A DNA stretch of 64,000 bases from Thiotrichaceae bacterium. GTDB lineage: Bacteria; Pseudomonadota; Gammaproteobacteria; Beggiatoales; Beggiatoaceae. Both the position numbers and the translations under genes were made by a program. The notes under the pieces were generated by a model, which searched no databases, was not told the DNA's origin, and saw only the letters and a program-made list of their open reading frames with translations. The DNA is taken from contig JAABRD010000014.1 in NCBI GenBank assembly GCA_011391085.1, forward strand, positions 1 to 64,000. Reading direction: 5' to 3'. Positions 1-64,000 of this stretch are shown here, piece by piece. Positions within the stretch are counted from its first letter, which is position 1. The number at the start of each line of letters is the position of its first letter.

Positions 1-188
1 AGTACGGAATTTATTCCGTTGGAGTACGGAATTTATTCCGTTGGAGTACGGAATTTATTCCGTTGGAGTACGGAATTTATTCCGTTGGAGTACGGAATTG
101 ATTCCGTTGGAGTACGGAATTGATTCCGCTTGAAACGGAATCAATTCCGTACTCCAAAACCCATAACCATTACCTTTGCAACACTACC
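1..188. repeat. Family D palindrome array inside a partial M1 element
   Basis: Six head-to-tail 22-bp units, each carrying the palindrome ACGGAATTTATTCCGT or its G variant, run to about 130. An inverted copy follows, then the M1 end (CATTACCTTTGCAACACTACC) finishing at 188. The left end lies outside the window. The open reading frame across this block is made of repeat sequence and is not called as a gene. Confidence 0.9.
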
Positions 189-265
189 GAGGCTTTAGCC
201 GGGGGGCGGGGCCCCGCGATTTCAATTATGTTCCGCCCCCCACCGGCTAAAGCCTCTAGTCCACC
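189..265. repeat. Family A inverted-repeat element
   Basis: Arms GAGGCTTTAGCC (189-200) and GGCTAAAGCCTC (245-256) flank a GC-rich core. It abuts the M1 end directly. The remaining bases to 333 hold only a short duplicated tract (AACCAAATCCGTT) and then rsmB. Confidence 0.85.
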
Positions 266-333
266 TGCGCCTTCATTTCTTGGAAGCCTTCATTCCTTAA
301 CCAAATCCGTTAACCAAATCCGTTTCTCTTTCC

Positions 334-1650
334 ATGTCCCCAACCATTCCCGACGCCCGTACCCTAGCTACACAGATTTTGACTCAAGTTATCCATCACG
401 GTCACTCCTTATCTGACTGCTTGGATACCAACAGTCTCCCTGACCCCCGTGACCGCGCCCTAGTCCAAGAATTATGTTACGGCGTATTACGTTGGCTACC
501 CAAATTGCAAGCCTTGTTACAACCTTTACTTAAGCAACCTTTGAAAGCCAAAGACGGTGACATTCAAGTGTTACTCTTAATCGGTCTCTATCAACAATTG
601 TACTTACGCATTCCTCCTCATGCTGCAATCGCCGCCACCGTCAATGTTACCCGCGCAGTGCAAAAAAATTGGGCGACCGGTTTGGTCAATGCTGTGTTAA
701 GAAACTTTCAAAGACAACGAGACACTTTATTAACTCGTATAGAAACCGACCGTTGCGCCCAATTCGCCCATCCTGCTTGGATATTGACGCAGTTACAAAC
801 CGATTGGCCAACACAATGGGAAGCCATCGTTCATGCCAATAACGAACATCCACCGTTCACCTTACGAGTCAACTCACGGTGTGTCTCGCGAGACGAATAT
901 CTCCAACAGTTGCAGAACGCCGGTCTCGTTGCCACCCCCACACCATATACGGACGTGGGGATAACTTTAGCGCAACCGGTAGAAGTACAACGGTTGCCTG
1001 GCTTTAACCAAGGTTGGATTTCCGTCCAAGATGGCGCCGCCCAACTGGCCACCTCGTTATTAGACGTTCCCACAGATGCCAGAGTTTTAGATGCTTGCGC
1101 CGCACCCGGTGGCAAAACGGCCCATTTGTTAGAACGCTACACCATAGATAAATTAGTAGCCCTTGACTCTCGTCCAACACGAGTACAAAAGTTGAAAGAC
1201 ACGTTACGCAGACTCCATTTGGAGGAGAATACTGCCGTATTCTGTGCCGACGCCACGCAACCGGAAACTTGGTGGGATGGGCAACCGTTTGACCGCATTT
1301 TACTCGATGTGCCCTGTTCTGGTAGCGGAGTGATAAGACGCCATCCTGACATTAAACACTTACGTCAACCCAATGACCTCGCCACGATGGTAGCCCAACA
1401 AACACGCTTACTGGAAACCTTGTGGCCACTGTTGGCGATAGGAGGAAAATTATTATATGTCACCTGTTCGGTGTTTGCCCAAGAGAACTTTTTACAAATT
1501 CAACGTTTCTTGACCACTCATGCAGATGCCCACGAAATTCCACTTACCTACCCTTGGGGACACGCCCTCCCTAGCGGAAGACAAATACTCCCAGGGGAAG
1601 ATTATTTTGATGGTTTTTATTATGCTTGCCTATTTAAAACACAGTCATGA
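334..1650 (+). CDS. rsmB: 16S rRNA (cytosine-967-C5)-methyltransferase RsmB
   Basis: Methylates C967 of 16S rRNA using S-adenosylmethionine, in the cytoplasm. The 438-residue protein has the family's usual length: an N-terminal NusB-like helical domain (about 1-140) and a C-terminal Rossmann methyltransferase. Motif I DACAAPGGKT is at 253-262, the DVPCSGSG loop at 325-332 (Cys328), and the catalytic TCS at 377-379 (Cys378). The ATG at 334 is the first in-frame start after the upstream repeats, and the N-terminus aligns with family expectation. It overlaps the next gene by about 40 nt, the usual order rsmB-DUF4390-ntrY-ntrX in gammaproteobacteria, so translational coupling is likely. Nothing abnormal is seen. 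Confidence 0.96.
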   Translation: MSPTIPDARTLATQILTQVIHHGHSLSDCLDTNSLPDPRDRALVQELCYGVLRWLPKLQALLQPLLKQPLKAKDGDIQVLLLIGLYQQLYLRIPPHAAIAATVNVTRAVQKNWATGLVNAVLRNFQRQRDTLLTRIETDRCAQFAHPAWILTQLQTDWPTQWEAIVHANNEHPPFTLRVNSRCVSRDEYLQQLQNAGLVATPTPYTDVGITLAQPVEVQRLPGFNQGWISVQDGAAQLATSLLDVPTDARVLDACAAPGGKTAHLLERYTIDKLVALDSRPTRVQKLKDTLRRLHLEENTAVFCADATQPETWWDGQPFDRILLDVPCSGSGVIRRHPDIKHLRQPNDLATMVAQQTRLLETLWPLLAIGGKLLYVTCSVFAQENFLQIQRFLTTHADAHEIPLTYPWGHALPSGRQILPGEDYFDGFYYACLFKTQS

Positions 1651-2227
1651 ACCGAAATTCTGGTGCTTAAAAAAACCGAATTTTTTAACCGCGGGACTCT
1701 TGTTGCTACTGTTCCCGTTCCCGGCCCTCGCCGAATTTTCCATCACCTCCGCGGAAGTCCGTCTGCAAGATAACCTCTATTTGATGGATGCTAACCTCGA
1801 CTACACGCTGACGGGTGCAGCCATTGAAGCCTTAAACAATGGCGTCACCCTGCCACTGGTGTTAACTATTTCCATTGAAAGAGAACGTCGCTACTGGTGG
1901 GATGAAACTATCGCGACTCAAACACAACGCTATCAACTTAAATTTTACGCGCTGACCGAACAATATCTGGTTGAAGACCTTAAAACCGAACGTCAAGAAA
2001 CTTTTCCCACCTTATCTGCGGCCTTGACCGCGCTTGGGAAATTAAGAAATTTGCCGTTGATTGAAACGACGTGGATTAAACCAGAAGGGACCTACTGGGT
2101 CTATTTACAAATTTATTTAGACATTGAATCGTTGCCCGTCCCTCTACGTCCCACGGCACATTTATCCTCCAAATGGCGTTTAAGTAGTGAATGGTATTTA
2201 TGTCCTCTGCAACCAATCAAACCTTAA
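1610..2227 (+). CDS. DUF4390 exported protein
   Basis: A 205-residue protein of the DUF4390 family, whose function is not known. An upstream extension to 1520 is open, but the ATG at 1610 is preferred because AGGGGAAG lies about 10 nt upstream. Residues about 17-38 form a signal peptide ending in a plausible ALA|E cleavage site, so the mature domain (FSITSAEV...) should be periplasmic. The gene overlaps the 3' end of rsmB and the start of the sensor kinase gene, a conserved arrangement that hints at a role connected with the NtrY-like sensor; this is inference from position only. Confidence 0.85.
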   Translation: MVFIMLAYLKHSHEPKFWCLKKPNFLTAGLLLLLFPFPALAEFSITSAEVRLQDNLYLMDANLDYTLTGAAIEALNNGVTLPLVLTISIERERRYWWDETIATQTQRYQLKFYALTEQYLVEDLKTERQETFPTLSAALTALGKLRNLPLIETTWIKPEGTYWVYLQIYLDIESLPVPLRPTAHLSSKWRLSSEWYLCPLQPIKP

Positions 2228-4368
2228 AAAGATGGGCTAGTCGCGGCGTTGCCCTGGTACTCTTTGCAACCTTGTTAACCTCCCTATGGATGGTTGCCGA
2301 TGCGTTGGAAAACTCCAAACGCTTTGAGTCGTTATACTCCACTCTGCTACTGATTAACGCAGTGGCATTTCTGGCGTTGTTGACGCTGATTGCACTGAAT
2401 CTAAGCGACCTGATTAACGCGGTCAAAAAACGCCGGGCCGGCGCCCGCCTCACGGTAAGTTTGATGATTTTGCTAGTTATCTTATCCACCATGCCCGTCC
2501 TGGTCCTCTACTACTTCTCTATAGAATTTTTGCATCAACGTCTGGATGCGTGGCTGGATGTCAAAGTCGAACAAGCCTTGACAGATGCTTTAGAGTTAAG
2601 TCGGGCGGCCCTGGATGCTAGGTTACGAGAAGCCCTGCAAGACACTAAAATGGTCGCCGAAGACCTCGCTTCTCTCACCGACGACGTGATGGGTGTCCAC
2701 TTGAGTCACTCACTGAATCGCAATGGGGCCGCGGAACTCACGCTAATGACACCCAGTGGTAAAGTGTTAGTGTTTAGCACTGCCGATGACCAAGAGGGAC
2801 GCTTATTATTACTCCCCAATCGACCCAATGACAGTGTGCTGTTACAATTGAAACAAGCCGATACTTATGTCAATTTGGAACCGTTGGGCAAGCAAGGTTT
2901 AAATATTCGAGTCGTGGTCAAATTCAAAACGACCCAAGGGAATCAAGTGCGCCTCCTCCAGGCGTTGTTTCCCATGACGGAACGTCTCAGTCAGTTGACC
3001 AACCATGTTCAAACCGCGTTGGTCAATTACAAACAACGATTGTATTTACAGAAACATTTTAAACTTAACTTCACTCTCGTCCTCTCGTTAGTCTTATTGA
3101 TAACTTTGGCCAGCGTCGTGTGGATGGCCTTTTTCGCGGCCCAACGGTTTGTTGCCCCATTAAGCAATTTAGCTGATGGAACAAGGGCCGTCGCTGGTGG
3201 TAACTACACCAAACAACTGCCTATCACCCATTTTGACGAATTGGGTTTTCTCGTCCAATCGTTTAACGATATGACCCGCAAAATTGCCCAAGCCAGTGAT
3301 GAAGTCAAACACAGTCAACAACTGGCCGACAGTCAACGGGCTTACTTGGAAGCGGTGTTAGAACGACTCTCGTCAGGCGTGATTTCGTTGGATTATGAAC
3401 AACGGTTGCGCACGGTCAACCCAGCCGCTAATCAAATTTTAGGGTTGCCATTGAGTCACAAGTTGGGACATTTTTTTCTTCAATTGCAACATGAACATCC
3501 AGCCCTCTGCGCCTTATGTCAAGCGATTCATCCCTATTTATCTGACAATGTTCATGATTGGCGAGAAGAGATTACCTTATTTGGAACCGGCGGTCGGAAA
3601 ATCCTGATATGTCGTGGCACCCAATTAAGTTTCTCCTCCCCCGACCAACCCACGGGTGGCTATGTCATCGTGTTTGACGACGTGACCACGTTAATTCAAG
3701 CCCAACGGGAAGCCGCCTGGAGTGAAGTGGCACGACGGTTAGCGCACGAAATCAAAAACCCCTTGACCCCCATTCAACTGTCTGCGGAACGTTTACAACA
3801 GAAATTATTGCGCAAGTTAACGCCTCCAGAAGCCGAAATGTTGGAACGCATGACCAATACGATTATCCAACAAGTAGAAACCATGAAGGAAATGGTCAAC
3901 GCCTTTTCCGAATATGCCAAAACGCCCAAAATGCACTGGCAAAAATTAGATTTGAATGAAGTCATTGAAGAAGTCATTGAACTATATAATCATCTTCCTG
4001 TGCCTATTCATTTGGCATTAGACGACGACATCCCCTTGATAGAAGCCGATTGCGGAAGACTGCGCCAGGTGCTACATAACTTGATAAAAAATGCCATGGA
4101 AGTGCCAGCCACGGACAATTTCATCACGGTAAAAACGCAAGTCGTGCAAGAGGATAACAGCATCGAACTCTGCGTTCAAGACCGTGGCCCTGGCGTTCCT
4201 CTGGAACTACTGGATAAAATTTTTGAACCTTACGTGACCACTAAACCCAAAGGAACGGGACTGGGGTTGGCAATTGTGAAAAAAATTATTGACGAACATG
4301 GAGGCATCGTCTGGATCGAGAATCGGCAAGGAGGATGTGTTATTATTCGGTTGCCGGTAATTTTTTAG
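2200..4368 (+). CDS. ntrY: NtrY-like membrane sensor histidine kinase
   Basis: A 722-residue kinase. N-terminal transmembrane helices lie at about 12-35, 40-65 and 80-105, an extracytoplasmic region at about 110-285, and a further helix at about 290-315. HAMP, PAS and HisKA/HATPase domains follow. The phosphoacceptor is His516 in LAHEIKNPLTP. The N box is HNLIKNAMEV and the G boxes include GPGVP and GTGLGLAIVKK. ATG at 2200 (MSSATNQ) is preferred to the ATG nine bases upstream, but both are possible. It overlaps the DUF4390 gene and is followed, after a 290-bp repeat block, by its likely partner regulator at 4659. The family is tied to nitrogen or redox signalling; the actual signal cannot be read here. 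Confidence 0.93.
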   Translation: MSSATNQTLKRWASRGVALVLFATLLTSLWMVADALENSKRFESLYSTLLLINAVAFLALLTLIALNLSDLINAVKKRRAGARLTVSLMILLVILSTMPVLVLYYFSIEFLHQRLDAWLDVKVEQALTDALELSRAALDARLREALQDTKMVAEDLASLTDDVMGVHLSHSLNRNGAAELTLMTPSGKVLVFSTADDQEGRLLLLPNRPNDSVLLQLKQADTYVNLEPLGKQGLNIRVVVKFKTTQGNQVRLLQALFPMTERLSQLTNHVQTALVNYKQRLYLQKHFKLNFTLVLSLVLLITLASVVWMAFFAAQRFVAPLSNLADGTRAVAGGNYTKQLPITHFDELGFLVQSFNDMTRKIAQASDEVKHSQQLADSQRAYLEAVLERLSSGVISLDYEQRLRTVNPAANQILGLPLSHKLGHFFLQLQHEHPALCALCQAIHPYLSDNVHDWREEITLFGTGGRKILICRGTQLSFSSPDQPTGGYVIVFDDVTTLIQAQREAAWSEVARRLAHEIKNPLTPIQLSAERLQQKLLRKLTPPEAEMLERMTNTIIQQVETMKEMVNAFSEYAKTPKMHWQKLDLNEVIEEVIELYNHLPVPIHLALDDDIPLIEADCGRLRQVLHNLIKNAMEVPATDNFITVKTQVVQEDNSIELCVQDRGPGVPLELLDKIFEPYVTTKPKGTGLGLAIVKKIIDEHGGIVWIENRQGGCVIIRLPVIF

Positions 4369-4658
4369 TGGATAGTGGATAGTGGATAGTTAAGGTAGGG
4401 TGGATTAAGCGAAGCGTATCCACCTTCTGAAAAATAGCGGAGAATAGAGAGTTAATGTAGTTAATGTAGGGTGGATTAAACGAAGCGTATCCACCCTCTG
4501 AAAAAGGCAAAAAATACAGGTGGATACGCTTCGCTTAATCCACCCTACATTAACTTAATGGCATTGCGGCTAAAGCCTCTAGTCCACCCTGATTTTTTCG
4601 CTATCCGTTATCCACTATCCACTATCCACTATCCACTATCCACTATCCACTATTTATT
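4369..4658. repeat. Repeat mosaic between ntrY and ntrX
   Basis: Contains heptamer runs of GTGGATA (about 4368-4391) and their complement TATCCAC (about 4608-4650), three family C units (GTAGGGTGGATTAAGCG...TATCCACC, two direct and one inverted), a family B end and a family A arm. No gene is seen. The mosaic separates two genes that are normally adjacent. Confidence 0.85.
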
Positions 4659-6014
4659 ATGCCTGCACACATTTTAGTCGTTGACGACGAACCCGATATT
4701 CGGACCTTGATGAAGGAAATTTTAGAAGACGAAGGCTTTAAAGTCACCGTGGCAGAAAATGGCACCGTGGCTAAACAACTGCGTCAGGAACAACCGCCGG
4801 ACTTGATATTATTGGACATTTGGATGCCTGATATAGATGGCATTACTCTCCTCAAAGAATGGCACGTCGGTGGGTTGATAACTTGTCCTATCATTATTAT
4901 GTCAGGACATGGTACTATCGAAACCGCAGTGGAAGCCACTCGTTTAGGGGCATACGATTTCATTGAAAAACCCGTCTCCATTTCCAAATTACAGGTGACC
5001 ATCAAACGCGCCCTGGAAATGGCGACGTTGCAACGGGAAAATTACGGTTTGCGCAAAACCCTAGTCGTTGCCGAACCCCTGGGACATAGCCCCGCCATGG
5101 TTGCGGTGCGTGAACAAGTTCAGCGGATTCATCAACATCATACTGCCGTTTTGATTCGCGGTGAATCAGGCAGTGGACGCACCTTGTTGGCCCGCTATAT
5201 TCATCAACATAGCCCCCGTTATAAAGAACCGTTCGTGCAAGTGCGAATCACCGGGATAACACCTGATAATCAAGCCATAGAGTTATTTGGCAGTCAGACT
5301 CACAACCATTCCGCCCGTTTGGAACAGGCCCATGGCGGGACCTTATTTATCAAAGACATTGCCGACCTCGACATCACAATCCAGGGACGGTTGTTAAGCA
5401 GTTTAGAAAATCAATCCTTCTTACGCAATGGGGGAGACACCCAACCGATTCCCATTGACGTGCGAGTGATTGCGGCCACCGCTTCTGACCCAGAACACGC
5501 CGTTGCCACCGGTCGCTTGCGTGAAGACCTCTATTACTACTTAAACGTTATCCCACTTCACATTTTGCCATTGCGAGAACATTGTGAAGACGTGCCAGAG
5601 TTATTAGAGTTTTACGTCAATTTTTTTGTCAATCAAGAAAATTTACCTTACCGCCGCTTCACCGTGGCAGCCCAAAATCGTTTGCGTAACTATTCTTGGC
5701 CAGGCAACGTCCGGGAGTTAAAAAACTTGGTACAACGTCTCCTCCTGTTAGGAAATAGTTACACCATTGACCTAGATGAAGTGGAACCGGCCTTAAATAC
5801 TCAGCCGCGTCCCGTACCCTCTGGGAATCTCTCTATTTATGACCTACCCCTGCGAGAAGCACGGGAACAATTTGAACGGGCTTATTTAGAACATCAATTG
5901 CAAGAAGTGGGAGGCAATGTCAGCAAAGTCGCTTCCAAAGTAGGACTGGAGAGGACTCACTTGTATCGAAAGTTACGGGCTTTGGAGATTGACCCTAAAC
6001 CGGTGAAAAAATGA
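4659..6014 (+). CDS. ntrX: NtrX-like response regulator with degenerate AAA+ core
   Basis: A 451-residue protein: receiver domain 1-120 (Asp9, Asp10, phosphoacceptor Asp53, Lys104), AAA+ domain about 138-375, Fis-type helix-turn-helix about 405-450 (GNVSKVASKVGLERTHLYRK). It is the expected partner of the NtrY-like kinase. The AAA+ core is unusual. The Walker A loop reads GESGSGRT, with Arg174 where Lys is invariant. The Walker B segment reads GGTLFIKDI, so the usual Asp-Glu is Lys232-Asp233. The GAFTGA sigma54 loop is absent, with ELFG at 208-211 followed after nine residues by LEQAHGGT. It is therefore unlikely to be a classical sigma54 activator and more likely acts as a phosphorylation-controlled DNA-binding regulator. 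Confidence 0.9.
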   Translation: MPAHILVVDDEPDIRTLMKEILEDEGFKVTVAENGTVAKQLRQEQPPDLILLDIWMPDIDGITLLKEWHVGGLITCPIIIMSGHGTIETAVEATRLGAYDFIEKPVSISKLQVTIKRALEMATLQRENYGLRKTLVVAEPLGHSPAMVAVREQVQRIHQHHTAVLIRGESGSGRTLLARYIHQHSPRYKEPFVQVRITGITPDNQAIELFGSQTHNHSARLEQAHGGTLFIKDIADLDITIQGRLLSSLENQSFLRNGGDTQPIPIDVRVIAATASDPEHAVATGRLREDLYYYLNVIPLHILPLREHCEDVPELLEFYVNFFVNQENLPYRRFTVAAQNRLRNYSWPGNVRELKNLVQRLLLLGNSYTIDLDEVEPALNTQPRPVPSGNLSIYDLPLREAREQFERAYLEHQLQEVGGNVSKVASKVGLERTHLYRKLRALEIDPKPVKK

Positions 6015-6048
6015 ACTGTAGGTGAACAGGTAACACTAGAAATCGCCT

Positions 6049-6270
6049 CGGTGGACTAGAGGCTTCAGCCGCAATGCCATTAAGTTAAGAAATATCCTAA
6101 CCATGTAGGGTGGATTAAGCGTCAGCGTATCCACCATCCCCGAAACTGGTGGATACGCTAACGCTTAATCCACCCTACCTTAACTTAATGGCATTGAGGC
6201 TTTAGCCGGTGGGGGCCGAACATAATTGAAATCGCGGGGAACACCCTCCGGCTGAAGCCTCTAGTCCACC
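6049..6270. repeat. Composite A-B-C nested element
   Basis: Reads inward from the left as family A arm, family B end, family C unit, then inverted C, inverted B and a complete family A hairpin. The same architecture recurs at 37437-37633. It fills the ntrX-pyk gap; the rest of the gap holds TATCCAC heptamers. No gene is seen. Confidence 0.85.
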
Positions 6271-6327
6271 ATGATTTTTTTCACTATCCACTATTCACTA
6301 TCCACTATCCACTATCTTACTAACACC

Positions 6328-7779
6328 ATGTTTCGACGCACCAAAATTATCGCTACCTTAGGCCCCGCCACGGATGATCCTGAAATATTACACAAAGTCA
6401 TCAAAGCTGGCGTAGATGTCATCCGTCTCAATTTCTCTCACCAAGGGGCAGAGATTCACCAGAAACGGTTGGAAGCCATCAAACGCACTTGTACCAATGA
6501 CTATGGTCGTCCTGTTGGCGTCATTGCCGATTTACAAGGGCCTAAAATTCGCATTGAAAGTTTTACCACCGGCCAAATCGTTCTCGAAAAAGGACAGCAT
6601 TTTATTTTAGATGCCGCTTGTCCTTCCGATGCAGGGAATCAACAACGAGTGGGTCTCACTTATAAACAATTGCCCAGAGATGTCCGACGTGGCGATGCCC
6701 TGTTGCTAGATGATGGTCGTCTCCGTTTAGAAGTGAAACAGGTTCAGGGGACGCAAATCATTTGTAAAGTAGCCATGGGGGGCACGTTGTCTAATCATAA
6801 AGGAATCAATCGAGTAGGCGGAGGTTTATCGGCCAAAGCCTTGACGCATAAAGACCGTAACGATATTGCCATCGCTGCCGAAATGCAAGTTGACTATGTC
6901 GCCGTCTCGTTTCCACGCACTGCGGAGGACATTCATGAAGCGCGAGAATTATTTCGATCCGCAGGCGGAAAAGGTGGAATCATTGCGAAAATTGAACGTG
7001 CCGAAGCCTTGACCAACCATGAAGAGATTATTCGGGCCGCCGATGCCATCATGGTGGCGCGGGGGGATTTAGGAGTAGAAATTGGGGATGCGAGTTTGCC
7101 GCCGGCCCAAAAATTATTAATCAATAAAGCGCGTGATTTAAACAAACTCGTCATCACTGCGACCCAGATGATGGAATCGATGCGCGAAAATCCCGTTCCC
7201 ACTCGTGCCGAAGTGTCAGACGTGGCCAACGCTGTCTTTGATGGGACCGATGCCGTGATGTTATCTGCCGAGACCGCCACCGGGAAATATCCTGAAGAGA
7301 CCGTGATGATGATGGACCGAGTGTGTCGCGAAGCCGAAAAGCAACCACAGGTGCGGACTTCCAATCACCGCATGGATTGTCAATTTGGACGGATTGATGA
7401 AGCCATTGCGATGGCAACCATGTACACCGCTAATCATTTGTTAAAAATCAAAGCGATTGCGGCGTTGACAGAATCTGGGTCAACTGCGTTATGGATGTCT
7501 CGTATTCATTCCGGCATTCCGATTTTTGCCCTCTCTCGTCACGTCAACACTTGTCGGCGAGTCACTTTGTATCGCGGCGTGTATCCGGTCAAAATGGAAG
7601 ATTTATCGACTGTCGACACCTTGGAGGCTAACCAATTGGTCATTGACGAATTAGTCAAACGCGGGGCCGTGGGGAAAGGGGATTTGGTGATGATTACCAA
7701 AGGCGATTTGAAAGGCATTGCAGGGGGGACGAATTTGATGAAAATTGTTTGTGTGGGGGAGGAGGGGAAGATAGTGTAA
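6328..7779 (+). CDS. pyk: Pyruvate kinase
   Basis: Converts phosphoenolpyruvate and ADP to pyruvate and ATP in glycolysis. The 483-residue protein covers the whole family: N-terminal MFRRTKIIATLGPA, the barrel with substrate and metal residues (IAKIERAEAL; MVARGDLGVEIG; TATQMMESM), the B domain about 70-170, and the C-terminal domain. The reading frame is open for 19 more codons upstream, but those codons are translated heptamer repeat, so ATG 6328 is the start. No strong Shine-Dalgarno sequence is seen. It stands alone between repeat blocks. Confidence 0.97.
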   Translation: MFRRTKIIATLGPATDDPEILHKVIKAGVDVIRLNFSHQGAEIHQKRLEAIKRTCTNDYGRPVGVIADLQGPKIRIESFTTGQIVLEKGQHFILDAACPSDAGNQQRVGLTYKQLPRDVRRGDALLLDDGRLRLEVKQVQGTQIICKVAMGGTLSNHKGINRVGGGLSAKALTHKDRNDIAIAAEMQVDYVAVSFPRTAEDIHEARELFRSAGGKGGIIAKIERAEALTNHEEIIRAADAIMVARGDLGVEIGDASLPPAQKLLINKARDLNKLVITATQMMESMRENPVPTRAEVSDVANAVFDGTDAVMLSAETATGKYPEETVMMMDRVCREAEKQPQVRTSNHRMDCQFGRIDEAIAMATMYTANHLLKIKAIAALTESGSTALWMSRIHSGIPIFALSRHVNTCRRVTLYRGVYPVKMEDLSTVDTLEANQLVIDELVKRGAVGKGDLVMITKGDLKGIAGGTNLMKIVCVGEEGKIV

Positions 7780-7784
7780 ACCAG

Positions 7785-7818
7785 GTAGGGTGGGCAAACA
7801 CACACTTGCCCACCCTAC
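7785..7818. repeat. Hairpin downstream of pyk
   Basis: Arms GTAGGGTGGGCAA and TTGCCCACCCTAC form a 13-bp stem six bases after the pyk stop. It may act as a transcription end, but it lacks a T-run. The same arm occurs in unrelated places (22898, 23447). Confidence 0.7.
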
Positions 7819-7823
7819 AAACT

Positions 7824-7895
7824 ACTGGAATGCAATAAGAATGATTGCCCCCTGCGAAGCGTCGCAACGGCGCAATAATTCTTATTGCGCTCCAG
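7824..7895. repeat. Inverted-repeat element with TAAGAAT arms
   Basis: Ends CTGGAATGCAATAAGAAT and ATTCTTATTGCGCTCCAG are inverted, with an inner GCGTCGCAACGGCG core. A near copy lies at 63894-63964. Confidence 0.8.
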
Positions 7896-7965
7896 CAGGG
7901 AGTCGTACAATTTTACAGGAATTTTAAGTACCGAAGCAGAAATTTTACGGTATTTTCAATCGTCG

Positions 7966-8014
7966 CCCTCACCCCCGGCCCTTCTCCCTCTGGGAGAGGG
8001 GCCGGGGGTGAGGG
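7966..8014. repeat. GC-rich hairpin element upstream of the kinase gene
   Basis: CCCTCACCCCCGGCC and GGCCGGGGGTGAGGG are perfect inverted arms. They sit inside a wider inverted pair (GAAGCAGAAATTTTA near 7933 and AAAATTTCTGCTTC near 8035). Related cores occur at 34675-34765 and 45340-45433. Confidence 0.8.
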
Positions 8015-8082
8015 TAAAGGCGTCATTATACCAGAAAATTTCTGCTTCACTACTTACTATATTTCACATTAGGGTCTCTCTT

Positions 8083-11000
8083 ATGTCCAAACCAAATTCA
8101 AACAAAGGTGAATTACTTAAACGACTGACTCAATTATTAAGACGCAGTCTGGAACAAATTCCCGGAGTCGGGATGGTGGTAAAATTAGGCAATGATTGGC
8201 AAGCGGTGTGCGACCAAATGCGTCAAGAACAAGCACACTTGGCCTTGGCCGAACGGGTCGCGCAATTGGAAGAATTGGCCACCTTTACCCCAGTACAAGC
8301 CCGTGAAAAGGCACAAGCGGAAATGACTGAGGCGCGGCAACAGGGTCAGACCATTTCTCGTGAGTTAGAGGAAGCGGTGTTAGAGTTGGCTTCTTCCATT
8401 CCCGCCACCGTCCGTGAACGAACGCAAGCGACGTTGCGGCAAGCCCGTCGGCATGGGACGGCGATGCAAACGGTCTTACCCTTGGGAGAAGGTTTTACGG
8501 AGATGGAACAGAATGAATTTTATCGGTCCTTGTTGCCAGCCCGGCGTTCGCGGTTTCGGGAACATGACCCGGTGCCGCATGGGAATCCGCAATGGCGGTT
8601 GGTGCAGTTGATTGGCGCGGGCGGGTTTGGGGAGGTGTGGGAAGTGCGGCATCAACAATTGGATGACCGGTTTGCGGTGAAGTTTTGTCAAGAGAGTGTC
8701 AGTGCGATGGCGTTGAAACGGGAAGCCGAAGCGTTGTTCAGACTGCGGAAAGATTTGCCGAAGCATCCTAATATTGTGCGCTTGGAGGATTTGCAATTAG
8801 ACCAGGAACCGTATTGGTTGGCCTTTGAGTATGTCCGGGGCGGGACGTTAGAGGCGTTGATGCGGGCCAAAACGTTTACGTGGAATGAGGCACTGGTGTT
8901 GTTTTTGCCGTTGTTGGAAGGGATGAGTGCGGTGCATAGTCAGGGGATTATTCATCGGGACTTAAAGCCCGCGAATATTTTGTTGACGGCGGAGGGGGTG
9001 CCCAAAATTGCCGATTTTGGGATTGGGAAAGTGACGGCGGAACAGGAGGTGAAATTGACCCAAACTCGTCTGTCTCCGTTTACTTCATTGGGTTTTGGGA
9101 CCCCAGGTTGTATCTCGCCCGAACAAGAGGACGGGCAACCGGCGCATCCGGCGGATGATACTTATTCGTTGGCAGTGATATTGTGGCAATTGTTGCATCA
9201 TACCTTGAAACCACCGCGTTATCTGCGGGCGAGTTTGGAGGATTTGGAGATACCTTCAGAGGCCAAATTGTTAATTCTGGAGTGTTTAGAACTGCCGCGG
9301 CAGAAACGTCCACAGTCGGCGGGGGAGTTGTTACAACGGTTACAGCCGTTGGTGCCTGAAGAGGAACAGCAACGGGTGCAAGGGGAGGTGCAGACTTTGC
9401 AACAGGAGTTACAGGAATTGGAGAGTCGTTTGCAAACGGCGGTGTCTCAGAAGGCGGCGGCGCGGCAGCGGGAGTTGGAACAGCAGAAATTGCGTAAGCA
9501 ACAGGAGTTGGCGCAGAGGCAACAGCAGGCTAAGGATTGGTCCCGGCGGGCGGGTTATGAGGAGGCGTTGGTGCAGGATAAGGAGGCCCGTGCGCAGTTA
9601 GAAGCAGCAGCGGCGGGGCGGTTGGCGAAGTTACGTCAGCAAGTGGAGGAGAAACGGCGGGCGGTGCAACAGGTGGAGTCGCATCAATTGCAACCTGCCA
9701 GAGAGGAATTGGTTAGGGTTGAGAAAAGTTTGGCCGAGATTGAGGGTCAATATGTGCAGGAGAAACAGACGCAACAAGGGCAGTTAGAACAGTCGTTACG
9801 GCAAGCCTTGGCAGAGTTGGGCGAGTTTCAGCCCGCGCCACGGGACCGGTTTGAGTTTGAACAGGAATATCAAGACCGCCTGGCACGGGAGAAAGCGGAA
9901 TATGATACGCAACGGACTCGGTTGGTCGCTTTTTGGCAACAAGCGTTACAGGAGATGGAGAAGACGTTAGCCGCGTCTCATCAGCAAACGGTGGCCACAT
10001 TACAGCAACAACAGGCGACTTTACTGGCCTTGCAATTTGAGATTCCACCGGCCCAGTTGTCTTTGCAATTGGTGGATTATGATGTGAATACGCAACAGTT
10101 GCCGATAGTGCTGGTGGCGCGGGGGATTTTGCCGTTGCAAATTATTCAAGTGAATGCTACTTTGTCGATTGCGCGTGACCCGGCCAAAGAGTGTTGGCAA
10201 CATGCGGAGTTGTTATTGCCTTATTTGATATTGAGGCTGGAACAGGGCGGGCAGTTAGCTGTGATAATGGCTGGCTTTGAAACACCTGAAAGTCAGCGTT
10301 ATACTGTCGATGAGGCAACCTTGGTGGTTTTGGAGGATAAGGAAGAAATAGCGCGAGAACAACAAAAACGTCGGGAGGCTGAAGAACAGAAACGTCGGGA
10401 GGCTGAAGAACAGAAACGTGAAGCCGAAGAACGTAAACGTCGGGAGGCCGAAGCCGAGGAAAACCGTAAAGGCCAACTCTTCACCTTTGAAACCGTTCTC
10501 GTGGACCGTCGTGGCCAAATCATCAAACGTGACTCTCGTCAAGCCCGTCAAGTTGCAATCGACTTGGGTAAAGGTGTAAAATTAGAAATGGTGCATATTC
10601 CAGCGGGCACGTTTCTGATGGGGGCTACCCCGAATGAGGCTGGGGCATCTAGCGACGAGTACCCTCAACATCAAGTCACCCTGAAATCTTTCTGCATGGG
10701 CAAATATCCTGTCACGCAGGCGCAATGGCAAGCGCTTATGGATAATAATCCGTCGAGATTTAAAGGCGAAAATCGTCCAGTGGAAAATGTCTCTTGGCAA
10801 GATGCTAAGGCGTTTTGTGACCGCTTGTCACAACGCACGAGTCAGACGTTTCGCTTGCCCAGTGAAGCGGAATGGGAGTATGCTTGTCGGGCTGGAACTA
10901 CGACGCCGTTTTATGTTGGTGAGACGATTACGCCGGACTTGGTTAACTATGATGGTAATCATCCTTATGGCGATGCCCCCAAGGGCAAATATCGTCAAGA

Positions 11001-11340
11001 AACGACTCCAGTGGGTAGTTTTCCTCCCAATGCGTTTGGTTTATACGATATGCACGGTAATGTCTGGGAGTGGTGTGAAGACGTTTGGCATGAGAATTAT
11101 GAGGGTGCGTCGACGGATGGAAGTGCTTGGGGAGTGAAGAAGGTTAAAAAGGAAGGGGGATTCTTGAGTAATTTGTTTGGGAATAGTGAGAAAGAAGAGA
11201 ATCGCCGCCTGCTGCGCGGCGGTTCGTGGGACGATAATGCCGTTTGGTGCCGTGCCGCGTATCGCAGCAAGTACACGCCAGATTCCCGCCACAATCTCAT
11301 TGGGTTGCGTGTCGTTCTGTGTGCTGTGTGGACTCTGTAA
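8083..11340 (+). CDS. Ser/Thr protein kinase with coiled coil and FGE-like variable domain (DGR target)
   Basis: A 1085-residue protein. Residues 1-165 are helical. The kinase domain (about 170-420) is complete: glycine loop IGAGGFGEVWEV, Lys in FAVKF, HRDLKPANIL, DFG. Residues about 425-650 are a long Gln/Glu/Arg-rich coiled coil, with a second charged repeat (RREAEEQK) near 765-800. Residues about 834-1085 are a formylglycine-generating-enzyme-like C-type lectin fold (IPAGTFLMG, PVTQAQWQAL, RLPSEAEWEYACRAG, GNVWEWCED, RLLRGGSW). The catalytic-type GGSxxC cysteine is missing, so a binding role is more likely than sulfatase maturation. The last 43 codons form a variable region. ATG 8083 is chosen because it aligns with the start of the paralogue at 24349-26556; codons upstream are repeat sequence. 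Confidence 0.92.
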   Translation: MSKPNSNKGELLKRLTQLLRRSLEQIPGVGMVVKLGNDWQAVCDQMRQEQAHLALAERVAQLEELATFTPVQAREKAQAEMTEARQQGQTISRELEEAVLELASSIPATVRERTQATLRQARRHGTAMQTVLPLGEGFTEMEQNEFYRSLLPARRSRFREHDPVPHGNPQWRLVQLIGAGGFGEVWEVRHQQLDDRFAVKFCQESVSAMALKREAEALFRLRKDLPKHPNIVRLEDLQLDQEPYWLAFEYVRGGTLEALMRAKTFTWNEALVLFLPLLEGMSAVHSQGIIHRDLKPANILLTAEGVPKIADFGIGKVTAEQEVKLTQTRLSPFTSLGFGTPGCISPEQEDGQPAHPADDTYSLAVILWQLLHHTLKPPRYLRASLEDLEIPSEAKLLILECLELPRQKRPQSAGELLQRLQPLVPEEEQQRVQGEVQTLQQELQELESRLQTAVSQKAAARQRELEQQKLRKQQELAQRQQQAKDWSRRAGYEEALVQDKEARAQLEAAAAGRLAKLRQQVEEKRRAVQQVESHQLQPAREELVRVEKSLAEIEGQYVQEKQTQQGQLEQSLRQALAELGEFQPAPRDRFEFEQEYQDRLAREKAEYDTQRTRLVAFWQQALQEMEKTLAASHQQTVATLQQQQATLLALQFEIPPAQLSLQLVDYDVNTQQLPIVLVARGILPLQIIQVNATLSIARDPAKECWQHAELLLPYLILRLEQGGQLAVIMAGFETPESQRYTVDEATLVVLEDKEEIAREQQKRREAEEQKRREAEEQKREAEERKRREAEAEENRKGQLFTFETVLVDRRGQIIKRDSRQARQVAIDLGKGVKLEMVHIPAGTFLMGATPNEAGASSDEYPQHQVTLKSFCMGKYPVTQAQWQALMDNNPSRFKGENRPVENVSWQDAKAFCDRLSQRTSQTFRLPSEAEWEYACRAGTTTPFYVGETITPDLVNYDGNHPYGDAPKGKYRQETTPVGSFPPNAFGLYDMHGNVWEWCEDVWHENYEGASTDGSAWGVKKVKKEGGFLSNLFGNSEKEENRRLLRGGSWDDNAVWCRAAYRSKYTPDSRHNLIGLRVVLCAVWTL
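11207..11340 (+). other. DGR variable region VR1
   Basis: The 3' end of the kinase/FGE gene. Compared with the copy at 24349-24482, it differs between about 11215 and 11340 only at 11234 (A/G), 11236 (A/C), 11266 (A/C), 11269 (A/C), 11282 (A/G), 11285 (C/A) and 11291 (A/T). Every difference has A in one copy, and the changed codons lie in the surface-loop positions diversified in other FGE-type DGR proteins. VR status is inferred from this pattern; no template repeat was found in the window. Confidence 0.8.
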
Positions 11341-11570
11341 CCCTTTTAGCTATAGACCTCTTGCCCTTTGCGCTGTTGCCTTTTGCGCTGTTGCCCTGTT
11401 AGAAACTGAGAAGGTGTTTGTTTAGGGGGTGTGGGTTTTAAAACGCCGCGAAGCGGCGCCTGGCGCGAAAAATTCAATATACATATAATATATATGTGTA
11501 TTAACTAATTTGGAGGAGTCCAAGACCTGTCTTGGACTCCGATGTGATGCAGTTTTTAGATAAATAATAC
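11341..11570. repeat. 3' tail shared with the second kinase locus, with hairpin
   Basis: Nearly identical, in inverted orientation, to 24121-24348, ending at GATAAATAAT in both. It contains a CTTTTGCGCTGTTGC repeat, a hairpin CGCCGC-GAA-GCGGCG at 11444-11458, an AT-rich palindrome (CATATAATATATATG) and a family F palindrome at about 11515-11540. The GC hairpin could be a terminator or a DGR target-recognition hairpin; neither is shown. No gene is seen. Confidence 0.85.
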
Positions 11571-11616
11571 TCAACTATCAAGTTTTTGGGTTTGCCTCCC
11601 TCCCAGCGGGGGGATT

Positions 11617-11835
11617 GAGGCAATGCCATTAAGTTAAGGAACTTTCTAGGAGTCTGAGGGTTCAGGACTGGCAGTCCTAGTCAATCCCTTAACTTAATGG
11701 CATGGAGGCATAAGCCGTAAGTCCGGTGATACGGTCATTGCGGCTTTAGCCGCTATCCACCAGCGAAAGCCTCAATGCCATTAAGTTAAGGGATTTATCT
11801 CGTTCCCACGCTGGCGCGTGGGAACGAGAAAACGA
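11617..11835. repeat. Family B/A mosaic plus GTTCCCACGC hairpin
   Basis: Three family B ends (near 11627, 11690 and 11777), family A-like fragments, and a hairpin with arms CTCGTTCCCACGC and GCGTGGGAACGAG (about 11802-11831). No gene is seen in the 563 bp between the kinase stop and 11904. Confidence 0.75.
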
Positions 11836-11903
11836 AAAAACTCACGCTTAGGTTTACACGTTCCTGAAATAGTCACTCCTCTACAACTTTTTAAGGAGAA
11901 CAT

Positions 11904-12122
11904 TTGATGATAACAACTCCCTTATTAGAAGAAAAAAACCGCGTTCAAAGAGAACTCGCCCAATCTGTGAACTACGATGTGGACCGCTATTTTGCACACG
12001 TTCATCAGTTGTTCAAGGAGATGCAAGTGCAATATGGTTTTACTCCTCAGTATGCCGATTTACCAGGGGGAACCTTGTCTTCTGGCGAGGCTGAGACTCG
12101 CTTCGGTTTGGTAAATAGATAA
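11904..12122 (+). CDS. Small hypothetical protein
   Basis: Encodes 72 residues starting MMITTPLLEEKNR. A strong AAGGAG motif about 10 nt upstream supports translation. The sequence is hydrophilic and mostly helical, with no signal or membrane segment and no family I recognise. It could be the N-terminal remnant of a longer protein, since an E element follows 38 bp after the stop. It precedes the UPF0175/DUF3368 toxin-antitoxin pair but is separated from it by that element. Confidence 0.5.
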   Translation: MMITTPLLEEKNRVQRELAQSVNYDVDRYFAHVHQLFKEMQVQYGFTPQYADLPGGTLSSGEAETRFGLVNR

Positions 12123-12159
12123 CACCATATTTGAGAATTTACAGAATGGGTTGGATTTT

Positions 12160-12283
12160 ATTCTGTTCATTCCCCCCCAGCCCCCCCGCACGCGGGGGGG
12201 AGTCATCCACGCTGCGGGGGGAGAGTCACCCCCCCGTGTACGGGGGGGCTGGGGGGGTATAAATGAGAAGGAATACTACTATA
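12160..12283. repeat. Family E element (C-run/G-run core)
   Basis: A core of C-runs and G-runs that can form long hairpins ends with AAGGAATACTACTATA. The left end is degenerate. It lies between 11904-12122 and the toxin-antitoxin pair. Confidence 0.8.
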
Positions 12284-12323
12284 TGTCTTGGACTCCAATA
12301 TTTAAAAATCAAGAGAAATCAAT

Positions 12324-12569
12324 ATGAACATCGTTATCCCTGAAGACCTTGTCTATGCCACCCGGCTGACAGAAACTGAATTATTACAAGAATTAGCCGT
12401 GGTGCTTTACCAAAAAGAAAAATTATCCATGGGTCAAGCCAGTAAAATGGCCAAAATGACGCAATTACAATTCCAAGGATTACTAGGCAGTCGTCAAATC
12501 AACGTCCATTATGATGTCCCCGAATTTACACAAGACTTGAAAACCTTGCAAGAGTTGGGACGGATATGA
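12324..12569 (+). CDS. UPF0175 family antitoxin
   Basis: An 81-residue UPF0175 protein (MNIVIPEDLVYATRLTETEL; helix-turn-helix-like LSMGQASKMAKMTQLQFQGL at about 35-54). UPF0175 proteins are usually encoded just upstream of DUF3368 PIN-like toxins and are taken as their antitoxins. Here the stop overlaps the start of the DUF3368 gene by 4 nt (ATGA), as expected for a coupled module. The pair looks intact, unlike most other toxin-antitoxin genes in this window. Confidence 0.88.
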   Translation: MNIVIPEDLVYATRLTETELLQELAVVLYQKEKLSMGQASKMAKMTQLQFQGLLGSRQINVHYDVPEFTQDLKTLQELGRI

Positions 12570-13051
12570 AAGTTGTCAGTAATACCTCACCACTCTTGAA
12601 TCTGGCCACCATTGGGCAATTAAACGTGTTGAGAGACCTCTATGGTCAAGTGATTTTGCCCCCTGCGGTTTACCATGAAATAGTGGTAGCTGGCGCAGGA
12701 CAACCGGGGGCCCAAGAGGTTGAAGCAAGTGATTGGCTTGACGTTCGACCCGTCAGTAACCAGTCCCTAGTCACAGCTTTGCAAGTAGATGTGGACATAG
12801 GCGAAGCCTCTGCGATGGTTCTGGCTTTGGAGTTGAAGGCCGATTTGTTGCTGTTAGATGAACGTAAAGGACGCTTAGTCGCTTCTCGTTTAGGTCTCAA
12901 AATGACAGGGGTGTTAGGAATTTTGATCGAAGCCAAACGTCACGGCCTAATTGCCGCGGTCAAACCCATTTTGGACGCCCTTATCGGGCAAGTTAGTTTT
13001 CGTGTCAGTTCACAGCTATATCAGGAAGTGTTAAAGATGGCTAAGGAATAG
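12566..13051 (+). CDS. DUF3368 PIN-like toxin
   Basis: A 161-residue DUF3368 protein. The PIN-type fold is suggested by the N-terminal VVSNTSPLLNLA (position of the first acidic/Asn residue), GEASAMVLALEL in the middle, and LLLDERKGRLVA at about 98-109. The predicted activity is RNA cleavage countered by the UPF0175 protein upstream. The family is often described as VapC-like; the target is unknown. The frame is complete and the 4-nt overlap indicates co-translation. Confidence 0.88.
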   Translation: MKVVSNTSPLLNLATIGQLNVLRDLYGQVILPPAVYHEIVVAGAGQPGAQEVEASDWLDVRPVSNQSLVTALQVDVDIGEASAMVLALELKADLLLLDERKGRLVASRLGLKMTGVLGILIEAKRHGLIAAVKPILDALIGQVSFRVSSQLYQEVLKMAKE

Positions 13052-13060
13052 GAGTAACGT

Positions 13061-13086
13061 GGAGTCCAAAACCTGTTTTGGACCCC
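13061..13086. repeat. Family F palindrome
   Basis: GGAGTCCAAAACC and GGTTTTGGACCCC arms, one of many copies of this palindrome in the window (for example about 14541, 26884, 45477, 56082). Confidence 0.85.
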
Positions 13087-13124
13087 AGTTAGAAATTTTG
13101 GTGGAGTTGCGTAAATCCTAAAAT

Positions 13125-13841
13125 ATGAAAAGACACGGACATTTGTGGCCAAGTATTATCGACTTTGCCAATTTACTCAAAGCGGCCCGCCAGGCGCAAA
13201 AAGGTAAACGCTATCGAGAGAACGTCTTGCAATTCAACTATCACTTAGAAGAGGAACTGTTACAGTTACAAGCCGAATTAGCTTCTCAAACGTATCGCCC
13301 AGGCCCCTACAAAACGTTTGAAATTGTGGAACCGAAACGACGGATGATTTCGGCAGCCCCTTATCGTGATAGAGTCGTGCATCATGCGTTATGTAACATC
13401 ATCATGCCGATTTTTGAGAGAACATTTATTGCCGATTCGTATGCCAATCGCGTTGGTTTTGGGACGCATCGGGCGTTACGTCGCTTTACCACATTTGCCA
13501 GGTCGAGTCGTTATGTCTTACAATGTGACGAGTGCGTAAATACTTTCCTAGCATTGACCACGCCATTTTGAAAACTCTCCTGCGGCGTAAAATCAAATGC
13601 ACTCAAACTCTTTGGTTAATTGACCTGATTATTGACCATAGCAATCCACAAGAACCTGTGCTAGAGTATTTTGCAGGCGATGATTTGTTGACCCCCCAGT
13701 CAACGTCGCCGCGGTTTGCCCGTTGGCAATTTGACCAGCCAGTTTTTTGCAAATGTCTATCTCAATAGCTTTGACCATTTTATCAAAGAACAATTGAAAA
13801 TTGTCAAATATGTGCGTTATGTGGACGATTTTGCCTTATTT
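13125..13841 (+). pseudogene. DGR-type reverse transcriptase, frameshifted and truncated
   Basis: Three consecutive frames together read as one reverse transcriptase. Fragment 1 (13125-13529) has the N-terminal helices, [19 protein letters not shown] and [19 protein letters not shown]. Fragment 2 (from 13532) has [12 protein letters not shown]. Fragment 3 (from 13701) has [19 protein letters not shown] and the catalytic YVRYVDDF. The LPVGNLTSQ version of motif 4 is typical of DGR enzymes. A 2-nt insertion (GA, 13530-13531) and a 1-nt insertion (T, about 13700) break the frame, and homology stops right after DDFALF at about 13841, so the thumb region is missing. It is almost certainly inactive. 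It lies 1.8 kb downstream of a likely DGR target gene. Confidence 0.88.
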
Positions 13842-13922
13842 GGGATTTGCGGAATCCGTGTCATCTGCGGGAATCTGCGGTTTAGACCGTGTAATTTAGC
13901 TCTAACAACGAGGAAATGAATT

Positions 13923-14141
13923 ATGCAAACACAAGTTGAATTAAATGATGAATTGGTAAAAACTGCCCTTAACTATGCCAAAGTCAATACCAACCAGGAA
14001 CTACTTACCCTCGCCTTAACCGAGTTTGTGGCAACTCACCAACGGTTAGATGTTCGAGAATTACTGGGTACCGTTAACCTCCGACCAGATTATGATTACA
14101 AACGGTTACGCACCGCAGGAGATGACTATGTTTCTAGTTGA
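13923..14141 (+). CDS. VapB-type antitoxin
   Basis: A 72-residue antitoxin (MQTQVELNDELVKTALNYAK), with a ribbon-helix-helix-like N-terminus and a C-terminal tail YKRLRTAGDDYVSS that would bind the toxin. It is preceded by GAGGAAATGAATT and overlaps the toxin start by 14 nt. The partner toxin is cut off after about 22-27 codons, so this is an antitoxin without a working toxin. A second copy, itself broken, is at 22655-22873. Confidence 0.8.
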   Translation: MQTQVELNDELVKTALNYAKVNTNQELLTLALTEFVATHQRLDVRELLGTVNLRPDYDYKRLRTAGDDYVSS

Positions 14142-14208
14142 CACTTCCGTTTGGATTGACTATTTTAATCAAACCCATACCCCCGCGACCGCGAAGTTTG
14201 AGGTACGC
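14128..14208 (+). pseudogene. VapC PIN toxin, N-terminal fragment
   Basis: Starts MFLVDTSVWIDYFNQTHTPA, the first strand and helix of a PIN ribonuclease including the first catalytic Asp. After about 27 codons the frame runs into a family A element at 14209. The rest of the toxin is gone. Confidence 0.85.
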
Positions 14209-14304
14209 TGGAGTGGAGGCTTTAGCCGGCCGGCGGTAGGCGCCCCGCAATTTGAGTGGGGGGGGTGATGCCTACGGCCGGCCGGCTAAAGCCTCCACTC
14301 CACC
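14209..14304. repeat. Family A element that ends the vapC fragment
   Basis: Arms GGAGTGGAGGCTTTAGCCGG and its complement enclose a partly symmetric core (GGTAGGCG/TGCCTAC). A family B end follows at about 14312-14330. Confidence 0.88.
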
Positions 14305-14330
14305 GGTATTTTCCTTAACTTAATGGCATT

Positions 14331-14606
14331 GCCCGTACACGGGGGGAGTGACCCCCCTGCGTGCGGGGGCAGGGGGGTACAAAGGCGCCATCATTCTTAT
14401 TGCGCACAGGGGGAGATCGTACAGGTTTAAATGAATATTACTATATCTTGCCGTGTGCAACGCGCCAGCGTTGCGGAAACGGGAGGCTGGCGCGTCCCCC
14501 GACGGCATTCTCCTGCTTTTGCGTGGGAACGAGAAACGAAAAAAGGAGTCCAAGACAGGTCTTGGACTCCAGTAATTTGGAGTCTAAAACAGGTTTTGGA
14601 CTCCAG
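14331..14606. repeat. Family E remnant and two family F palindromes
   Basis: A C-run/G-run core (14333-14380) is followed by remnants ending near 14448, then a GC-rich inverted segment, then two F palindromes (about 14541-14570 and 14578-14606). The open reading frames here are repeat sequence or antisense to nirS. Confidence 0.7.
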
Positions 14607-14615
14607 TGTCAATCT

Positions 14616-16379
<1,764 letters not shown>

Positions 16380-16505
16380 TTAGGGTTGTGGTGTTAGCCT
16401 GAAACTGGTGCCGCCCCCCTAAATAATTGTTTAGCGTAGCAGTCAGTTTCCATGCCATGTACAAGTGTACAGTGCCATAATCTCTTAGCTTTGTTGAATA
16501 GTACC

Positions 16506-16519
16506 TTGATATATGTCAA
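16506..16519 (-). promoter_or_regulatory. FNR/DNR-type operator upstream of nirS
   Basis: TTGATATATGTCAA matches the FNR/DNR consensus TTGAT-N4-ATCAA at 9 of 10 fixed positions. If centred at -41.5, the start of transcription falls near 16471, with a -10-like GATTAT (complement of 16478-16483) in the right place. The RNA leader would be about 115 nt. This fits induction under low oxygen or nitric oxide; the spacing is from the sequence, the regulation is inferred. Confidence 0.75.
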
Positions 16520-16557
16520 AAAGAATGAATAATAAATAATGAACACACCCATGCTAG

Positions 16558-16790
16558 ACTAGAGGCTTACGCCTCCATGCCATTAAGTTAAGGTAGGGTG
16601 GAGTGGAGGCTTACGCCACAATGCCATTAAGTTAATGCCATTAAGTTAAGGTACGGTGGAGTGGAGGCTTTAGCCGGCCAACGGTAGGCGACCCGCAATT
16701 TTAGGGAGGGGGTGATGCCTACGACCAGCTAAAGCCTCCACTCCACCTTAACTTAATGGCATTGCGGCTAAAGCCTCTAGTCCACCGCTA
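16558..16790. repeat. Family A/B mosaic between nirS and erpA
   Basis: Alternating A arms (AGGCTTACGCC and AGGCTTTAGCC) and B ends (ATGCCATTAAGTTAA, some duplicated side by side at about 16617-16640), closed by inverted A and B. No gene is seen. Confidence 0.8.
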
Positions 16791-16847
16791 TTTTAATTTT
16801 TTTCGATTATTATTCATTATTCATTATCCCTCATTGAATTTTTCCTG

Positions 16848-16876
16848 TTGAATTTTTTGGGCAAGTCCTATATTAT
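16848..16876 (+). promoter_or_regulatory. Probable sigma70 promoter of erpA
   Basis: TTGAAT (16848-16853), 17-bp spacer, TATTAT (16871-16876), about 50 bp before the erpA start. Called on sequence match only. Confidence 0.5.
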
Positions 16877-16928
16877 AGAAAACAGGTGTTCATTATTCAT
16901 TATTCACTATTCATTTTAAAGAAATTGT

Positions 16929-17273
16929 ATGCACGAAGAAACCCCCCCTTTGATGTTCACGGACAGCGCCGCCAAAAAGGTGCATGAATTAATTTTGGAA
17001 GAAGAAGACAATGACGGTCTGATGTTGCGGGTATTTGTACAAGGCGGCGGATGCTCTGGATTCCAATATGGTTTTACGTTTGACAAGAATCAAGAAGACG
17101 GCGATACCATTGTTGAAAAAGAGGGCGTGAAGTTGCTGATTGACCCCATGAGTTTCCAGTATTTGATGGGGGCAGAGATTGATTACACCGAAGGATTAGA
17201 TGGGTCCCATTTCGTCATTCGCAATCCGAATGCCATGACGACCTGCGGATGTGGATCGTCTTTTGCGGTTTGA
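16929..17273 (+). CDS. erpA: A-type iron-sulfur cluster insertion protein ErpA
   Basis: Carries and delivers Fe-S clusters to apoproteins. The 114-residue protein has the three conserved cysteines: Cys42 in [11 protein letters not shown] and Cys106/Cys108 in TTCGCGSSF. The N-terminus ([20 protein letters not shown]) and the acidic insert fit ErpA better than IscA. It stands alone, with a family E element directly after the stop. No irregularity is seen. Confidence 0.93.
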
Positions 17274-17277
17274 TTGC

Positions 17278-17390
17278 TATAGTAATATTCCTCATCACTT
17301 GTACCCCCCTGCCCCCCGCACGCGGGGGGGAGTCACTCCCCCCGTGTACGGGGGGCAGGGGGGGTACAAGTGAGAAGGAATACTACTATA
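17278..17390. repeat. Complete family E element
   Basis: Ends TATAGTAATATTCC and GGAATACTACTATA are inverted, flanking C-runs and G-runs (about 17304-17362). It begins four bases after the erpA stop and may serve as its transcription end. The bases on to 17464 hold an AGAAACTTAGTTTCTT palindrome. Confidence 0.88.
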
Positions 17391-17464
17391 CCTTACGCAA
17401 CCGCATGACAGAAACTTAGTTTCTTTGCGAGTGTCTTGATTCAAACACTAAAAAATGTGTGAAA

Positions 17465-17683
17465 TCACGGGGAAGGCGGGAGTAGGCCAAGTCCATTCAA
17501 CATATCTGTCAGTCCTAACATCTCTATTAAGAGAGGGATACCTATCACAGCCCCCATGACTAGCGCCATCGTAACAATGACGGCAGGGATGCTTGCGAGT
17601 GTCCATTTAATCATAAATCCCATGAGAGAAAAGAACGGAATCTTGATACCCGTGATGACTACGTCTTGACTGTCTTTGTCCAT
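17465..17683 (-). CDS. Small membrane protein, related to the next gene
   Basis: A 72-residue protein starting MDKDSQDVVITGIKIPFFS; an ATG further upstream is open but overlaps the neighbour. Two hydrophobic segments (about 17-40 and 42-60) suggest membrane insertion. ITGIKIPFFSLMGFMIKWTLASIPA closely matches VTAVKIPFWSFIFFLVKLTFASIPA in the gene transcribed just before it, so the two share a membrane module by duplication. No known family is recognised. The genes are 37 nt apart and probably co-transcribed. Confidence 0.7.
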   Translation of the reverse strand: MDKDSQDVVITGIKIPFFSLMGFMIKWTLASIPAVIVTMALVMGAVIGIPLLIEMLGLTDMLNGLGLLPPSP

Positions 17684-17720
17684 AATTTGCTTACCTGTTG
17701 TGAATGTAAATTCGGCTATT

Positions 17721-18236
17721 TTATCTGGAAATTTCCAGCATTTCAATGACAATTTCGATGCCTTGTTGCAGTTCAATACTGACCATTTCCATAATAATGA
17801 AGGCTGGAATGGAGGCAAAGGTCAATTTAACGAGAAAGAAGATAAATGACCAAAACGGTATTTTGACCGCAGTGACACGGATATTCCCATTCTCTAGGCC
17901 AAACGTGACTCCTTTTGGCAGACCTGTTGTCCAGGCCTGACTGTCGGCGGTCGTATTGACCACAACTGGAGGCGTAGAACTACCGACATTGGCCATTCCC
18001 CCATTTCTGATTTCGCATAATACGCCTATTTTTTCCATGCCCATCTTGTAACGCAGTGCCACCTCCTGCGTCAGATTTTTTCTAATCACGATAGGCGCAG
18101 GCTTCTTTTTAAACAACTTGTTTATTTTTTTCTCGCTTTTTTCAAAAATCAGGGCCAGTTTTTCTTTGACTTCGGCAGGGTCAAAGCCGTCTGCGATTTG
18201 CCCAAGTAGGATGACTTTATAGCTGTTATCACTCAT
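17721..18236 (-). CDS. Hypothetical protein with C-terminal membrane anchor
   Basis: A 171-residue protein. The N-terminal 85 residues (MSDNSYKVILLGQIADGFDPAEV...) form a small alpha/beta domain with a Lys-rich segment (KKINKLFKKKPAP). A linker and a C-terminal hydrophobic module at about 122-165 follow. The N-terminal part resembles small domains seen before membrane anchors in other bacteria, but I cannot name the family with confidence. It is first in a two-gene unit with 17465-17683. Heptamer repeats (GTGGATA) lie just upstream. Confidence 0.7.
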   Translation of the reverse strand: MSDNSYKVILLGQIADGFDPAEVKEKLALIFEKSEKKINKLFKKKPAPIVIRKNLTQEVALRYKMGMEKIGVLCEIRNGGMANVGSSTPPVVVNTTADSQAWTTGLPKGVTFGLENGNIRVTAVKIPFWSFIFFLVKLTFASIPAFIIMEMVSIELQQGIEIVIEMLEISR

Positions 18237-18475
18237 TTTTATAGTGGATAGTGGTTTTAATGGATAGTGGTTTTACTGGATAGTGGATAGTGGATAGTGA
18301 ACCGTTATCACCATTCACGACCTTTTCACATACTTAAAGAGGCAACTCATAGTAAATACTATTTTATTTCATCTGTCAACCTGGATAAAACAATCTGGTG
18401 TAAAACATCTTTGTTCGTGTGTGAACCATCTGAAGCTATACTTTAAAGGGAAGAACTGTTGAATGGGAAGAATTG
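18237..18475. other. Intergenic region with heptamer repeats
   Basis: GTGGATAGT-type heptamers occupy about 18242-18299. The remainder is AT-rich with no open frame of note. Confidence 0.5.
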
Positions 18476-18558
18476 TTGGAGTGGAGGCTTTAGCCGGTGG
18501 AGGTGGGCACTCCAATTAAACCACGGGGCAAATCCACCGGCTAAAGCCTCTACTCCAA
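18476..18558. repeat. Family A element
   Basis: TTGGAGTGGAGGCTTTAGCCGG and its complement ending CTACTCCAA enclose a short core. Flanking AATGGGAA / TTCCCATT extend the symmetry. Confidence 0.85.
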
Positions 18559-18612
18559 CATTCCCATTTTTTTGAAATACCATCCTATTTTAACAATTTT
18601 GTCAAACAAATA

Positions 18613-18641
18613 TTGCACTCCCTTTAATAATCAATTAGAAT
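18613..18641 (+). promoter_or_regulatory. Probable sigma70 promoter of rpsO
   Basis: TTGCAC (18613-18618), 17-bp spacer, TAGAAT (18636-18641), followed by AGGAG at about 18672-18676 before the rpsO ATG. Confidence 0.5.
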
Positions 18642-18687
18642 AAATCGTCTCAATTTATTTCACGTAATATTTCAGGAGCATTACTAG

Positions 18688-18954
18688 ATGTTGACAACTG
18701 CTACAAAGGCCCAATTAGTTAAGAATTATCAACGTGCCCCCACTGATACCGGTTCGCCCGAAGTACAAGTGGCACTGTTGACCACCAATATCAACACGTT
18801 GTCGGACCACTTTAAAACGCATAAAAAAGACCATCACTCTCTACGCGGTCTCATCAAAATGGTTAACCGGCGGCGGAGTTTGTTGGATTATCTAAAACGT
18901 AAGAACACTGGTCGCTATCAAAACTTGATTGCCAAGTTAGGAATACGCCGGTAG
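18688..18954 (+). CDS. rpsO: 30S ribosomal protein S15
   Basis: An 88-residue S15, binding 16S rRNA in the platform of the small subunit. The family signature is clear ([40 protein letters not shown]). Start ATG follows AGGAG by about 11 nt. It is followed by pnp, the classic rpsO-pnp order. Confidence 0.98.
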
Positions 18955-18964
18955 GTTCGAATGA

Positions 18965-19024
18965 CCAGGAGTTCAAAGCGTAGCTTTGAAAAAACGTGTT
19001 CAAAGCTACGCTTTGGACTCCTGG
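18965..19024. repeat. Family G hairpin in the rpsO-pnp intergenic region
   Basis: Arms of about 25 nt (CCAGGAGTTCAAAGCGTAGC... and its complement) form a stem with a short A-rich loop, 10 nt after rpsO and 53 nt before pnp. It occupies the place where a leader hairpin is processed in enterobacteria. Confidence 0.85.
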
Positions 19025-19077
19025 AAATCTATTTCAACATAATTCACTGACAACCCAACACTGGTAATTCATCAATA

Positions 19078-21174
19078 ATGACCACTCAAAAGCAAACCAA
19101 AACGTTCCAATACGGTTCCCACACAGTCACGCTGGAAACTGGCGAGATTGCCCGGCAAGCCACCGGGGCCGTCATCGTCAGTATGGGAGATACCGTCGTC
19201 CTAGCCACCGTCGTCGGTAACAAAGAACCCTCTGAAGAAAGCGATTTCTTCCCCCTGACGGTTGACTATCAAGAACGTTCCTATGCTGCTGGCAGAATCC
19301 CAGGCAGTTATTTTAAACGCGAAGGACGTCCTGCCGAAAAAGAAACCCTCACCTCCCGCTTGATTGACCGTCCCTTACGTCCCCTCTTTCCAGACGGGTT
19401 CACCAATGAAGTCCAAGTCATTGCCACCGTCCTCTCTTTAGACCCCGAAATTGACCCCGACCTCCCTGCCCTGATTGGTACCTCCGCAGCACTCGCCATC
19501 TCAGGATTACCCTTTCAAGGACCCTTAGGTGCCGCACGGGTCGGTTACAAATATAAAGAAGCCGAATATATCCTCAACCCCACCAGGAGTCAACTGGCTG
19601 ACTCCGCCCTCGACCTCGTCGTCGCCGGCACCCGCACCGCCGTGTTAATGGTCGAATCGGAAGCCAAAGAACTCAATGAAGAAGTCATGTTGGGCGCCGT
19701 CATGTTTGGCCATGAACAATTACAAGTGGTCATTCAAGCCATCGAAGAATTTGCCGCACTGGCCCCACCGGTGCCGTGGGAATGGCAACCCCGTGTCAAA
19801 GACGAAACTCTTGCCCAAGACATCCACACCCATGCCAATACCCTCCTCCGCGAAGCCTATCAGATTCATGATAAACTCCAACGTCAACAACGCCTGGCAG
19901 ACATTCGCAAAGACCTCGTCACCCAATTGTGTGAAGGAGAAACACCTAAGTGGACCAACGCCCAAGTCTCAGGGGCCATTGAAAAACTGGAGGAAGACAT
20001 TGTACGTGGCACCATCTTGGCTGGTCTGCCGCGCATTGATGGCCGTGACCCACACACTATTCGCCCCATCACCATTCGTACCGGCGTCTTACCACGCACT
20101 CACGGTTCCGCTTTATTTACCCGTGGCGAAACTCAAGCGATGGTGGTCACGACGTTAGGTACCGAACGCGACGCCCAAATCGTCGATGCCCTGGAAGGCG
20201 AATACAAAGAAAACTTCATGTTGCACTACAATTTCCCACCCTTCTGCGTGGGCGAAATTGGTCGCATTGGCACCCCCAGACGCCGCGAAATTGGTCATGG
20301 ACGCCTCGCCCGCCGCAGTGTGCAAGCTGTCATGCCCACCCAGGAAGATTTCCCTTACGCCATTCGTCTCGTCTCCGAAATCACTGAATCCAACGGTTCC
20401 AGTTCCATGGCCTCCGTCTGTGGTTCCAGTCTCGCCCTCATGGATGCCGGCGTTCCCATCAAAGGCGCAGTGGCAGGTATCGCCATGGGACTTATCAAAG
20501 AAGGAGACAAATTTGTCGTCCTCTCTGATATTATGGGTGACGAGGACCATCTGGGTGACATGGACTTCAAAGTGGCTGGCACCGAACGCGGTGTCACGGC
20601 GCTACAAATGGACATTAAGATCGACGGCATCACCCGTGACATCATGGAAGTGGCACTGGAACAAGCCAAACAAGGGCGTACCCACATCCTCAAAGAAATG
20701 GGCAAAGTGCTGACCAAACCGCGCAAAGACATGTCCAAATACGCCCCTCGCATTATCACCTTCCACATCAAACCGGACAAGATTCGCGAAGTCATTGGCA
20801 AAGGTGGCACCACCATTCGCGCCATTCAGGAAGAGACTGGGGCCAGTATTGACATCACCGATGATGGCACCATCAAAATTGCCTCCGTGGACTTCATGGC
20901 AGGACAAGAGGCCAAACGACGGATTGAATTGATCACCGCAGACGTCGAAGTCGGCATGGTCTATGAAGGCAAAGTCGTCAAATTAATGGACTTCGGCGCC
21001 TTTGTTACCATCCTCCCAGGCCGCGACGGTCTCGTCCACATTTCTCAAATTTCAGAGGAACGAGTCGAAAAGGTCACGGATAAATTACGTGAAGGCGATA
21101 CGGTACAAGTCAAAGTGCTAGAAATTGACAAACAAGGACGGATTCGTTTAAGTATGAAAGCCGTCAATGAGTAA
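19078..21174 (+). CDS. pnp: Polyribonucleotide nucleotidyltransferase (PNPase)
   Basis: Phosphorolytic 3'-5' exoribonuclease of RNA turnover. The 698-residue protein has two RNase PH domains (about 10-210 and 310-520), the second with [20 protein letters not shown] and [19 protein letters not shown] domain ([20 protein letters not shown] at about 565-584) and an S1 domain ([16 protein letters not shown] to the end) follow. Length and order match the family. ATG 19078 is the first sensible start; no clear Shine-Dalgarno motif is visible. A terminator follows. Confidence 0.97.
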
Positions 21175-21213
21175 ATCGTTAGACATCCTCTAACACTGCA
21201 AAATTGTTCAACG

Positions 21214-21237
21214 AAAGGGACCGGGTGTCCCTTTTTT
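21214..21237 (+). terminator. Rho-independent terminator after pnp
   Basis: AAAGGGA-CCGGGTG-TCCCTTT followed by a T-run, about 40 bp after the pnp stop. Confidence 0.85.
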
Positions 21238-21264
21238 TGTTTGAATTTTCAAGTGAGGTGAAAC

Positions 21265-21915
21265 ATGCAACTACAATTCCATCAATTAGTCATTCCACCC
21301 GGAAATCAACTCTTGCTAACCAACATCAGTTGGCAAATGTTTGAGAACTTGTTAGAAGAGTTAGGGGAGACTCGGGCGAAACGACTATCATATAACCGAG
21401 AGACATTAGAAATTATGGTACCCTCCTTCGAACATGAAGATAACAAAAGAATGATTGGCAGACTGGTCGAAATCATTCTGGAGGAACTGGATATTGAATT
21501 TAGGGCCGCCGGTTCCACCACTTTCAAAAATAAACCGATGGCACAAGCGGTTGAACCAGACGAGTGCTTTTATATTCAACATGAAGCTGCCGTGCGAGGT
21601 AAGAAACGGGTGGATTTAACTGTCGATCCACCTCCCGATTTAGCGATTGAAATTGACCTCACCTCCCGCACATCACTGGGCAACTATGAAGCCTTAGGCG
21701 TCCCCGAACTGTGGCGTTATGATGGCCGATTGCGCATCTATGTGTTGCAACAAGGCAAATATGTAGAATCTCCTACCAGTTCCTTATTTCCACAATTCCC
21801 GGTGCGTGAAGAAATCCCTCGCTACGTTTACCAGAGTACACAAACTGGCAGGAATCAAACGATGCGGGCGTTTCGGGAATGGGTGAAGGGGATTATTGGG
21901 AAGTCTAACTCATAG
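21265..21915 (+). CDS. Uma2 family (DUF820) restriction-endonuclease-fold protein
   Basis: A 216-residue Uma2 protein with a PD-(D/E)XK nuclease fold. Visible motifs are the N-terminal VIPPGNQLLLTNISWQMFENLL, EIMVPSFEHEDNKRMIG, AVEPDECFYI (about 95-104), and the catalytic-type DLAIEIDLTSRTS at about 125-137. The family is abundant in cyanobacteria and filamentous bacteria, and its role is not established; a link to mobile DNA has been proposed. It has its own start after AAGTGAGGTG and lies downstream of the pnp terminator, so it is probably transcribed separately. Confidence 0.88.
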   Translation: MQLQFHQLVIPPGNQLLLTNISWQMFENLLEELGETRAKRLSYNRETLEIMVPSFEHEDNKRMIGRLVEIILEELDIEFRAAGSTTFKNKPMAQAVEPDECFYIQHEAAVRGKKRVDLTVDPPPDLAIEIDLTSRTSLGNYEALGVPELWRYDGRLRIYVLQQGKYVESPTSSLFPQFPVREEIPRYVYQSTQTGRNQTMRAFREWVKGIIGKSNS

Positions 21916-21975
21916 CCTCAAAGTGAGATGGTATCTGTGGTTTGGACCTCGCGTAAGCAAGGTCCAACCGACTCA

Positions 21976-22437
21976 CTAATTAACGGTTGACAATTGCATC
22001 CGCAACTGATTGCGCTTCTCCGTGTTTAACACTGTTGGATGATTATCGATTAACTGTAACAACCCCCATGGTTGCCGCAACGACTGAAGCAATTTGTCAT
22101 GCACTTCTTCTTGTAAGGCACCAGCTTCATACCAATCTAAGGTGGGCGTCTCCCAATCCAATAACTGACTTAATTCAACATGTGTCAACCCATAGCTTTC
22201 TCGCCACTGCCGAAGGTCTTCTGGCAACAACATTCCATGACGAATACGATATTTACGATATGCCTCATCTAAAGCACTGTGACCTAAACTACTGATAAAG
22301 GTTTTACCACAATTGGGACATTGATAAAATTCTTTTGTCACTTGAAACTCTTCGCCGCACACCACCACTGTCGTGAATTCACGAAGGGGTTTAAGTTATT
22401 CTTCATAATCGCAACTCAAGCAGTATTCTTCTTGCAT
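21976..22437 (-). pseudogene. MqsA-like antitoxin with in-frame stop at codon 14
   Basis: Read from ATG 22437, which follows a good GAGGTGA motif, the frame is MQEEYCLSCDYEE-stop and then continues in the same frame as LKPLREFTTVVVCGEEFQVTKEFYQCPNCGKTF and an HTH domain (RQWRESYGLTHVELSQLLDW). The first CxxC of the zinc finger lies before the TAA (22396-22398), the second (CPNC) after it. A protein begun at GTG 22368 would lack half of the zinc site. The family is the MqsA/YgiT type of antitoxin and repressor; no toxin gene is beside it. Probably a recent nonsense mutant, or readthrough if the base is confirmed. Confidence 0.75.
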
Positions 22438-22464
22438 AAGTCACCTCACTGGGATAAAGAAAAC

Positions 22465-22630
22465 GGTAGTGATGCAATTTGGGTGAAATATCGCACGGTT
22501 TCGCGTCGGTCTTGAACTCTGATTGAGATGATTAAATGAGGACTCTGATAAGGAGGTTTTACTAATCAGAGTTCATCTGAAAATCATTCTAATCAGAGTT
22601 CAGACAGAGAACCCACATTGCATCACTACC
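22465..22630. mobile_element. M2 element joining two broken toxin-antitoxin genes
   Basis: A 166-bp element with ends GGTAGTGATGCAATTTGGG and CCCACATTGCATCACTACC. Inside are an inner pair of inverted TCAGAGTTC repeats. Its right end truncates a vapC copy. No clear target duplication flanks this copy. Confidence 0.85.
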
Positions 22631-22668
22631 AAATAGTCAATCCAAACGGAAGTGTCAACTAGAAACAT
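22631..22668 (-). pseudogene. VapC PIN toxin, 12-codon remnant
   Basis: Encodes only MFLVDTSVWIDY, identical to the start of the fragment at 14128, then runs into M2. Confidence 0.8.
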
Positions 22669-22873
22669 ATTCATCTCCTGCGGTGCGTAACCGTTTGTAA
22701 TCATAACCTGGTCGGAGGTTAACCGTACCTAGTAATTCTCGAACATCTAACCGTTGGTGACTTGCCACAAACTCGGTTAAGGCGAGGGTAAGTAGTTCTT
22801 GATTGGTATTGACTTTGGCATAGTTAAAGGCCGTTTTTACCAATTCATCATTTAATTCAACTTGAGTTTACAT
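22655..22873 (-). pseudogene. VapB-type antitoxin copy with a stop at codon 2
   Basis: Near-identical to the antitoxin at 13923-14141, but codon 2 is TAA (22868-22870) where the intact copy has CAA. An internal TTG (22843) could give a 62-residue protein lacking the first DNA-binding strand. The C-terminal tail ends GDEYVSS and overlaps the vapC remnant, keeping the original operon structure. Confidence 0.82.
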
Positions 22874-22897
22874 CATTAGTTTCCTCGTTATTAGTTT

Positions 22898-22972
22898 GTA
22901 GGGTGGGCAAATGTGTGTTTGCCCTTCTGTTGTTAAAGTGGTATGCAACGAAAAATCTGTTGCCCACCCTGC
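22898..22972. repeat. Hairpin element with GTAGGGTGGGCAA arms
   Basis: GTAGGGTGGGCAA and TTGCCCACCCTGC arms; a related arm pair lies upstream of hicB at about 23447-23476. Confidence 0.6.
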
Positions 22973-22986
22973 CTGGCTATACCAGT

Positions 22987-23211
22987 TTATAACCAAGTCA
23001 AGAATTGTTCCCTAGAAACATCACAGTCACGTAAGATTTTAGCCAGCAAGCCGCTACCAATTTCTTCACCTGCATGTACTGGCACCACCGTACAACGTCC
23101 ATCTGGATGTTTTAAAAAGTGATGACTACCTTTTATCCGCACCACGCTAAACCCTGCACGTTTGAGTGTCGCAATAACCGTTTTGCCAGTCAAAGGTGGT
23201 AGTTTATTCAT
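22987..23211 (-). CDS. hicA: HicA family mRNA interferase toxin
   Basis: A 74-residue HicA toxin with the double-stranded RNA-binding-like fold. The catalytic His is in KGSHHFLKHPDG (about 28-39), followed by TVVPVHAGEEIGSGLLAKIL. It would cleave mRNA. Its start overlaps the hicB stop by 4 nt. Both genes look intact. Confidence 0.92.
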   Translation of the reverse strand: MNKLPPLTGKTVIATLKRAGFSVVRIKGSHHFLKHPDGRCTVVPVHAGEEIGSGLLAKILRDCDVSREQFLTWL

Positions 23212-23423
23212 ACTTCTACAGAGACCCTTTGAAAACCTACAAACTGATGACTTTCGATTTCCTCAGCCGCAACCTCTAAACATAATAAAATAGCTTCTTC
23301 AATTCGTTGCATCAGTTCATCTAAAGATTTAGCCTGGGTATGGCAACCGCGCAAGGCAGGCACGGACGCGACTAGATAGCCGTCGGAGTCTCGTTCGATG
23401 ATAACACTAAATTCTTTTTTCAT
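23208..23423 (-). CDS. hicB: HicB family antitoxin
   Basis: A 71-residue antitoxin beginning MKKEFSVIIERDSDGYLVASVPALRGCHTQ, with the HicB partial RNase H-like fold and a helical C-terminus. The frame is open for 12 codons further upstream, but ATG 23423 gives the family N-terminus. The order is antitoxin first, toxin second, the less common order for HicAB but normal for short HicB proteins. Confidence 0.9.
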   Translation of the reverse strand: MKKEFSVIIERDSDGYLVASVPALRGCHTQAKSLDELMQRIEEAILLCLEVAAEEIESHQFVGFQRVSVEV

Positions 23424-23503
23424 AGCAAATCTCGTTAAGTAAGTTTGTAGGGTGGGCAAGTGCGTTTTTGCCCACCTTCCTTTGTTAAAGTGGTGGGCTG
23501 GCT

Positions 23504-23867
23504 GGAGTCCGGAATTAATTCCGTTGATGTTTGGAGTCCGGAATTAATTCCGTTAGTGTTTGGAGTCCGGAATTAATTCCGTTAGTGTTTGGAGTACGGA
23601 ATTAATTCCGTTGATGTTTGGAGTCCGGAATTAATTCCGTTAGTGTTTGGAGTACGGAATTAATTCCGTTAGTGTTTGGAGTACGGAATTAATTCCGTTA
23701 GTGTTTGGAGTACGGAATTAATTCCGTTGATGTTTGGAGTACGGAATTAATTCCGTTGGTGTTTGGAGTACGGAATTAATTCCGTTGATGTTTGGAACGG
23801 AATCCGCCTGAAACGGAATTAATTCCGTACTCCAAAACCCATAACCATTACCTTTGCAACACTACGT
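23504..23867. repeat. Ten-unit 29-bp family D array leading into an M1 end
   Basis: Ten units of exactly 29 bp (23504-23793), each with CGGAATTAATTCCG and a GTTAGTGTTT or GTTGATGTTT linker. Then come an inverted D copy and the M1 end TTTGCAACACTAC. There are no spacers, so it is not CRISPR. The 22-bp array at 1-130 uses the same palindrome with a shorter linker. Confidence 0.92.
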
Positions 23868-24097
23868 TGGTTAGCGGCCAAGATTTTGATTCCCGAAATA
23901 CTTTCCAACACTTTGGATTTATTAGAGTAATTGCCATTATTCAACTCTACCATAGTTTCTTCCGACAAGTACAGGTCAAACTGTTGTCGTTCTTCAGTCC
24001 ACCATTGTTGAGTCACTTTGACAAAGGTCTTCAGTTCTTCTCTTTCATCAAAGAGATAACTGGGAATGGTGGTGTCGAGATAAATGGTTCTAGTCAT
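23868..24097 (-). pseudogene. PIN-domain protein truncated by M1
   Basis: Begins MTRTIYLDTTIPSYLFDERE, the start of a PIN-family ribonuclease (first Asp in YLDTT), and continues for about 76 codons to IKILAANQR. It then enters M1 sequence ([12 protein letters not shown] is translated M1). The C-terminal catalytic half is missing. Confidence 0.82.
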
Positions 24098-24120
24098 TTC
24101 ATCAAGCATTCAAATTTGAT

Positions 24121-24348
24121 ATTATTTATCTAAAAACTGCATCACATCGGAGTCCAAGACAGGTCTTGGACTCCTCCAAATTAGTTAATACACATATATA
24201 TTATATGTATATTGAATTTTTCGCGCCAGGCGCCGCTTCGCGGCGTTTTAAAACCCACACCCCCTAAACAAACACCTTCTCAGTTTCTAACAGGGCAACA
24301 GCGCAAAAGGCAACAGCGCAAAGGGCAAAAGGTCTATAGCTAAAAGGG
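24121..24348. repeat. 3' tail shared with the first kinase locus
   Basis: Inverted near-identical copy of 11341-11570, including the GCGGCG hairpin, the AT-rich palindrome and the family F palindrome. Similarity ends at 24121, next to the PIN pseudogene start. Confidence 0.88.
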
Positions 24349-24482
24349 TTACAGAGTCCACACAGCACACAGAACGACACGCAACCCAATGAGATTGAGG
24401 CGGTAACCTGGCGTGTACTGGCGGCGATACGCGGCACGGCACCAAACGGCATGACCGTCCCACGAACCGCCGCGCAGCAGGC
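24349..24482 (-). other. DGR variable region VR2
   Basis: Partner of VR1 (11207-11340). The two encode DGHAVW/RRQYTPGYRLN versus DDNAVW/RSKYTPDSRHN. All base differences involve A in one copy; the bases between them and the codons after LIGLRV to the stop are identical. Confidence 0.8.
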
Positions 24483-26556
24483 GGTAGCTATTCTCTCCTC
24501 CTGTCTTCCACACACTCCCATCTGTCGGCGCACCCTCATAATTCTCATGCCAAACGTCTTCACACCACTCCCAGACATTACCGTGCATATCGTATAAACC
24601 AAACGCATTGGGAGGAAAACTACCCACTGGAGTCGTTTCTTGACGATATTTACCCTTGGGGGCATCGCCATAAGGATGATTACCATCATAGTTCACCAAG
24701 TCCGGCGTAATCGTCTCACCAAAATAAAAGGGCGTTGTGGTTCCAGCCCGACACGCATATTCCCATTCCGCTTCACTAGGCAACCGAAAGGTTTGACCTG
24801 TGCGTTGTGACAAGCGGTCACAAAACGCCTTAGCATCTTGCCAAGAGACATTTTCCACTGGGCGATTCTCACCTTTGAAAAATGACGAATTGTTACCCAT
24901 AAGCGCTTGCCATTGCGCCTGCGTCACAGGATATTTGCCCATGCAAAAAGATTTCAAGGTCACTTGATGTTGGGGATATTCACTTGATTGCGCCTCAGCT
25001 TCATTCGGGGCGGCCCCCATCAGAAAAGTGCCCGCTGGAATATGCACCATTTCTAATTTTACTCCTTTACCCAAGTCGATAGCAACTTGACGGGCTTGAC
25101 CAGGTTCACGCTTAATCACTTGACCACGACGGTCAACCAGGACAGTTTCAAAGGTGAAGAGTTGGCCATCCGCCGTTGGACTAGAGGCTTTAGCCGGTGC
25201 CGTTGGACTAGAGGCTTTAGCCGGTGCCGTTGGACTAGAGGCTTTAGCCGGTGCCGTTGGACTAGAGGCTTCAGCCGGTGACCTCCCCCCCACCGCCTGT
25301 AACCGTTTCAACAACTCCCCCGCATCCTGCGGCCGTTTCTTCCGTGGCCGTAAACCATCCAAAACTAACCGTTTCGCCTCCTCTGGAATATCCAAGTCCT
25401 CCAAACTATCCTGTACATAAGTCATCGGTAGCGGTTTCAACGTATAACTCAACATCTGCCACAGTATCACCGCCAACGAATACACATCATCAGCAGGATG
25501 CGCGGGTTGCCCGTCCATTTGTTCGGGTGACGCATACCCAAAACTCCCCGCCCCCATTAACGTAGGGGCCAACCGAGTGTGCCGAATTTCCTGTTCCACC
25601 ATCACTTTCCCAATCCCAAAATCTGCAATCTTAGGCCGTCCCTCGTCAGTCAACAAAATATTAGCTGGTTTCAAATCCCGATGCACAATCCCCACTTGAT
25701 GCACCGCACTCATCCCTTGCACGATGGGCATAAATAATTCCAATGCCTCCTCCCAACTAAACTGCTTGGCCCGCATCAAGGCTTCCAACGTGCCCCCATT
25801 GACATACTCAAAAGCCAACCAATAGGGTTCCTCGTCTAACGACAAATCCTCTAAACTGACAATATGCGGATGTTTGGGCAACTCCTCATGCAATTTCGAC
25901 AGCGCCTTCGCTTCTTGTTTCAAAACTTTGGCACTGTCACCATCTTGACAAAACTTCACAGCATGACGATCTTTCAATGGCTGATGTTGCACCTCCCACA
26001 CTTCCCCAAACCCACCGGCCCCAATCAATTGCGTCAACCGCCACCGCGGATTCGCATTCGGCACCGATTCCCCTTCCCGAAACCGTGGCCGCCGGGCAGG
26101 TAACAAGGACCGATAAAACTCATTCTGTTCCATCTCGGTAAAACCTTCGCCCAATGGTAAGACCGTTTGCATTGCCGTCCCATGCCGACGGGCTTGCCGC
26201 AACGTCGCTTGCGTTCGTTCACGGACGGTGGCGGGAATGGAAGAAGCCAACTCTAACACCGCTTCCTCTAACTCACGAGAAATGGTCTGACCCTGTTGCC
26301 GCGCCTCAGTCACTACCACTTGTGCATCTTCACGGGCTTGTGCTGGGGTCGAGGTTGCCACTTTTTCCAATTGCGCAATCCGTTCGACCAATTCCAGATG
26401 CGCTTGTTCCAAACGAATTTGGCCACACACCGCTTGCCAATCATTGCCTAATTTTACCACGGCCCCGGCCACGGGGATTTGTTCCAAAGTGCGTATTAAT
26501 AAGTAGGTAAGTCGTTTAAATAAGTTACCTTTGTTTGAATTGTTAGGTTGTGCCAT
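24349..26556 (-). CDS. Ser/Thr protein kinase with FGE-like variable domain (DGR target)
   Basis: A 735-residue paralogue of 8083-11340. The helical N-terminus 1-165 is strongly conserved (GQTISRELEEAVLELASSIP). The kinase domain at about 170-420 is complete (GAGGFGEVWEV, AVKF, HRDLKPANIL, DFG). The long coiled coil of the paralogue is absent. A linker at about 424-463 is made of four 9-residue units (PAKASSPTA) translated from family A repeat arms. The FGE-like lectin-fold domain is about 499-735 with RLLRGGSW near the end. As in the paralogue, the catalytic GGSxxC cysteine is missing. Start ATG 26556 aligns with the paralogue; upstream codons are unrelated. Probable role: intracellular kinase with a diversified ligand-binding end; ligand unknown. 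Confidence 0.92.
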   Translation of the reverse strand: MAQPNNSNKGNLFKRLTYLLIRTLEQIPVAGAVVKLGNDWQAVCGQIRLEQAHLELVERIAQLEKVATSTPAQAREDAQVVVTEARQQGQTISRELEEAVLELASSIPATVRERTQATLRQARRHGTAMQTVLPLGEGFTEMEQNEFYRSLLPARRPRFREGESVPNANPRWRLTQLIGAGGFGEVWEVQHQPLKDRHAVKFCQDGDSAKVLKQEAKALSKLHEELPKHPHIVSLEDLSLDEEPYWLAFEYVNGGTLEALMRAKQFSWEEALELFMPIVQGMSAVHQVGIVHRDLKPANILLTDEGRPKIADFGIGKVMVEQEIRHTRLAPTLMGAGSFGYASPEQMDGQPAHPADDVYSLAVILWQMLSYTLKPLPMTYVQDSLEDLDIPEEAKRLVLDGLRPRKKRPQDAGELLKRLQAVGGRSPAEASSPTAPAKASSPTAPAKASSPTAPAKASSPTADGQLFTFETVLVDRRGQVIKREPGQARQVAIDLGKGVKLEMVHIPAGTFLMGAAPNEAEAQSSEYPQHQVTLKSFCMGKYPVTQAQWQALMGNNSSFFKGENRPVENVSWQDAKAFCDRLSQRTGQTFRLPSEAEWEYACRAGTTTPFYFGETITPDLVNYDGNHPYGDAPKGKYRQETTPVGSFPPNAFGLYDMHGNVWEWCEDVWHENYEGAPTDGSVWKTGGENSYRLLRGGSWDGHAVWCRAAYRRQYTPGYRLNLIGLRVVLCAVWTL
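25172..25279 (-). repeat. Four 27-bp family A arms inside the kinase coding sequence
   Basis: Four perfect-length units (25172, 25199, 25226, 25253) carrying GGACTAGAGGCTTTAGCC, read in frame as PAKASSPTA. The same sequence is intergenic everywhere else in the window. Length 27 keeps the frame. Confidence 0.92.
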
Positions 26557-26923
26557 AAGAAAAACCCTATATATGAAAATAAACCGTGCGAAAATAATCC
26601 ATAATAATTCGTCCCAGAAGTCCAAAGCGTAGCTTTGTGAAAAATATTATAGAAAAATATATAATAATATTCATTTATTCTTGTACCCCCCCCAGCCCCC
26701 CCCGTACACGGGGGGGAGTGACCCCCCCTGCGTGCGGAGGGGTACAAAAAGGAGTGACCCCCCTGCGTGCGGGGGGTACAAAAAGGAATGAATATTACTA
26801 TATATGTACTGGACAACGAACAATGAATAATGGATAATAGAAAATGACAAAACTTTAGGTGGACTAGAGGCTTTAAAATAACGGAGTCCAAAACCTGGAG
26901 TCCAAAACCTGTTTTGGACTCCG
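26557..26923. repeat. Repeat mosaic upstream of the second kinase gene
   Basis: A family G half (about 26617-26640), a family E element (26658-26803, with ends TATAATAATATTC and GAATATTACTATA), a family A fragment (about 26857-26875) and a family F palindrome (about 26884-26922). No gene is seen. Confidence 0.75.
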
Positions 26924-26940
26924 ACTGTCTTTCATTCTTC

Positions 26941-27105
26941 GGTAGTGATGCAATGTGGGTGAAAGGTCTGAACTATGATTAGAATGATTTTCAGATGGAC
27001 TATGATTGGTCAAGCCTCCTTTCATAGCCCTCATTTAATCATATCAATCACAGTTCAAGACCTAAGAGAAACCGCACGATATTTCACCCAGATGGCATCA
27101 CTACC
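26941..27105. mobile_element. Complete M2 element with 8-bp target duplication
   Basis: A 165-bp element with ends GGTAGTGATGCAATGTGGG and GATGGCATCACTACC. CATTCTTC occurs directly on both sides (26933-26940 and 27106-27113). It lies upstream of hpt and has no coding capacity, so movement would need a transposase supplied elsewhere. Confidence 0.92.
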
Positions 27106-27138
27106 CATTCTTCTATTCTCTATTATCCATTATTTATT

Positions 27139-27699
27139 ATGAAAACCTCAACTGATATTGAAACGATTCAAAACATTTTGGCCAAAGCCGACCCGCTGTA
27201 TACGGAACGAGAAGTGTCGCAAGCCGTTGAAGATGTCGCCAGTGCTGTTTATGCACAGTTATATGATAAATACCCAGTGTGCCTAAGCGTCATGGTGGGT
27301 GGTTTAGTGTTCGCCGGGCAACTGTTACCACGCCTAAACTGCCCTGTGGAAATTGACTATATTCATGTTTCCCGGTACCAAGGGATGACCCGTGGTAGTC
27401 ATTTGCAATGGATTAAGTTACCTTCCCTCAGTTTGGAAGGGCGGACCGTGTTAGTCATTGATGACATTTTAGATGAAGGCTTAACCTTAAAAGCCATTGC
27501 GGAACACTGCTTTGAAAAAGGGGCGCGGGAAGTCCGAACCGCAGTGTTGGTGGAAAAACAACTGTCGTCTCGACCAGGATTAGCACGGGCAGATTTTACT
27601 GGCTTATTGGTGCCCAATCGTTATGTATTTGGTTTTGGGATGGATTATCAAGGACAATTGCGTAACGTCCCAGGTATTTATGCGGTACATGGTCTATGA
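27139..27699 (+). CDS. hpt: Hypoxanthine-guanine phosphoribosyltransferase
   Basis: Purine salvage enzyme joining hypoxanthine or guanine to PRPP. The 186-residue protein has the PRPP-binding motif VLVIDDILDEGLTLKAI at about 109-125 and the flexible loop region (HVSRYQGMTRG at about 76-86). The ATG follows repeat sequence, with no strong Shine-Dalgarno motif. Its stop overlaps the next start by 4 nt. The neighbour makes hypoxanthine from methylthioinosine, so the pair forms one salvage route. Confidence 0.92.
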   Translation: MKTSTDIETIQNILAKADPLYTEREVSQAVEDVASAVYAQLYDKYPVCLSVMVGGLVFAGQLLPRLNCPVEIDYIHVSRYQGMTRGSHLQWIKLPSLSLEGRTVLVIDDILDEGLTLKAIAEHCFEKGAREVRTAVLVEKQLSSRPGLARADFTGLLVPNRYVFGFGMDYQGQLRNVPGIYAVHGL

Positions 27700-28433
27700 G
27701 TGAATTAGCAATTATTGGAGGAACTGGACTCACCAGTTTAGAAGGACTAGAAATCACTCATCGGCAAATGATGTACACCCCTTATGGGGAGACGTCGAGT
27801 CCACTGATTCATGGGACGTATTGCGGTAAATCAGTCTTATTTCTAGCCCGCCACGGTGCTAGACATACGATTCCACCGCACCAAATTAACTATCGGGCGA
27901 ATCTTTGGAGTCTCAAAGAATTAGGAGTGAAACGAGTAATTGCCGTGGCAGCGGTTGGTAGCATCAATCCTACCATGCGTCCCACCGATTTGGTGATTCC
28001 GCATCAACTGATTGATTATACGCATTCACGAGAACATACGTTTTTCACAGCAGGGTTGTCAGCCGTCACACATGTAGATTTTACTGACCCCTATTGTGAA
28101 AGTTTGCGCAGTCAGTTACTGGCAACAGCCGAACGTTTTAAGTTCATGGTACATCAACAAGGCGTCTATGGCGCCACCCAGGGACCCCGTTTAGAAACGA
28201 CCGCAGAAATTAATCGAATGGAAAGAGATGGATGCGATATAGTCGGTATGACAGGGATGCCTGAAGCGGCTTTGGCAAGGGAATTGGAGTTATGTTATGC
28301 GACTTGTGCCGTCGTTTCCAATCCTGCCGCAGGACGGGGTGCGGCACCCATTTTATTGACAGACATTGAAGCGAGTTTAGCAGAAGGGATTCAACATGTT
28401 CGGCAGTTACTGGGAGAGGTGATACGGTTGTGA
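27696..28433 (+). CDS. mtnP: S-methyl-5'-thioinosine phosphorylase
   Basis: A 245-residue member of the MTAP/PNP family. N-terminal AIIGGTGLTSLEGL binds phosphate; FLARHGARHTIPPHQINYRAN and the C-terminal-half active site EINRMERDGCDIVGMTGMPEA are clear. In pseudomonads the homologue next to hpt prefers methylthioinosine, giving hypoxanthine and methylthioribose-1-phosphate; I assign this specificity from the hpt neighbour and overall similarity, and methylthioadenosine use remains possible. The gene overlaps hpt by 4 nt. An M2 element starts right after the stop. Confidence 0.9.
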   Translation: MSELAIIGGTGLTSLEGLEITHRQMMYTPYGETSSPLIHGTYCGKSVLFLARHGARHTIPPHQINYRANLWSLKELGVKRVIAVAAVGSINPTMRPTDLVIPHQLIDYTHSREHTFFTAGLSAVTHVDFTDPYCESLRSQLLATAERFKFMVHQQGVYGATQGPRLETTAEINRMERDGCDIVGMTGMPEAALARELELCYATCAVVSNPAAGRGAAPILLTDIEASLAEGIQHVRQLLGEVIRL

Positions 28434-28438
28434 TATAG

Positions 28439-28749
28439 GGTAGTGATGCAATCTGGGTGAAATATCGGGTAGTGTTGCAAAGGTAATGGTTGTGGGTTTT
28501 GGAGTACGGAATTTATTCCGTTTCCAGCGGAATAAATTCCGTACTCCAGCGGAATAAATTCCGTACTCCAAAACCGCTATACCATTACTTATACAACACT
28601 ACCAAATATCGTGCAGTTTCGCGTCGGTCTTGAACTCTGATTGAGAGGATTAAATGAGGGCTCTGAAAGGGAGGCTCTGACTAATCAGAGTCCATCTGAA
28701 AATCATTCTAATCAGAGTTCAGACAGTGAACCTACATTGCCTCACTACC
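28439..28749. mobile_element. M2 element interrupted by M1
   Basis: Ends GGTAGTGATGCAATCTGGG and CCTACATTGCCTCACTACC. The interior matches the M2 copy at 22465-22630 (GTTTCGCGTCGGTCTTGAAC, TCAGAGTTC pairs), except that an M1 element sits at 28468-28603. Confidence 0.92.
28468..28603. mobile_element. M1 element nested in M2, with 8-bp target duplication
   Basis: A 136-bp element with ends GGTAGTGTTGCAAAGGTAA and TTACTTATACAACACTACC and family D palindromes inside. AAATATCG is present on both sides. The M2 copy at 22465 has a single AAATATCG at the same place and so serves as the empty site. Confidence 0.95.
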
Positions 28750-28758
28750 CATCCTACC

Positions 28759-29871
28759 TTAACGGCTTTCAACAATGGTTGCATCCATACTTATCAACTC
28801 TTTCTGAAACTGCGGGTACCAACTGCGTAACTCTTCTGGAGTTTTTGACAAAATCTCCTCATAGCGTTGTCTAACTAACCAAATACCGCGTAGTGAAGGT
28901 AACGTCCACCGTCTATCTAAAATATCTTTAATCAGTTGAGTCCATAACCTTCTCCATAACAATTGACGAAACCATTGGTTAAATTTGACTAAATCGGAAC
29001 TGTGAAAACGATGTAATACCACTTGATTGAATCCCCATAAAGCTGTGGTAATGAACCGAGATAACCGAGCTTCTTTCGCTTCCAGATGACAAATATGTGC
29101 CTGTAACGCATGTAACAACATTCCCAATCTGGAAGCACGATAACATACGTCATTATCTTCATTGACCGCATACCGTTCCAACGTCTCCTCAAAACGTACC
29201 GTCTGCAAAATCTCTCGGCGGTAACTCATCCGGGCCCCATGAATCATCGAAACGGGATGAGTTGCCAGTCCTTTCAAGGTTTCTGGCAACGTGTACTTTG
29301 GAAACGCAAAATCGTAAGGAATAAAAATATCATCATCCTTAATCCACCGTTTTGCCACTGCACGTAAGTGACCCTGTAGAATACGGAGTTGATTAGCAAC
29401 CGTGGAGGACTGAGAAGAGGAGGTTTCCGCGGCGCTGGTACCATCTGGTGGCACAAATTCCAGGGCTGGCATAATTCCAGCGACTTGATGTTGAGTATCG
29501 TGGGCATAAATACGCATCACTTCTGCGGCGCAATCGGGATACATCAAAGAATCATCGTCAATGAGAAAAATCACCTCGGCGGTAGCCAGGTCAATACCTT
29601 GATTACGTTGGGCTGCCGAGGAAAGATGTTTGGCTGGTACTATTTTCCAATGAATCATAGAATACTGTGTGGCTAGGTCTTGCATGACCTTAGCGCGTGT
29701 GTTTTCCCAATACAAACTGGCGTCCACCACAATAATTTCTTTGGGTGCCAAAGTTTGTTGGGCCGCCAGACGCAGACAACGTAGCAAGATAGTTTCACGT
29801 TGATAAGTGGGAATCACCAATGACCAGGAAAGAGATTGGGGAGAACTATTAGTAGAGATTGATTGACACAT
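28759..29871 (-). CDS. Family 2 glycosyltransferase
   Basis: About 370 residues of a GT-A fold transferase, cytoplasmic side. The N-terminus SWSLVIPTYQRETILLRCL, KEIIVVDAS, the FLIDDDSLMYPD metal motif and RNQGIDLATAEVIF mark a GT2 enzyme; the C-terminal half has MIHGARMSYRREIL and a helical end. The acceptor is unknown. A GTG ten codons upstream (29901) is an alternative start; no strong Shine-Dalgarno sequence precedes either. It lies 60-odd bases after the coiled-coil gene on the same strand and may be in one operon with it and the helicase. Confidence 0.85.
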   Translation of the reverse strand: MCQSISTNSSPQSLSWSLVIPTYQRETILLRCLRLAAQQTLAPKEIIVVDASLYWENTRAKVMQDLATQYSMIHWKIVPAKHLSSAAQRNQGIDLATAEVIFLIDDDSLMYPDCAAEVMRIYAHDTQHQVAGIMPALEFVPPDGTSAAETSSSQSSTVANQLRILQGHLRAVAKRWIKDDDIFIPYDFAFPKYTLPETLKGLATHPVSMIHGARMSYRREILQTVRFEETLERYAVNEDNDVCYRASRLGMLLHALQAHICHLEAKEARLSRFITTALWGFNQVVLHRFHSSDLVKFNQWFRQLLWRRLWTQLIKDILDRRWTLPSLRGIWLVRQRYEEILSKTPEELRSWYPQFQKELISMDATIVESR

Positions 29872-29932
29872 ATTATGATATGAATGACTTGTGTACGACA
29901 CCTATTTTAAAGTGAGACAGACGAGAAGTTTC

Positions 29933-30514
29933 TCACCTGGGCAACCCCAGAAACAATATGATGAGTATGCCAGCGGATAGCAACGTGACTAACCAAAGTA
30001 GTCCTTTCATCAACTTAAATTCCTGAGAATGTTTCCCCACTTCTCGTTTGATTTCCTCACGTAAATTTCGTTCCGAGGTTTCTATTCTCATTAAGATATT
30101 CTGAACCCCTTGATTGATAGCACTGACCGTCAAATCCAGTTTATCCAAACGCAGGGGGAAATTAATTTTATCTATAAATTCAACCAATTGTTGAATTTTC
30201 TCACTCACGTTCTGGGCCTGATTGACGAGAGTGGACATTTCCTGAATAGCGGTCGTATAAGTTGCTAAAGTGTGTTCAGAAGTCTTCTGAAAATTTTCCA
30301 CCTGACTTTGATATGACGCAGTGAAGTTTTGCAAATGGGTCTGGTAAGACTCCGAAATGTTATGAATTTGCAGAACATATTCTTGTTGAATGGTGGCCGT
30401 CGCTTGAACCACCGCCGTGGCTATTTCTTCGGCCCTGGTAATCTGTTTAACGGCCCTGTCTAACAAAGTTAATTGTTCTTGGAGACGCAGAAGTTCCTCA
30501 TGAATTTGTTGCAT
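29933..30514 (-). CDS. Coiled-coil protein with C-terminal membrane helix
   Basis: A 193-residue protein. Residues 1-165 are almost entirely helical and rich in Gln, Glu and Thr (YQTHLQNFTASYQSQVENF), resembling membrane-tethered chemoreceptor-like or ZorA-like rods in general form only. A single hydrophobic helix at about 169-190 (GLLWLVTLLSAGILIILFL) would anchor it, with the rod on the cytoplasmic side. No family is recognised. Its start overlaps the end of the helicase gene by 17 nt, so the two are translationally coupled and probably work together. Confidence 0.78.
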   Translation of the reverse strand: MQQIHEELLRLQEQLTLLDRAVKQITRAEEIATAVVQATATIQQEYVLQIHNISESYQTHLQNFTASYQSQVENFQKTSEHTLATYTTAIQEMSTLVNQAQNVSEKIQQLVEFIDKINFPLRLDKLDLTVSAINQGVQNILMRIETSERNLREEIKREVGKHSQEFKLMKGLLWLVTLLSAGILIILFLGLPR

Positions 30515-33500
30515 AATTTTCCAAAAAAGTGTGATTAAATTTTTCTAACCAATCGGTGTGCTTCTTCAAAAGTAGCCAATGAAGTTGGGTGTCAATGGTC
30601 CCTTGCAGTTTTGGAGAAGAGTGATAGGTTAGTAACTTTTCTTTGTATTTCAAAATGTTTGACACATACGTCGGACCTGATAAGGGTGTCGTTTCAGCAA
30701 AAATGAGAAAACCTTTGGTAAAACTCTCCGTCGCTTCCGTCAACAGTTTCTCATTATTCCATTCTAACACAAAGAGGGTGAAAGCTTTTAGCAGTAAGCC
30801 GCAAGCATTATCTGGATGGTCAGCCAAGAGACGCACACAGGCCCCCAATAGATGTCTTAAATTATCTAATTGAGAACCGCTTTTGTCAAGCGTCATCACG
30901 TCAATAAATTCCCAAACCCAGTCAATTTGATGATTTTTCCCCTCTTGAGTCCTGTCGGTGAGGGAGTAATTTTGACCGTCCACTTGATAATCTTTACGGG
31001 CATATTTGGAGTTAAAATATAAATCGATAAACTCCTGAAGGGCCTGATTACCGTTGGCCTTTAAGCCTTCATAACAGGCTATTTTCATGGTGCGAATGGC
31101 TTCCAGCCGTTTTTTGGCAATCTCTTCATACACAAAATCAATCAGCAAGCCTAAACATTTTTGAAGGGTGGTTTGACCTCGATAGGCGTCCACTTTTTGA
31201 ATCTCTGCTTGCGCCCTGGCTTCTGAGTAATAGGTGTTGATGTAATGGTAGAGGTGCTGTTTGTAAACACTTTCCTCTTTTTTGGTAACGTCCAGTACAA
31301 ACACTTCGGAACGGAAGTCCACGGTGTAATCATCAATGACACCGATGGTGGCTAGTCTAAACAAAGCCCTTTCGGTATCAGTTTTCTCGCGAAGTTTATT
31401 AAGAAGTTTCTTCAAGCGATTGACGGAATAGCCAATCGGTTGCCCCCGTTGTTGGTCATAGTCAGCCAATATATCTATGACATATTCGTTAACCTTCGAT
31501 TCCTTTCCCATTCGGAGATTTTCCATGAATCGGTTTATTATAACAGCATGTGAGTATTGCAAACCTGGAAATAATTCTGCAATCGGTCGAATAATCAATT
31601 TTCTGTTGCTATTGAAGGCAACTGTCAAGGGCGGAACTATTTTCTCACCAACTTGGATTTCCGCTAGTCGAGTTTCAATTCCTCTTTCTGTTGCAGTCGA
31701 CTCAGGAGAACTGATTTGACTTAATAATTCATACAGAATCGTCTTTTCCTTCTCCTTACCTTTAAACGCCCTTCTATAAAAGTAGAGAGGAATATCTTCG
31801 TCAACCTCCTCTAGCATACTCTCTTTGATAAATTTTTGATCACTGAACAAAATATAGCAAACCGCTAATTTTCTATCTCGTCCCGCCCGCCCCACTTCTT
31901 GGACAAAACCTTCCAGAGAACTTGGATAATTGAGGTGAACCGTAAAACGCACATTGGGTTTGTCGATGCCCATGCCAAAGGCTTTGGTGGCTACCAAAAG
32001 ATTCAATCGATTGTCAAGAAAGGCTTTTTGGTGATACAAGGATTCTGCTTCGATGTCATCCTCTGCCTGGGAAGACCCCATAAAAGTGCCTATCTTCAGG
32101 TTGGCTAACACGGCTGTTTGTAAGTTGTCAGACGATTCATTTTTCTTTTTGGTGGCAGGCGGTTCAATGATACTGTCATAGACTCCAACTTTGTAACGAC
32201 TCTTTTTGTATCTATCCGTAACTCCGAAATACCAGCCTCGATGCGGACAAAAGATGATGCCGGCGTGAGTACATTCTTCATTGAAGAAATGTTGGGCATC
32301 AAAATTGGCGATAGCAACGTCGCTATGTTGACTCATAGTATTATATTGGGAAAATTTGTCGGGAAGAGTGGCTAAGAGATTTTTCAAAGCCTGTTGTTTC
32401 GCTTCACCCACTTCGATTTTAGTGCTCCATTCATCGCGCCTTAGTTTAATATCCGTTTCAACTTTAATCACCTCAAATTGCAATTCCCGTCGGTGAGGAT
32501 GCCCACCGCGAATCACCGCTTCTTCGCCCAATTTATAAGTGCCAGGAACCGTCAGATCTCTTTGCACATCAGACAATACGTCAAAGGAAGCCGTAGCCGT
32601 CAGTCCTACCAAAGGAATATAAGGAAGATTTTTGGTTTTGCAGAACTTGATGGCATTTGCACCCAGTTTTAAATAAGCAATCCTAAAATCATGTCCCCAT
32701 TCAGACACACAATGCACCTCGTCGATGACGCAATAACTAAAATATTTGCCCGTTTGATACATCGTCATCAAAGCCACTCGAAACTCTTGGATTTGTAGGC
32801 GTTCGGGGGAAATAAACACAAATAACGCCTCGGCACGACTCAGCTTTTTGGTCGCTTCCACTCTCTCAGCCGTGGTCAATGAGGAGTTGATAACCAGGCA
32901 AGCATCCAGGCGATTTTTCCGCAATCCATCCTCTTGGTCCGTCATTAAGGACTTAATTGGGGTAATGACTAAACTAATCCCCGGTTGCAGGCAAGTAGCC
33001 AACTGGTAAGTTAATGATTTACCTCCTCCAGTGGGCAATAGTCCAATTAAACTTTGGCATTGTAGGGCACGATTTAAGATTTCTAACTGTCCCACCCGAA
33101 ATCGTTCTTTGCGGAAAATATTTTGCAAAAAATAAGTCAGTGCTTGTTTGGCTTGAGGGACTATTTCAGCCATCTCACTTGCTGGTAGATTCACCACGGG
33201 TCGATACTTAATCAAATCGGTGGTATAAAATGTTCGTGTGGCTGAAGTGGAAGGGGCGTGACAGGACCGAATGATGGCAAAGTGTTGGCTATCGATACGA
33301 GTCTCTCCTGCCGTCAACCCGACCCGTTGTAACATAGCAATGTCAATAAATAAGTCGCATTGAACTCCCTCTGACAGGTCCTCCAACAACTGGACCGAAT
33401 TTTCAAAGTGCTGGTGTAATTGGGCTGCTTGAAATTCCTGGGTGATAAACACCTGCAAGTCAATTTTAGGTAGTTGCCGACCGCAACCTTCTAATAGAAA

Positions 33501-34586
33501 TAAGTTTTCCAAAAGTTGTTGCAAATCTGCTATCGCTAAGTGGGCGCAAGGAACATCTCTTTCAATAACGATGATCTGCCAAACTTTCGCGGTGAGGTCT
33601 AGTTGACCACTGAGGATAAATTCCAGCACGGTTTTTTGAATCCGCGCAATAGCCACTGGAGTTAAGACCAGTTGTAAAGCGGTCAAACCAGGTGAGGTAT
33701 GATAAAGAGGGGTCTGATAATTATTCGCCAAAATCTTGAAATACTCGTGTTCAAGCAGTTTAGTCAACGGGGCCAGTGGTTCCTCAAGATTATCAAAATC
33801 TACCGTGCTGATGCGCAATGTTGTCCATCCTAATTTTTGGGTTGCGTCATCCCGGCGCCGGTCCAGGGATTGTTGAATTTTGTCATCGTGTTGAGACCCA
33901 TCAATTTCAATAATCAGTCCGCAACTATTGCGAATAGGGTAAGGAAATTCCAATGCGAAATCAACTCGTTGCTGGAAAAATTCCGCTTGACGACCAACCA
34001 TGCTAGTAAGGCTACGTTGTGGTTCTAGCAATTGGACAAAATAGTTCCCAATCTGTTCTGGAATGGCTTTCAAGCAAAAATCTTCTTCATAACAACTTCC
34101 CAAATCTTCCCCACTAGGAGGAGGTATGAAAGAGTCCTTTAGAGTCAACTGTGGGTCAATCAAATGCAAGACTTCATAAAGCGGGCAAGATTTCAGAACT
34201 GGACTAGACGGGACATAATAAATATTGCCCAGGCGGTCCACCTCTCGCCGCGTCAATTGAAAAGTTTTTGCCAACACGTCTTCCAGATAAACCGAAGGTC
34301 TGGTAGGCAGTCCTCTGGTCAGCAGGTTGTTAGCGACGGCAATCACAGGTATTAGATTGTCTCGGTGGCGAGTCAAGTCAGTGTCGGTCTCTAATTCAAA
34401 ATGGCAAAGAGAGTTAAGCAGTGCCTCAATTTTGGCTGGGCCATAACCTGTTTTTGGTAAACTCTCTTTAATCGCTTCTATCAAATATCCGACTTGGAAT
34501 TGCATGGCTAAAATAACGTGAGGTATCTGGGAAGGGGTAATGCGGGTGAAAGAGTTGACAATTTTTTGAAAGTTGTCAACTCTCAT
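30498..34586 (-). CDS. RecQ-like superfamily 2 helicase with N-terminal PD-(D/E)XK-type nuclease domain
   Basis: A 1362-residue protein, about twice the length of RecQ. Residues about 200-290 look like a DUF559/Vsr-type nuclease (Asp209 in RVDFAL, Glu227-Ile-Asp229 in IIEIDGSQHD). A middle region at about 300-480 is unassigned. The helicase core has Walker A LLPTGGGKS (about 516-524), IDEVHCVSEWGHDFR (621-635), GLTATAS (661-667), ATKAFGMGIDKPNV and the arginine-finger motif EVGRAGRDRK. A long unassigned C-terminus follows. ATG 34586 lies against an M1 end with no Shine-Dalgarno motif; Met28 is an alternative. Such nuclease-helicase fusions are often defence proteins, but this role is inferred. 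Confidence 0.85.
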   Translation of the reverse strand: MRVDNFQKIVNSFTRITPSQIPHVILAMQFQVGYLIEAIKESLPKTGYGPAKIEALLNSLCHFELETDTDLTRHRDNLIPVIAVANNLLTRGLPTRPSVYLEDVLAKTFQLTRREVDRLGNIYYVPSSPVLKSCPLYEVLHLIDPQLTLKDSFIPPPSGEDLGSCYEEDFCLKAIPEQIGNYFVQLLEPQRSLTSMVGRQAEFFQQRVDFALEFPYPIRNSCGLIIEIDGSQHDDKIQQSLDRRRDDATQKLGWTTLRISTVDFDNLEEPLAPLTKLLEHEYFKILANNYQTPLYHTSPGLTALQLVLTPVAIARIQKTVLEFILSGQLDLTAKVWQIIVIERDVPCAHLAIADLQQLLENLFLLEGCGRQLPKIDLQVFITQEFQAAQLHQHFENSVQLLEDLSEGVQCDLFIDIAMLQRVGLTAGETRIDSQHFAIIRSCHAPSTSATRTFYTTDLIKYRPVVNLPASEMAEIVPQAKQALTYFLQNIFRKERFRVGQLEILNRALQCQSLIGLLPTGGGKSLTYQLATCLQPGISLVITPIKSLMTDQEDGLRKNRLDACLVINSSLTTAERVEATKKLSRAEALFVFISPERLQIQEFRVALMTMYQTGKYFSYCVIDEVHCVSEWGHDFRIAYLKLGANAIKFCKTKNLPYIPLVGLTATASFDVLSDVQRDLTVPGTYKLGEEAVIRGGHPHRRELQFEVIKVETDIKLRRDEWSTKIEVGEAKQQALKNLLATLPDKFSQYNTMSQHSDVAIANFDAQHFFNEECTHAGIIFCPHRGWYFGVTDRYKKSRYKVGVYDSIIEPPATKKKNESSDNLQTAVLANLKIGTFMGSSQAEDDIEAESLYHQKAFLDNRLNLLVATKAFGMGIDKPNVRFTVHLNYPSSLEGFVQEVGRAGRDRKLAVCYILFSDQKFIKESMLEEVDEDIPLYFYRRAFKGKEKEKTILYELLSQISSPESTATERGIETRLAEIQVGEKIVPPLTVAFNSNRKLIIRPIAELFPGLQYSHAVIINRFMENLRMGKESKVNEYVIDILADYDQQRGQPIGYSVNRLKKLLNKLREKTDTERALFRLATIGVIDDYTVDFRSEVFVLDVTKKEESVYKQHLYHYINTYYSEARAQAEIQKVDAYRGQTTLQKCLGLLIDFVYEEIAKKRLEAIRTMKIACYEGLKANGNQALQEFIDLYFNSKYARKDYQVDGQNYSLTDRTQEGKNHQIDWVWEFIDVMTLDKSGSQLDNLRHLLGACVRLLADHPDNACGLLLKAFTLFVLEWNNEKLLTEATESFTKGFLIFAETTPLSGPTYVSNILKYKEKLLTYHSSPKLQGTIDTQLHWLLLKKHTDWLEKFNHTFLENYATNS
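34551..34583. promoter_or_regulatory. Perfect 10-bp inverted repeat at the helicase gene start
   Basis: AGAGTTGACA (34551-34560) and TGTCAACTCT (34574-34583) are perfectly inverted around a 13-nt AT-rich centre. It covers codons 2-12 if the first ATG is used. It could be an operator, if translation starts at Met28, or an RNA hairpin hiding the start. Confidence 0.5.
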
Positions 34587-34587
34587 T

Positions 34588-34879
34588 ATGATTACTTTTG
34601 CAACACTACCGAGATTGAGTCAAACTAGATTGAAATTCGGTAGTGATGCAATGTGGGTGACATGCTTACCCTCACCCCCGGCCCCTCTCCCAGAGGGAGA
34701 GGGGAGTATGGCGGAACCGGTGGTTTTCTCCCCGCACCCTCTGGGAGAGGGGCCGGGGGTGAGGGCAACTCCCTGAAATTCTATACACTCCCCAAACAAA
34801 TGTCAAATGTCTTTACCTTGCGGGCATGGACTATAAAGCCCAAGACGTTCGCTACCGCATTATTCCATAGTGAGTAGCC
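34588..34879. repeat. M1 end, partial M2 and GC-rich hairpins
   Basis: An M1 end (TTTTGCAACACTACC) finishes at about 34609. An M2 left end (GGTAGTGATGCAATGTGGG) begins at 34639 and runs into CCCTCACCCCCGGCC arms repeated to 34765, with no M2 right end visible. About 110 bp of plain sequence follow. Confidence 0.75.
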
Positions 34880-34882
34880 AAT

Positions 34883-35002
34883 TATAGTAATATTCATTCA
34901 TTTTTGTACCCCCCCAGCCCCCCCGTACACGGGGGGGAGTGACTTCCCCCCGCGTGCGGGGGGGTTGGGGGGGGGATATAAGAATGGAGGAATATCACTA
35001 TA
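34883..35002. repeat. Complete family E element
   Basis: TATAGTAATATTC and GAATATCACTATA ends with a C-run/G-run core. The following 350 bp hold fragments of family G and heptamer-like repeats and no gene. Confidence 0.85.
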
Positions 35003-35360
35003 TTTGAAGAATGTTGCCATGTCTGTAAAACCGTACAAATTAATACTATTGAAAATAACTGTTTCTGTGGCAACTTTTACAAAGGTAATGCTTCAGGAGT
35101 CTAAAGCGTAGCTTCGTGCGTGACAAGACATTCTGGGTGTGATTCCATTACCACCACCGTACTCGTACTGCCCGAATTTTCTACACAGAATTTAAAAATG
35201 TTTGGCCCGTTGCAAAAGACACTTTACATCTTAACCAAAAGGGTGCGATAATAAAAGGAGAATGGAGAATGGAATTAAGTTCATTCTTCATTATCATTCT
35301 CCATTTTCCAAGTTTGGATAGGTTCATTTTCTATTTTCCATTAATTTAGGAGAACCCAAC

Positions 35361-35495
35361 ATGTTAGCTTATAAACAACAAGTTGTTAAGTTAAGAAATA
35401 TCCTAACCATGTAGGGTGGATTAAGCGTCAGCGTATCCACCAGTTTCGGGGATGGTGGATACGCTTCGCTTAATCCACCCTACCTTAACTTAGTT
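35361..35495. repeat. B-C element breaking a possible small gene
   Basis: After a good GGAG motif, ATG 35361 opens MLAYKQQVVK and then at once enters family B (GTTAAGTTAAG) and family C arms in both orientations, ending at about 35495. A short open reading frame seems to have been interrupted; the product is not identifiable. Confidence 0.55.
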
Positions 35496-35574
35496 CGGCC
35501 TGAAGTCTAACTCTTCGGTTCCTTCTATCACTTTACCAATTCTGATTTTTGACAAACAAACAGGACAACCATAA

Positions 35575-36054
35575 ATGATAACAAAACTTTCTACTATTGC
35601 AATACTCTCTATTTTTTCTTTCAACCTACTGGCTGTAGAACCCAACACTTCTACAGAATTTGCCAACGCTACCGTTGAGGAACGGTTTCAAAAACTGACT
35701 GCCGAGTTGCGTTGTGTCGTCTGTCAAAACCAATCCATCGCCGATTCTCATGCGGAACTCGCACAGGATATGCGTGACCTCATTCACAAGATGATGGCGG
35801 AAGGGAAAACTGATGCAGAAATTTCTCTCTTCCTGGTTGAACGTTATGGGGATTTTGTGTTGTACAATCCACCCGTCAAACCTACCACTTATATCTTGTG
35901 GATGGGTCCCCTGATACTCCTCTTAGTTGGCGTCGTCGGGTTAGGCTATTGGGTGCGTCGTCATGCCCAAACGACTGCCACACCGCCTCCTTTGACGGGC
36001 GAAGAACGCCAGACAATTAATCAACTGCTTAGTCACAACTCTAACGATAAATAA
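35575..36054 (+). CDS. ccmH: Cytochrome c maturation protein CcmH
   Basis: Membrane-anchored thioredoxin-like protein that reduces apocytochrome c before heme attachment. The 159-residue protein has a signal peptide (about 1-20), the redox motif LRCVVCQNQSIADS (CxxC at about 47-50), and a transmembrane helix at about 105-125. The short form lacks the TPR part, which is carried by the separate ccmI that follows after 12 nt. ccmD, ccmE and ccmF are 16 kb away. Confidence 0.93.
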   Translation: MITKLSTIAILSIFSFNLLAVEPNTSTEFANATVEERFQKLTAELRCVVCQNQSIADSHAELAQDMRDLIHKMMAEGKTDAEISLFLVERYGDFVLYNPPVKPTTYILWMGPLILLLVGVVGLGYWVRRHAQTTATPPPLTGEERQTINQLLSHNSNDK

Positions 36055-36066
36055 AAAGGTCATCTC

Positions 36067-37386
36067 ATGCTAACTTTTTGGATAATTGCGGTTATTTTCA
36101 TGCTGACGGCACTGACTTTTGTGGTGCCTCCGTTTCTGAAAACCTCTGTCACGGAGGACACCGAACGCAACCGTCTCAACCTGGCTATTTATAAGGAACG
36201 TTTAGCCGAGTTGGAACAAGACAATGTGACGCCAGCACAACGCGAAGTGGCTAAACAGGAATTGGATAGAACCTTGTTACAAGATTTGGGTGAAAACTCT
36301 CTTCCCCTCACCCAACCTCGCGCCCGCTGGGCTAGTGTAGTCGTGACCCTTGGTCTGCCTGTCATAGCGGTGGGAAGTTATTTGTATTTGGGGGCGCCTC
36401 AGTCCATGCAATCCCCATCTCCCTCTCAGGCAGAGGATTCAGCGGCTTCCAATCCTCAAGTACCACCTGATTTCAAAAAAATGGTGGAAAAATTGGTGGC
36501 CCGTTTGGAACAGCAACCTGACGATGAAAAAGGCTGGCAAATGTTAGCCCGTTCTTACGCTTTTTTGGATGATTACAAACAGGCGATACAGACTTATAAT
36601 AAGACGTTGGCCAAGTTTGGGGAGAAGCCTGAAGTATTGACTGATTTGGCAGAATTTATGGCAAAGTCCAATAATGACGAATTGGCGGGATTGCCAACAA
36701 TTTTTTTGAAAGCTGCGCTAAATATCAATCCTAACTATCAAGATGCGTTGTGGTTAGCTGGTTTTTCTGCGGCACAAAAACAAGATTTTCAAGGCGCCAT
36801 TGATTATTGGCAACGTTTTCTGAAACAGGTGCCTGAAACCGAAGTGGAACTGCGAAAAAGTCTCGAAAAACATATCGCAGAGGCGCGTAATCAAATGGTT
36901 GGAAGAAGTTCTTCGTCCTCTGTTACGGTCTCCCCTGAAACGAATCATTCGCCTCCTTCTGAAAACGTAGTGGGGGCGCCCGTGACGAGTTCCACAACGT
37001 CGATAAATACTTCCTCTTCTGGCGAAAATGCCTTGACAGACGCGAAAATTGCAGTTAGTGTCAGTTTAGACCCTGCTTTGCAAGAAAAAGTGAGTCCAGA
37101 TAATACGTTGTTTATCTATGCCCGTGCCACGGAAGGTCCACCGATGCCTTTGGCCATTGTGAAAAAGACGGCTAAGGATTTACCAGCCAATGTCACGTTA
37201 GATGACAGTTTGGCATTGACACCGGCCCTGAAGTTGTCTAACTTTAAAGAAGTGGTGGTCTTGGCCAGAATTTCTAGCAGTGGTCAAGCGACGCCCCAAC
37301 ATGGAGACTTGATGGGGCAGAGTGACACGGTGATGATAGGCAAGCAAACTCAGGTGACGATTACGATTAATCAAGTCATGCAATAG
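36067..37386 (+). CDS. ccmI: Cytochrome c biogenesis protein CcmI
   Basis: Chaperone presenting apocytochrome c to the ligation complex. The 439-residue protein has an N-terminal helix (1-24), a cytoplasmic loop with the family's NLAIYKERLAELEQD motif, a second helix at about 90-112, then periplasmic TPR repeats (about 140-290). A Ser/Thr-rich linker at about 280-320 leads to a C-terminal domain (KIAVSVSLDPALQEKV). The start follows AAAAAGGTCATCTC. Co-transcribed with ccmH. Confidence 0.9.
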   Translation: MLTFWIIAVIFMLTALTFVVPPFLKTSVTEDTERNRLNLAIYKERLAELEQDNVTPAQREVAKQELDRTLLQDLGENSLPLTQPRARWASVVVTLGLPVIAVGSYLYLGAPQSMQSPSPSQAEDSAASNPQVPPDFKKMVEKLVARLEQQPDDEKGWQMLARSYAFLDDYKQAIQTYNKTLAKFGEKPEVLTDLAEFMAKSNNDELAGLPTIFLKAALNINPNYQDALWLAGFSAAQKQDFQGAIDYWQRFLKQVPETEVELRKSLEKHIAEARNQMVGRSSSSSVTVSPETNHSPPSENVVGAPVTSSTTSINTSSSGENALTDAKIAVSVSLDPALQEKVSPDNTLFIYARATEGPPMPLAIVKKTAKDLPANVTLDDSLALTPALKLSNFKEVVVLARISSSGQATPQHGDLMGQSDTVMIGKQTQVTITINQVMQ

Positions 37387-37633
37387 TGGATTTAGTGGAT
37401 AGTGGATAGTGGATAGTGGATAGTGATGAACGGATACCGGAGTAGAGGCTTTAGCCGCAATGCCATTAAGTTAAGGAATATCCAGCCAATGTAGGGTGGA
37501 TTAAGCGTTAGCGTATCCACCAGTGTCGGTGACGGTGGATACGCTAACGCTTAATCCACCCTACCTTAACTTAATGGCATTGAGGCTTTAGCCGGTGGTG
37601 GTGGCACGTCTCCGGCTAAAGCCTCTAGTCCGG
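37387..37633. repeat. Heptamer run and composite A-B-C nested element
   Basis: GTGGATA heptamers to about 37425, then (37437-37633) the same nested order as 6049-6270: A arm, B, C, inverted C, inverted B, complete A hairpin. Confidence 0.88.
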
Positions 37634-37673
37634 CCTTGTTTTCTCCATTTTCCATTCTTGATTATCTATCTTT

Positions 37674-38123
37674 ATGATTCGTACCGCTACTTTACAAGAC
37701 CTCGACTTCTTGCAAAACCTTGAACAACGTTGCTTTACCACGGATATATTGTCTCGTCGCAACTTTCTCTATTTACTCACTAAGGCTTCTGCACACACTT
37801 TGGTAGATGAAAAAAAGGGGACGTTACGCGGTTATGCTACGTTTCTCTTCCGCACCGATTCGACCAGTGCGCGTTTGTACTCATTTGCTACCGACCCTCA
37901 ATATCGTCGTCAAGGCATCGCCCTGCGTCTCTTGAGGGCAGGTGAGAAGATTGCCAAACAACGTCATTGTCTCTCCCTGCGTTTGGAAACACGACTGGAT
38001 AATGTCGCTATGCAACGGTTAGTTACCCAATGTGGTTATCAAAGCTTTGGGAGGCTGGCCCACTATTATGAAGATGAAATGGATGCGTTGCGTTTTCAAA
38101 AATTCTTGAGGGTCAAGAAATGA
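37674..38123 (+). CDS. GNAT family acetyltransferase (RimI-like)
   Basis: A 149-residue GNAT enzyme. IRTATLQDLDFLQNLEQRCF opens the fold; SFATDPQYRRQGIALRLLRA at about 76-95 holds the acetyl-CoA-binding Q/RxxGxA motif, and NVAMQRLVTQCGYQSFGR the C-terminal part. It resembles RimI-type N-alpha-acetyltransferases, but the substrate is not certain. It stands alone between repeat blocks. Confidence 0.82.
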   Translation: MIRTATLQDLDFLQNLEQRCFTTDILSRRNFLYLLTKASAHTLVDEKKGTLRGYATFLFRTDSTSARLYSFATDPQYRRQGIALRLLRAGEKIAKQRHCLSLRLETRLDNVAMQRLVTQCGYQSFGRLAHYYEDEMDALRFQKFLRVKK

Positions 38124-38154
38124 ATAATGGATAATGGGATAATGGAGAAAAACC

Positions 38155-38216
38155 AAGGTGGTCTTACGGCTTTAGCCGGTGATGTGCCACTACCACCGGC
38201 TAAAGCCTCTACTCCG
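38155..38216. repeat. Family A element
   Basis: Arms GGCTTTAGCCGG and CCGGCTAAAGCC around GTGATGTGCCACTACCA. Confidence 0.8.
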
Positions 38217-38319
38217 GTTTCCATTCTTCATTTTCCGTTTCAAAAAAACTGGACTTTCGCCGGTAAAATTGCTGATTAAATAAATTTAGAATAAACTATC
38301 TTGAAAGATTCTAAATGAA

Positions 38320-39195
38320 ATGATAGAATCAACTTCCCCTGAAAACATAATTATCAGGACACCAAAACCATATCTAAACAACGCTTACAGACGAATTATG
38401 GCTTACAAACTAGATACTGAATTGTCCCCAGAGTTGGAAAAATTTAGAAGTAAAATTGAAACTTCGATAAGACCTTTTGTGAAAATTTTACCCAAACAGG
38501 TCAAGGAATTAGACTTTTGGCAAAGTAAATTTGGAGGTTTGCCTTACTTACCCAACGGTTGCGAATACCCCCTGAATGCTGAAGGCAAACCGTTGTTCTT
38601 ACTCGCCCAGATTAATTTTGAGGAGGTGCCTGAATTAGAAGGTTTTCCAAAGACGGGTATTTTGCAAATCTTTGTTGCAGAAACCGAAATGTATGGGGCA
38701 AATTTTGAGAATCCCATTGAACAAGATGGCTTTAGAGTCATCTATTTTCCCAACTTTTCTGACTTGGAAACTGATCTAGTGACAGATTTTAGCTTTTTGC
38801 CCAAGCCTAAATATTTGCCATTGCGAACCGCCAGTGCCCTACAGTTTGAAAAGAAATGGGCCCCGGTGAGTCTCAATGATTTTGAATTTGAGAACTTTTT
38901 TGGCCCGAATTTTTTTCAACAATTTGGCGACAAAGAAGATGAAATTGCAGAAGAATACGCGGAAAAATTCACTGCCATGGGGCATAAAATGGGTGGCTAT
39001 GCTTTTTTTACCCAATATGATCCGCGTGAATATGTCGCAGGTGGAAAAAGTTATCGTCTGCTGTTACAAATGGACACCGACGACGAGGTTGACATGATGT
39101 GGGGAGACAGTGGCGTCGCCAATTTTTTTATTACCGAAGAGGACCTGGAGAGGTTAAATTTTTCCAGGGTGTTTTATAACTGGGATTGTTATTGA
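38320..39195 (+). CDS. DUF1963 (YwqG-like) protein
   Basis: A 291-residue protein of the DUF1963/YwqG family. Typical are FWQSKFGGLPYLP at about 67-79, GKPLFLLAQINFEEVP, LQIFVAETEMYG, MGGYAFFTQYDPRE and the acidic LLLQMDTDDEVDMMWGDSG near the end. The family is soluble and of unknown function, often encoded near stress or polymorphic-toxin immunity genes; nothing in the neighbours narrows it here. ATG 38320 is used; ATG 38398 (MAYKLDTE) is a plausible alternative. Confidence 0.83.
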   Translation: MIESTSPENIIIRTPKPYLNNAYRRIMAYKLDTELSPELEKFRSKIETSIRPFVKILPKQVKELDFWQSKFGGLPYLPNGCEYPLNAEGKPLFLLAQINFEEVPELEGFPKTGILQIFVAETEMYGANFENPIEQDGFRVIYFPNFSDLETDLVTDFSFLPKPKYLPLRTASALQFEKKWAPVSLNDFEFENFFGPNFFQQFGDKEDEIAEEYAEKFTAMGHKMGGYAFFTQYDPREYVAGGKSYRLLLQMDTDDEVDMMWGDSGVANFFITEEDLERLNFSRVFYNWDCY

Positions 39196-39276
39196 GAAAC
39201 TGTTCGAGATCGAGAAACTCTAGGGCTTGAAAACCTGGAATGTGTTTAACTGTAGTTTAAGAAGAGTGAATAAATC

Positions 39277-40413
39277 ATGTCCAAAAATGCTTGTTACTGC
39301 TATATGTTACTCTCATGGATGATGCTGTTTAGCCCTATTGCAGTAACTGCGGAAGGTGTTTCTCCCAAGCCTTCTAACAGATTGGCGTCATCAAATTCGA
39401 TGCCAGAAACGTCGCTTCCAGATTCAGATGATTTCGCCCGGCGCGTGATAGCCAGTTATCTATTATTACAAAATATGGTAACCTTGGCAAAAACGATGAT
39501 TGGAAAACTAGAATCAGACGGACCGAAAGACTCGTTGCTGAAACCGTTAGAGTTGTTACAAGAGAATCTCCTCGTGCGGTTAACTTTGGCAAAATATCTC
39601 ACTCGTCAAGAAATGGATACTTTGATTGAGTTTCTGGATACAGCCGAAATCATTTCGATTCTGACGAAGATAACTCGACAATCAATGTTTCCGCGAGAAC
39701 CTGTGCAATGGGATATAGACAGTTTTATCCAGGAGATTAAGGCAATATACTTTATGACTATCGTAAGGGGATGGTTAGGGAAGACCACTGATGATACGGT
39801 TGTTTCTTTTCCTGTCAATGGTATTGAAGTGCAACCTTTTACGGCGGATAAAATTGAGGTGCGTGATCGGCTTACAGCAGCACGTCAAGTCGTAGAATCT
39901 TGTTTGCCCTTAATTGAGGGAACTATCATAAGAATGTTAAATCAGCAGGTTAAGGAGGAGGTCAAAGATATGGAAATTGAGGGTTCCCGAATTTCCTTAG
40001 CGGTGCGGTCAATGATGGATAATTTGAGAGAGGACCCCATCTTGGTGTTGGTGTTGGCGAGACATTTTGAGGCCAAGGAGTTAAGTGCAGTGGCCTACTT
40101 TTTAAGTAGGGAAGAAATCCGGTTGGGTGTCGATAGATTGAGTCGAATGTGGGTTTCTCCGCAGGGAGGCAAGTTGAAACATGATTGGGGACGGGTTCTA
40201 CAAGAATTTACCACGGCATTCACAGGAATCTTTGAGGGTGCTACCCATAACACTTCACAACCCCAAGGAACCGAACCGTCGAAGAAAGCCAAGGGAGAAT
40301 CCGGGACCGAAGCGTCGAAGAAAGCTAAGGGGGAAACCGGGAAGACCGAAACTGCAAAGTCAAAGGTGGAGAAAACCGAAGGTGGTACCGCAGGGGTTCC
40401 GGGCAACAAATGA
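39277..40413 (+). CDS. Exported protein with Lys-rich repeat tail
   Basis: A 378-residue protein of no family I recognise. A signal peptide (about 1-25, ending VTAEG) is followed by a helical body at about 48-320 with two similar segments (LLVRLTLAKYLTRQEMDTLIEF and ILVLVLARHFEAKELSAVAYF), which suggests an internal duplication. The last about 60 residues are low complexity (SKKAKGESGTEASKKAKGE). A comparable charged tail ends the 1363-residue exported protein at 59693. Probably periplasmic or envelope-associated. Confidence 0.72.
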   Translation: MSKNACYCYMLLSWMMLFSPIAVTAEGVSPKPSNRLASSNSMPETSLPDSDDFARRVIASYLLLQNMVTLAKTMIGKLESDGPKDSLLKPLELLQENLLVRLTLAKYLTRQEMDTLIEFLDTAEIISILTKITRQSMFPREPVQWDIDSFIQEIKAIYFMTIVRGWLGKTTDDTVVSFPVNGIEVQPFTADKIEVRDRLTAARQVVESCLPLIEGTIIRMLNQQVKEEVKDMEIEGSRISLAVRSMMDNLREDPILVLVLARHFEAKELSAVAYFLSREEIRLGVDRLSRMWVSPQGGKLKHDWGRVLQEFTTAFTGIFEGATHNTSQPQGTEPSKKAKGESGTEASKKAKGETGKTETAKSKVEKTEGGTAGVPGNK

Positions 40414-40425
40414 GAGGTAATCCAT

Positions 40426-40479
40426 GAGTTCAAAGCGAAGCTTTGTCCGTGTCATTTGACAAAGCTTTGCTTTGGACTC
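40426..40479. repeat. Family G hairpin
   Basis: GAGTTCAAAGCGAAGCTTTG and its complement, 12 nt after the stop of the exported protein; it may end its transcript. Confidence 0.8.
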
Positions 40480-40523
40480 CTAAAGCATGGAGGCGTCTTG
40501 CGCACTGTTTTAGTGAGATACCG

Positions 40524-40633
40524 TATAGTATAATATTCTTTCTCATTTGTACCCCCCAGCCCCCGTACACAGGAGTGACTCCCCGCGTGTGCCTGCGTGC
40601 GTGGGGGCACAAGTGATGAGGAATATTACTATA
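40524..40633. repeat. Family E element
   Basis: TATAGTATAATATTC and GAATATTACTATA ends, C-run and G-run core. M2 is inserted across its right edge. Confidence 0.82.
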
Positions 40634-40635
40634 AC

Positions 40636-40705
40636 GGTAGTGATGCAATGTAGGTGATGGGCAAGGACTGGCAAAGATTTCTACCATCCACATTGCATCA
40701 CTACC
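40636..40705. mobile_element. Short M2 element with 8-bp target duplication
   Basis: A 70-bp element, little more than its two ends. ACTATAAC precedes (40628-40635) and follows (40706-40713). The left copy uses the end of the family E element, so M2 inserted into family E. Confidence 0.92.
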
Positions 40706-40786
40706 ACTATAACAACCCAAACAGTGCGTCTGACACACTCTACTTTAACTTAATCACCATCACTAAGACATCAAGAGGACCAATCT

Positions 40787-43546
40787 ATGTTTAATTCAAC
40801 TCGTATCATCACTATTTACCTTCTACTCTCTGCCTGGCCCTGCTTTGCCACTATCACGCAAGACCAGGTTCACTTCCAAGTCTTCACCAACCGCAGTGTG
40901 GTCGAAGGCTTGGCATTACTCAACAATGAGAAGACGCTATGGGTCAGCACCAATGGCGGATTGGAACAACGCGACGGTCGCACGGGACAACTGATTAACG
41001 TGTTCACCCACGTCAAGACTCTCCCAGTCAGCGATGGTCAAGACGGTCAATGGGGAATTAATCGTCACGGCAATTTGGTGCATTTAAGTGACACGGGCGA
41101 ATGGCAGGTCTATACCAAAGACAATTCAGGTCTGCCCGATAGTCCTGTGGGTAGCCTCGTCAGCGAAGGTCAACTATTATGGCTGGGCACCCAACGTGGC
41201 CTAGTGCGTTGGCAAAATCCGCAAACGGTGACGGTGTTCGACATGAACAATTCGCCCTTACCCGATAATTTCCTCCGCGTTCTGTTAGCTGATGGCAGTG
41301 GTGGAGTTTGGCTAGAAACCCGCAATGGCGATTATGTTCATCTCAGTGGGGACCAACAATGGACCGTAGTGCCAACCACAGAACCGCGTTTACCTTCCTC
41401 CCCAATCACTACGTTCACGGGAGATGACAACAGCGGAATTTGGTTCGCGTCTGAGGATTCAGAAAAACCACTGACTCATCTCACTCGCACCGGTCAGCTA
41501 ACCACTCATAATCCCTTGTCAGAATCGGAAACCACGTATTTCATGGAAGGGATGCCATTGTTAAGTGACAGTCAAGGTGGTCTCTGGGTGGGTCTGCTTC
41601 TATCAGGGACGTCAGGAAATTTGGTGCGATATTTAAATGTTCAAGGCGAATGGATTTCCTATCCCTTCATCAAGGAAGAGTGGCTTTACGAAAATGCCAC
41701 CGTCCTTGCCAAAGATAATCAGGGAGGAGGTTTATGGGTGGGCACCGACTATTTTTTTCGCTATCTCACACCCCAAGGAGAGTGGCAAGAAATTTCGTTT
41801 GAGAGAGGAGAATACCTTAATGTAACCGCCTTAGCCAGTGATACCCAAGGTGGCGTCTGGATAGGCACACAGAACAATTATTATGGCCAAAGCAGTGGTG
41901 GTTTAGCGCATCTGAATAGCCAACGGGAATGGCAATTTTTTGATTCAGGGTTGCCCAATACCTATATCACTCATTTCATTAGTGATGGGATAGGAGGCAT
42001 TTGGATAGACCTCCCTGGCGGTTTTGCCCACTTGTCTCAGTCTGAAGAATGGACACTGAATTCTTCTGTGCCCACGGACCTGTATTATTTGGAATATTTG
42101 GTAAACGATGGCAACGGTGGAATCTGTTTGGGAGAAACCACTCGGCATATTCATGTCACGGATACCCAAGTCAAGGTGTTTAATAGTCAAGACCAGTTGC
42201 CTAGCACTTGTTTGACGAATCTCACGTTACCTACTTCTCGTAATTATATCAGCGACGGACGTGGTGGCATCTGGGAAAAAATTTACAACGGTCTGGCCCA
42301 TCAAAATAGCCAAGGGCAACGACAAGTCTTTAACCTCACCAACTCGCCTTTGCCTAGCAGTCAAATTAACGCTATTGTTGGTGATGGAGAAGGTGGCGTT
42401 TGGGTTGCTTGTGGAGAAGGTAATGGGGAGGCAGAATCGACTCTGGGTGGCTTGGTACATGTCAGCAGTGACTATCAATGGATGGTCTTCTCCTCGACAA
42501 ATTCCAACCTGCCGACTAACTATGTGGAAGACTTAGTCAGTGATGAACTAGGCGGGGCGTGGGTCAAAACTTACGATGGTCTAGCCCACCGGCTGGCCCA
42601 TCTATCGGTCCAACCGACCTTCTCCCTACCTCCCCTGGGCACTGGCGTTTCAAAGGGTAAGAACCCTTCAGAGACTCCACCTACTAGCGTCTTTGCCGGT
42701 GGTGCCTCCGTCAATAGTCAAAGTTACCAAGTCCAAACCTCTCCCACCCAGTCTGATCTGGTAGTGGTCAAAGGCGAAATCCAGGTGGACCCCACTCATC
42801 AAGGACAGATAGCCGAAATGATTGTGTATGCCAAAGTGGATTTAGGAGGACAGAGACTGTTTGTCATGTTGGATAACACGGGGAATTTGCAAGTGTGGGA
42901 TGAACAGGTGGAAAACTTGGTGGCATTTAAAGAAAATGTGATGTTGCAAGCCAAGCAACCGCTGTCGATATATCGGGGTAGTTTCAGTACCGCTGGTTCC
43001 AAACAAGTCTTGTTTGGCTATCGTTTGCCAGATGGAAAAGTGATTATGAGTCCTGTTGCGGTGGATATTAATGTGCTAGAATGGCCTTTATTAGGGACGG
43101 GGCGAGGTATTGATGCGAACCAACAAGCCTTTGTAACCACGACGACTTTTGCGGGAGGAATTGCGGTCAATGGCCAAGCCTATCAGACCCAAGTCACTCA
43201 ACATTTGGCCGACGCCGTGCAGATTGCAGGGGAAATAACGGTGGACGCGGCGCATGTGGGTCAAGTTGTGGATTTGGTGGTTTATGCGGAAACAGGTTCA
43301 CCGTTGGCGCCTACGCCGGTGTATTTTATGTTGGGAGAGAATTTAAATATTCTCCCATGGGACCAGAATGTGGTTCACCTCGTGCCTTTTCAAAGGCAAG
43401 TGACCTTGAACGCCCGTCAACCTGTGACTATTTATTCAGGTAAATTCTTTTATCCGGGGACGTTGAAAGTGTTCTTTGGGTATCGCTTGGGAGATGGAAG
43501 AACGGTGGTGAATGAACAGGGGATGGGGGTGACGATTTTGGAGTAA
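40787..43546 (+). CDS. Exported beta-propeller protein with two C-terminal repeat domains
   Basis: A 919-residue protein. A signal peptide (1-22) precedes about a dozen blades of the two-component-regulator propeller type (LWVSTNGGLEQRDG, GGVWIGTQNN, GGIWIDLPGGFAHL) from about 30 to 615. Two copies of a ~130-residue domain follow, starting VFAGGASVNSQ (about 635) and TFAGGIAVNGQ (about 787) and each ending YxGxF...FGYRLxDGxV. The same domain closes the protein at 59693. No histidine kinase domain is present, so this is a free-standing exported sensor-like propeller. Function unknown. Confidence 0.82.
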   Translation: MFNSTRIITIYLLLSAWPCFATITQDQVHFQVFTNRSVVEGLALLNNEKTLWVSTNGGLEQRDGRTGQLINVFTHVKTLPVSDGQDGQWGINRHGNLVHLSDTGEWQVYTKDNSGLPDSPVGSLVSEGQLLWLGTQRGLVRWQNPQTVTVFDMNNSPLPDNFLRVLLADGSGGVWLETRNGDYVHLSGDQQWTVVPTTEPRLPSSPITTFTGDDNSGIWFASEDSEKPLTHLTRTGQLTTHNPLSESETTYFMEGMPLLSDSQGGLWVGLLLSGTSGNLVRYLNVQGEWISYPFIKEEWLYENATVLAKDNQGGGLWVGTDYFFRYLTPQGEWQEISFERGEYLNVTALASDTQGGVWIGTQNNYYGQSSGGLAHLNSQREWQFFDSGLPNTYITHFISDGIGGIWIDLPGGFAHLSQSEEWTLNSSVPTDLYYLEYLVNDGNGGICLGETTRHIHVTDTQVKVFNSQDQLPSTCLTNLTLPTSRNYISDGRGGIWEKIYNGLAHQNSQGQRQVFNLTNSPLPSSQINAIVGDGEGGVWVACGEGNGEAESTLGGLVHVSSDYQWMVFSSTNSNLPTNYVEDLVSDELGGAWVKTYDGLAHRLAHLSVQPTFSLPPLGTGVSKGKNPSETPPTSVFAGGASVNSQSYQVQTSPTQSDLVVVKGEIQVDPTHQGQIAEMIVYAKVDLGGQRLFVMLDNTGNLQVWDEQVENLVAFKENVMLQAKQPLSIYRGSFSTAGSKQVLFGYRLPDGKVIMSPVAVDINVLEWPLLGTGRGIDANQQAFVTTTTFAGGIAVNGQAYQTQVTQHLADAVQIAGEITVDAAHVGQVVDLVVYAETGSPLAPTPVYFMLGENLNILPWDQNVVHLVPFQRQVTLNARQPVTIYSGKFFYPGTLKVFFGYRLGDGRTVVNEQGMGVTILE

Positions 43547-43549
43547 CAA

Positions 43550-43807
43550 GATGCAATCTGGGTGATATAGTAGTATTCCTATCCATTTGTACCCCTCCCA
43601 GCCCCCCGCACGCGGGGGGGAGTCATCCACGCCGCGGGGGGAGTCATCCACGCTGCGGGGGGGAGTCACCCCCCCCGCGTGCGGGGGGGCTGGGGGGGTA
43701 CAACATGGATAGGAATATCACTATAAGTTTAGACCGCCGAGGTCTTTAATCTGACCGAACTTGACGGCCGGTCAGTCCTCCGTTATCACCCAGATTGCAT
43801 CACCACC
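43550..43807. repeat. M2 remnant with family E nested inside
   Basis: M2 ends (GATGCAATCTGGGTGA, left tip missing; right TCACCCAGATTGCATCACCACC-type, to 43807) surround a complete family E element (43566-43735). Bases 43808-43942 hold no gene. Confidence 0.82.
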
Positions 43808-43942
43808 AAAAGGGTGTTGCACATCAGACAGAGGAGTCTTATAATGACCAAAATATATTTTTAGTAGCAAATAGAATCCCCGTCTTTAGGCATGTCAGGA
43901 TAAGGGTAAATAATGGGAGGGAACGAAGTAAGTAAAAAACTG

Positions 43943-44016
43943 TGGGCCTGGCAGGACTTGAACCTGCGACCCGCCGATTATGAGTCGGATGCTCTAACCA
44001 ACTGAGCTACAGGCCC
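43943..44016 (-). tRNA. tRNA with anticodon CAU (elongator Met or Ile2)
   Basis: A 74-nt cloverleaf: acceptor GGGCCTG/CAGGCCC, D arm AGCTCAGTTGGTTAGAGC, anticodon loop CTCATAA, T arm CGCAGG-TTCAAGT-CCTGC. Anticodon CAU without initiator features (the acceptor starts with a paired G-C) means elongator tRNA-Met or the lysidine-modified tRNA-Ile2; sequence alone does not decide. The 3' CCA is not encoded (A then CAG follows). Confidence 0.92.
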
Positions 44017-44094
44017 TCTTTATATGCGGTTATAGCAACCACTGCCTATATATATAGGATTGCACTTGAGATATTTCAATAGGTATCCTGATTT

Positions 44095-44123
44095 TTGTCT
44101 ATTAAAAAACAAAATTGTATATA
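44095..44123 (+). promoter_or_regulatory. Probable sigma70 promoter of the arsR-DUF2892-rhodanese operon
   Basis: TTGTCT (44095-44100), 17-bp spacer, TATATA (44118-44123). An AT-rich near-palindrome AAATTATAATATAAT follows at once and is a candidate operator for the ArsR-family product. Confidence 0.5.
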
Positions 44124-44184
44124 AAGGGTAAATTATAATATAATGAAGCTATTATTTTATTTGTAACCCCCTAAAAATTAAGCC

Positions 44185-44568
44185 ATGGCCCCTCATAACA
44201 GTTTTATTGACTTTGGAACCAAAACTATGTCAGTTAAACCCCATTTAGATAACGGAAATCACTCCGTCGTCTTGATTACCCATGACGAAGACATTGAACG
44301 TGCCTCTCGTTCCCTCAAGGCTATGTCGCATCCTCTGCGCTTGAAAATTCTATGCACATTAGGGGAACGTGAATATAGCGTTCAAGACATTGTTGAACAA
44401 GTAGGCACCTCACAAAGTAACATTTCTCAACACCTAGCCATTTTGCGTGATAAAGGTATTATTTCCTCACGTAAAGATGCCAACCGTGTCTATTACCGTG
44501 TTACTGACGCCCGGACTCTACGCCTGATTAGTATGATGCGTGAAGTGTTTTGTTCATTCTGTGGTTGA
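44185..44568 (+). CDS. ArsR-family regulator, possible persulfide sensor (SqrR/BigR-like)
   Basis: A 127-residue winged-helix repressor (RSLKAMSHPLRLKILCTLGE; recognition helix TSQSNISQHLAILRDKGI). Cys57 in KILCTLG and Cys123 in VFCSFCG are 66 residues apart, the same spacing as the redox cysteine pair of SqrR and BigR, which respond to persulfide. A third cysteine, Cys126, is also present. ATG 44227 (MSVKPHL) is an alternative start and does not change this spacing. The next genes encode DUF2892 and a rhodanese, which fits control of sulfide or sulfane-sulfur handling. Function inferred from cysteine spacing and neighbours. Confidence 0.85.
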   Translation: MAPHNSFIDFGTKTMSVKPHLDNGNHSVVLITHDEDIERASRSLKAMSHPLRLKILCTLGEREYSVQDIVEQVGTSQSNISQHLAILRDKGIISSRKDANRVYYRVTDARTLRLISMMREVFCSFCG

Positions 44569-44638
44569 ATCATGCCCTATCATCCCCATTTCTCTTAATC
44601 GAGTTCATTTATCCCTTAATAGAGGTTTTAAAATCATT

Positions 44639-44866
44639 ATGACTGTTGAAAGAATTGTCTTCATTGCTGCAGGTAGTTTCATTTTGTTATCATTGGCCAT
44701 GAATCACTTCCATTCCCCTTACTGGTTATTCGTGACCGCCTTTGTGGGGTTGAATCTGTTTCAAAGCGGCTTTACGAATTTCTGCCCCTTGGCCGTCATT
44801 CTCAAAAAGGCCGGCGTCCCCACGGAAACCCAGAAAACAGGTGCATCCTGTCAAGCTAACAGTTAA
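44639..44866 (+). CDS. DUF2892 membrane protein
   Basis: A 75-residue protein with two transmembrane helices (about 5-25 and 28-48) and the family motif NFCPLAVILKKAG with a cysteine facing the membrane edge. DUF2892 is often fused or adjacent to rhodanese domains (as in YgaP). It follows arsR by 70 nt and precedes the rhodanese by 5 nt. ATG 44639 is used; the frame is open upstream but there overlaps arsR. Confidence 0.88.
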   Translation: MTVERIVFIAAGSFILLSLAMNHFHSPYWLFVTAFVGLNLFQSGFTNFCPLAVILKKAGVPTETQKTGASCQANS

Positions 44867-44871
44867 AGTCC

Positions 44872-45303
44872 ATGGACCAGCTTATCGAATTTATAGGTAA
44901 TCACCCTAACCTTGCAATGGCTTTTGTCGTGGTCTCCATACTCTTAATTTGGAGTTTTGTGGGTGATTCTCTCCAAGGGCTGAATAACCTAGCCCCCCAG
45001 GAGGCGACTCTATTGATGAATCATGAAGATGCCATTGTGGTAGATGTACGCGAAGACAGTGAATATGTCCAAGGACATATTCTAAACGCTATCCACCTGC
45101 CCTCAAATACCCTTCTGGATAGAATTGGACGACTCGAAAAATATCGAAACCGCCCAATAATTATCAGTTGCATGACAGGTAGCCGTTCCGCCCACGCATG
45201 TAGCTTATTGAAAAAGAAAGGTTTTGAAAAAGTTCACAATCTCAAGGGTGGCCTTATGGCTTGGCAAAATGCCAATTTACCGTTGGCCAAAGGGAAGGAT
45301 TAA
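44872..45303 (+). CDS. Membrane-anchored rhodanese (YibN-like)
   Basis: A 143-residue sulfurtransferase. An N-terminal helix at about 13-32 anchors it; the rhodanese domain has VVDVREDSEYVQGHI and the active-site loop with Cys100 in ISCMTGSRSAHA. It would carry sulfane sulfur as a cysteine persulfide. YibN normally heads the series yibN-grxC-secB-gpsA; here grxC is absent and an M2 element occupies the gap, while the upstream arsR-DUF2892 genes link it to sulfur control. Confidence 0.9.
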   Translation: MDQLIEFIGNHPNLAMAFVVVSILLIWSFVGDSLQGLNNLAPQEATLLMNHEDAIVVDVREDSEYVQGHILNAIHLPSNTLLDRIGRLEKYRNRPIIISCMTGSRSAHACSLLKKKGFEKVHNLKGGLMAWQNANLPLAKGKD

Positions 45304-45462
45304 GGTAGTGATGCAATGTGGGTGATCTTCATGTTACCCTCACCCCCGGCCCCTCTCCCAGAGGGAGAAGGGAGAAAACCACGGATTCCGCCGTTCCCCC
45401 CACGCCTACGGGCGTGGGGCCGGGGGTGAGGGTAAACATATCACCCACATTGCATCACTACC
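45304..45462. mobile_element. M2 element between the rhodanese gene and secB
   Basis: Ends GGTAGTGATGCAATGTGGG and CCCACATTGCATCACTACC, with a CCCTCACCCCCGGCC hairpin core. Flanks AGGATTAA (45296-45303, including the rhodanese stop) and ATGATTAA (45463-45470) match at 7 of 8 bases, an aged target duplication. Confidence 0.88.
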
Positions 45463-45475
45463 ATGATTAATTTAT

Positions 45476-45502
45476 TGGAGTCCAAAACACGTTTTGGACT
45501 CC
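45476..45502. repeat. Family F palindrome
   Basis: GGAGTCCAAAACACG and CGTTTTGGACTCC, 35 bp before secB. Confidence 0.85.
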
Positions 45503-45537
45503 CCGTAACAATCAGCAATTAATAAGAGGACAACACC

Positions 45538-46032
45538 GTGGCAGACAAGCCCACCAATATTCCAACTCAAGACACAACCACACAGCCAAAAGAACAGTTT
45601 GTCATTCAACATATTTATGTGAAAGACGTGTCTTTTGAAACCCCCAACACTCCCCAAATTTTTCGGGAAACTTGGAAACCCCAGTTACAAGTGGAAATGA
45701 CCAGCGAAGCCAATCCACTTGACGAAGGAGTCTATGAGGTCGTACTCAACACCACTTGCACCGTCGCCGTGGAAGAAAAAACGGCTTTTCTAGTGGAAGT
45801 TCACCAGGCTGGGATTTTCACCATTGCAGGATTTGACGCAGACCGACAATCGTTTTTGATTAACACCACCTGCTTGCATATTCTCTTCCCGTATACCCGT
45901 GCTACCATCTCCAACTTGGTACTGAATGGAGGATTTCACCCTCTCCTGTTACCGCAACCTAATTTTGAGGCAATGTATGCCCAACGGCTTCAGCAAGCCA
46001 AGGCGGCGGCGAAAAAAGCCAGTTTGAACTGA
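45538..46032 (+). CDS. secB: Protein-export chaperone SecB
   Basis: Tetrameric chaperone that holds preproteins for SecA. A 164-residue protein with the family core FVIQHIYVKDVSFETPNTP, NTTCTVAVEEKTAFLVEVHQAGIF and LFPYTRATISNLVLNGGFHPLLLPQPNFEAMY. The start is GTG 45538, supported by AAGAGGA 8 nt upstream. gpsA follows after 23 nt, as in many gammaproteobacteria. Confidence 0.96.
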   Translation: MADKPTNIPTQDTTTQPKEQFVIQHIYVKDVSFETPNTPQIFRETWKPQLQVEMTSEANPLDEGVYEVVLNTTCTVAVEEKTAFLVEVHQAGIFTIAGFDADRQSFLINTTCLHILFPYTRATISNLVLNGGFHPLLLPQPNFEAMYAQRLQQAKAAAKKASLN

Positions 46033-46055
46033 TTTTTGAGGGTCGACGACAGCGA

Positions 46056-47057
46056 ATGACAAATTTATCATCCATCTTGGTACTCGGCGCAGGCGCCTGG
46101 GGCACTGCACTTGCCCTCATTCTCGCCCGCAATGGGCACTTGGTTTGGCTGTGGGGTCGAAATTCTAAGCACATAGAACAACTGAAAGTGACTCGGCAAA
46201 ACGTCCAAGGATTGCCCTCTGCAATGTTTCCAGAGACGTTACAACCTACGACTGACTTAGAAAATATCGTCCCACAAGTCCAAGACATCCTCGTTGTCGT
46301 CCCCAGTCACGGTTTCCGTGAAACGCTTAACCTCGTCGTCCCCTACGTGACCACCACTTCACAGTTCTGCTGGGCTACGAAAGGGCTAGAATATCAGACG
46401 GGTCTTCTCCTCCATCAAGTGGCCCAACAAACATTAGGTTCGAACCGCCCACTCGCGGTTCTCTCAGGACCCTCCTTTGCTACCGAAGTGGCCGCCGGTC
46501 TTCCCACTGCTGTCACCATTGCTTCGACTTCGCCCACGTATGCCCAATATCTCGTCAGCCTCTTCCATAACCAACACTTTCGCCCTTATACCAGCAACGA
46601 TATAATTGGCGTTCAAATTGGCGGCGCCGTCAAAAATATCATGGCCATCGCCGCTGGCATTACAGATGGCTTAGGCTTCGGGGCCAATTCCCGGGCCGCC
46701 CTTATCACCCGCGGTCTCACGGAAATGGTACGCTTTGGCACCACGTTGGGAGGACAACGAGAAACATTTATGGGATTGGCAGGACTGGGCGATTTGGTTC
46801 TCACTTGTACCGATAACCAATCGCGCAACCGTCGCTTTGGTTATGCCATTGCCCAAGGTCTCACTGCGGACCAAGCCAAAGCCCAAATTGGTCAAGTCAT
46901 TGAAGGCATTCTGGCTACCCATGAAGTTCATCGACTGGCCCAACAATTACACATCGATATGCCTATCGTTGACCATGTTAACAAAGTTCTCCAAGGACAA
47001 TGTACCCCCCGTGAAGCGGTACAATCGTTATTATCACGAGAACCGAAACCGGAATGA
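46056..47057 (+). CDS. gpsA: Glycerol-3-phosphate dehydrogenase [NAD(P)+]
   Basis: Makes sn-glycerol-3-phosphate from dihydroxyacetone phosphate for phospholipids. The 333-residue protein has the dinucleotide site VLGAGAWGTALA (about 7-18), TKGLEYQTG, LSGPSFATEVA and the catalytic GGAVKNIMAIAAGI (Lys near 191), then LGDLVLTCTDNQSRNRRFG. Length and motifs match the family. Likely in one transcript with secB. Confidence 0.97.
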   Translation: MTNLSSILVLGAGAWGTALALILARNGHLVWLWGRNSKHIEQLKVTRQNVQGLPSAMFPETLQPTTDLENIVPQVQDILVVVPSHGFRETLNLVVPYVTTTSQFCWATKGLEYQTGLLLHQVAQQTLGSNRPLAVLSGPSFATEVAAGLPTAVTIASTSPTYAQYLVSLFHNQHFRPYTSNDIIGVQIGGAVKNIMAIAAGITDGLGFGANSRAALITRGLTEMVRFGTTLGGQRETFMGLAGLGDLVLTCTDNQSRNRRFGYAIAQGLTADQAKAQIGQVIEGILATHEVHRLAQQLHIDMPIVDHVNKVLQGQCTPREAVQSLLSREPKPE

Positions 47058-47069
47058 GTTTGGATTTAT

Positions 47070-47205
47070 GGTAGTGTTGCAAAGGTAATGGTTATGGGTT
47101 TTGGAGTACGGAATTTATTCCGCTTGAAACGGAATTAATTCCGTACTCCAACGGAATCAATTCCGTACTCCAAAACCGCTATACCATTACCTCTGCAACA
47201 CCACC
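47070..47205. mobile_element. Complete M1 element with 8-bp target duplication
   Basis: A 136-bp element with ends GGTAGTGTTGCAAAGGTAA and TTACCTCTGCAACACCACC and family D palindromes inside. GGATTTAT lies on both sides (47062-47069 and 47206-47213). An AGAAACTAAG palindrome pair follows up to about 47265. Confidence 0.95.
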
Positions 47206-47287
47206 GGATTTATGCAACTGTACCCCAGAAACTAAGTTTGCTTTCCGAAACTTAGTTTCTTACCACCTCTCCAGAATTGCTATACCG

Positions 47288-48247
47288 ATGAACCTTAACT
47301 TCCTCGACTTTGAACAACCGATTGCCGAACTCGAAGCCAAAATTGAAGAACTGCGCTACGTTAGCACCGATAAAGATATTAATATCAGCGACGAAATTGC
47401 CCGTTTACAAATTAAAAGTCAAGAACTGACCCGTAGTATTTTCACCAATTTGACAGCTTGGCAAGTTTCTCAACTGGCGCGGCACCCGCAACGCCCTTAT
47501 TTACTTGATTATATTCCGCGCATTTTTACCCATTTTGAGGAACTTCACGGAGACCGCATGTTTGGAGATGACCCGGCGATGGTTGGCGGATTGGCCCGTT
47601 TAGAAGGACGTCCCGTCGTCGTGATTGGCCAACAAAAAGGCCGTGACTTAAAAGAAAAACTGCAACGCAATTTTGGGATGCCACGCCCTGAAGGCTACCG
47701 TAAAGCCATGCGCTTGATGAATATGGCAGAACGCTTTCACCTGCCTCTCCTTACCTTCATTGATACTCCAGGCGCCTACCCTGGCGTCGATGCGGAAGAA
47801 CGTGGCCAAAGCGAAGCCATTGCGCGGAATCTTTACATCATGTCGACTCTTCGAACGCCAATTATTTGCACCGTCATTGGTGAAGGCGGTTCTGGAGGAG
47901 CCCTAGCTATTGGTGTAGGAGACCGAATTTGTATGTTAGAGTATAGCACCTACTCAGTCATCTCCCCCGAAGGATGCGCCTCGATTCTCTGGAAAAATGC
48001 GGACAAGGCTTCGGAAGCGGCAGAAGCCATGAATATGACTTCCCAACGTCTCAAGGAACTGGAATTGATTGATACCATTATCCCAGAACCATTAGGCGGT
48101 GCCCACCGTGACTTAGACACGACGACTAAAAATCTCAGCAGTGCGTTACTCGAACATTTGACTTTTTTAGATAAAGTGTCTATGGAAGACCTTCTTCAGA
48201 TGCGGTATCAACGGTTGATGAAGGTTGGGTATTTTGAGGAAACTTGA
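47288..48247 (+). CDS. accA: Acetyl-CoA carboxylase carboxyltransferase subunit alpha
   Basis: With AccD transfers the carboxyl group from biotin to acetyl-CoA in fatty acid synthesis. The 319-residue protein has the family N-terminus [19 protein letters not shown] and the crotonase-type core: [55 protein letters not shown]. Full length and intact. Transcribed between repeat blocks; no partner gene is adjacent, which is common for accA. Confidence 0.97.
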
Positions 48248-48285
48248 AGGCTAAACCATTCGGTGTGGGAAGGAATTGACACACC

Positions 48286-48464
48286 GGTGGACTAGAGGCT
48301 TCAGCCGGTGGTAGGCACACTTCATACTCCTACCACTAATGTAGGGTGGATTAAGCGATAGCGTATCCACCAAGATTCTAATGTAGGGTGGATTAAGCGA
48401 TAGCGTATCCACCGTGTTCAAATCTTGGTGGATACGCTATCGCTTAATCCACCCTACCTTAACA
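48286..48464. repeat. Family A arm with three family C units
   Basis: GGTGGACTAGAGGCTTCAGCCGG followed by two direct and one inverted C units with the inner variant AAGCGATAGCG. Confidence 0.85.
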
Positions 48465-48560
48465 TATTCATGTTTCCCCGTAGAAACAAAAAAATCATTG
48501 TTGGGTCCGATTCATCTATAACATCGCACAATCACACAAATCACATAAATCACAGTTCCC

Positions 48561-50783
48561 TTGATTCTCCAAATCGCCATTCCTACTCCGTTAAATCGCC
48601 ACTTTGACTATCTTCCCCCCCCAGGGATAGATACCAACCTCTTGCGCCCCGGAATGCGGGTGTGGGTGCCCTTTGGGAACTCTCGTCACTGCGTCGGAAT
48701 GCTTCTCGCCGTAGCAGAACAGACCGAGGTACCAAAGGATAAACTGAAAACCATCCTCAAAGTGCTTGACCCTGTTCAACCAGTGTTACCAGAGGACATG
48801 TTTAAGTTATTACAGTGGGCCAGTCACTATTATCATTACCCAATTGGGGAAGTCATTTCGACCGCGTTACCGAGGTTGTTAAGCCAAGGTGAACCTGCTA
48901 TCCTTCAATCTCCTGATAAGGATGGAGGAGAGTACCATAGCGAATGGGTCATCACCCCCGAAGGTCAGTTGATTGACCCCAAAACGTTACCCAAAAGACA
49001 GGAACGTTTTGCCCTCTTACTGGCATTGCTTCAACAACATCCTGCGGGTTTGAGTGAAAGCGAAATCGTCATTGAACTACCCAATCCGCGTCCCACGTTA
49101 CGCGCTTTGCAGAAAAAAGGTTGGATTAATGCACAAATCCAACAATCTGCCTTGACGTTACCCTTGTCCTTGAATCCTGCGCAAAAACAAGCGTTTGATT
49201 ATGTCTCTAGCCAACTTCAACAATTCTCACCCTGTCTGTTAGATGGTGTGACGGGCAGTGGGAAGACCGAAGTCTATTTGCAAATTATTCAAAAGGTGTT
49301 GGAACAAGGACGCCAAGCGTTGGTGTTGGTGCCAGAAATCAATTTGACGCCGCAAATGGTGAGTCGTTTTAAACAACGGTTTACCGTTCCCATTGCCGTC
49401 TTTCATTCCAAATTGAATCATCAGGAACGCTTGCAAACCTGGCTATTAGCCCGCGACGGGCTGGCGCCGATTGTGATAGGAACACGTTCCGCAGTGTGGA
49501 CGCCATTACAACGGCCTGGCGTGTTTATCGTCGATGAAGAACATGACCCTTCTTACAAACAACAAGACCATTTTCGCTATTCTGCCCGTGATATTGCCGT
49601 GGTCCGGGCGCAACGTGCCCAAGTACCGATTTTATTAGGCAGTGCCACGCCCTCTTTGGATAGTTTGCAAAATGTCCACTTGCATCGTTATCAACATCTG
49701 ATTTTGCCAGAACGGGCAGGTGCCGCGGTGCATCCGAGTTTTCATCTGGTCGATTTACGCCAACTGACTTCTCGGCAGGGAAGTCTCTCGCCTCAGTTGA
49801 AAAAGGCGATTGTGCAACGGTTGGAGAATAAACAACAAGTCTTACTCTTTATCAACCGCCGCGGTTACGCCCCCGTTCTCCTCTGTTATCAATGTGGCTG
49901 GTTGGCCTATTGTGAACATTGCGATGCCCGTTTGACTTACCATGAAGCGACTCATGAACTACTGTGTCATCACTGTGGTGCCACTCGTCCGTTGACCACG
50001 GATCCGTCGACCATAGAATGTCCCAATTGTCATCATCCCAAAATGTATCTGATTGGACAAGGCACCGAACGGGTGGAGGAGACGTTAGAGAAAGAGTTTC
50101 CCACGGCCAAAATTTTACGCATTGACAGTGACAGCACCCGTAGTAAATACGCCATGCACACGATGTTGGAACAGATTCATGCAGGGGAGGCAGATATTTT
50201 AGTCGGCACTCAAATGTTAGCCAAAGGTCACCATTTTCCCAAAGTGACGTTAGTCGGTGTCATCAATTTTGACAGTGGTCTATATGGTATCGACTTTCGT
50301 TCTAGCGAACGGATGGCCCAATTATTGGTGCAAGTGGCAGGTCGTGCAGGTCGTGCGGAGGACCCAGGAGAAGTGATTATTCAAACGCATTATCCGGACC
50401 ATCCATTGTTGACGCGCTTGATTCGACAAGGTTATACTGCCTTTGCTGAAGCGGCTTTGAAAGAACGTCAACAAACGGAATTTCCTCCCTATACTCGTTT
50501 GGCTTTATTACGGGCCGAAGCGGAGGACGTGGAGAAGGCGACAGAATTTCTCCTCATGGCGAAAACGCAAGCGCAACAGTGTTGCGATACGGAAGTCAAA
50601 TTATGGGGACCTGTCCCTGCGCCTATGGAAAAGCGGGCGGGCTGGTATCGTGCCCATTTATTGTTACAAGCGACGCAACGGGAAGCGTTACATCGGTTAT
50701 TGGATAAATGGTTGCCGATGTTACCTGCCTCAACCCCGAAATTGCGATGGTCGTTGGATGTGGATCCGCAGGAATTGCTTTAA
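48561..50783 (+). CDS. priA: Primosomal replication-restart helicase PriA
   Basis: 3'-5' helicase that reloads replication forks. The 740-residue protein has the N-terminal DNA-binding domain (LQIAIPTPLNRHFDYLPPPG), Walker A GVTGSGKTEV, VDEEHDPSYKQ, GSATPSLDS, eight zinc-binding cysteines (CYQCGWLAYCEHC, CHHCGATRPL, CPNCHHP) and the C-terminal AGRAGRAEDPGEV. The start is TTG 48561: an in-frame stop at 48546 leaves no ATG, and this TTG gives the standard N-terminus. Expression may be weak for that reason. Confidence 0.95.
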   Translation: MILQIAIPTPLNRHFDYLPPPGIDTNLLRPGMRVWVPFGNSRHCVGMLLAVAEQTEVPKDKLKTILKVLDPVQPVLPEDMFKLLQWASHYYHYPIGEVISTALPRLLSQGEPAILQSPDKDGGEYHSEWVITPEGQLIDPKTLPKRQERFALLLALLQQHPAGLSESEIVIELPNPRPTLRALQKKGWINAQIQQSALTLPLSLNPAQKQAFDYVSSQLQQFSPCLLDGVTGSGKTEVYLQIIQKVLEQGRQALVLVPEINLTPQMVSRFKQRFTVPIAVFHSKLNHQERLQTWLLARDGLAPIVIGTRSAVWTPLQRPGVFIVDEEHDPSYKQQDHFRYSARDIAVVRAQRAQVPILLGSATPSLDSLQNVHLHRYQHLILPERAGAAVHPSFHLVDLRQLTSRQGSLSPQLKKAIVQRLENKQQVLLFINRRGYAPVLLCYQCGWLAYCEHCDARLTYHEATHELLCHHCGATRPLTTDPSTIECPNCHHPKMYLIGQGTERVEETLEKEFPTAKILRIDSDSTRSKYAMHTMLEQIHAGEADILVGTQMLAKGHHFPKVTLVGVINFDSGLYGIDFRSSERMAQLLVQVAGRAGRAEDPGEVIIQTHYPDHPLLTRLIRQGYTAFAEAALKERQQTEFPPYTRLALLRAEAEDVEKATEFLLMAKTQAQQCCDTEVKLWGPVPAPMEKRAGWYRAHLLLQATQREALHRLLDKWLPMLPASTPKLRWSLDVDPQELL

Positions 50784-50789
50784 AAGGTA

Positions 50790-51110
50790 CTGGTGGACTA
50801 GAGGCTTCAGCCGCAATGCCATTAAGTTAAGGAATAAAGTCCCCCGAAATTAACATACAGTTGGACTAGAGGCTTTAGCCGGTGGGGACCGAACATAATT
50901 AAATGGCGGGGAACGGCCCCCGGCTGAAGCCTCTAGTCCAACGCTATTTTAATTCTTTGGCTACTTTAATTCCTTAACTTAATGGCATTGCGGCTAAAGC
51001 CTCTAGTCCACCTGTACTTTAATAAAGCCTCTAGTCCACCGGTATTTTAATAAAGCCTCTAGTCCACCGGTATTTTAATAAAGCCTCTAGTCCACCGGTA
51101 TTTTAATTTC
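50790..51110. repeat. Family A/B elements with tandemly expanded right arms
   Basis: A complete A element (50860-50942) is flanked by B ends. From about 50994 the right arm (AAAGCCTCTAGTCCACC) is repeated four times at about 28-bp spacing, separated by GGTATTTTAAT. No gene is seen between priA and 51177. Confidence 0.85.
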
Positions 51111-51176
51111 GTTGAATTTGCCATTCAAAGCTGGTAATTTTAAAACCAACTTAATCTTGACAGAGATATTTCTTTT

Positions 51177-51494
51177 ATGACCTTAGTTATTCCTGATGAA
51201 ATTTTACACACTGCACATTTAACAGTCGCCCAACTTCAGCAAGAGGTGGCGCAGTGGTTGTGGCAGAAACGTTATGCCACGTTGGAACAAGCGAGTCAAT
51301 TGGCACAAACCAATCCGCAGGAGTTTCAACGGGAGGTTAGCGCAACTTCTGCGAAGGTGGCGGACTTGGATACGTCTGCTTCGGTTAACTTGGGGAAATT
51401 GGCTAATTTGAAGCCGAGAAATTACATTGTGGGCGACCCCGAAGACCTTGTTCACATGGATTGGTCCAAAGAGTGGCGGGAGTGGCCAGTATGA
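51177..51494 (+). CDS. Antitoxin, UPF0175-like N-terminus with a VapB-like C-terminal tail
   Basis: A 105-residue protein. Residues 1-55 (MTLVIPDEILHTAHLTVAQLQQEVAQ; LEQASQLAQTNPQEFQ) align with the UPF0175 antitoxin at 12324. The C-terminal part (NYIVGDPEDLVHMDWSKEWREW) instead resembles toxin-binding tails of antitoxins paired with classical PIN toxins. Its stop overlaps the downstream PIN gene by 4 nt, which confirms the pairing. It is an apparent domain swap within antitoxins. Confidence 0.82.
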   Translation: MTLVIPDEILHTAHLTVAQLQQEVAQWLWQKRYATLEQASQLAQTNPQEFQREVSATSAKVADLDTSASVNLGKLANLKPRNYIVGDPEDLVHMDWSKEWREWPV

Positions 51495-51880
51495 TTTATT
51501 ATATGGATACTCATGTTGTTGCCTGGTTATATGAGGGAAAACTTGGGAGTTTTTCAAAACAATTACTGGATTTGATTGGTAAAAACAAAATACTCCTGTC
51601 TCCTATGGTAGTGTTAGAACTCACTTACTTGCATGAAATTGGGCGTGTGCAGGGGGCAAGCCAGCAGGTCATCGATTCTCTTAACCAAAGTATCGGCTTG
51701 ACCATTTGTGACTTACCCTTTTCACAAGTTATCCAGTCGGCGATGGTTCAAACCTGGACCCGTGACCCGTTTGACCGAATAATTGTAGGTCAGGCGGCTG
51801 TGAATCAGTCTCCATTAATCACCAAGGACGTTCTGATTCGCACCCATTACGTTCATGTGGTTTGGGATAGTGAATCGTGA
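51491..51880 (+). CDS. PIN-domain ribonuclease toxin (VapC family)
   Basis: A 129-residue PIN toxin with the acidic residues in place: MDTHVVAWLYEG (first Asp), VVLELTYLHEIG (Glu), DPFDRIIVGQA (Asp), and LITKDVLI. Predicted RNase inhibited by the product of 51177-51494, with which it overlaps by 4 nt. ATG 51491 is used; the frame is open upstream but overlaps the antitoxin. It appears intact. Confidence 0.9.
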   Translation: MIYYMDTHVVAWLYEGKLGSFSKQLLDLIGKNKILLSPMVVLELTYLHEIGRVQGASQQVIDSLNQSIGLTICDLPFSQVIQSAMVQTWTRDPFDRIIVGQAAVNQSPLITKDVLIRTHYVHVVWDSES

Positions 51881-51931
51881 GTCGTGTTGCAGAGGTAATC
51901 ATGGTCACCGAAATCAGAACAGGAAAACGCT

Positions 51932-52050
51932 GGACTGGAGGCTTTAGCCGGTGATGGATCAGCCCCACTTTAACCGTGTGCCAACCATCCACCGGCTAAA
52001 GCCTCTAGTCCGGTGGCATCTAAAGCCTCTAGTCCGGTGGTATTTGTTTG
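51932..52050. repeat. Family A element with one extra right arm
   Basis: Left arm CTGGAGGCTTTAGCCGG, core, right arm CCGGCTAAAGCCTCTAGTCCGG, then a second right arm after GTGGCATC. It is another case of arm duplication. Confidence 0.8.
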
Positions 52051-52082
52051 AGATAGATTCAACTAAATAAAGGAGAAAAAAC

Positions 52083-52397
52083 ATGTATGTCACCCTTACG
52101 GTATCTGAAGAAATTGCCCGACATTTGAATCAGTTGTCATTAGGTGACAATCCCAATGACAATTTGAAACGATTACTGGTGGCCGAATATCGGCGGAAAC
52201 AGGCCCATTATAATTTGACAGACCGACAATTAACCCAAAAATACCGAATGAGTTTTGAAGAGTTTGAATTTCAGCAACTCACTCAACAACATGGTTATAG
52301 TTGGGAAGTCGAATCTGATGCCATTGCCTGGGAAACAGCCATTGATGGGAGTCGCACTCTACAGCGGCAATTAGCGGAATTGGAAATGTCACTATGA
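52083..52397 (+). CDS. Hypothetical protein, probable antitoxin-like first gene of a pair
   Basis: A 104-residue protein (MYVTLTVSEEIARHLNQLSLGD; YNLTDRQLTQKYRMSFEEFE). It has helical, UPF0175-like elements and no membrane segment. AAAGGAG about 9 nt upstream supports the ATG. Its end overlaps the following gene by 4 nt, the layout used by the toxin-antitoxin pairs in this window. No family is recognised with confidence; an antitoxin role is inferred from layout. Confidence 0.68.
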   Translation: MYVTLTVSEEIARHLNQLSLGDNPNDNLKRLLVAEYRRKQAHYNLTDRQLTQKYRMSFEEFEFQQLTQQHGYSWEVESDAIAWETAIDGSRTLQRQLAELEMSL

Positions 52398-52747
52398 CCA
52401 TTGAAGAACTTATCATTGAGGCACTAACAGCCAAAGAACGTTTTTGGTTTGTAGAAGAAATGAAGGTCATAGAACGTACAGATTCTACAGTAACGTTACA
52501 TTTTATCATTGCCCCAAAACTGTTTATTCAGTTCTTCTTCAGTCAACGTAGCAAACGATTTAGTTTAGCTTTGGTGGGCAACTCTGGAAGACTCTACGGA
52601 CGAGATAGAGAACGTGGCGTTTGGCACCGTCATCCATTTGGACATTCTGAACAACACGAACTCACTCCTGAAGGTATGTCACCACAACCTATTCTCCAAT
52701 TTTTGGCGGAAGTGGAGGAAATTTTGTTGGTGAACAGTTTAATATAA
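52394..52747 (+). CDS. Hypothetical protein, possible DUF6516/TumE-like toxin
   Basis: A 117-residue protein. SRSKR-type basic segment, RFSLALVGNSGRLYGRDRER, then WHRHPFGHSEQHELTPEG and a helical end ILQFLAEVEEIL. The His-rich segment before the final helix recalls DUF6516 (TumE) toxins, but the match is loose. It is translationally coupled to 52083-52397. If this is a toxin-antitoxin pair, this is the likely toxin. Confidence 0.62.
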   Translation: MTIEELIIEALTAKERFWFVEEMKVIERTDSTVTLHFIIAPKLFIQFFFSQRSKRFSLALVGNSGRLYGRDRERGVWHRHPFGHSEQHELTPEGMSPQPILQFLAEVEEILLVNSLI

Positions 52748-52792
52748 CTGGCTAGGACAACCCTGATTAAAAGGTGGTAAAGAGGTTCAAAT

Positions 52793-53065
52793 ATGTTATG
52801 TCAAAACTTGCAATTAGAAGATGAACTGGTTAATCAAGCCGTTCGATTAGTATCTGTCAACAACCTAGATGAATTAGTGAACTTGGCTTTACGGAAATTG
52901 GTAACTTCTCTCCAAGTACCCTTAAAGTCGTCTGTTGACTTAGAGGCGTATCGAGAAGTAGAAACAAGTTATCGTATTCAACCGGTGACATTGGGTGCCA
53001 AATTGCCTAACTTGGATAATATCCATGAGGTGTTAGCGATAGCAGAGGGAGAGGCGTATCGGTGA
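52793..53065 (+). CDS. VapB-type antitoxin without partner
   Basis: A 90-residue protein whose N-terminus (LQLEDELVNQAVRLVSVNNLDELVNLALRKLV) is the same ribbon-helix-helix type as the antitoxins at 13923 and 22655. The second half is different and ends LAIAEGEAYR. No toxin gene follows: family G repeats begin at once. It may be an orphan antitoxin acting in trans. Confidence 0.7.
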   Translation: MLCQNLQLEDELVNQAVRLVSVNNLDELVNLALRKLVTSLQVPLKSSVDLEAYREVETSYRIQPVTLGAKLPNLDNIHEVLAIAEGEAYR

Positions 53066-53084
53066 CTTGGGCAAATTTAGGACC

Positions 53085-53145
53085 GCTTCGCTGACAAAGC
53101 TACGCTTTGGACTCCTGGCAAAGTAAAGTTTCGCTTTGGACTCTT
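53085..53145. repeat. Family G fragments upstream of ccmD
   Basis: GCTTCGCTGACAAAGC...CTTTGGACTCCTGG and a second AAGTTTCGCTTTGGACTC half-unit. Confidence 0.6.
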
Positions 53146-53169
53146 CAACCATCACATTGTATAATTATT

Positions 53170-53349
53170 ATGAACGACTTTTTCCAAATGGGCGGTTATG
53201 CCTTTTATATCTGGACCAGTTATGGATTAGCTTTTATCGTCCTACTGGTCAACTTAATCATTCCTTTTAACCAAGAACGCGCTTTGTTACGAACATTGGC
53301 GCGTAAACTACGGAGACAACAACGTGATAACGTTGACGCAAACTCATAA
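53170..53349 (+). CDS. ccmD: Heme exporter protein CcmD
   Basis: A 59-residue single-span membrane protein (FFQMGGYAFYIWTSYGLAFIVLLVNLIIP) with a basic C-terminus (RTLARKLRRQQRD), typical of CcmD, which releases holo-CcmE from the CcmABC complex. ATG 53170 is used. It overlaps ccmE by 26 nt. ccmA, ccmB and ccmC are not in the window. Confidence 0.88.
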   Translation: MNDFFQMGGYAFYIWTSYGLAFIVLLVNLIIPFNQERALLRTLARKLRRQQRDNVDANS

Positions 53350-53767
53350 AAAACGTCTAGGCATCGTCTTGCTGATTGTGATTGGAATTAGCACGACAGT
53401 GGCATTAGCTATCAATGCGTTTCGTGAAAATATGCTGTATTATTTTTCACCGACGCAAATTCGGGCCGGCGAAGCACCCAAAGAAAGGGTGATTCGTGTC
53501 GGTGGCATGGTGACAAAAGGGACTGTGCAACGGGCTTCGGATAGTTTGCTAGTGAAATTTGAAGTGACGGATTATCAGAATACCCTGGCGGTTCAATATA
53601 CCGGCATTTTGCCGGACTTGTTTCGCGAAGGACAAGGGATTGTAGCGATTGGCAAGATGCAAACGGATGGTAGTTTTTTAGCCAATGAAGTGTTGGCTAA
53701 ACATGATGAGAAGTATATGCCACCGGAGGTGGCAGCGTCTTTGAAAAAGGACGAGAAAGCGAAGTAA
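53324..53767 (+). CDS. ccmE: Heme chaperone CcmE
   Basis: Periplasmic, membrane-anchored OB-fold chaperone binding heme covalently. The 147-residue protein has an N-terminal helix (about 10-32), RVGGMVTKGTVQR, and the heme-binding LAKHDEKYMPPE with His127 and Tyr131. Start GTG 53324 lies inside ccmD. The gap to ccmF holds only repeat palindromes. Confidence 0.95.
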   Translation: MITLTQTHKKRLGIVLLIVIGISTTVALAINAFRENMLYYFSPTQIRAGEAPKERVIRVGGMVTKGTVQRASDSLLVKFEVTDYQNTLAVQYTGILPDLFREGQGIVAIGKMQTDGSFLANEVLAKHDEKYMPPEVAASLKKDEKAK

Positions 53768-53775
53768 CTCGAAAC

Positions 53776-53855
53776 TCCCAGAAACTAAGTTTCTTTAAGA
53801 AACTTAGTTTCTTAACTCCCAGAAACTAAATTTCTTAAAGAAACTTAGTTTCTTA
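53776..53855. repeat. Tandem GAAACTAAGTTTC palindromes
   Basis: Two head-to-tail units of CCCAGAAACTAAGTTTCTT with its inverted partner, filling the ccmE-ccmF gap. The same palindrome occurs at about 17409, 47229 and 63793. Confidence 0.85.
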
Positions 53856-53867
53856 CCTTCAAAAATT

Positions 53868-55823
53868 ATGATTCCCGAACTTGGACATTTTGCTTTAATT
53901 ATCGCCTTCTGTTTGGCGTTGGTACAAACGATTTTCCCTCTACTGGGCGCCGCCCGTGGTATTCCTAATTGGATAGCGGTGGCCAAACCTGCGGCAGTGG
54001 GGCAATTGGTATTTATGAGTGTTGCTTATGGTTGCCTCACTTACGCTTTTATTTACAATGATTTTTCCGTCTCTTATGTCGCCAATAACTCTAACAGTGC
54101 CTTGCCCTTGATTTATCGCGTGGTCAGTGTCTGGGGAGGACATGAAGGGTCGTTGTTGTTATGGAATATTCTGTTAGCCGTTTGGACCGTGGCTGTGGTT
54201 ATCTTTAGTCGCAGTTTACCACAGACCATGACAGCGCGAGTGTTGTCCATCATGGGCTTTGTGAGTCTCGGTTTTCTATTATTCATGTTAACCACTTCCA
54301 ATCCATTTGATCGGCTAGACTCTCCTCCCCTCGATGGTAGAGATTTGAATCCACTGTTGCAAGACCCTGGGTTAGTGATTCATCCACCGATGTTGTACAT
54401 GGGTTACGTCGGCTTCTCCGTAGCCTTCAGTTTTGCAATGGCCGCTTTATTGGGAGGCACGTTAGACAGTGCCTGGGCACGTTGGTCGCGGCCTTGGACC
54501 TTGATTGCCTGGATTTTTTTAACCTTGGGAATCACCGTAGGCAGTTGGTGGGCCTATTATGAACTAGGTTGGGGAGGCTGGTGGTTTTGGGACCCAGTCG
54601 AAAATGCGTCCTTCATGCCGTGGTTAGTCGGCACTGCGTTGTTACATTCGTTGGCCGTGACCGAGAAGCGGGGGGCGTTTAAAAATTGGACGGTGTTATT
54701 AGCCATTCTCGCCTTCTCATTAAGTTTGTTGGGCACGTTCCTCGTCCGTTCTGGCGTCTTAACCTCAGTTCATGCGTTTGCCACGGACCCAAAACGCGGC
54801 GTTTTCATTCTCGCCTTTTTAGCCATTGTCATCGGCGTTTCCTTCACAATTTACGCTTGGCGTGCCCCACAAATGGCGAAGGGAGGACATTTTGACGTAG
54901 TGTCAAAAGAGACCTTTTTGTTAATCAATAACATTCTGTTAGTGGTCGCCGCAGGCAGCGTGTTATTGGGCACCCTCTACCCATTGTTCCTGGATGCTTT
55001 AGGATTAGGCAAAATTTCGGTAGGACCACCCTATTTCTCCGTCGTATTCTTTTGGATCATGGCCCCATTGCTATTGTTCTTAGGCATCGGTCCCTTGGCC
55101 GCGTGGAAAAAGGATAGCTATCCGAATTTATTCTGGAAGACGCGGTGGGTATTGGGAATCAGTATCGTGCTGGGAATAGCCATTCCAGTTGGAGTCAAGG
55201 GTACCACAGGATGGGTCGTTGTCCCTGCGGTGACGGCGGCAATGTGGATTGTGTTAACCCATTTACAACTATTTGTGGAGAGATTACCTTCGCAACGTGG
55301 AGGACAGCCAGTCAGTTGGTGGGACAAGTTGACCAGTCCTTCCTTGAGTTTCTATGGAATGGTGATTGCCCATTTAGGGATGGCAACGTTTGTGATTGGA
55401 GTCGGTTTATCAAATGCGTACAGCATCGAAACAGATGCACGAGTAGCACCGCGTCAACCTGTGGAATTGGGAGACTATAGCTTCGTGTTTGAAGGTACCA
55501 AACCTATCACAGGTCCTAATTATCAAGCGGACCAAGGTTTGGTTAAAATCTTAAAAGACGGTCAAGAGGTCGCAGTGTTGCATCCGCAAAAGCGAGTCTA
55601 TCAAGTGCAAGGAATGCCCATGACGGAAGCGGCCATTGATTGGGGATTCACTCGTGATATTTATGTTGCGTTGGGGGAACCGTTGGACCAAGGGGCATGG
55701 AGTATGCGTTTGTACTACAAACCCTTTATACGCTGGATTTGGTTAGGCGGATTGTTAATGGTGCTGGGAGGTGGGTTATCCACGTTGGACCGACGGTATC
55801 GGCGGCGGTTGGGGGGAACCTAA
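53868..55823 (+). CDS. ccmF: Cytochrome c heme lyase subunit CcmF
   Basis: Multi-span membrane protein ligating heme to apocytochrome c. A 651-residue protein with about 15 transmembrane helices, the WWD signature GWGGWWFWDPVENA near residue 234, and conserved His in HEGSLLLW and HPPMLYMGYVG. The C-terminal periplasmic segment (DARVAPRQPVELGDYSF) is typical. ccmG and ccmH do not follow; ccmH-ccmI are 16 kb upstream at 35575. Confidence 0.96.
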   Translation: MIPELGHFALIIAFCLALVQTIFPLLGAARGIPNWIAVAKPAAVGQLVFMSVAYGCLTYAFIYNDFSVSYVANNSNSALPLIYRVVSVWGGHEGSLLLWNILLAVWTVAVVIFSRSLPQTMTARVLSIMGFVSLGFLLFMLTTSNPFDRLDSPPLDGRDLNPLLQDPGLVIHPPMLYMGYVGFSVAFSFAMAALLGGTLDSAWARWSRPWTLIAWIFLTLGITVGSWWAYYELGWGGWWFWDPVENASFMPWLVGTALLHSLAVTEKRGAFKNWTVLLAILAFSLSLLGTFLVRSGVLTSVHAFATDPKRGVFILAFLAIVIGVSFTIYAWRAPQMAKGGHFDVVSKETFLLINNILLVVAAGSVLLGTLYPLFLDALGLGKISVGPPYFSVVFFWIMAPLLLFLGIGPLAAWKKDSYPNLFWKTRWVLGISIVLGIAIPVGVKGTTGWVVVPAVTAAMWIVLTHLQLFVERLPSQRGGQPVSWWDKLTSPSLSFYGMVIAHLGMATFVIGVGLSNAYSIETDARVAPRQPVELGDYSFVFEGTKPITGPNYQADQGLVKILKDGQEVAVLHPQKRVYQVQGMPMTEAAIDWGFTRDIYVALGEPLDQGAWSMRLYYKPFIRWIWLGGLLMVLGGGLSTLDRRYRRRLGGT

Positions 55824-55840
55824 ACTGGGGTGAGGGATAT

Positions 55841-56045
55841 AGGACTTATGCAGTTACCCCACCCCAACCCTCCCCCCACGCGGGGAGGGAGTGATTCCCC
55901 CCGTGTACGGGGGGATAGGGGGGGTGTCAACTCAACGACTTACTAGGACTTATGCAGTTACCCCACCCCAACCCTCCCCCCACGCGGGGAGGGAGTGATT
56001 CCCCCCGTGTACGGGGGGATAGGGGGGTGTCCACTCAACGACTTA
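55841..56045. repeat. Two tandem ~105-bp repeats
   Basis: TAGGACTTATGCAGTTACCCC starts both copies (about 55839 and 55943), each with an inner CCCCCCACGCGGGG/CCCCCGTGTACGGGGG hairpin pair and ending CAACTCAACGACTTAC or close to it. GTTGCGTAAATCCT after the second copy is the inverted end. A family F palindrome follows at 56080-56104. Confidence 0.85.
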
Positions 56046-56111
56046 CAAAAGTGGTTGCGTAAATCCTGAGATATTAATGGAGTCCAAAACATGTTTTGGA
56101 CTCCTTATTCC

Positions 56112-57905
56112 TTAACGTAACTTTTGTAATTGTTCCATCACAAATTCATTGCTAGGGTCAATTGCCAACACTTCTTGATAAAGTGCCTTCGCTTCCGCTA
56201 CACGTCCAGTTGCACCTAAGATGCTACCCAGGTTAATGCGTGCCTTCAAATTTTGCGGATAGATTGAGATAGCTTGACGATAAGCCGCTTCGGCGTCGGC
56301 GTAACGGCGTTGTTCAAAGAGAATGTTGCCCTTGTTCACCAAAAATTTGGCCTGGTCAAAGGGACGTAATGTCGCATCTTGAAAGGCAATGTCAATCCAT
56401 TTTAAGGCTTCGTCATAGTGACGTAACATTTTATGGGCAACCACAATGTTAAGGGCCGTTTCAGGTGTCAGGGAAATGGTTTGAGAACCGTCGGGGTTGA
56501 TATTTTTAGTGATAGCGCGTTGTAGGGCCTCCAGTCCTTCTTGAGGACGATTGGCCTGGAGGAGGTGTTTACCTAAAATGATCCAACCCCGTTGTTTGCC
56601 AGGGGATTGCGTGACATTGTGTTGCCAAAGGGCAATGGGGTCTCGCCACAGTTCGTTACGTTGCCAAGTGGCCGTACCCAATCCCAAAAGTAGCAGGAAG
56701 AGAACCGTGAAAGTGAAGGTGCGGACTAGGGAGGACGTAACTTTGCCTAACCAATATGGTAATCTGTCTATCAGTAGCCAGCCGAATAAGATGCACAGTC
56801 CTAAGTTAGGTAAATATGTGCGGTGTTCAAAAATCACGTCTCGAATGGGAATGAGACTGGATTCTACCGTGTGGGCTAAGTAGTAAAACAGGAGACCGAA
56901 GGCCAGGAAGGGACGGCGGCGGAAAGAATAGATTGCAACACCGATTAAGAACAGATGTCCAACTGTGGCCCAGATGGCTTCACTGTGCAAGAGTCTGGCT
57001 ATCAAGTGATATTGGTCATTGGCATAGAGAAAGCCTTCCGTGATTGGGTAATCATAATCGATGTGGGAACTGAAGGGCCACATAAATAAGTGAAGATAGG
57101 TCCAAATGACACTCATTTGAGTCGCTAAATAAGAAGTCCTAGAGATTTCAGTAGTTTCTTGGGTCAAAGCTTGCATAGTTTGAAGCGAGAACGGGTTTTG
57201 CTGAAACACCAGGGCCATAACCATCCAAAGTATGACCAAACCCAATATGCTTATCGCGCCTGTGAGTAGAAGACGGCGTAGGTGTAAGGGGAAACAGGTT
57301 AATTCCAGTAAGAGTAGGGCGATAGGTAGAGTGACGGTATTTTGTTTGGTGAAAAAGCCCAGGAGGGCCAGGAGGAGACAGGCTAGGGTCCAGAAACCTC
57401 GACGTTGCCCCGTTTCACTTAACCGGGCTTGAATAAAACAAGCCATTGACCCAATATAAAACAAGGCCGCCAATGAGGCCAAGCGTTGGACAATGTAGGT
57501 AACCGCTTGAATTTGCAAAGGATGAAGGACAAATAACAGGGCCACGACGAGGGGCAACCCTTGTTTTGTTTCTTCAGATAGTGTATTATTAAACAAGGGG
57601 GTACGAACCAGGCCACGCAACAGTCCGAGTACCGCAACACCTGTTAGAAAATGAATGACGATGTTAACGATATGATACCCCGCCACTTGAAATTGATGAA
57701 TTTGATAATCCAGGGCAAAGGTGAAGTAACCCACTATTCGCAAGGCAGCAAATTGCCAAAGTTCTATTAACGTCCCTTGCCACTGATAAATGACAGGGTT
57801 TTCTTGAATCGAAGAAAAGTCATCTAAATAGAAAGGCACATTTAAGGTGTGACGGTAAGTAAGGGCAACGACTATGGCTAAGAGAAAAGGTTGGAAGTAA
57901 CGCAT
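56112..57905 (-). CDS. Multi-span membrane protein with C-terminal TPR repeats (TMTC-like)
   Basis: A 597-residue protein. About 11 transmembrane helices occupy residues 1-415, with the N-terminal YLDDFSSIQENPVI motif (Asp-Asp after the first helix) and FVLHPLQIQAVTYIVQR that mark the GT-C/TMTC type of glycosyltransferase. Residues about 435-597 are TPR repeats (YADAEAAYRQAISIYPQNLKARINLGSILG). Probable role: glycosyl or mannosyl transfer from a lipid carrier to proteins outside the membrane; substrate unknown. It is on the same strand as the ABC-2 permease but separated from it by 421 bp of repeats. Confidence 0.82.
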   Translation of the reverse strand: MRYFQPFLLAIVVALTYRHTLNVPFYLDDFSSIQENPVIYQWQGTLIELWQFAALRIVGYFTFALDYQIHQFQVAGYHIVNIVIHFLTGVAVLGLLRGLVRTPLFNNTLSEETKQGLPLVVALLFVLHPLQIQAVTYIVQRLASLAALFYIGSMACFIQARLSETGQRRGFWTLACLLLALLGFFTKQNTVTLPIALLLLELTCFPLHLRRLLLTGAISILGLVILWMVMALVFQQNPFSLQTMQALTQETTEISRTSYLATQMSVIWTYLHLFMWPFSSHIDYDYPITEGFLYANDQYHLIARLLHSEAIWATVGHLFLIGVAIYSFRRRPFLAFGLLFYYLAHTVESSLIPIRDVIFEHRTYLPNLGLCILFGWLLIDRLPYWLGKVTSSLVRTFTFTVLFLLLLGLGTATWQRNELWRDPIALWQHNVTQSPGKQRGWIILGKHLLQANRPQEGLEALQRAITKNINPDGSQTISLTPETALNIVVAHKMLRHYDEALKWIDIAFQDATLRPFDQAKFLVNKGNILFEQRRYADAEAAYRQAISIYPQNLKARINLGSILGATGRVAEAKALYQEVLAIDPSNEFVMEQLQKLR

Positions 57906-57949
57906 TTTTACTTTTAATAATGAATAGAGAGAATTTGTGGTGGGGTGGC

Positions 57950-58270
57950 GGCTTTTGGAGTAGAGGCTTTTGGAGTAGAGGCTTTAGCCGGCAGGTAGTA
58001 GGCCCCCCGGTGGAGTGGAGGCTTTAGCCGGTTGGCAGTAGGCCCCCCGGTGGAGTGGAGGCTTTAGCCGGCAGTAGCCCCCCGGTGGAGTGGAGGCTTT
58101 AGCCGGTTGGCAGTAGGCGCCTCCTCCTCACTCTTGAGACCCGGAGTGGCCTACTGCCTGCCGGCTAAAGCCTCCACTCCACCGAGGGAGGCGCCTACTG
58201 CCTGCCGGCTAAAGCCTCCACTCCACCGAGGGAGGCGTCTACCGCCCACCGGCTAAAGCCTCTACTCCGG
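57950..58270. repeat. Ladder palindrome of family A arms
   Basis: On the left, GGAGTGGAGGCTTTAGCCGG-type arms repeat four to five times in direct order. On the right, inverted arms GCCGGCTAAAGCCTCCACTCC repeat three times. The centre is near 58135-58155. The whole folds as one large stem with several registers. Confidence 0.88.
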
Positions 58271-58326
58271 CGATGTCTTAATTCCTTCACATCAGCGGAG
58301 CCTTTTTTAATTTAATGGCATTATAA

Positions 58327-59139
58327 TTACACCATTTCCCGCACATGCGGTTCCGCCCGCCGGAACAATACCGCCGCGGGTCCCAATAACAGCAACCACC
58401 ATATTAAGGGTCGCCACAAGTTTGCCCACGTCCAAGACAAATCTTGGATGCCTGCATGAATGAGGATCATTATATCGGCAACGGGATTGATGGCTAAAAC
58501 CCATTGCATAGGGGGTGGCATGAGGTCGGGCATGTATAATATGGGCGTCAAATACAAAGTGAGAGTGATTAAAAACGGGAAAAATTGGCTAATGTCTTTC
58601 AGAAATAAGCCAATAACAGATAATAGGTAGGTTAATGGTATTAACCATATCGCTATTAAAAGAATAGTTAAGGCCCCGATCGGCATGGTGTGTACCCCTT
58701 CCATTATGCCCACGGTGACTGCCATGACTAAGGCATATAGTAATCCTGATAAAATCAGCGGAAAAAGAGGCAAAATAACGATGGGAAATACTGCACGTCG
58801 GTATAGTCCGCCAAATTCACTTAGTATATTTAGGCTACGCGACAGCACTTCTGCAATAAATAGCCAGGGCAACATGCTGACTAAAAAGTAGTCGATAAAA
58901 TTAACCCCATTTGGAAACTTGACTTTTAAGACAATATCCAGCAGGAACCAAAAACCTATGATTTGTAATGCAGGCTGAAAAAGTAGCCAGGCATCGCCTA
59001 ATAAAGTCCCTGATGTGCGTGTAATAACATCCCGTTTAATTAACAAAAACAGAAGGTAACGATGTTTATAAGCCGCTTGTATGGGCACTGCCAGACCCGC
59101 ATAAGTGGCTATCAAATAACGCTGAAAAAAATGAAACAT
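58327..59139 (-). CDS. ABC-2 type polysaccharide/lipid export permease
   Basis: About 270 residues starting MFHFFQRYLIATYAGL; an ATG 19 codons further up is also open. The N-terminus LLFLLIKRDVITRTSGTLLGDAWLLFQP is the cytoplasmic gating helix of Wzm/KpsM-type permeases, followed by six helices (WFLLDIVLKV..., FPFLITLTLYLTPILYMP). It would export a glycan or glycolipid. The ATPase partner is not within the window; genes further left on this strand are the TMTC-like protein only. Confidence 0.85.
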   Translation of the reverse strand: MFHFFQRYLIATYAGLAVPIQAAYKHRYLLFLLIKRDVITRTSGTLLGDAWLLFQPALQIIGFWFLLDIVLKVKFPNGVNFIDYFLVSMLPWLFIAEVLSRSLNILSEFGGLYRRAVFPIVILPLFPLILSGLLYALVMAVTVGIMEGVHTMPIGALTILLIAIWLIPLTYLLSVIGLFLKDISQFFPFLITLTLYLTPILYMPDLMPPPMQWVLAINPVADIMILIHAGIQDLSWTWANLWRPLIWWLLLLGPAAVLFRRAEPHVREMV

Positions 59140-59220
59140 GACTATGATCTTGTTGAAAATGATTAAAGTGTGGTAGGATAACATATCAGCATCCAAAAAC
59201 CTGTTTTGGAGGCCGTGTGG

Positions 59221-59352
59221 TAGTATTTCATTTATACCCCCCCTACCCCCCGTACACGGGGGGGGAGTGATTCCTCCCGTACACGGGGGGAGTGATTCCC
59301 CCCCGCGTGCGGGGGGGTTTAGGGGGGGTAAAAGTAATTAGGAATACTACTA
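59221..59352. repeat. Family E element
   Basis: TAGTATTTC and GGAATACTACTA ends with C-run/G-run core (59236-59330). The 340 bp after it hold no convincing gene; a 93-codon minus-strand frame there lacks coding features. Confidence 0.8.
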
Positions 59353-59692
59353 TTATAAATAGGATAGCAAAAAAAAATAGTAAATGACTTGCAAAAGTAG
59401 CCTCTGATATGCCATTATTATAGATAAACCTTGTGCAACAAAATTTTTAGTCTTGCCGCAGTGGAAAGCCTGTTTTGGAAATAAATCCCTTGATTTTCCA
59501 GCATTCAGCATGACTAAGGGTATTGCATATTGGGTGGGCAAGTGTATTTTGTAAGCAACAGGTACTATACAATCTGTATCCAATTTGATACTATAACAAA
59601 GTGTCACTCCTGAACATGCTTTCCAATGCGGCAAGATTGTCCCACAAGGGCAAAACCCTAAAAATTAAATTTAATTGCGGAGTTGAATTAAC

Positions 59693-62600
59693 ATGAGAAC
59701 GAAAAATACTGCATTAGCCACCGCTATAGCCATTAGTTTGGCCACCGGCGGTTTTGTCGCCAGCAACGATGCTGCCTGGGCCGACACTTCCACAAGAACC
59801 CTACAAACTGTCATTGATAGAACGCCCGCAGATGATGGTTATATTTACATCCGGGCCGGTGAAACGATTAACGTATCGCTGTTAGGGTTAAATCAAACGG
59901 GCATCGTCGATACCCTGGGCGAACAATATGGCGCCATATTGTTTGGTGCAATCAATACCCAGAAAGGCGAAATCTTTGCTGGTAGTGATACCCCTGGTGA
60001 AAGATTCCAAGATGTCGCCCCACTGAGAGGCGACTTTTCGATGGTACCACCGGATAAAAAGCCTTTCAATAACTTGAAGTATGTCCGAATGGTGCAAGGA
60101 TTAGGTCGCGCCTACATCTTCTACCCTCCCAATATCAATACGCCTCCTATTATGGATAGGACCGATGATGAGAACAGAGAGTATGATGAATGTTGCTTCC
60201 TGCCTTGCGGCGAAAAAATTCCTGAAGGCGTCCTCAATTGCCCAACCGAACAAGAAAGACAAGACATTGTCCTAGATTTTGTAGAGGACTCGGTCAAAGT
60301 CACTTTGCAAGAAAGATTTGCTAACACCGTAGGCGGTGTGGAATACAAAGTGATTCAATCGCTGGAAAAGAAAATTCGAATCTTGCCCGCCATTCCTCGC
60401 GTCTCCAAACTGGAAATTGTTGATTTTCAAACGGGACCTCGCGATAACCTGAAACGCGGTGAACGGCAAGTCGCCGAAGAAGTTGCTGTAGATGAAGTTG
60501 CTGTAGATAATGACGTGTGTCTGATCGACGGCAAGGCAGTCCATGCCAAAAATCATGGCATTCGTGCCAGAATGACCGCCGGTGTAGAAGGCGCGAAAGT
60601 GACGATTTGGGCACTGAAAGAAATCGGTGCCGCTGACAGAGACCTCAACGACCCCAATAATTGTCTTGGCAACCGCGGTTTGGCCAAAGAAGATACGGCC
60701 AATGGCAGAATCGTGCTGAAGTTAGTGGCCGTAGGTTCCAGAACGGAGTATAAGAGATTTCCTGCGGTTGACATGCTAAATGGTGAAGCCCAAGTCGTGT
60801 TTCCCGCAGATGTCACCATGGCGGGTAATTACTATCTGGAAGCCGAACTTTACCTGGCTGTAAACGGTGATGTGGATCCCAATAGTGACATGGCGTTGCC
60901 TAATCTGACCGATAACGTGGATATGTTTACGGCAGACATGATGCAAATTGTCGACACCGGCAAGCCACGGAAATTGAAATTGGGAAGCACCAAAAAAGTC
61001 ATCAGCGACGATGCCAATCCTCCCCAAAACACGCCCTTTAACCCAGGTGCGGCTTGGAATGCGGCCACTCAAGTCACTGTCAAGGCCCTAGACGAGTATG
61101 GCAATGAGACGGTCCTTCCCGCAGGTCAAGCGACCAAAGTCAAAGTAGTAGATGAAACCAATGTTCTTAACAGCGGTTCGCTTAACATGGATTTTGCCGT
61201 CGATGTCAATCGTAGAACCGCCGCTGACTATATAGGTGACAACCAAGGCGACGTGTTGAGACTGGGCGAAGCCTCCCTGATCGCTACCATTGATGGCAAT
61301 CCTAGCATTGCGGCTTCTGACCCACTGAAAATTAAAGTCGTGGCGAAAAACTTAGTCGCGGCCCCCTACGTAGGTTCTCCTATCGCAGGCGACACGGCTT
61401 ATGGCGACCCCGCCGGTGTTCCAGCGGCTGACGCAGCATATCCAAGTGCTAACCGTTACCTCCCCAATACCGTCAACGTCGTCAAAGACATTCAAGCAGG
61501 CAACCAAATCAAAGCCTTTAGCGTGGGCGTGGATGGTGGCAGAACCAATGGCATTCCCGACGGCATGTTTGACTTCTATCACAGTCCCGTAGATGGTGCC
61601 ATTCTTCCAAACCTCGTTGACGGTGCCAACAGTGATGACGACTTTGTCTCCAGAAATAGCACCACCACGATGGTCATCAAGACTCCAGCCGGTGAAGAAG
61701 TCGAAGCAGGAGTGGCACAACCCGTCTTAGACGCCGCAGGTAATGTGGTGGAAATCGTCCAGGCAGATGGTACCAGAGGCCAAGGCGCCAGAATCGACAC
61801 CCTCTTCACCAAACCTGTCCCAGGAGGCATGGGCAAGTATTTTGTTATTGGTGATAAAACCGGGCAGTATGGTGAAACTCTTGTGTACCTCCCAGGCGAC
61901 ATCAAACCTTCTGCCGCTTCTAAAGCCAAGATTTTAAATGCACATGGCTTTGAAGATGTGGTATTGGGTAAAGATGGCAAGCCGGTTCTGGACGAAAACG
62001 GCAATCCAGTGATTGCACTAGATGCCCAATTGGATTATCCAGAACCCGATGGCACTCATCAATTGATGATTCCTCAAAAAGCCGTGAAACTGGGCGATGA
62101 ATACGGTAATCCCGTGTCTTCCGCAGCCGCTGGCACCTTCACACCTGGCACTAGCAATGGCCAACCCGCGATTGTCACCGTCAATGAATATGGTGAACCT
62201 GTTTCTCTGGGTGCCCGACGCGCTATTCGCCAAGCGGCAGGCAACTTAGTCCCAGGTGGAGATGCTGGCAATGGCAATACCAACGCCTACTTACTCTCCT
62301 ACAATTCAGAAGAGTTTGCCGGCACTGATAGAGTTAGCTTTGGCTTCACCAGCCCTGGCGTCAAACCCAGAACCGTCGAAATCACGATTCCTCAAAAACC
62401 AGAGTTGACCACCGTCAAGACGGAAGTGGAACAAACCACATTACCCGTCAACTCCGAAATCGCTATCACCATTCGTACTCTTGACCAACATGGTCTCCCC
62501 ATTGATGGTCTTGGGAACACCACGGTGTCCTTCACGGGTAACATCTTGAAGACCGCTACAGTATGGCGGATGGAAGATGAACGTCGTGACCTTGTCACAG

Positions 62601-63784
62601 GTAACTTACTGGGTATTGACCCACTGAGTTCTGGTGACGTCGTCCGGCCAGGTGGAGGCGACCAACAAGTCTTGGTCATGAACATTGGTAACAAGGAAGG
62701 CGAATTTACCATCAACTTCAACAGTCCAGAACTGCCAGCAGGTTCACCTGCACAATCCATCACCTTCAAGGCCGTGGCGGTGTACACCCCACCACAAGTA
62801 TGTTCAACGACCGCACCTGACCTTTGCAAAGACGAAGAATCTTGCACCTCCGCAGGTGGCGAATGGGCAGATAACAAGTGCGCATTTACGGCTGTCGATC
62901 CATCCACCAAAGAAGCCTGCGAAGACCAAGGTGGCGTTTTTGCAACCAACAAGTGCTTCCCTGTGGTTGGCAAAGACGGCAAGCCTAGTGGCTTGGTGTC
63001 AGGACTTGAAGCGGCCAGTAGTGTCGACGGTGGCCAATATGGTGACGAACCAGCCAAAGAAAATGCCGGTTTCTTTGGAGGCGTAATGATTACGGGTACG
63101 CAGGGCACAGGAGATCGCAAGACTGACAAGTTTGAAAACAATGCTTCAACCTTGTTAGGTGACAACGTCCAATTGTCAGGTGTGATCAAAGTGGAAGACA
63201 TCGACAAAGGTAAGAAAGCTGACATCGTGGTCGGTGGCTTCCATATTTACCAAGGTTATCCAGATGGGTTCACCTGGTACATGATGGTCAATTGTTCTGG
63301 CAACGACTTTGTCACGATACCCTCTTGCCCATCCTTTGGCTGGCAGATCAAAATGTGGCCGTATGACCCAATGGGCTTCCCCATCTTGTCGGAGTTGGAA
63401 CCCCTCAAGTCAATGACCTTTAATGGCGTCCCCGGTGATGGCAAAGATGAATACGTCACGGTTGACATGTTCAAAGGCAACTTCAGCTTACCTGCTGATC
63501 CTGCGATGCAGATTTACTTTGGTTACATCGTGACCGAAGGTGACAACCGCGGTAAAGTGGTTTACAGCGGCAAGCCTATCGAAGTCAAGATTGAAGCCAA
63601 AGCAGCTAAGGATACTGCGAAAGACACTGAAAAGGACGCCAAGGACACTGAAAAGGACGCCAAGGACACTAAAACGGACGCCAAGGACACTAAAGCGGAC
63701 GCCAAGGACACTAAAGCGGACGCCAAGGACACTAAAGCGGACGCCAAGGACACTAAAGCGGACGCCAAGGACACTGGCAAGTAA
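59693..63784 (+). CDS. Very large exported protein with Ig-like segments, shared C-terminal domain and Lys/Asp repeat tail
   Basis: A 1363-residue protein of no named family. A signal peptide (1-31, cleavage near AWADTS) and GCGGAG upstream support ATG 59693. Repeated Ig-like beta stretches include VTVKALDEYGNETVLPAG at about 460 and ITIRTLDQHGLPIDGLG at about 925. A Cys-rich region at about 1036-1090 has two similar CxxxGGxxxxNKC units. Residues about 1126-1299 match the ~130-residue domain repeated in the propeller protein at 40787 (FFGGVMITG ... GNFSLP ... YFGYIVTEGDNRGKVVYSG). The tail from about 1303 is KDTKADA repeated, 7 residues per unit. Probably a cell-surface or matrix protein; the role is unknown. 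Confidence 0.8.
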   Translation: MRTKNTALATAIAISLATGGFVASNDAAWADTSTRTLQTVIDRTPADDGYIYIRAGETINVSLLGLNQTGIVDTLGEQYGAILFGAINTQKGEIFAGSDTPGERFQDVAPLRGDFSMVPPDKKPFNNLKYVRMVQGLGRAYIFYPPNINTPPIMDRTDDENREYDECCFLPCGEKIPEGVLNCPTEQERQDIVLDFVEDSVKVTLQERFANTVGGVEYKVIQSLEKKIRILPAIPRVSKLEIVDFQTGPRDNLKRGERQVAEEVAVDEVAVDNDVCLIDGKAVHAKNHGIRARMTAGVEGAKVTIWALKEIGAADRDLNDPNNCLGNRGLAKEDTANGRIVLKLVAVGSRTEYKRFPAVDMLNGEAQVVFPADVTMAGNYYLEAELYLAVNGDVDPNSDMALPNLTDNVDMFTADMMQIVDTGKPRKLKLGSTKKVISDDANPPQNTPFNPGAAWNAATQVTVKALDEYGNETVLPAGQATKVKVVDETNVLNSGSLNMDFAVDVNRRTAADYIGDNQGDVLRLGEASLIATIDGNPSIAASDPLKIKVVAKNLVAAPYVGSPIAGDTAYGDPAGVPAADAAYPSANRYLPNTVNVVKDIQAGNQIKAFSVGVDGGRTNGIPDGMFDFYHSPVDGAILPNLVDGANSDDDFVSRNSTTTMVIKTPAGEEVEAGVAQPVLDAAGNVVEIVQADGTRGQGARIDTLFTKPVPGGMGKYFVIGDKTGQYGETLVYLPGDIKPSAASKAKILNAHGFEDVVLGKDGKPVLDENGNPVIALDAQLDYPEPDGTHQLMIPQKAVKLGDEYGNPVSSAAAGTFTPGTSNGQPAIVTVNEYGEPVSLGARRAIRQAAGNLVPGGDAGNGNTNAYLLSYNSEEFAGTDRVSFGFTSPGVKPRTVEITIPQKPELTTVKTEVEQTTLPVNSEIAITIRTLDQHGLPIDGLGNTTVSFTGNILKTATVWRMEDERRDLVTGNLLGIDPLSSGDVVRPGGGDQQVLVMNIGNKEGEFTINFNSPELPAGSPAQSITFKAVAVYTPPQVCSTTAPDLCKDEESCTSAGGEWADNKCAFTAVDPSTKEACEDQGGVFATNKCFPVVGKDGKPSGLVSGLEAASSVDGGQYGDEPAKENAGFFGGVMITGTQGTGDRKTDKFENNASTLLGDNVQLSGVIKVEDIDKGKKADIVVGGFHIYQGYPDGFTWYMMVNCSGNDFVTIPSCPSFGWQIKMWPYDPMGFPILSELEPLKSMTFNGVPGDGKDEYVTVDMFKGNFSLPADPAMQIYFGYIVTEGDNRGKVVYSGKPIEVKIEAKAAKDTAKDTEKDAKDTEKDAKDTKTDAKDTKADAKDTKADAKDTKADAKDTKADAKDTGK

Positions 63785-63792
63785 AATAGGTG

Positions 63793-63829
63793 AAGAAACT
63801 AAGTTTCTTAAAGAAACTTAGTTTCTTTT
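63793..63829. repeat. GAAACTAAGTTTC palindrome after the large exported gene
   Basis: AAGAAACTAAGTTTCTT next to its own inverted copy and a T-run, 8 nt after the stop; may act as the first terminator. Confidence 0.8.
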
Positions 63830-63839
63830 TCCAAATATA

Positions 63840-63879
63840 AAAACGGCATACGCCTAATTGGTAGTGTGCCGTTTTTTTT
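63840..63879 (+). terminator. Rho-independent terminator
   Basis: AAAACGGCA and TGCCGTTTTTTTT arms with an 18-nt loop, about 60 bp after the stop. Confidence 0.75.
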
Positions 63880-63893
63880 GACAGACAAACCCT

Positions 63894-63964
63894 CTGGAGC
63901 GCAATAAGAATTATTGCGCTGTACGTTGCGTCGCAACGGCGCAATAATTCTTATTGCGTTCCAG
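63894..63964. repeat. Inverted-repeat element with TAAGAATTATTGCG arms
   Basis: CTGGAGCGCAATAAGAAT and ATTCTTATTGCGTTCCAG; a near copy of 7824-7895, with the same GCGTCGCAACGGCG core. Confidence 0.88.
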
Positions 63965-64000
63965 AAAAAATTGTACAACAGGAATTTTTTTACTAATATC

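Follow-up and report, generated by a model that had tools for sequence, protein, structure and literature searches.

Two genes within the 64,000-nucleotide stretch of DNA analysed here (hereafter, the window) end in almost identical sequences, which raises the question of whether the few bases that distinguish these ends were written by a diversity-generating retroelement (DGR), an error-prone copying system, and, if so, by which one. The variable region VR1 (11207–11340, plus strand) forms the 3′ end of target gene 1, and VR2 (24349–24482, minus strand) forms that of target gene 2; a BLAST search of the window with VR1 aligned the two over 134 bp with seven mismatches and no gaps. The original prediction had listed seven differences between them (11234 A/G, 11236 A/C, 11266 A/C, 11269 A/C, 11282 A/G, 11285 C/A, and 11291 A/T), and this list proved exact, with no other difference over the 134 bp. 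One base of every differing pair is A, as had also been stated.

When the genome to which the window belongs (5.77 Mb, 140 contigs, 99.92% complete, 0.1% contamination) was searched with VR1, six matches were obtained: VR1, VR2, C50:87504–87637, C67:1212–1345, C44:45456–45589, and C67:3358–3487. The last of these is the template repeat (TR) that had been predicted to exist outside the FGE genes near a DGR reverse transcriptase (RT): it starts 19 bp after the RT stop codon and carries A at all seven positions. The RT gene (2160–3338 of C67, locus L011; RVT_1, 77.4 bits) and the Avd gene upstream of it (C67 1801–2163; bAvd PF22296, 71.1 bits against a cut-off of 40) both have open frames, and an FGE gene at C67 194–1345 ends in the cis VR (1212–1345). 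This order of target, Avd, RT, and template is the usual DGR cassette. Avd gave a single match in the whole genome, and RVT_1 matched at four places, with one intact DGR RT. The DGR VRs of the genome number five: VR1, VR2, one beside the template on C67, and two on other contigs (C50 and C44). By these searches, the genome has one template, one intact DGR RT, and one Avd, which supports the earlier proposal that both window genes are targets of one DGR. Judged from the sequences, VR1 and VR2 are almost certainly remote variable regions originating from the chromosomal DGR on C67, and it is most likely that this DGR writes both window genes in trans.

The differences between the VRs and the template fall on adenines. 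The first 105 template bases include 24 A, and over this core (VR1, 11207–11311, plus strand; VR2, 24378–24482, minus strand) the differences at template A were 8/8 for VR1 and 13/13 for VR2. The original prediction had named further copies differing at non-A positions as an observation that would speak against it, and in the three additional VRs the differences at A were 13/14 (C67), 16/16 (C50), and 14/14 (C44). When the five VRs were pooled, 64/65 differences lay at template adenines, and 22 of the 23 sites that varied in any of them were A. The hypergeometric probability of A-only differences was 2.6e−6 for VR1 and 1.8e−10 for VR2, with the cut at template base 105 having been chosen after the alignment had been seen. 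The sole non-adenine change in the core, template G82C, occurs in the cis VR (L011 1293) and replaces Arg with Pro. Among the 24 template adenines, 23 are at codon positions 1 or 2, and 22 varied in at least one home VR; positions 74 and 88 were unvaried in all five. In the related genome carrying locus L015 (described below), position 74 varied in the VR and position 88 was unvaried there too.

Beyond the core, template positions 106–124 showed no difference in any of the five home VRs, and T125G was common to all five and to the L015 VR. Positions 125 and 129–134 differ at non-A bases; this is where the constant 3′ element is located and where TR/VR homology ends, from about template position 129. 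The IMH-like constant 3′ end corresponds to 11312–11334 (plus strand) in VR1, with one VR/TR difference, G/T, at template 125 (VR1 11331), and, by alignment to the template, to 24355–24377 (minus strand) in VR2.

For comparison with other DGRs, the best 80 of 92 relatives were kept, and a script found TR/VR pairs in 57 of these related loci. The corresponding adenine figure of 1162/1234 leans upward because, for a pair to be accepted by the script, no fewer than 75% of the mismatches had to be at A. Among the best 80 of the 92 relatives, the RT nearest to that of C67 was L015, from the record Thiomargarita sp. SulCav_PC08, at 96% identity. In a phylogenetic tree, from which the short L093 and L094 RTs were left out, the C67 RT was grouped, with good support, with two RTs whose records bear the name Thiomargarita and with no cyanobacterial RT.

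The similarity between the home and L015 cassettes stops at C67 3645, and the downstream neighbours (L011 3645–4900) differ, indicating that the C67 cassette or its surroundings have moved. Several further features of the C67 locus were observed. About 115 bp between Avd and RT (L011 2142–2256) are absent from L015, and parts of this insert recur in the window, for example at 34636–34704 and 45303–45462. The cis target is bracketed by inverted copies of a repeat of approximately 167 bp (L011 123–290 and 1538–1703), with further copies in the window at 22465–22634, 26938–27105, and 28604–28749.

The comparison of the VRs with the sequences upstream of them distinguishes rewriting from conservation. 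The core (34 codons) contains 78 non-adenine sites, of which 0 or 1 differ between any two of the five VRs, whereas upstream of the VR (564–657 bases compared) the five genes differ at 11–55% of bases and 20–63% of third positions. Between genes 1 and 2, 64/609 bases of the upstream domain differ and 41 of these are third positions, matching the earlier remark that these parts differ in the ordinary third-base way. Because the non-adenine core is unchanged and the upstream domain has diverged, the VR has been rewritten and not merely conserved. The templates of L015 and the home genome differ at four positions (44, 92, 93, and 98), and the L015 cis VR, the one L015 VR compared, carries the base of its own template at 4/4 of these sites. 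At 44, 92, and 98, none of which is an adenine in the home template, each of the five home VRs carries the home base; the home template has an adenine at position 93, where the C44 VR has G. With L015 for comparison, the template-to-VR flow can be followed without reads. The home template was also matched in 5 of 38 other genomes (70–78% identical, or in one case 21 identical bases) and in two of six genomes reached by locus (L098 and L109 being the same sequence, and one genome being in both sets); these matches were inspected but not used as evidence.

These data bear on a second explanation, which shares the DGR origin: the VRs would be past DGR products, and the window copies would since have been spread or fixed as FGE genes were duplicated and underwent gene conversion with one another, trans homing being no longer active today. 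The flanks of VR1 and VR2 past the stop codon, which over 234 bases show 4 differences, are a sign of recent duplication or conversion, but the two VRs differ at seven sites inside a block with this almost identical 3′ flank. The C50 target is 48–55% different upstream from the other four and yet has 0/78 non-adenine core differences from VR1, VR2, and C44. Furthermore, where the L015 template has changed, the home VRs keep to that of the home genome, and the RT and Avd frames are open. We consider this explanation unlikely; some VR states could have been passed among targets by gene conversion.

A third explanation concerns the element itself. The window contains the remnant of a different DGR RT (13122–13844, plus strand), which is open at first, loses its frame with stops, returns to frame, and is cut off after YVDD. 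VR1 is followed by this remnant at a distance of 1.8 kb, in the usual order of target and then RT, and VR1 and VR2 might accordingly have been written by a DGR formerly beside VR1 instead of by the C67 element. The remnant is 61% identical to the C67 RT (152/251 columns, broken middle included), and over its first 136 residues the identity is 76% to the C67 RT and about 80% to the best cyanobacterial RTs. In the tree, it was placed apart from the C67 RT, with two Thiotrichaceae RTs (SH-aLRT 85, below the mark for good support), so that it is not a sister of the C67 RT, its own place being weakly supported; a DGR of another lineage therefore seems to have died here. Neither a template nor an Avd remnant was found in the window when BLAST searches were run with the VR on the genome, with the cassette on the window, and with Avd on 11341–13130 (best E 1.9). 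Within the first 105 bases, VR1 has no difference from the C67 template except at adenines, and when 58 templates (57 related loci and home) were compared, the best match of VR1 was the home template (195 bits), followed by L015 (173) and then by a score of 49. Authorship by a former local DGR is thus very improbable. In the absence of any retroelement, duplicated FGE genes might have diverged at their loop residues under ordinary diversifying selection. This reading would fit the location of the variable codons in the C-terminal part of a lectin-like fold but is scarcely credible, given that non-adenine core sites, silent ones included, are unchanged while upstream third positions differ by 20–63%, and that a template with A at the variable sites adjoins an RT.

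ORFs at about 12328–13051, between VR1 and the remnant, may be a toxin–antitoxin pair. The two other RT matches in the genome are not read here as second DGRs. The RVT_1 match of L014 is a broken RT with an HNH-like end, which we read as a group II intron RT, and L113 2357–6001 is an open-ended 1215-residue ORF that carries InlB-like repeats alongside an RT domain, the two apparently joined through inserted repeats.

The targets of the C67 DGR differ in make-up: two kinases, one long FGE protein, and two short FGE proteins. Target gene 1 (7885–11340, plus strand, by ORF and Pfam; the longest ORF from a TTG, so that the start is presumptive) encodes a Ser/Thr protein kinase with a C-terminal FGE-sulfatase/C-type-lectin domain, with Pfam matches to Pkinase (126.6 bits, residues 239–476, about 8599–9312) and FGE-sulfatase (193.7 bits, residues 901–1144, about 10585–11316). 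Target gene 2 (24349–26625, minus strand, from the TTG start of the longest ORF) likewise encodes a Ser/Thr protein kinase with a C-terminal FGE-sulfatase domain (Pkinase, 131.8 bits; FGE-sulfatase, 206.7 bits). Directly before the VR, at 11124–11206, gene 1 is 51 bases (17 codons) longer than gene 2, and this stretch is otherwise poorly alike in the two genes, being flanked by well-conserved parts. Many generic PADLOC kinase models matched the two kinases (the best, mad6, at 192 and 189 bits), and these matches were taken as no evidence that the kinases are defence genes. The C44 target has 829 residues with FGE as its sole Pfam domain, and the ORF fragment upstream of it had no Pfam match; a vWA/MoxR reading of this locus is therefore ours alone.

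The C50 target (VR at C50:87504–87637, equivalent to L111 4005–4138) is an FGE protein of 420 residues up to an in-frame TAG inside the VR (L111 4067). The TAG falls at a template AAG codon (TR position 63), after which the frame is open for 22 codons to the usual end. It may be a DGR-made and in principle reversible knock-out or an artefact of the consensus. At the related loci, a stop occurred in 0/70 VRs with a clear frame, eight VRs that did not have one being left out of this count; 12 have a template codon able to become a stop by an A change.

The AlphaFold model of the gene 1 domain had a mean pLDDT of 91.9, and its best structural matches were PvdO (Z 32.9), TvpA (2y3c, Treponema denticola variable protein 1; Z 31.8 over 226 residues, rmsd 1.8), and FGEs, with weaker matches to TaqVP (5vf4, Z 15.1) and Mtd (1yu3, Z 14.2). 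An alignment of the gene 2 domain with the human formylglycine-generating enzyme (FGE) placed Ala opposite one of that enzyme's two C-terminal cysteines, which we take to be the catalytic ones of the active site. Because rewriting affects the C-terminal end of an FGE/C-type-lectin domain that is joined to a Ser/Thr kinase, the DGR would likely provide the kinase with a ligand- or partner-sensing surface that varies between cells.

The targets also share what follows them. After gene 1, the stop codon and a 3′ non-coding tail extend over 11338–11443 (plus strand) up to a GC hairpin, and within this genome matches to the tail at E ≤ 0.001 occurred only after the five VR genes. The hairpin, CGCCGC-GAA-GCGGCG, is located at 11444–11458 (plus strand) after VR1 and at 24231–24245 (minus strand) after VR2, in both cases 109 bp past the end of the TR/VR homology. 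The non-coding tail past the stop codon and the hairpin are found after each of the five VR genes of the home genome and after the cis gene of L015, with the hairpin 97–109 bp past the homology end in the home genome (97–111 bp including L015). The loops are GAA in VR1, VR2, C67, and L015, TTT in C44, and TTTA in C50, and the stems are 6–8 bp long when G–T pairs are allowed, with paired changes between genes. No hairpin was present within 420 bases of the template start in either the home or the L015 template. When the C44 tail was compared with the home genome, it gave five matches, all VR genes; among the 17 FGE loci fetched, the tail was matched at five, again all VR genes, and at none of the others. 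The start of the C50 tail is identical to the C44 tail at 43/45 positions, and the coding domains of these genes differ by 51%.

On these comparisons, the GC hairpin is likely to act as a homing (target-recognition) hairpin. We tentatively suggest, giving the idea somewhat less than an even chance, that the 3′ tail is a portable target address, such that an FGE paralog that gained a VR and a tail with its minihairpin would become a target of the one template, which would explain why five unlike proteins share the tail. The tail and hairpin would in that case amount to a concrete rule, open to testing, for the set of genes within reach of a chromosomal DGR.

Hairpins were also sought in the related DGRs, where 10 of 88 pairs were dropped (fewer than seven mismatches or a template shorter than 81 bases), so that 78 in 55 loci remained; because these loci are related to one another, the counts are not independent. 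A C-G-closed GC hairpin with a 3–4 nt loop followed 40/78 VRs (33/55 loci) and 1/55 TRs, with 38/78 VRs having none, and the same rule gave 54 hairpins in 3900 shuffled flanks; this rule was fixed after the outcome of another was known. That other rule, with loops of 3–6 and 220 bases, found a hairpin in 19/78 VR flanks, 3/55 TR flanks, and 0.9% of shuffles. Seventeen of the 40 loops were GNA (12 GAA, 4 GCA, and 1 GTA), the loop size being partly by construction because only C-G-closed loops of 3–4 bases were allowed. The shape of the hairpin alone is not specific in the home genome, since the loose pattern CGNCGCNNNGCGNNG yields 26 matches compared with 24 for its backwards control. The GAA form had three exact matches in the home genome, all at VRs, and seven matches with one mismatch, none at a listed VR, compared with two for the control.

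Taken together, trans writing by the C67 DGR would proceed as follows. The template RNA would be copied by the RT with Avd, the adenines being copied at random, and the cDNA would then replace the 3′ end of the target over the stretch bounded by the constant 3′ element and the 5′ limit of the homology. The sequences suggest that this action would extend in trans to four remote genes, with the hairpin tail probably serving as the target signal.

Several parts of this system are known from other bacteria. Two earlier reports, as far as their accessible text goes, already cover kinase–CLec targets and trans action in themselves (PMC7517822 and PMC10907252). The first (Vallota-Eastman et al. 2020, PMC7517822) describes, in the parts available, cyanobacterial DGRs with Ser/Thr kinase–CLec variable proteins and remote targets. 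These resemble the present system in the C-terminal CLec domain on an N-terminal kinase and in having, as remote targets, the 3′ ends of CLec genes. The RT is in the same broad group, and most near RTs of the C67 RT, among the best 80 of 92, are cyanobacterial. A varying ligand- or partner-sensing surface has been proposed for these relatives, according to the same portions of that paper. In contrast, the present host is probably a Thiotrichaceae sulfur bacterium, with an RT grouping with Thiomargarita records, and the targets share a 3′ tail and hairpin, whereas the available sections of PMC7517822 suggest cruciforms merely as a possibility. The purple sulfur gammaproteobacterium Thiohalocapsa PB-PSB1 (Dore et al. 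2024, PMC10907252), as described in the sections available, has nine DGR loci with population read data, target domains including kinase, vWA, and FGE (at DGR 6), and loci that have lost their RT; the present genome differs in having one intact DGR and one template for five genes, known from the assembly alone. Active DGRs in salt-marsh sulfur bacteria are also reported in the accessible part of PMC10686091.

For the vWA-MoxR/VMAP ternary conflict systems (Kaur et al. 2020, PMC7159879), the portions available link FGE-type (FGS) lectin-fold domains to DGRs in multicellular bacteria and name Beggiatoa as a host of such conflict systems; the window targets differ in being kinases, and the C44 target has FGE alone by Pfam. 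Treponema denticola variable protein 1 (2y3c) shares the FGE-like C-type-lectin fold of a DGR target and is the best DGR structural match; it belongs to another host and DGR, and the matched chain has no kinase. In the excerpts available of PMC10907252, PMC7159879, and PMC4853749, we found no description of the present system, and the word retroelement is absent from those of the Ca. T. nelsonii genome paper (PMC4853749); we do not claim absence from print, as few subscription papers were covered.

The hairpin has its closest precedent in the Bordetella phage BPP-1 DGR (Guo et al. 2011, PMC3240598), in which, according to the text available, a GC hairpin follows the target VR and is absent after the template. 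The same text gives phage hairpins of the BPP-1 type as having 7–10 bp stems and 4-nt GRNA loops located 4–34 bp after the VR, whereas those described here have loops of GAA, GAA, GAA, TTT, and TTTA at 97–109 bp. As Guo et al. mention there, as unpublished, hairpins in most chromosomal DGRs, a hairpin is to be expected here, and its loop and distance are what differ. The locus is therefore a clear new case of a known DGR system, in which one template is tied to five genes of unlike make-up and the shared downstream tag on the targets deserves a test.
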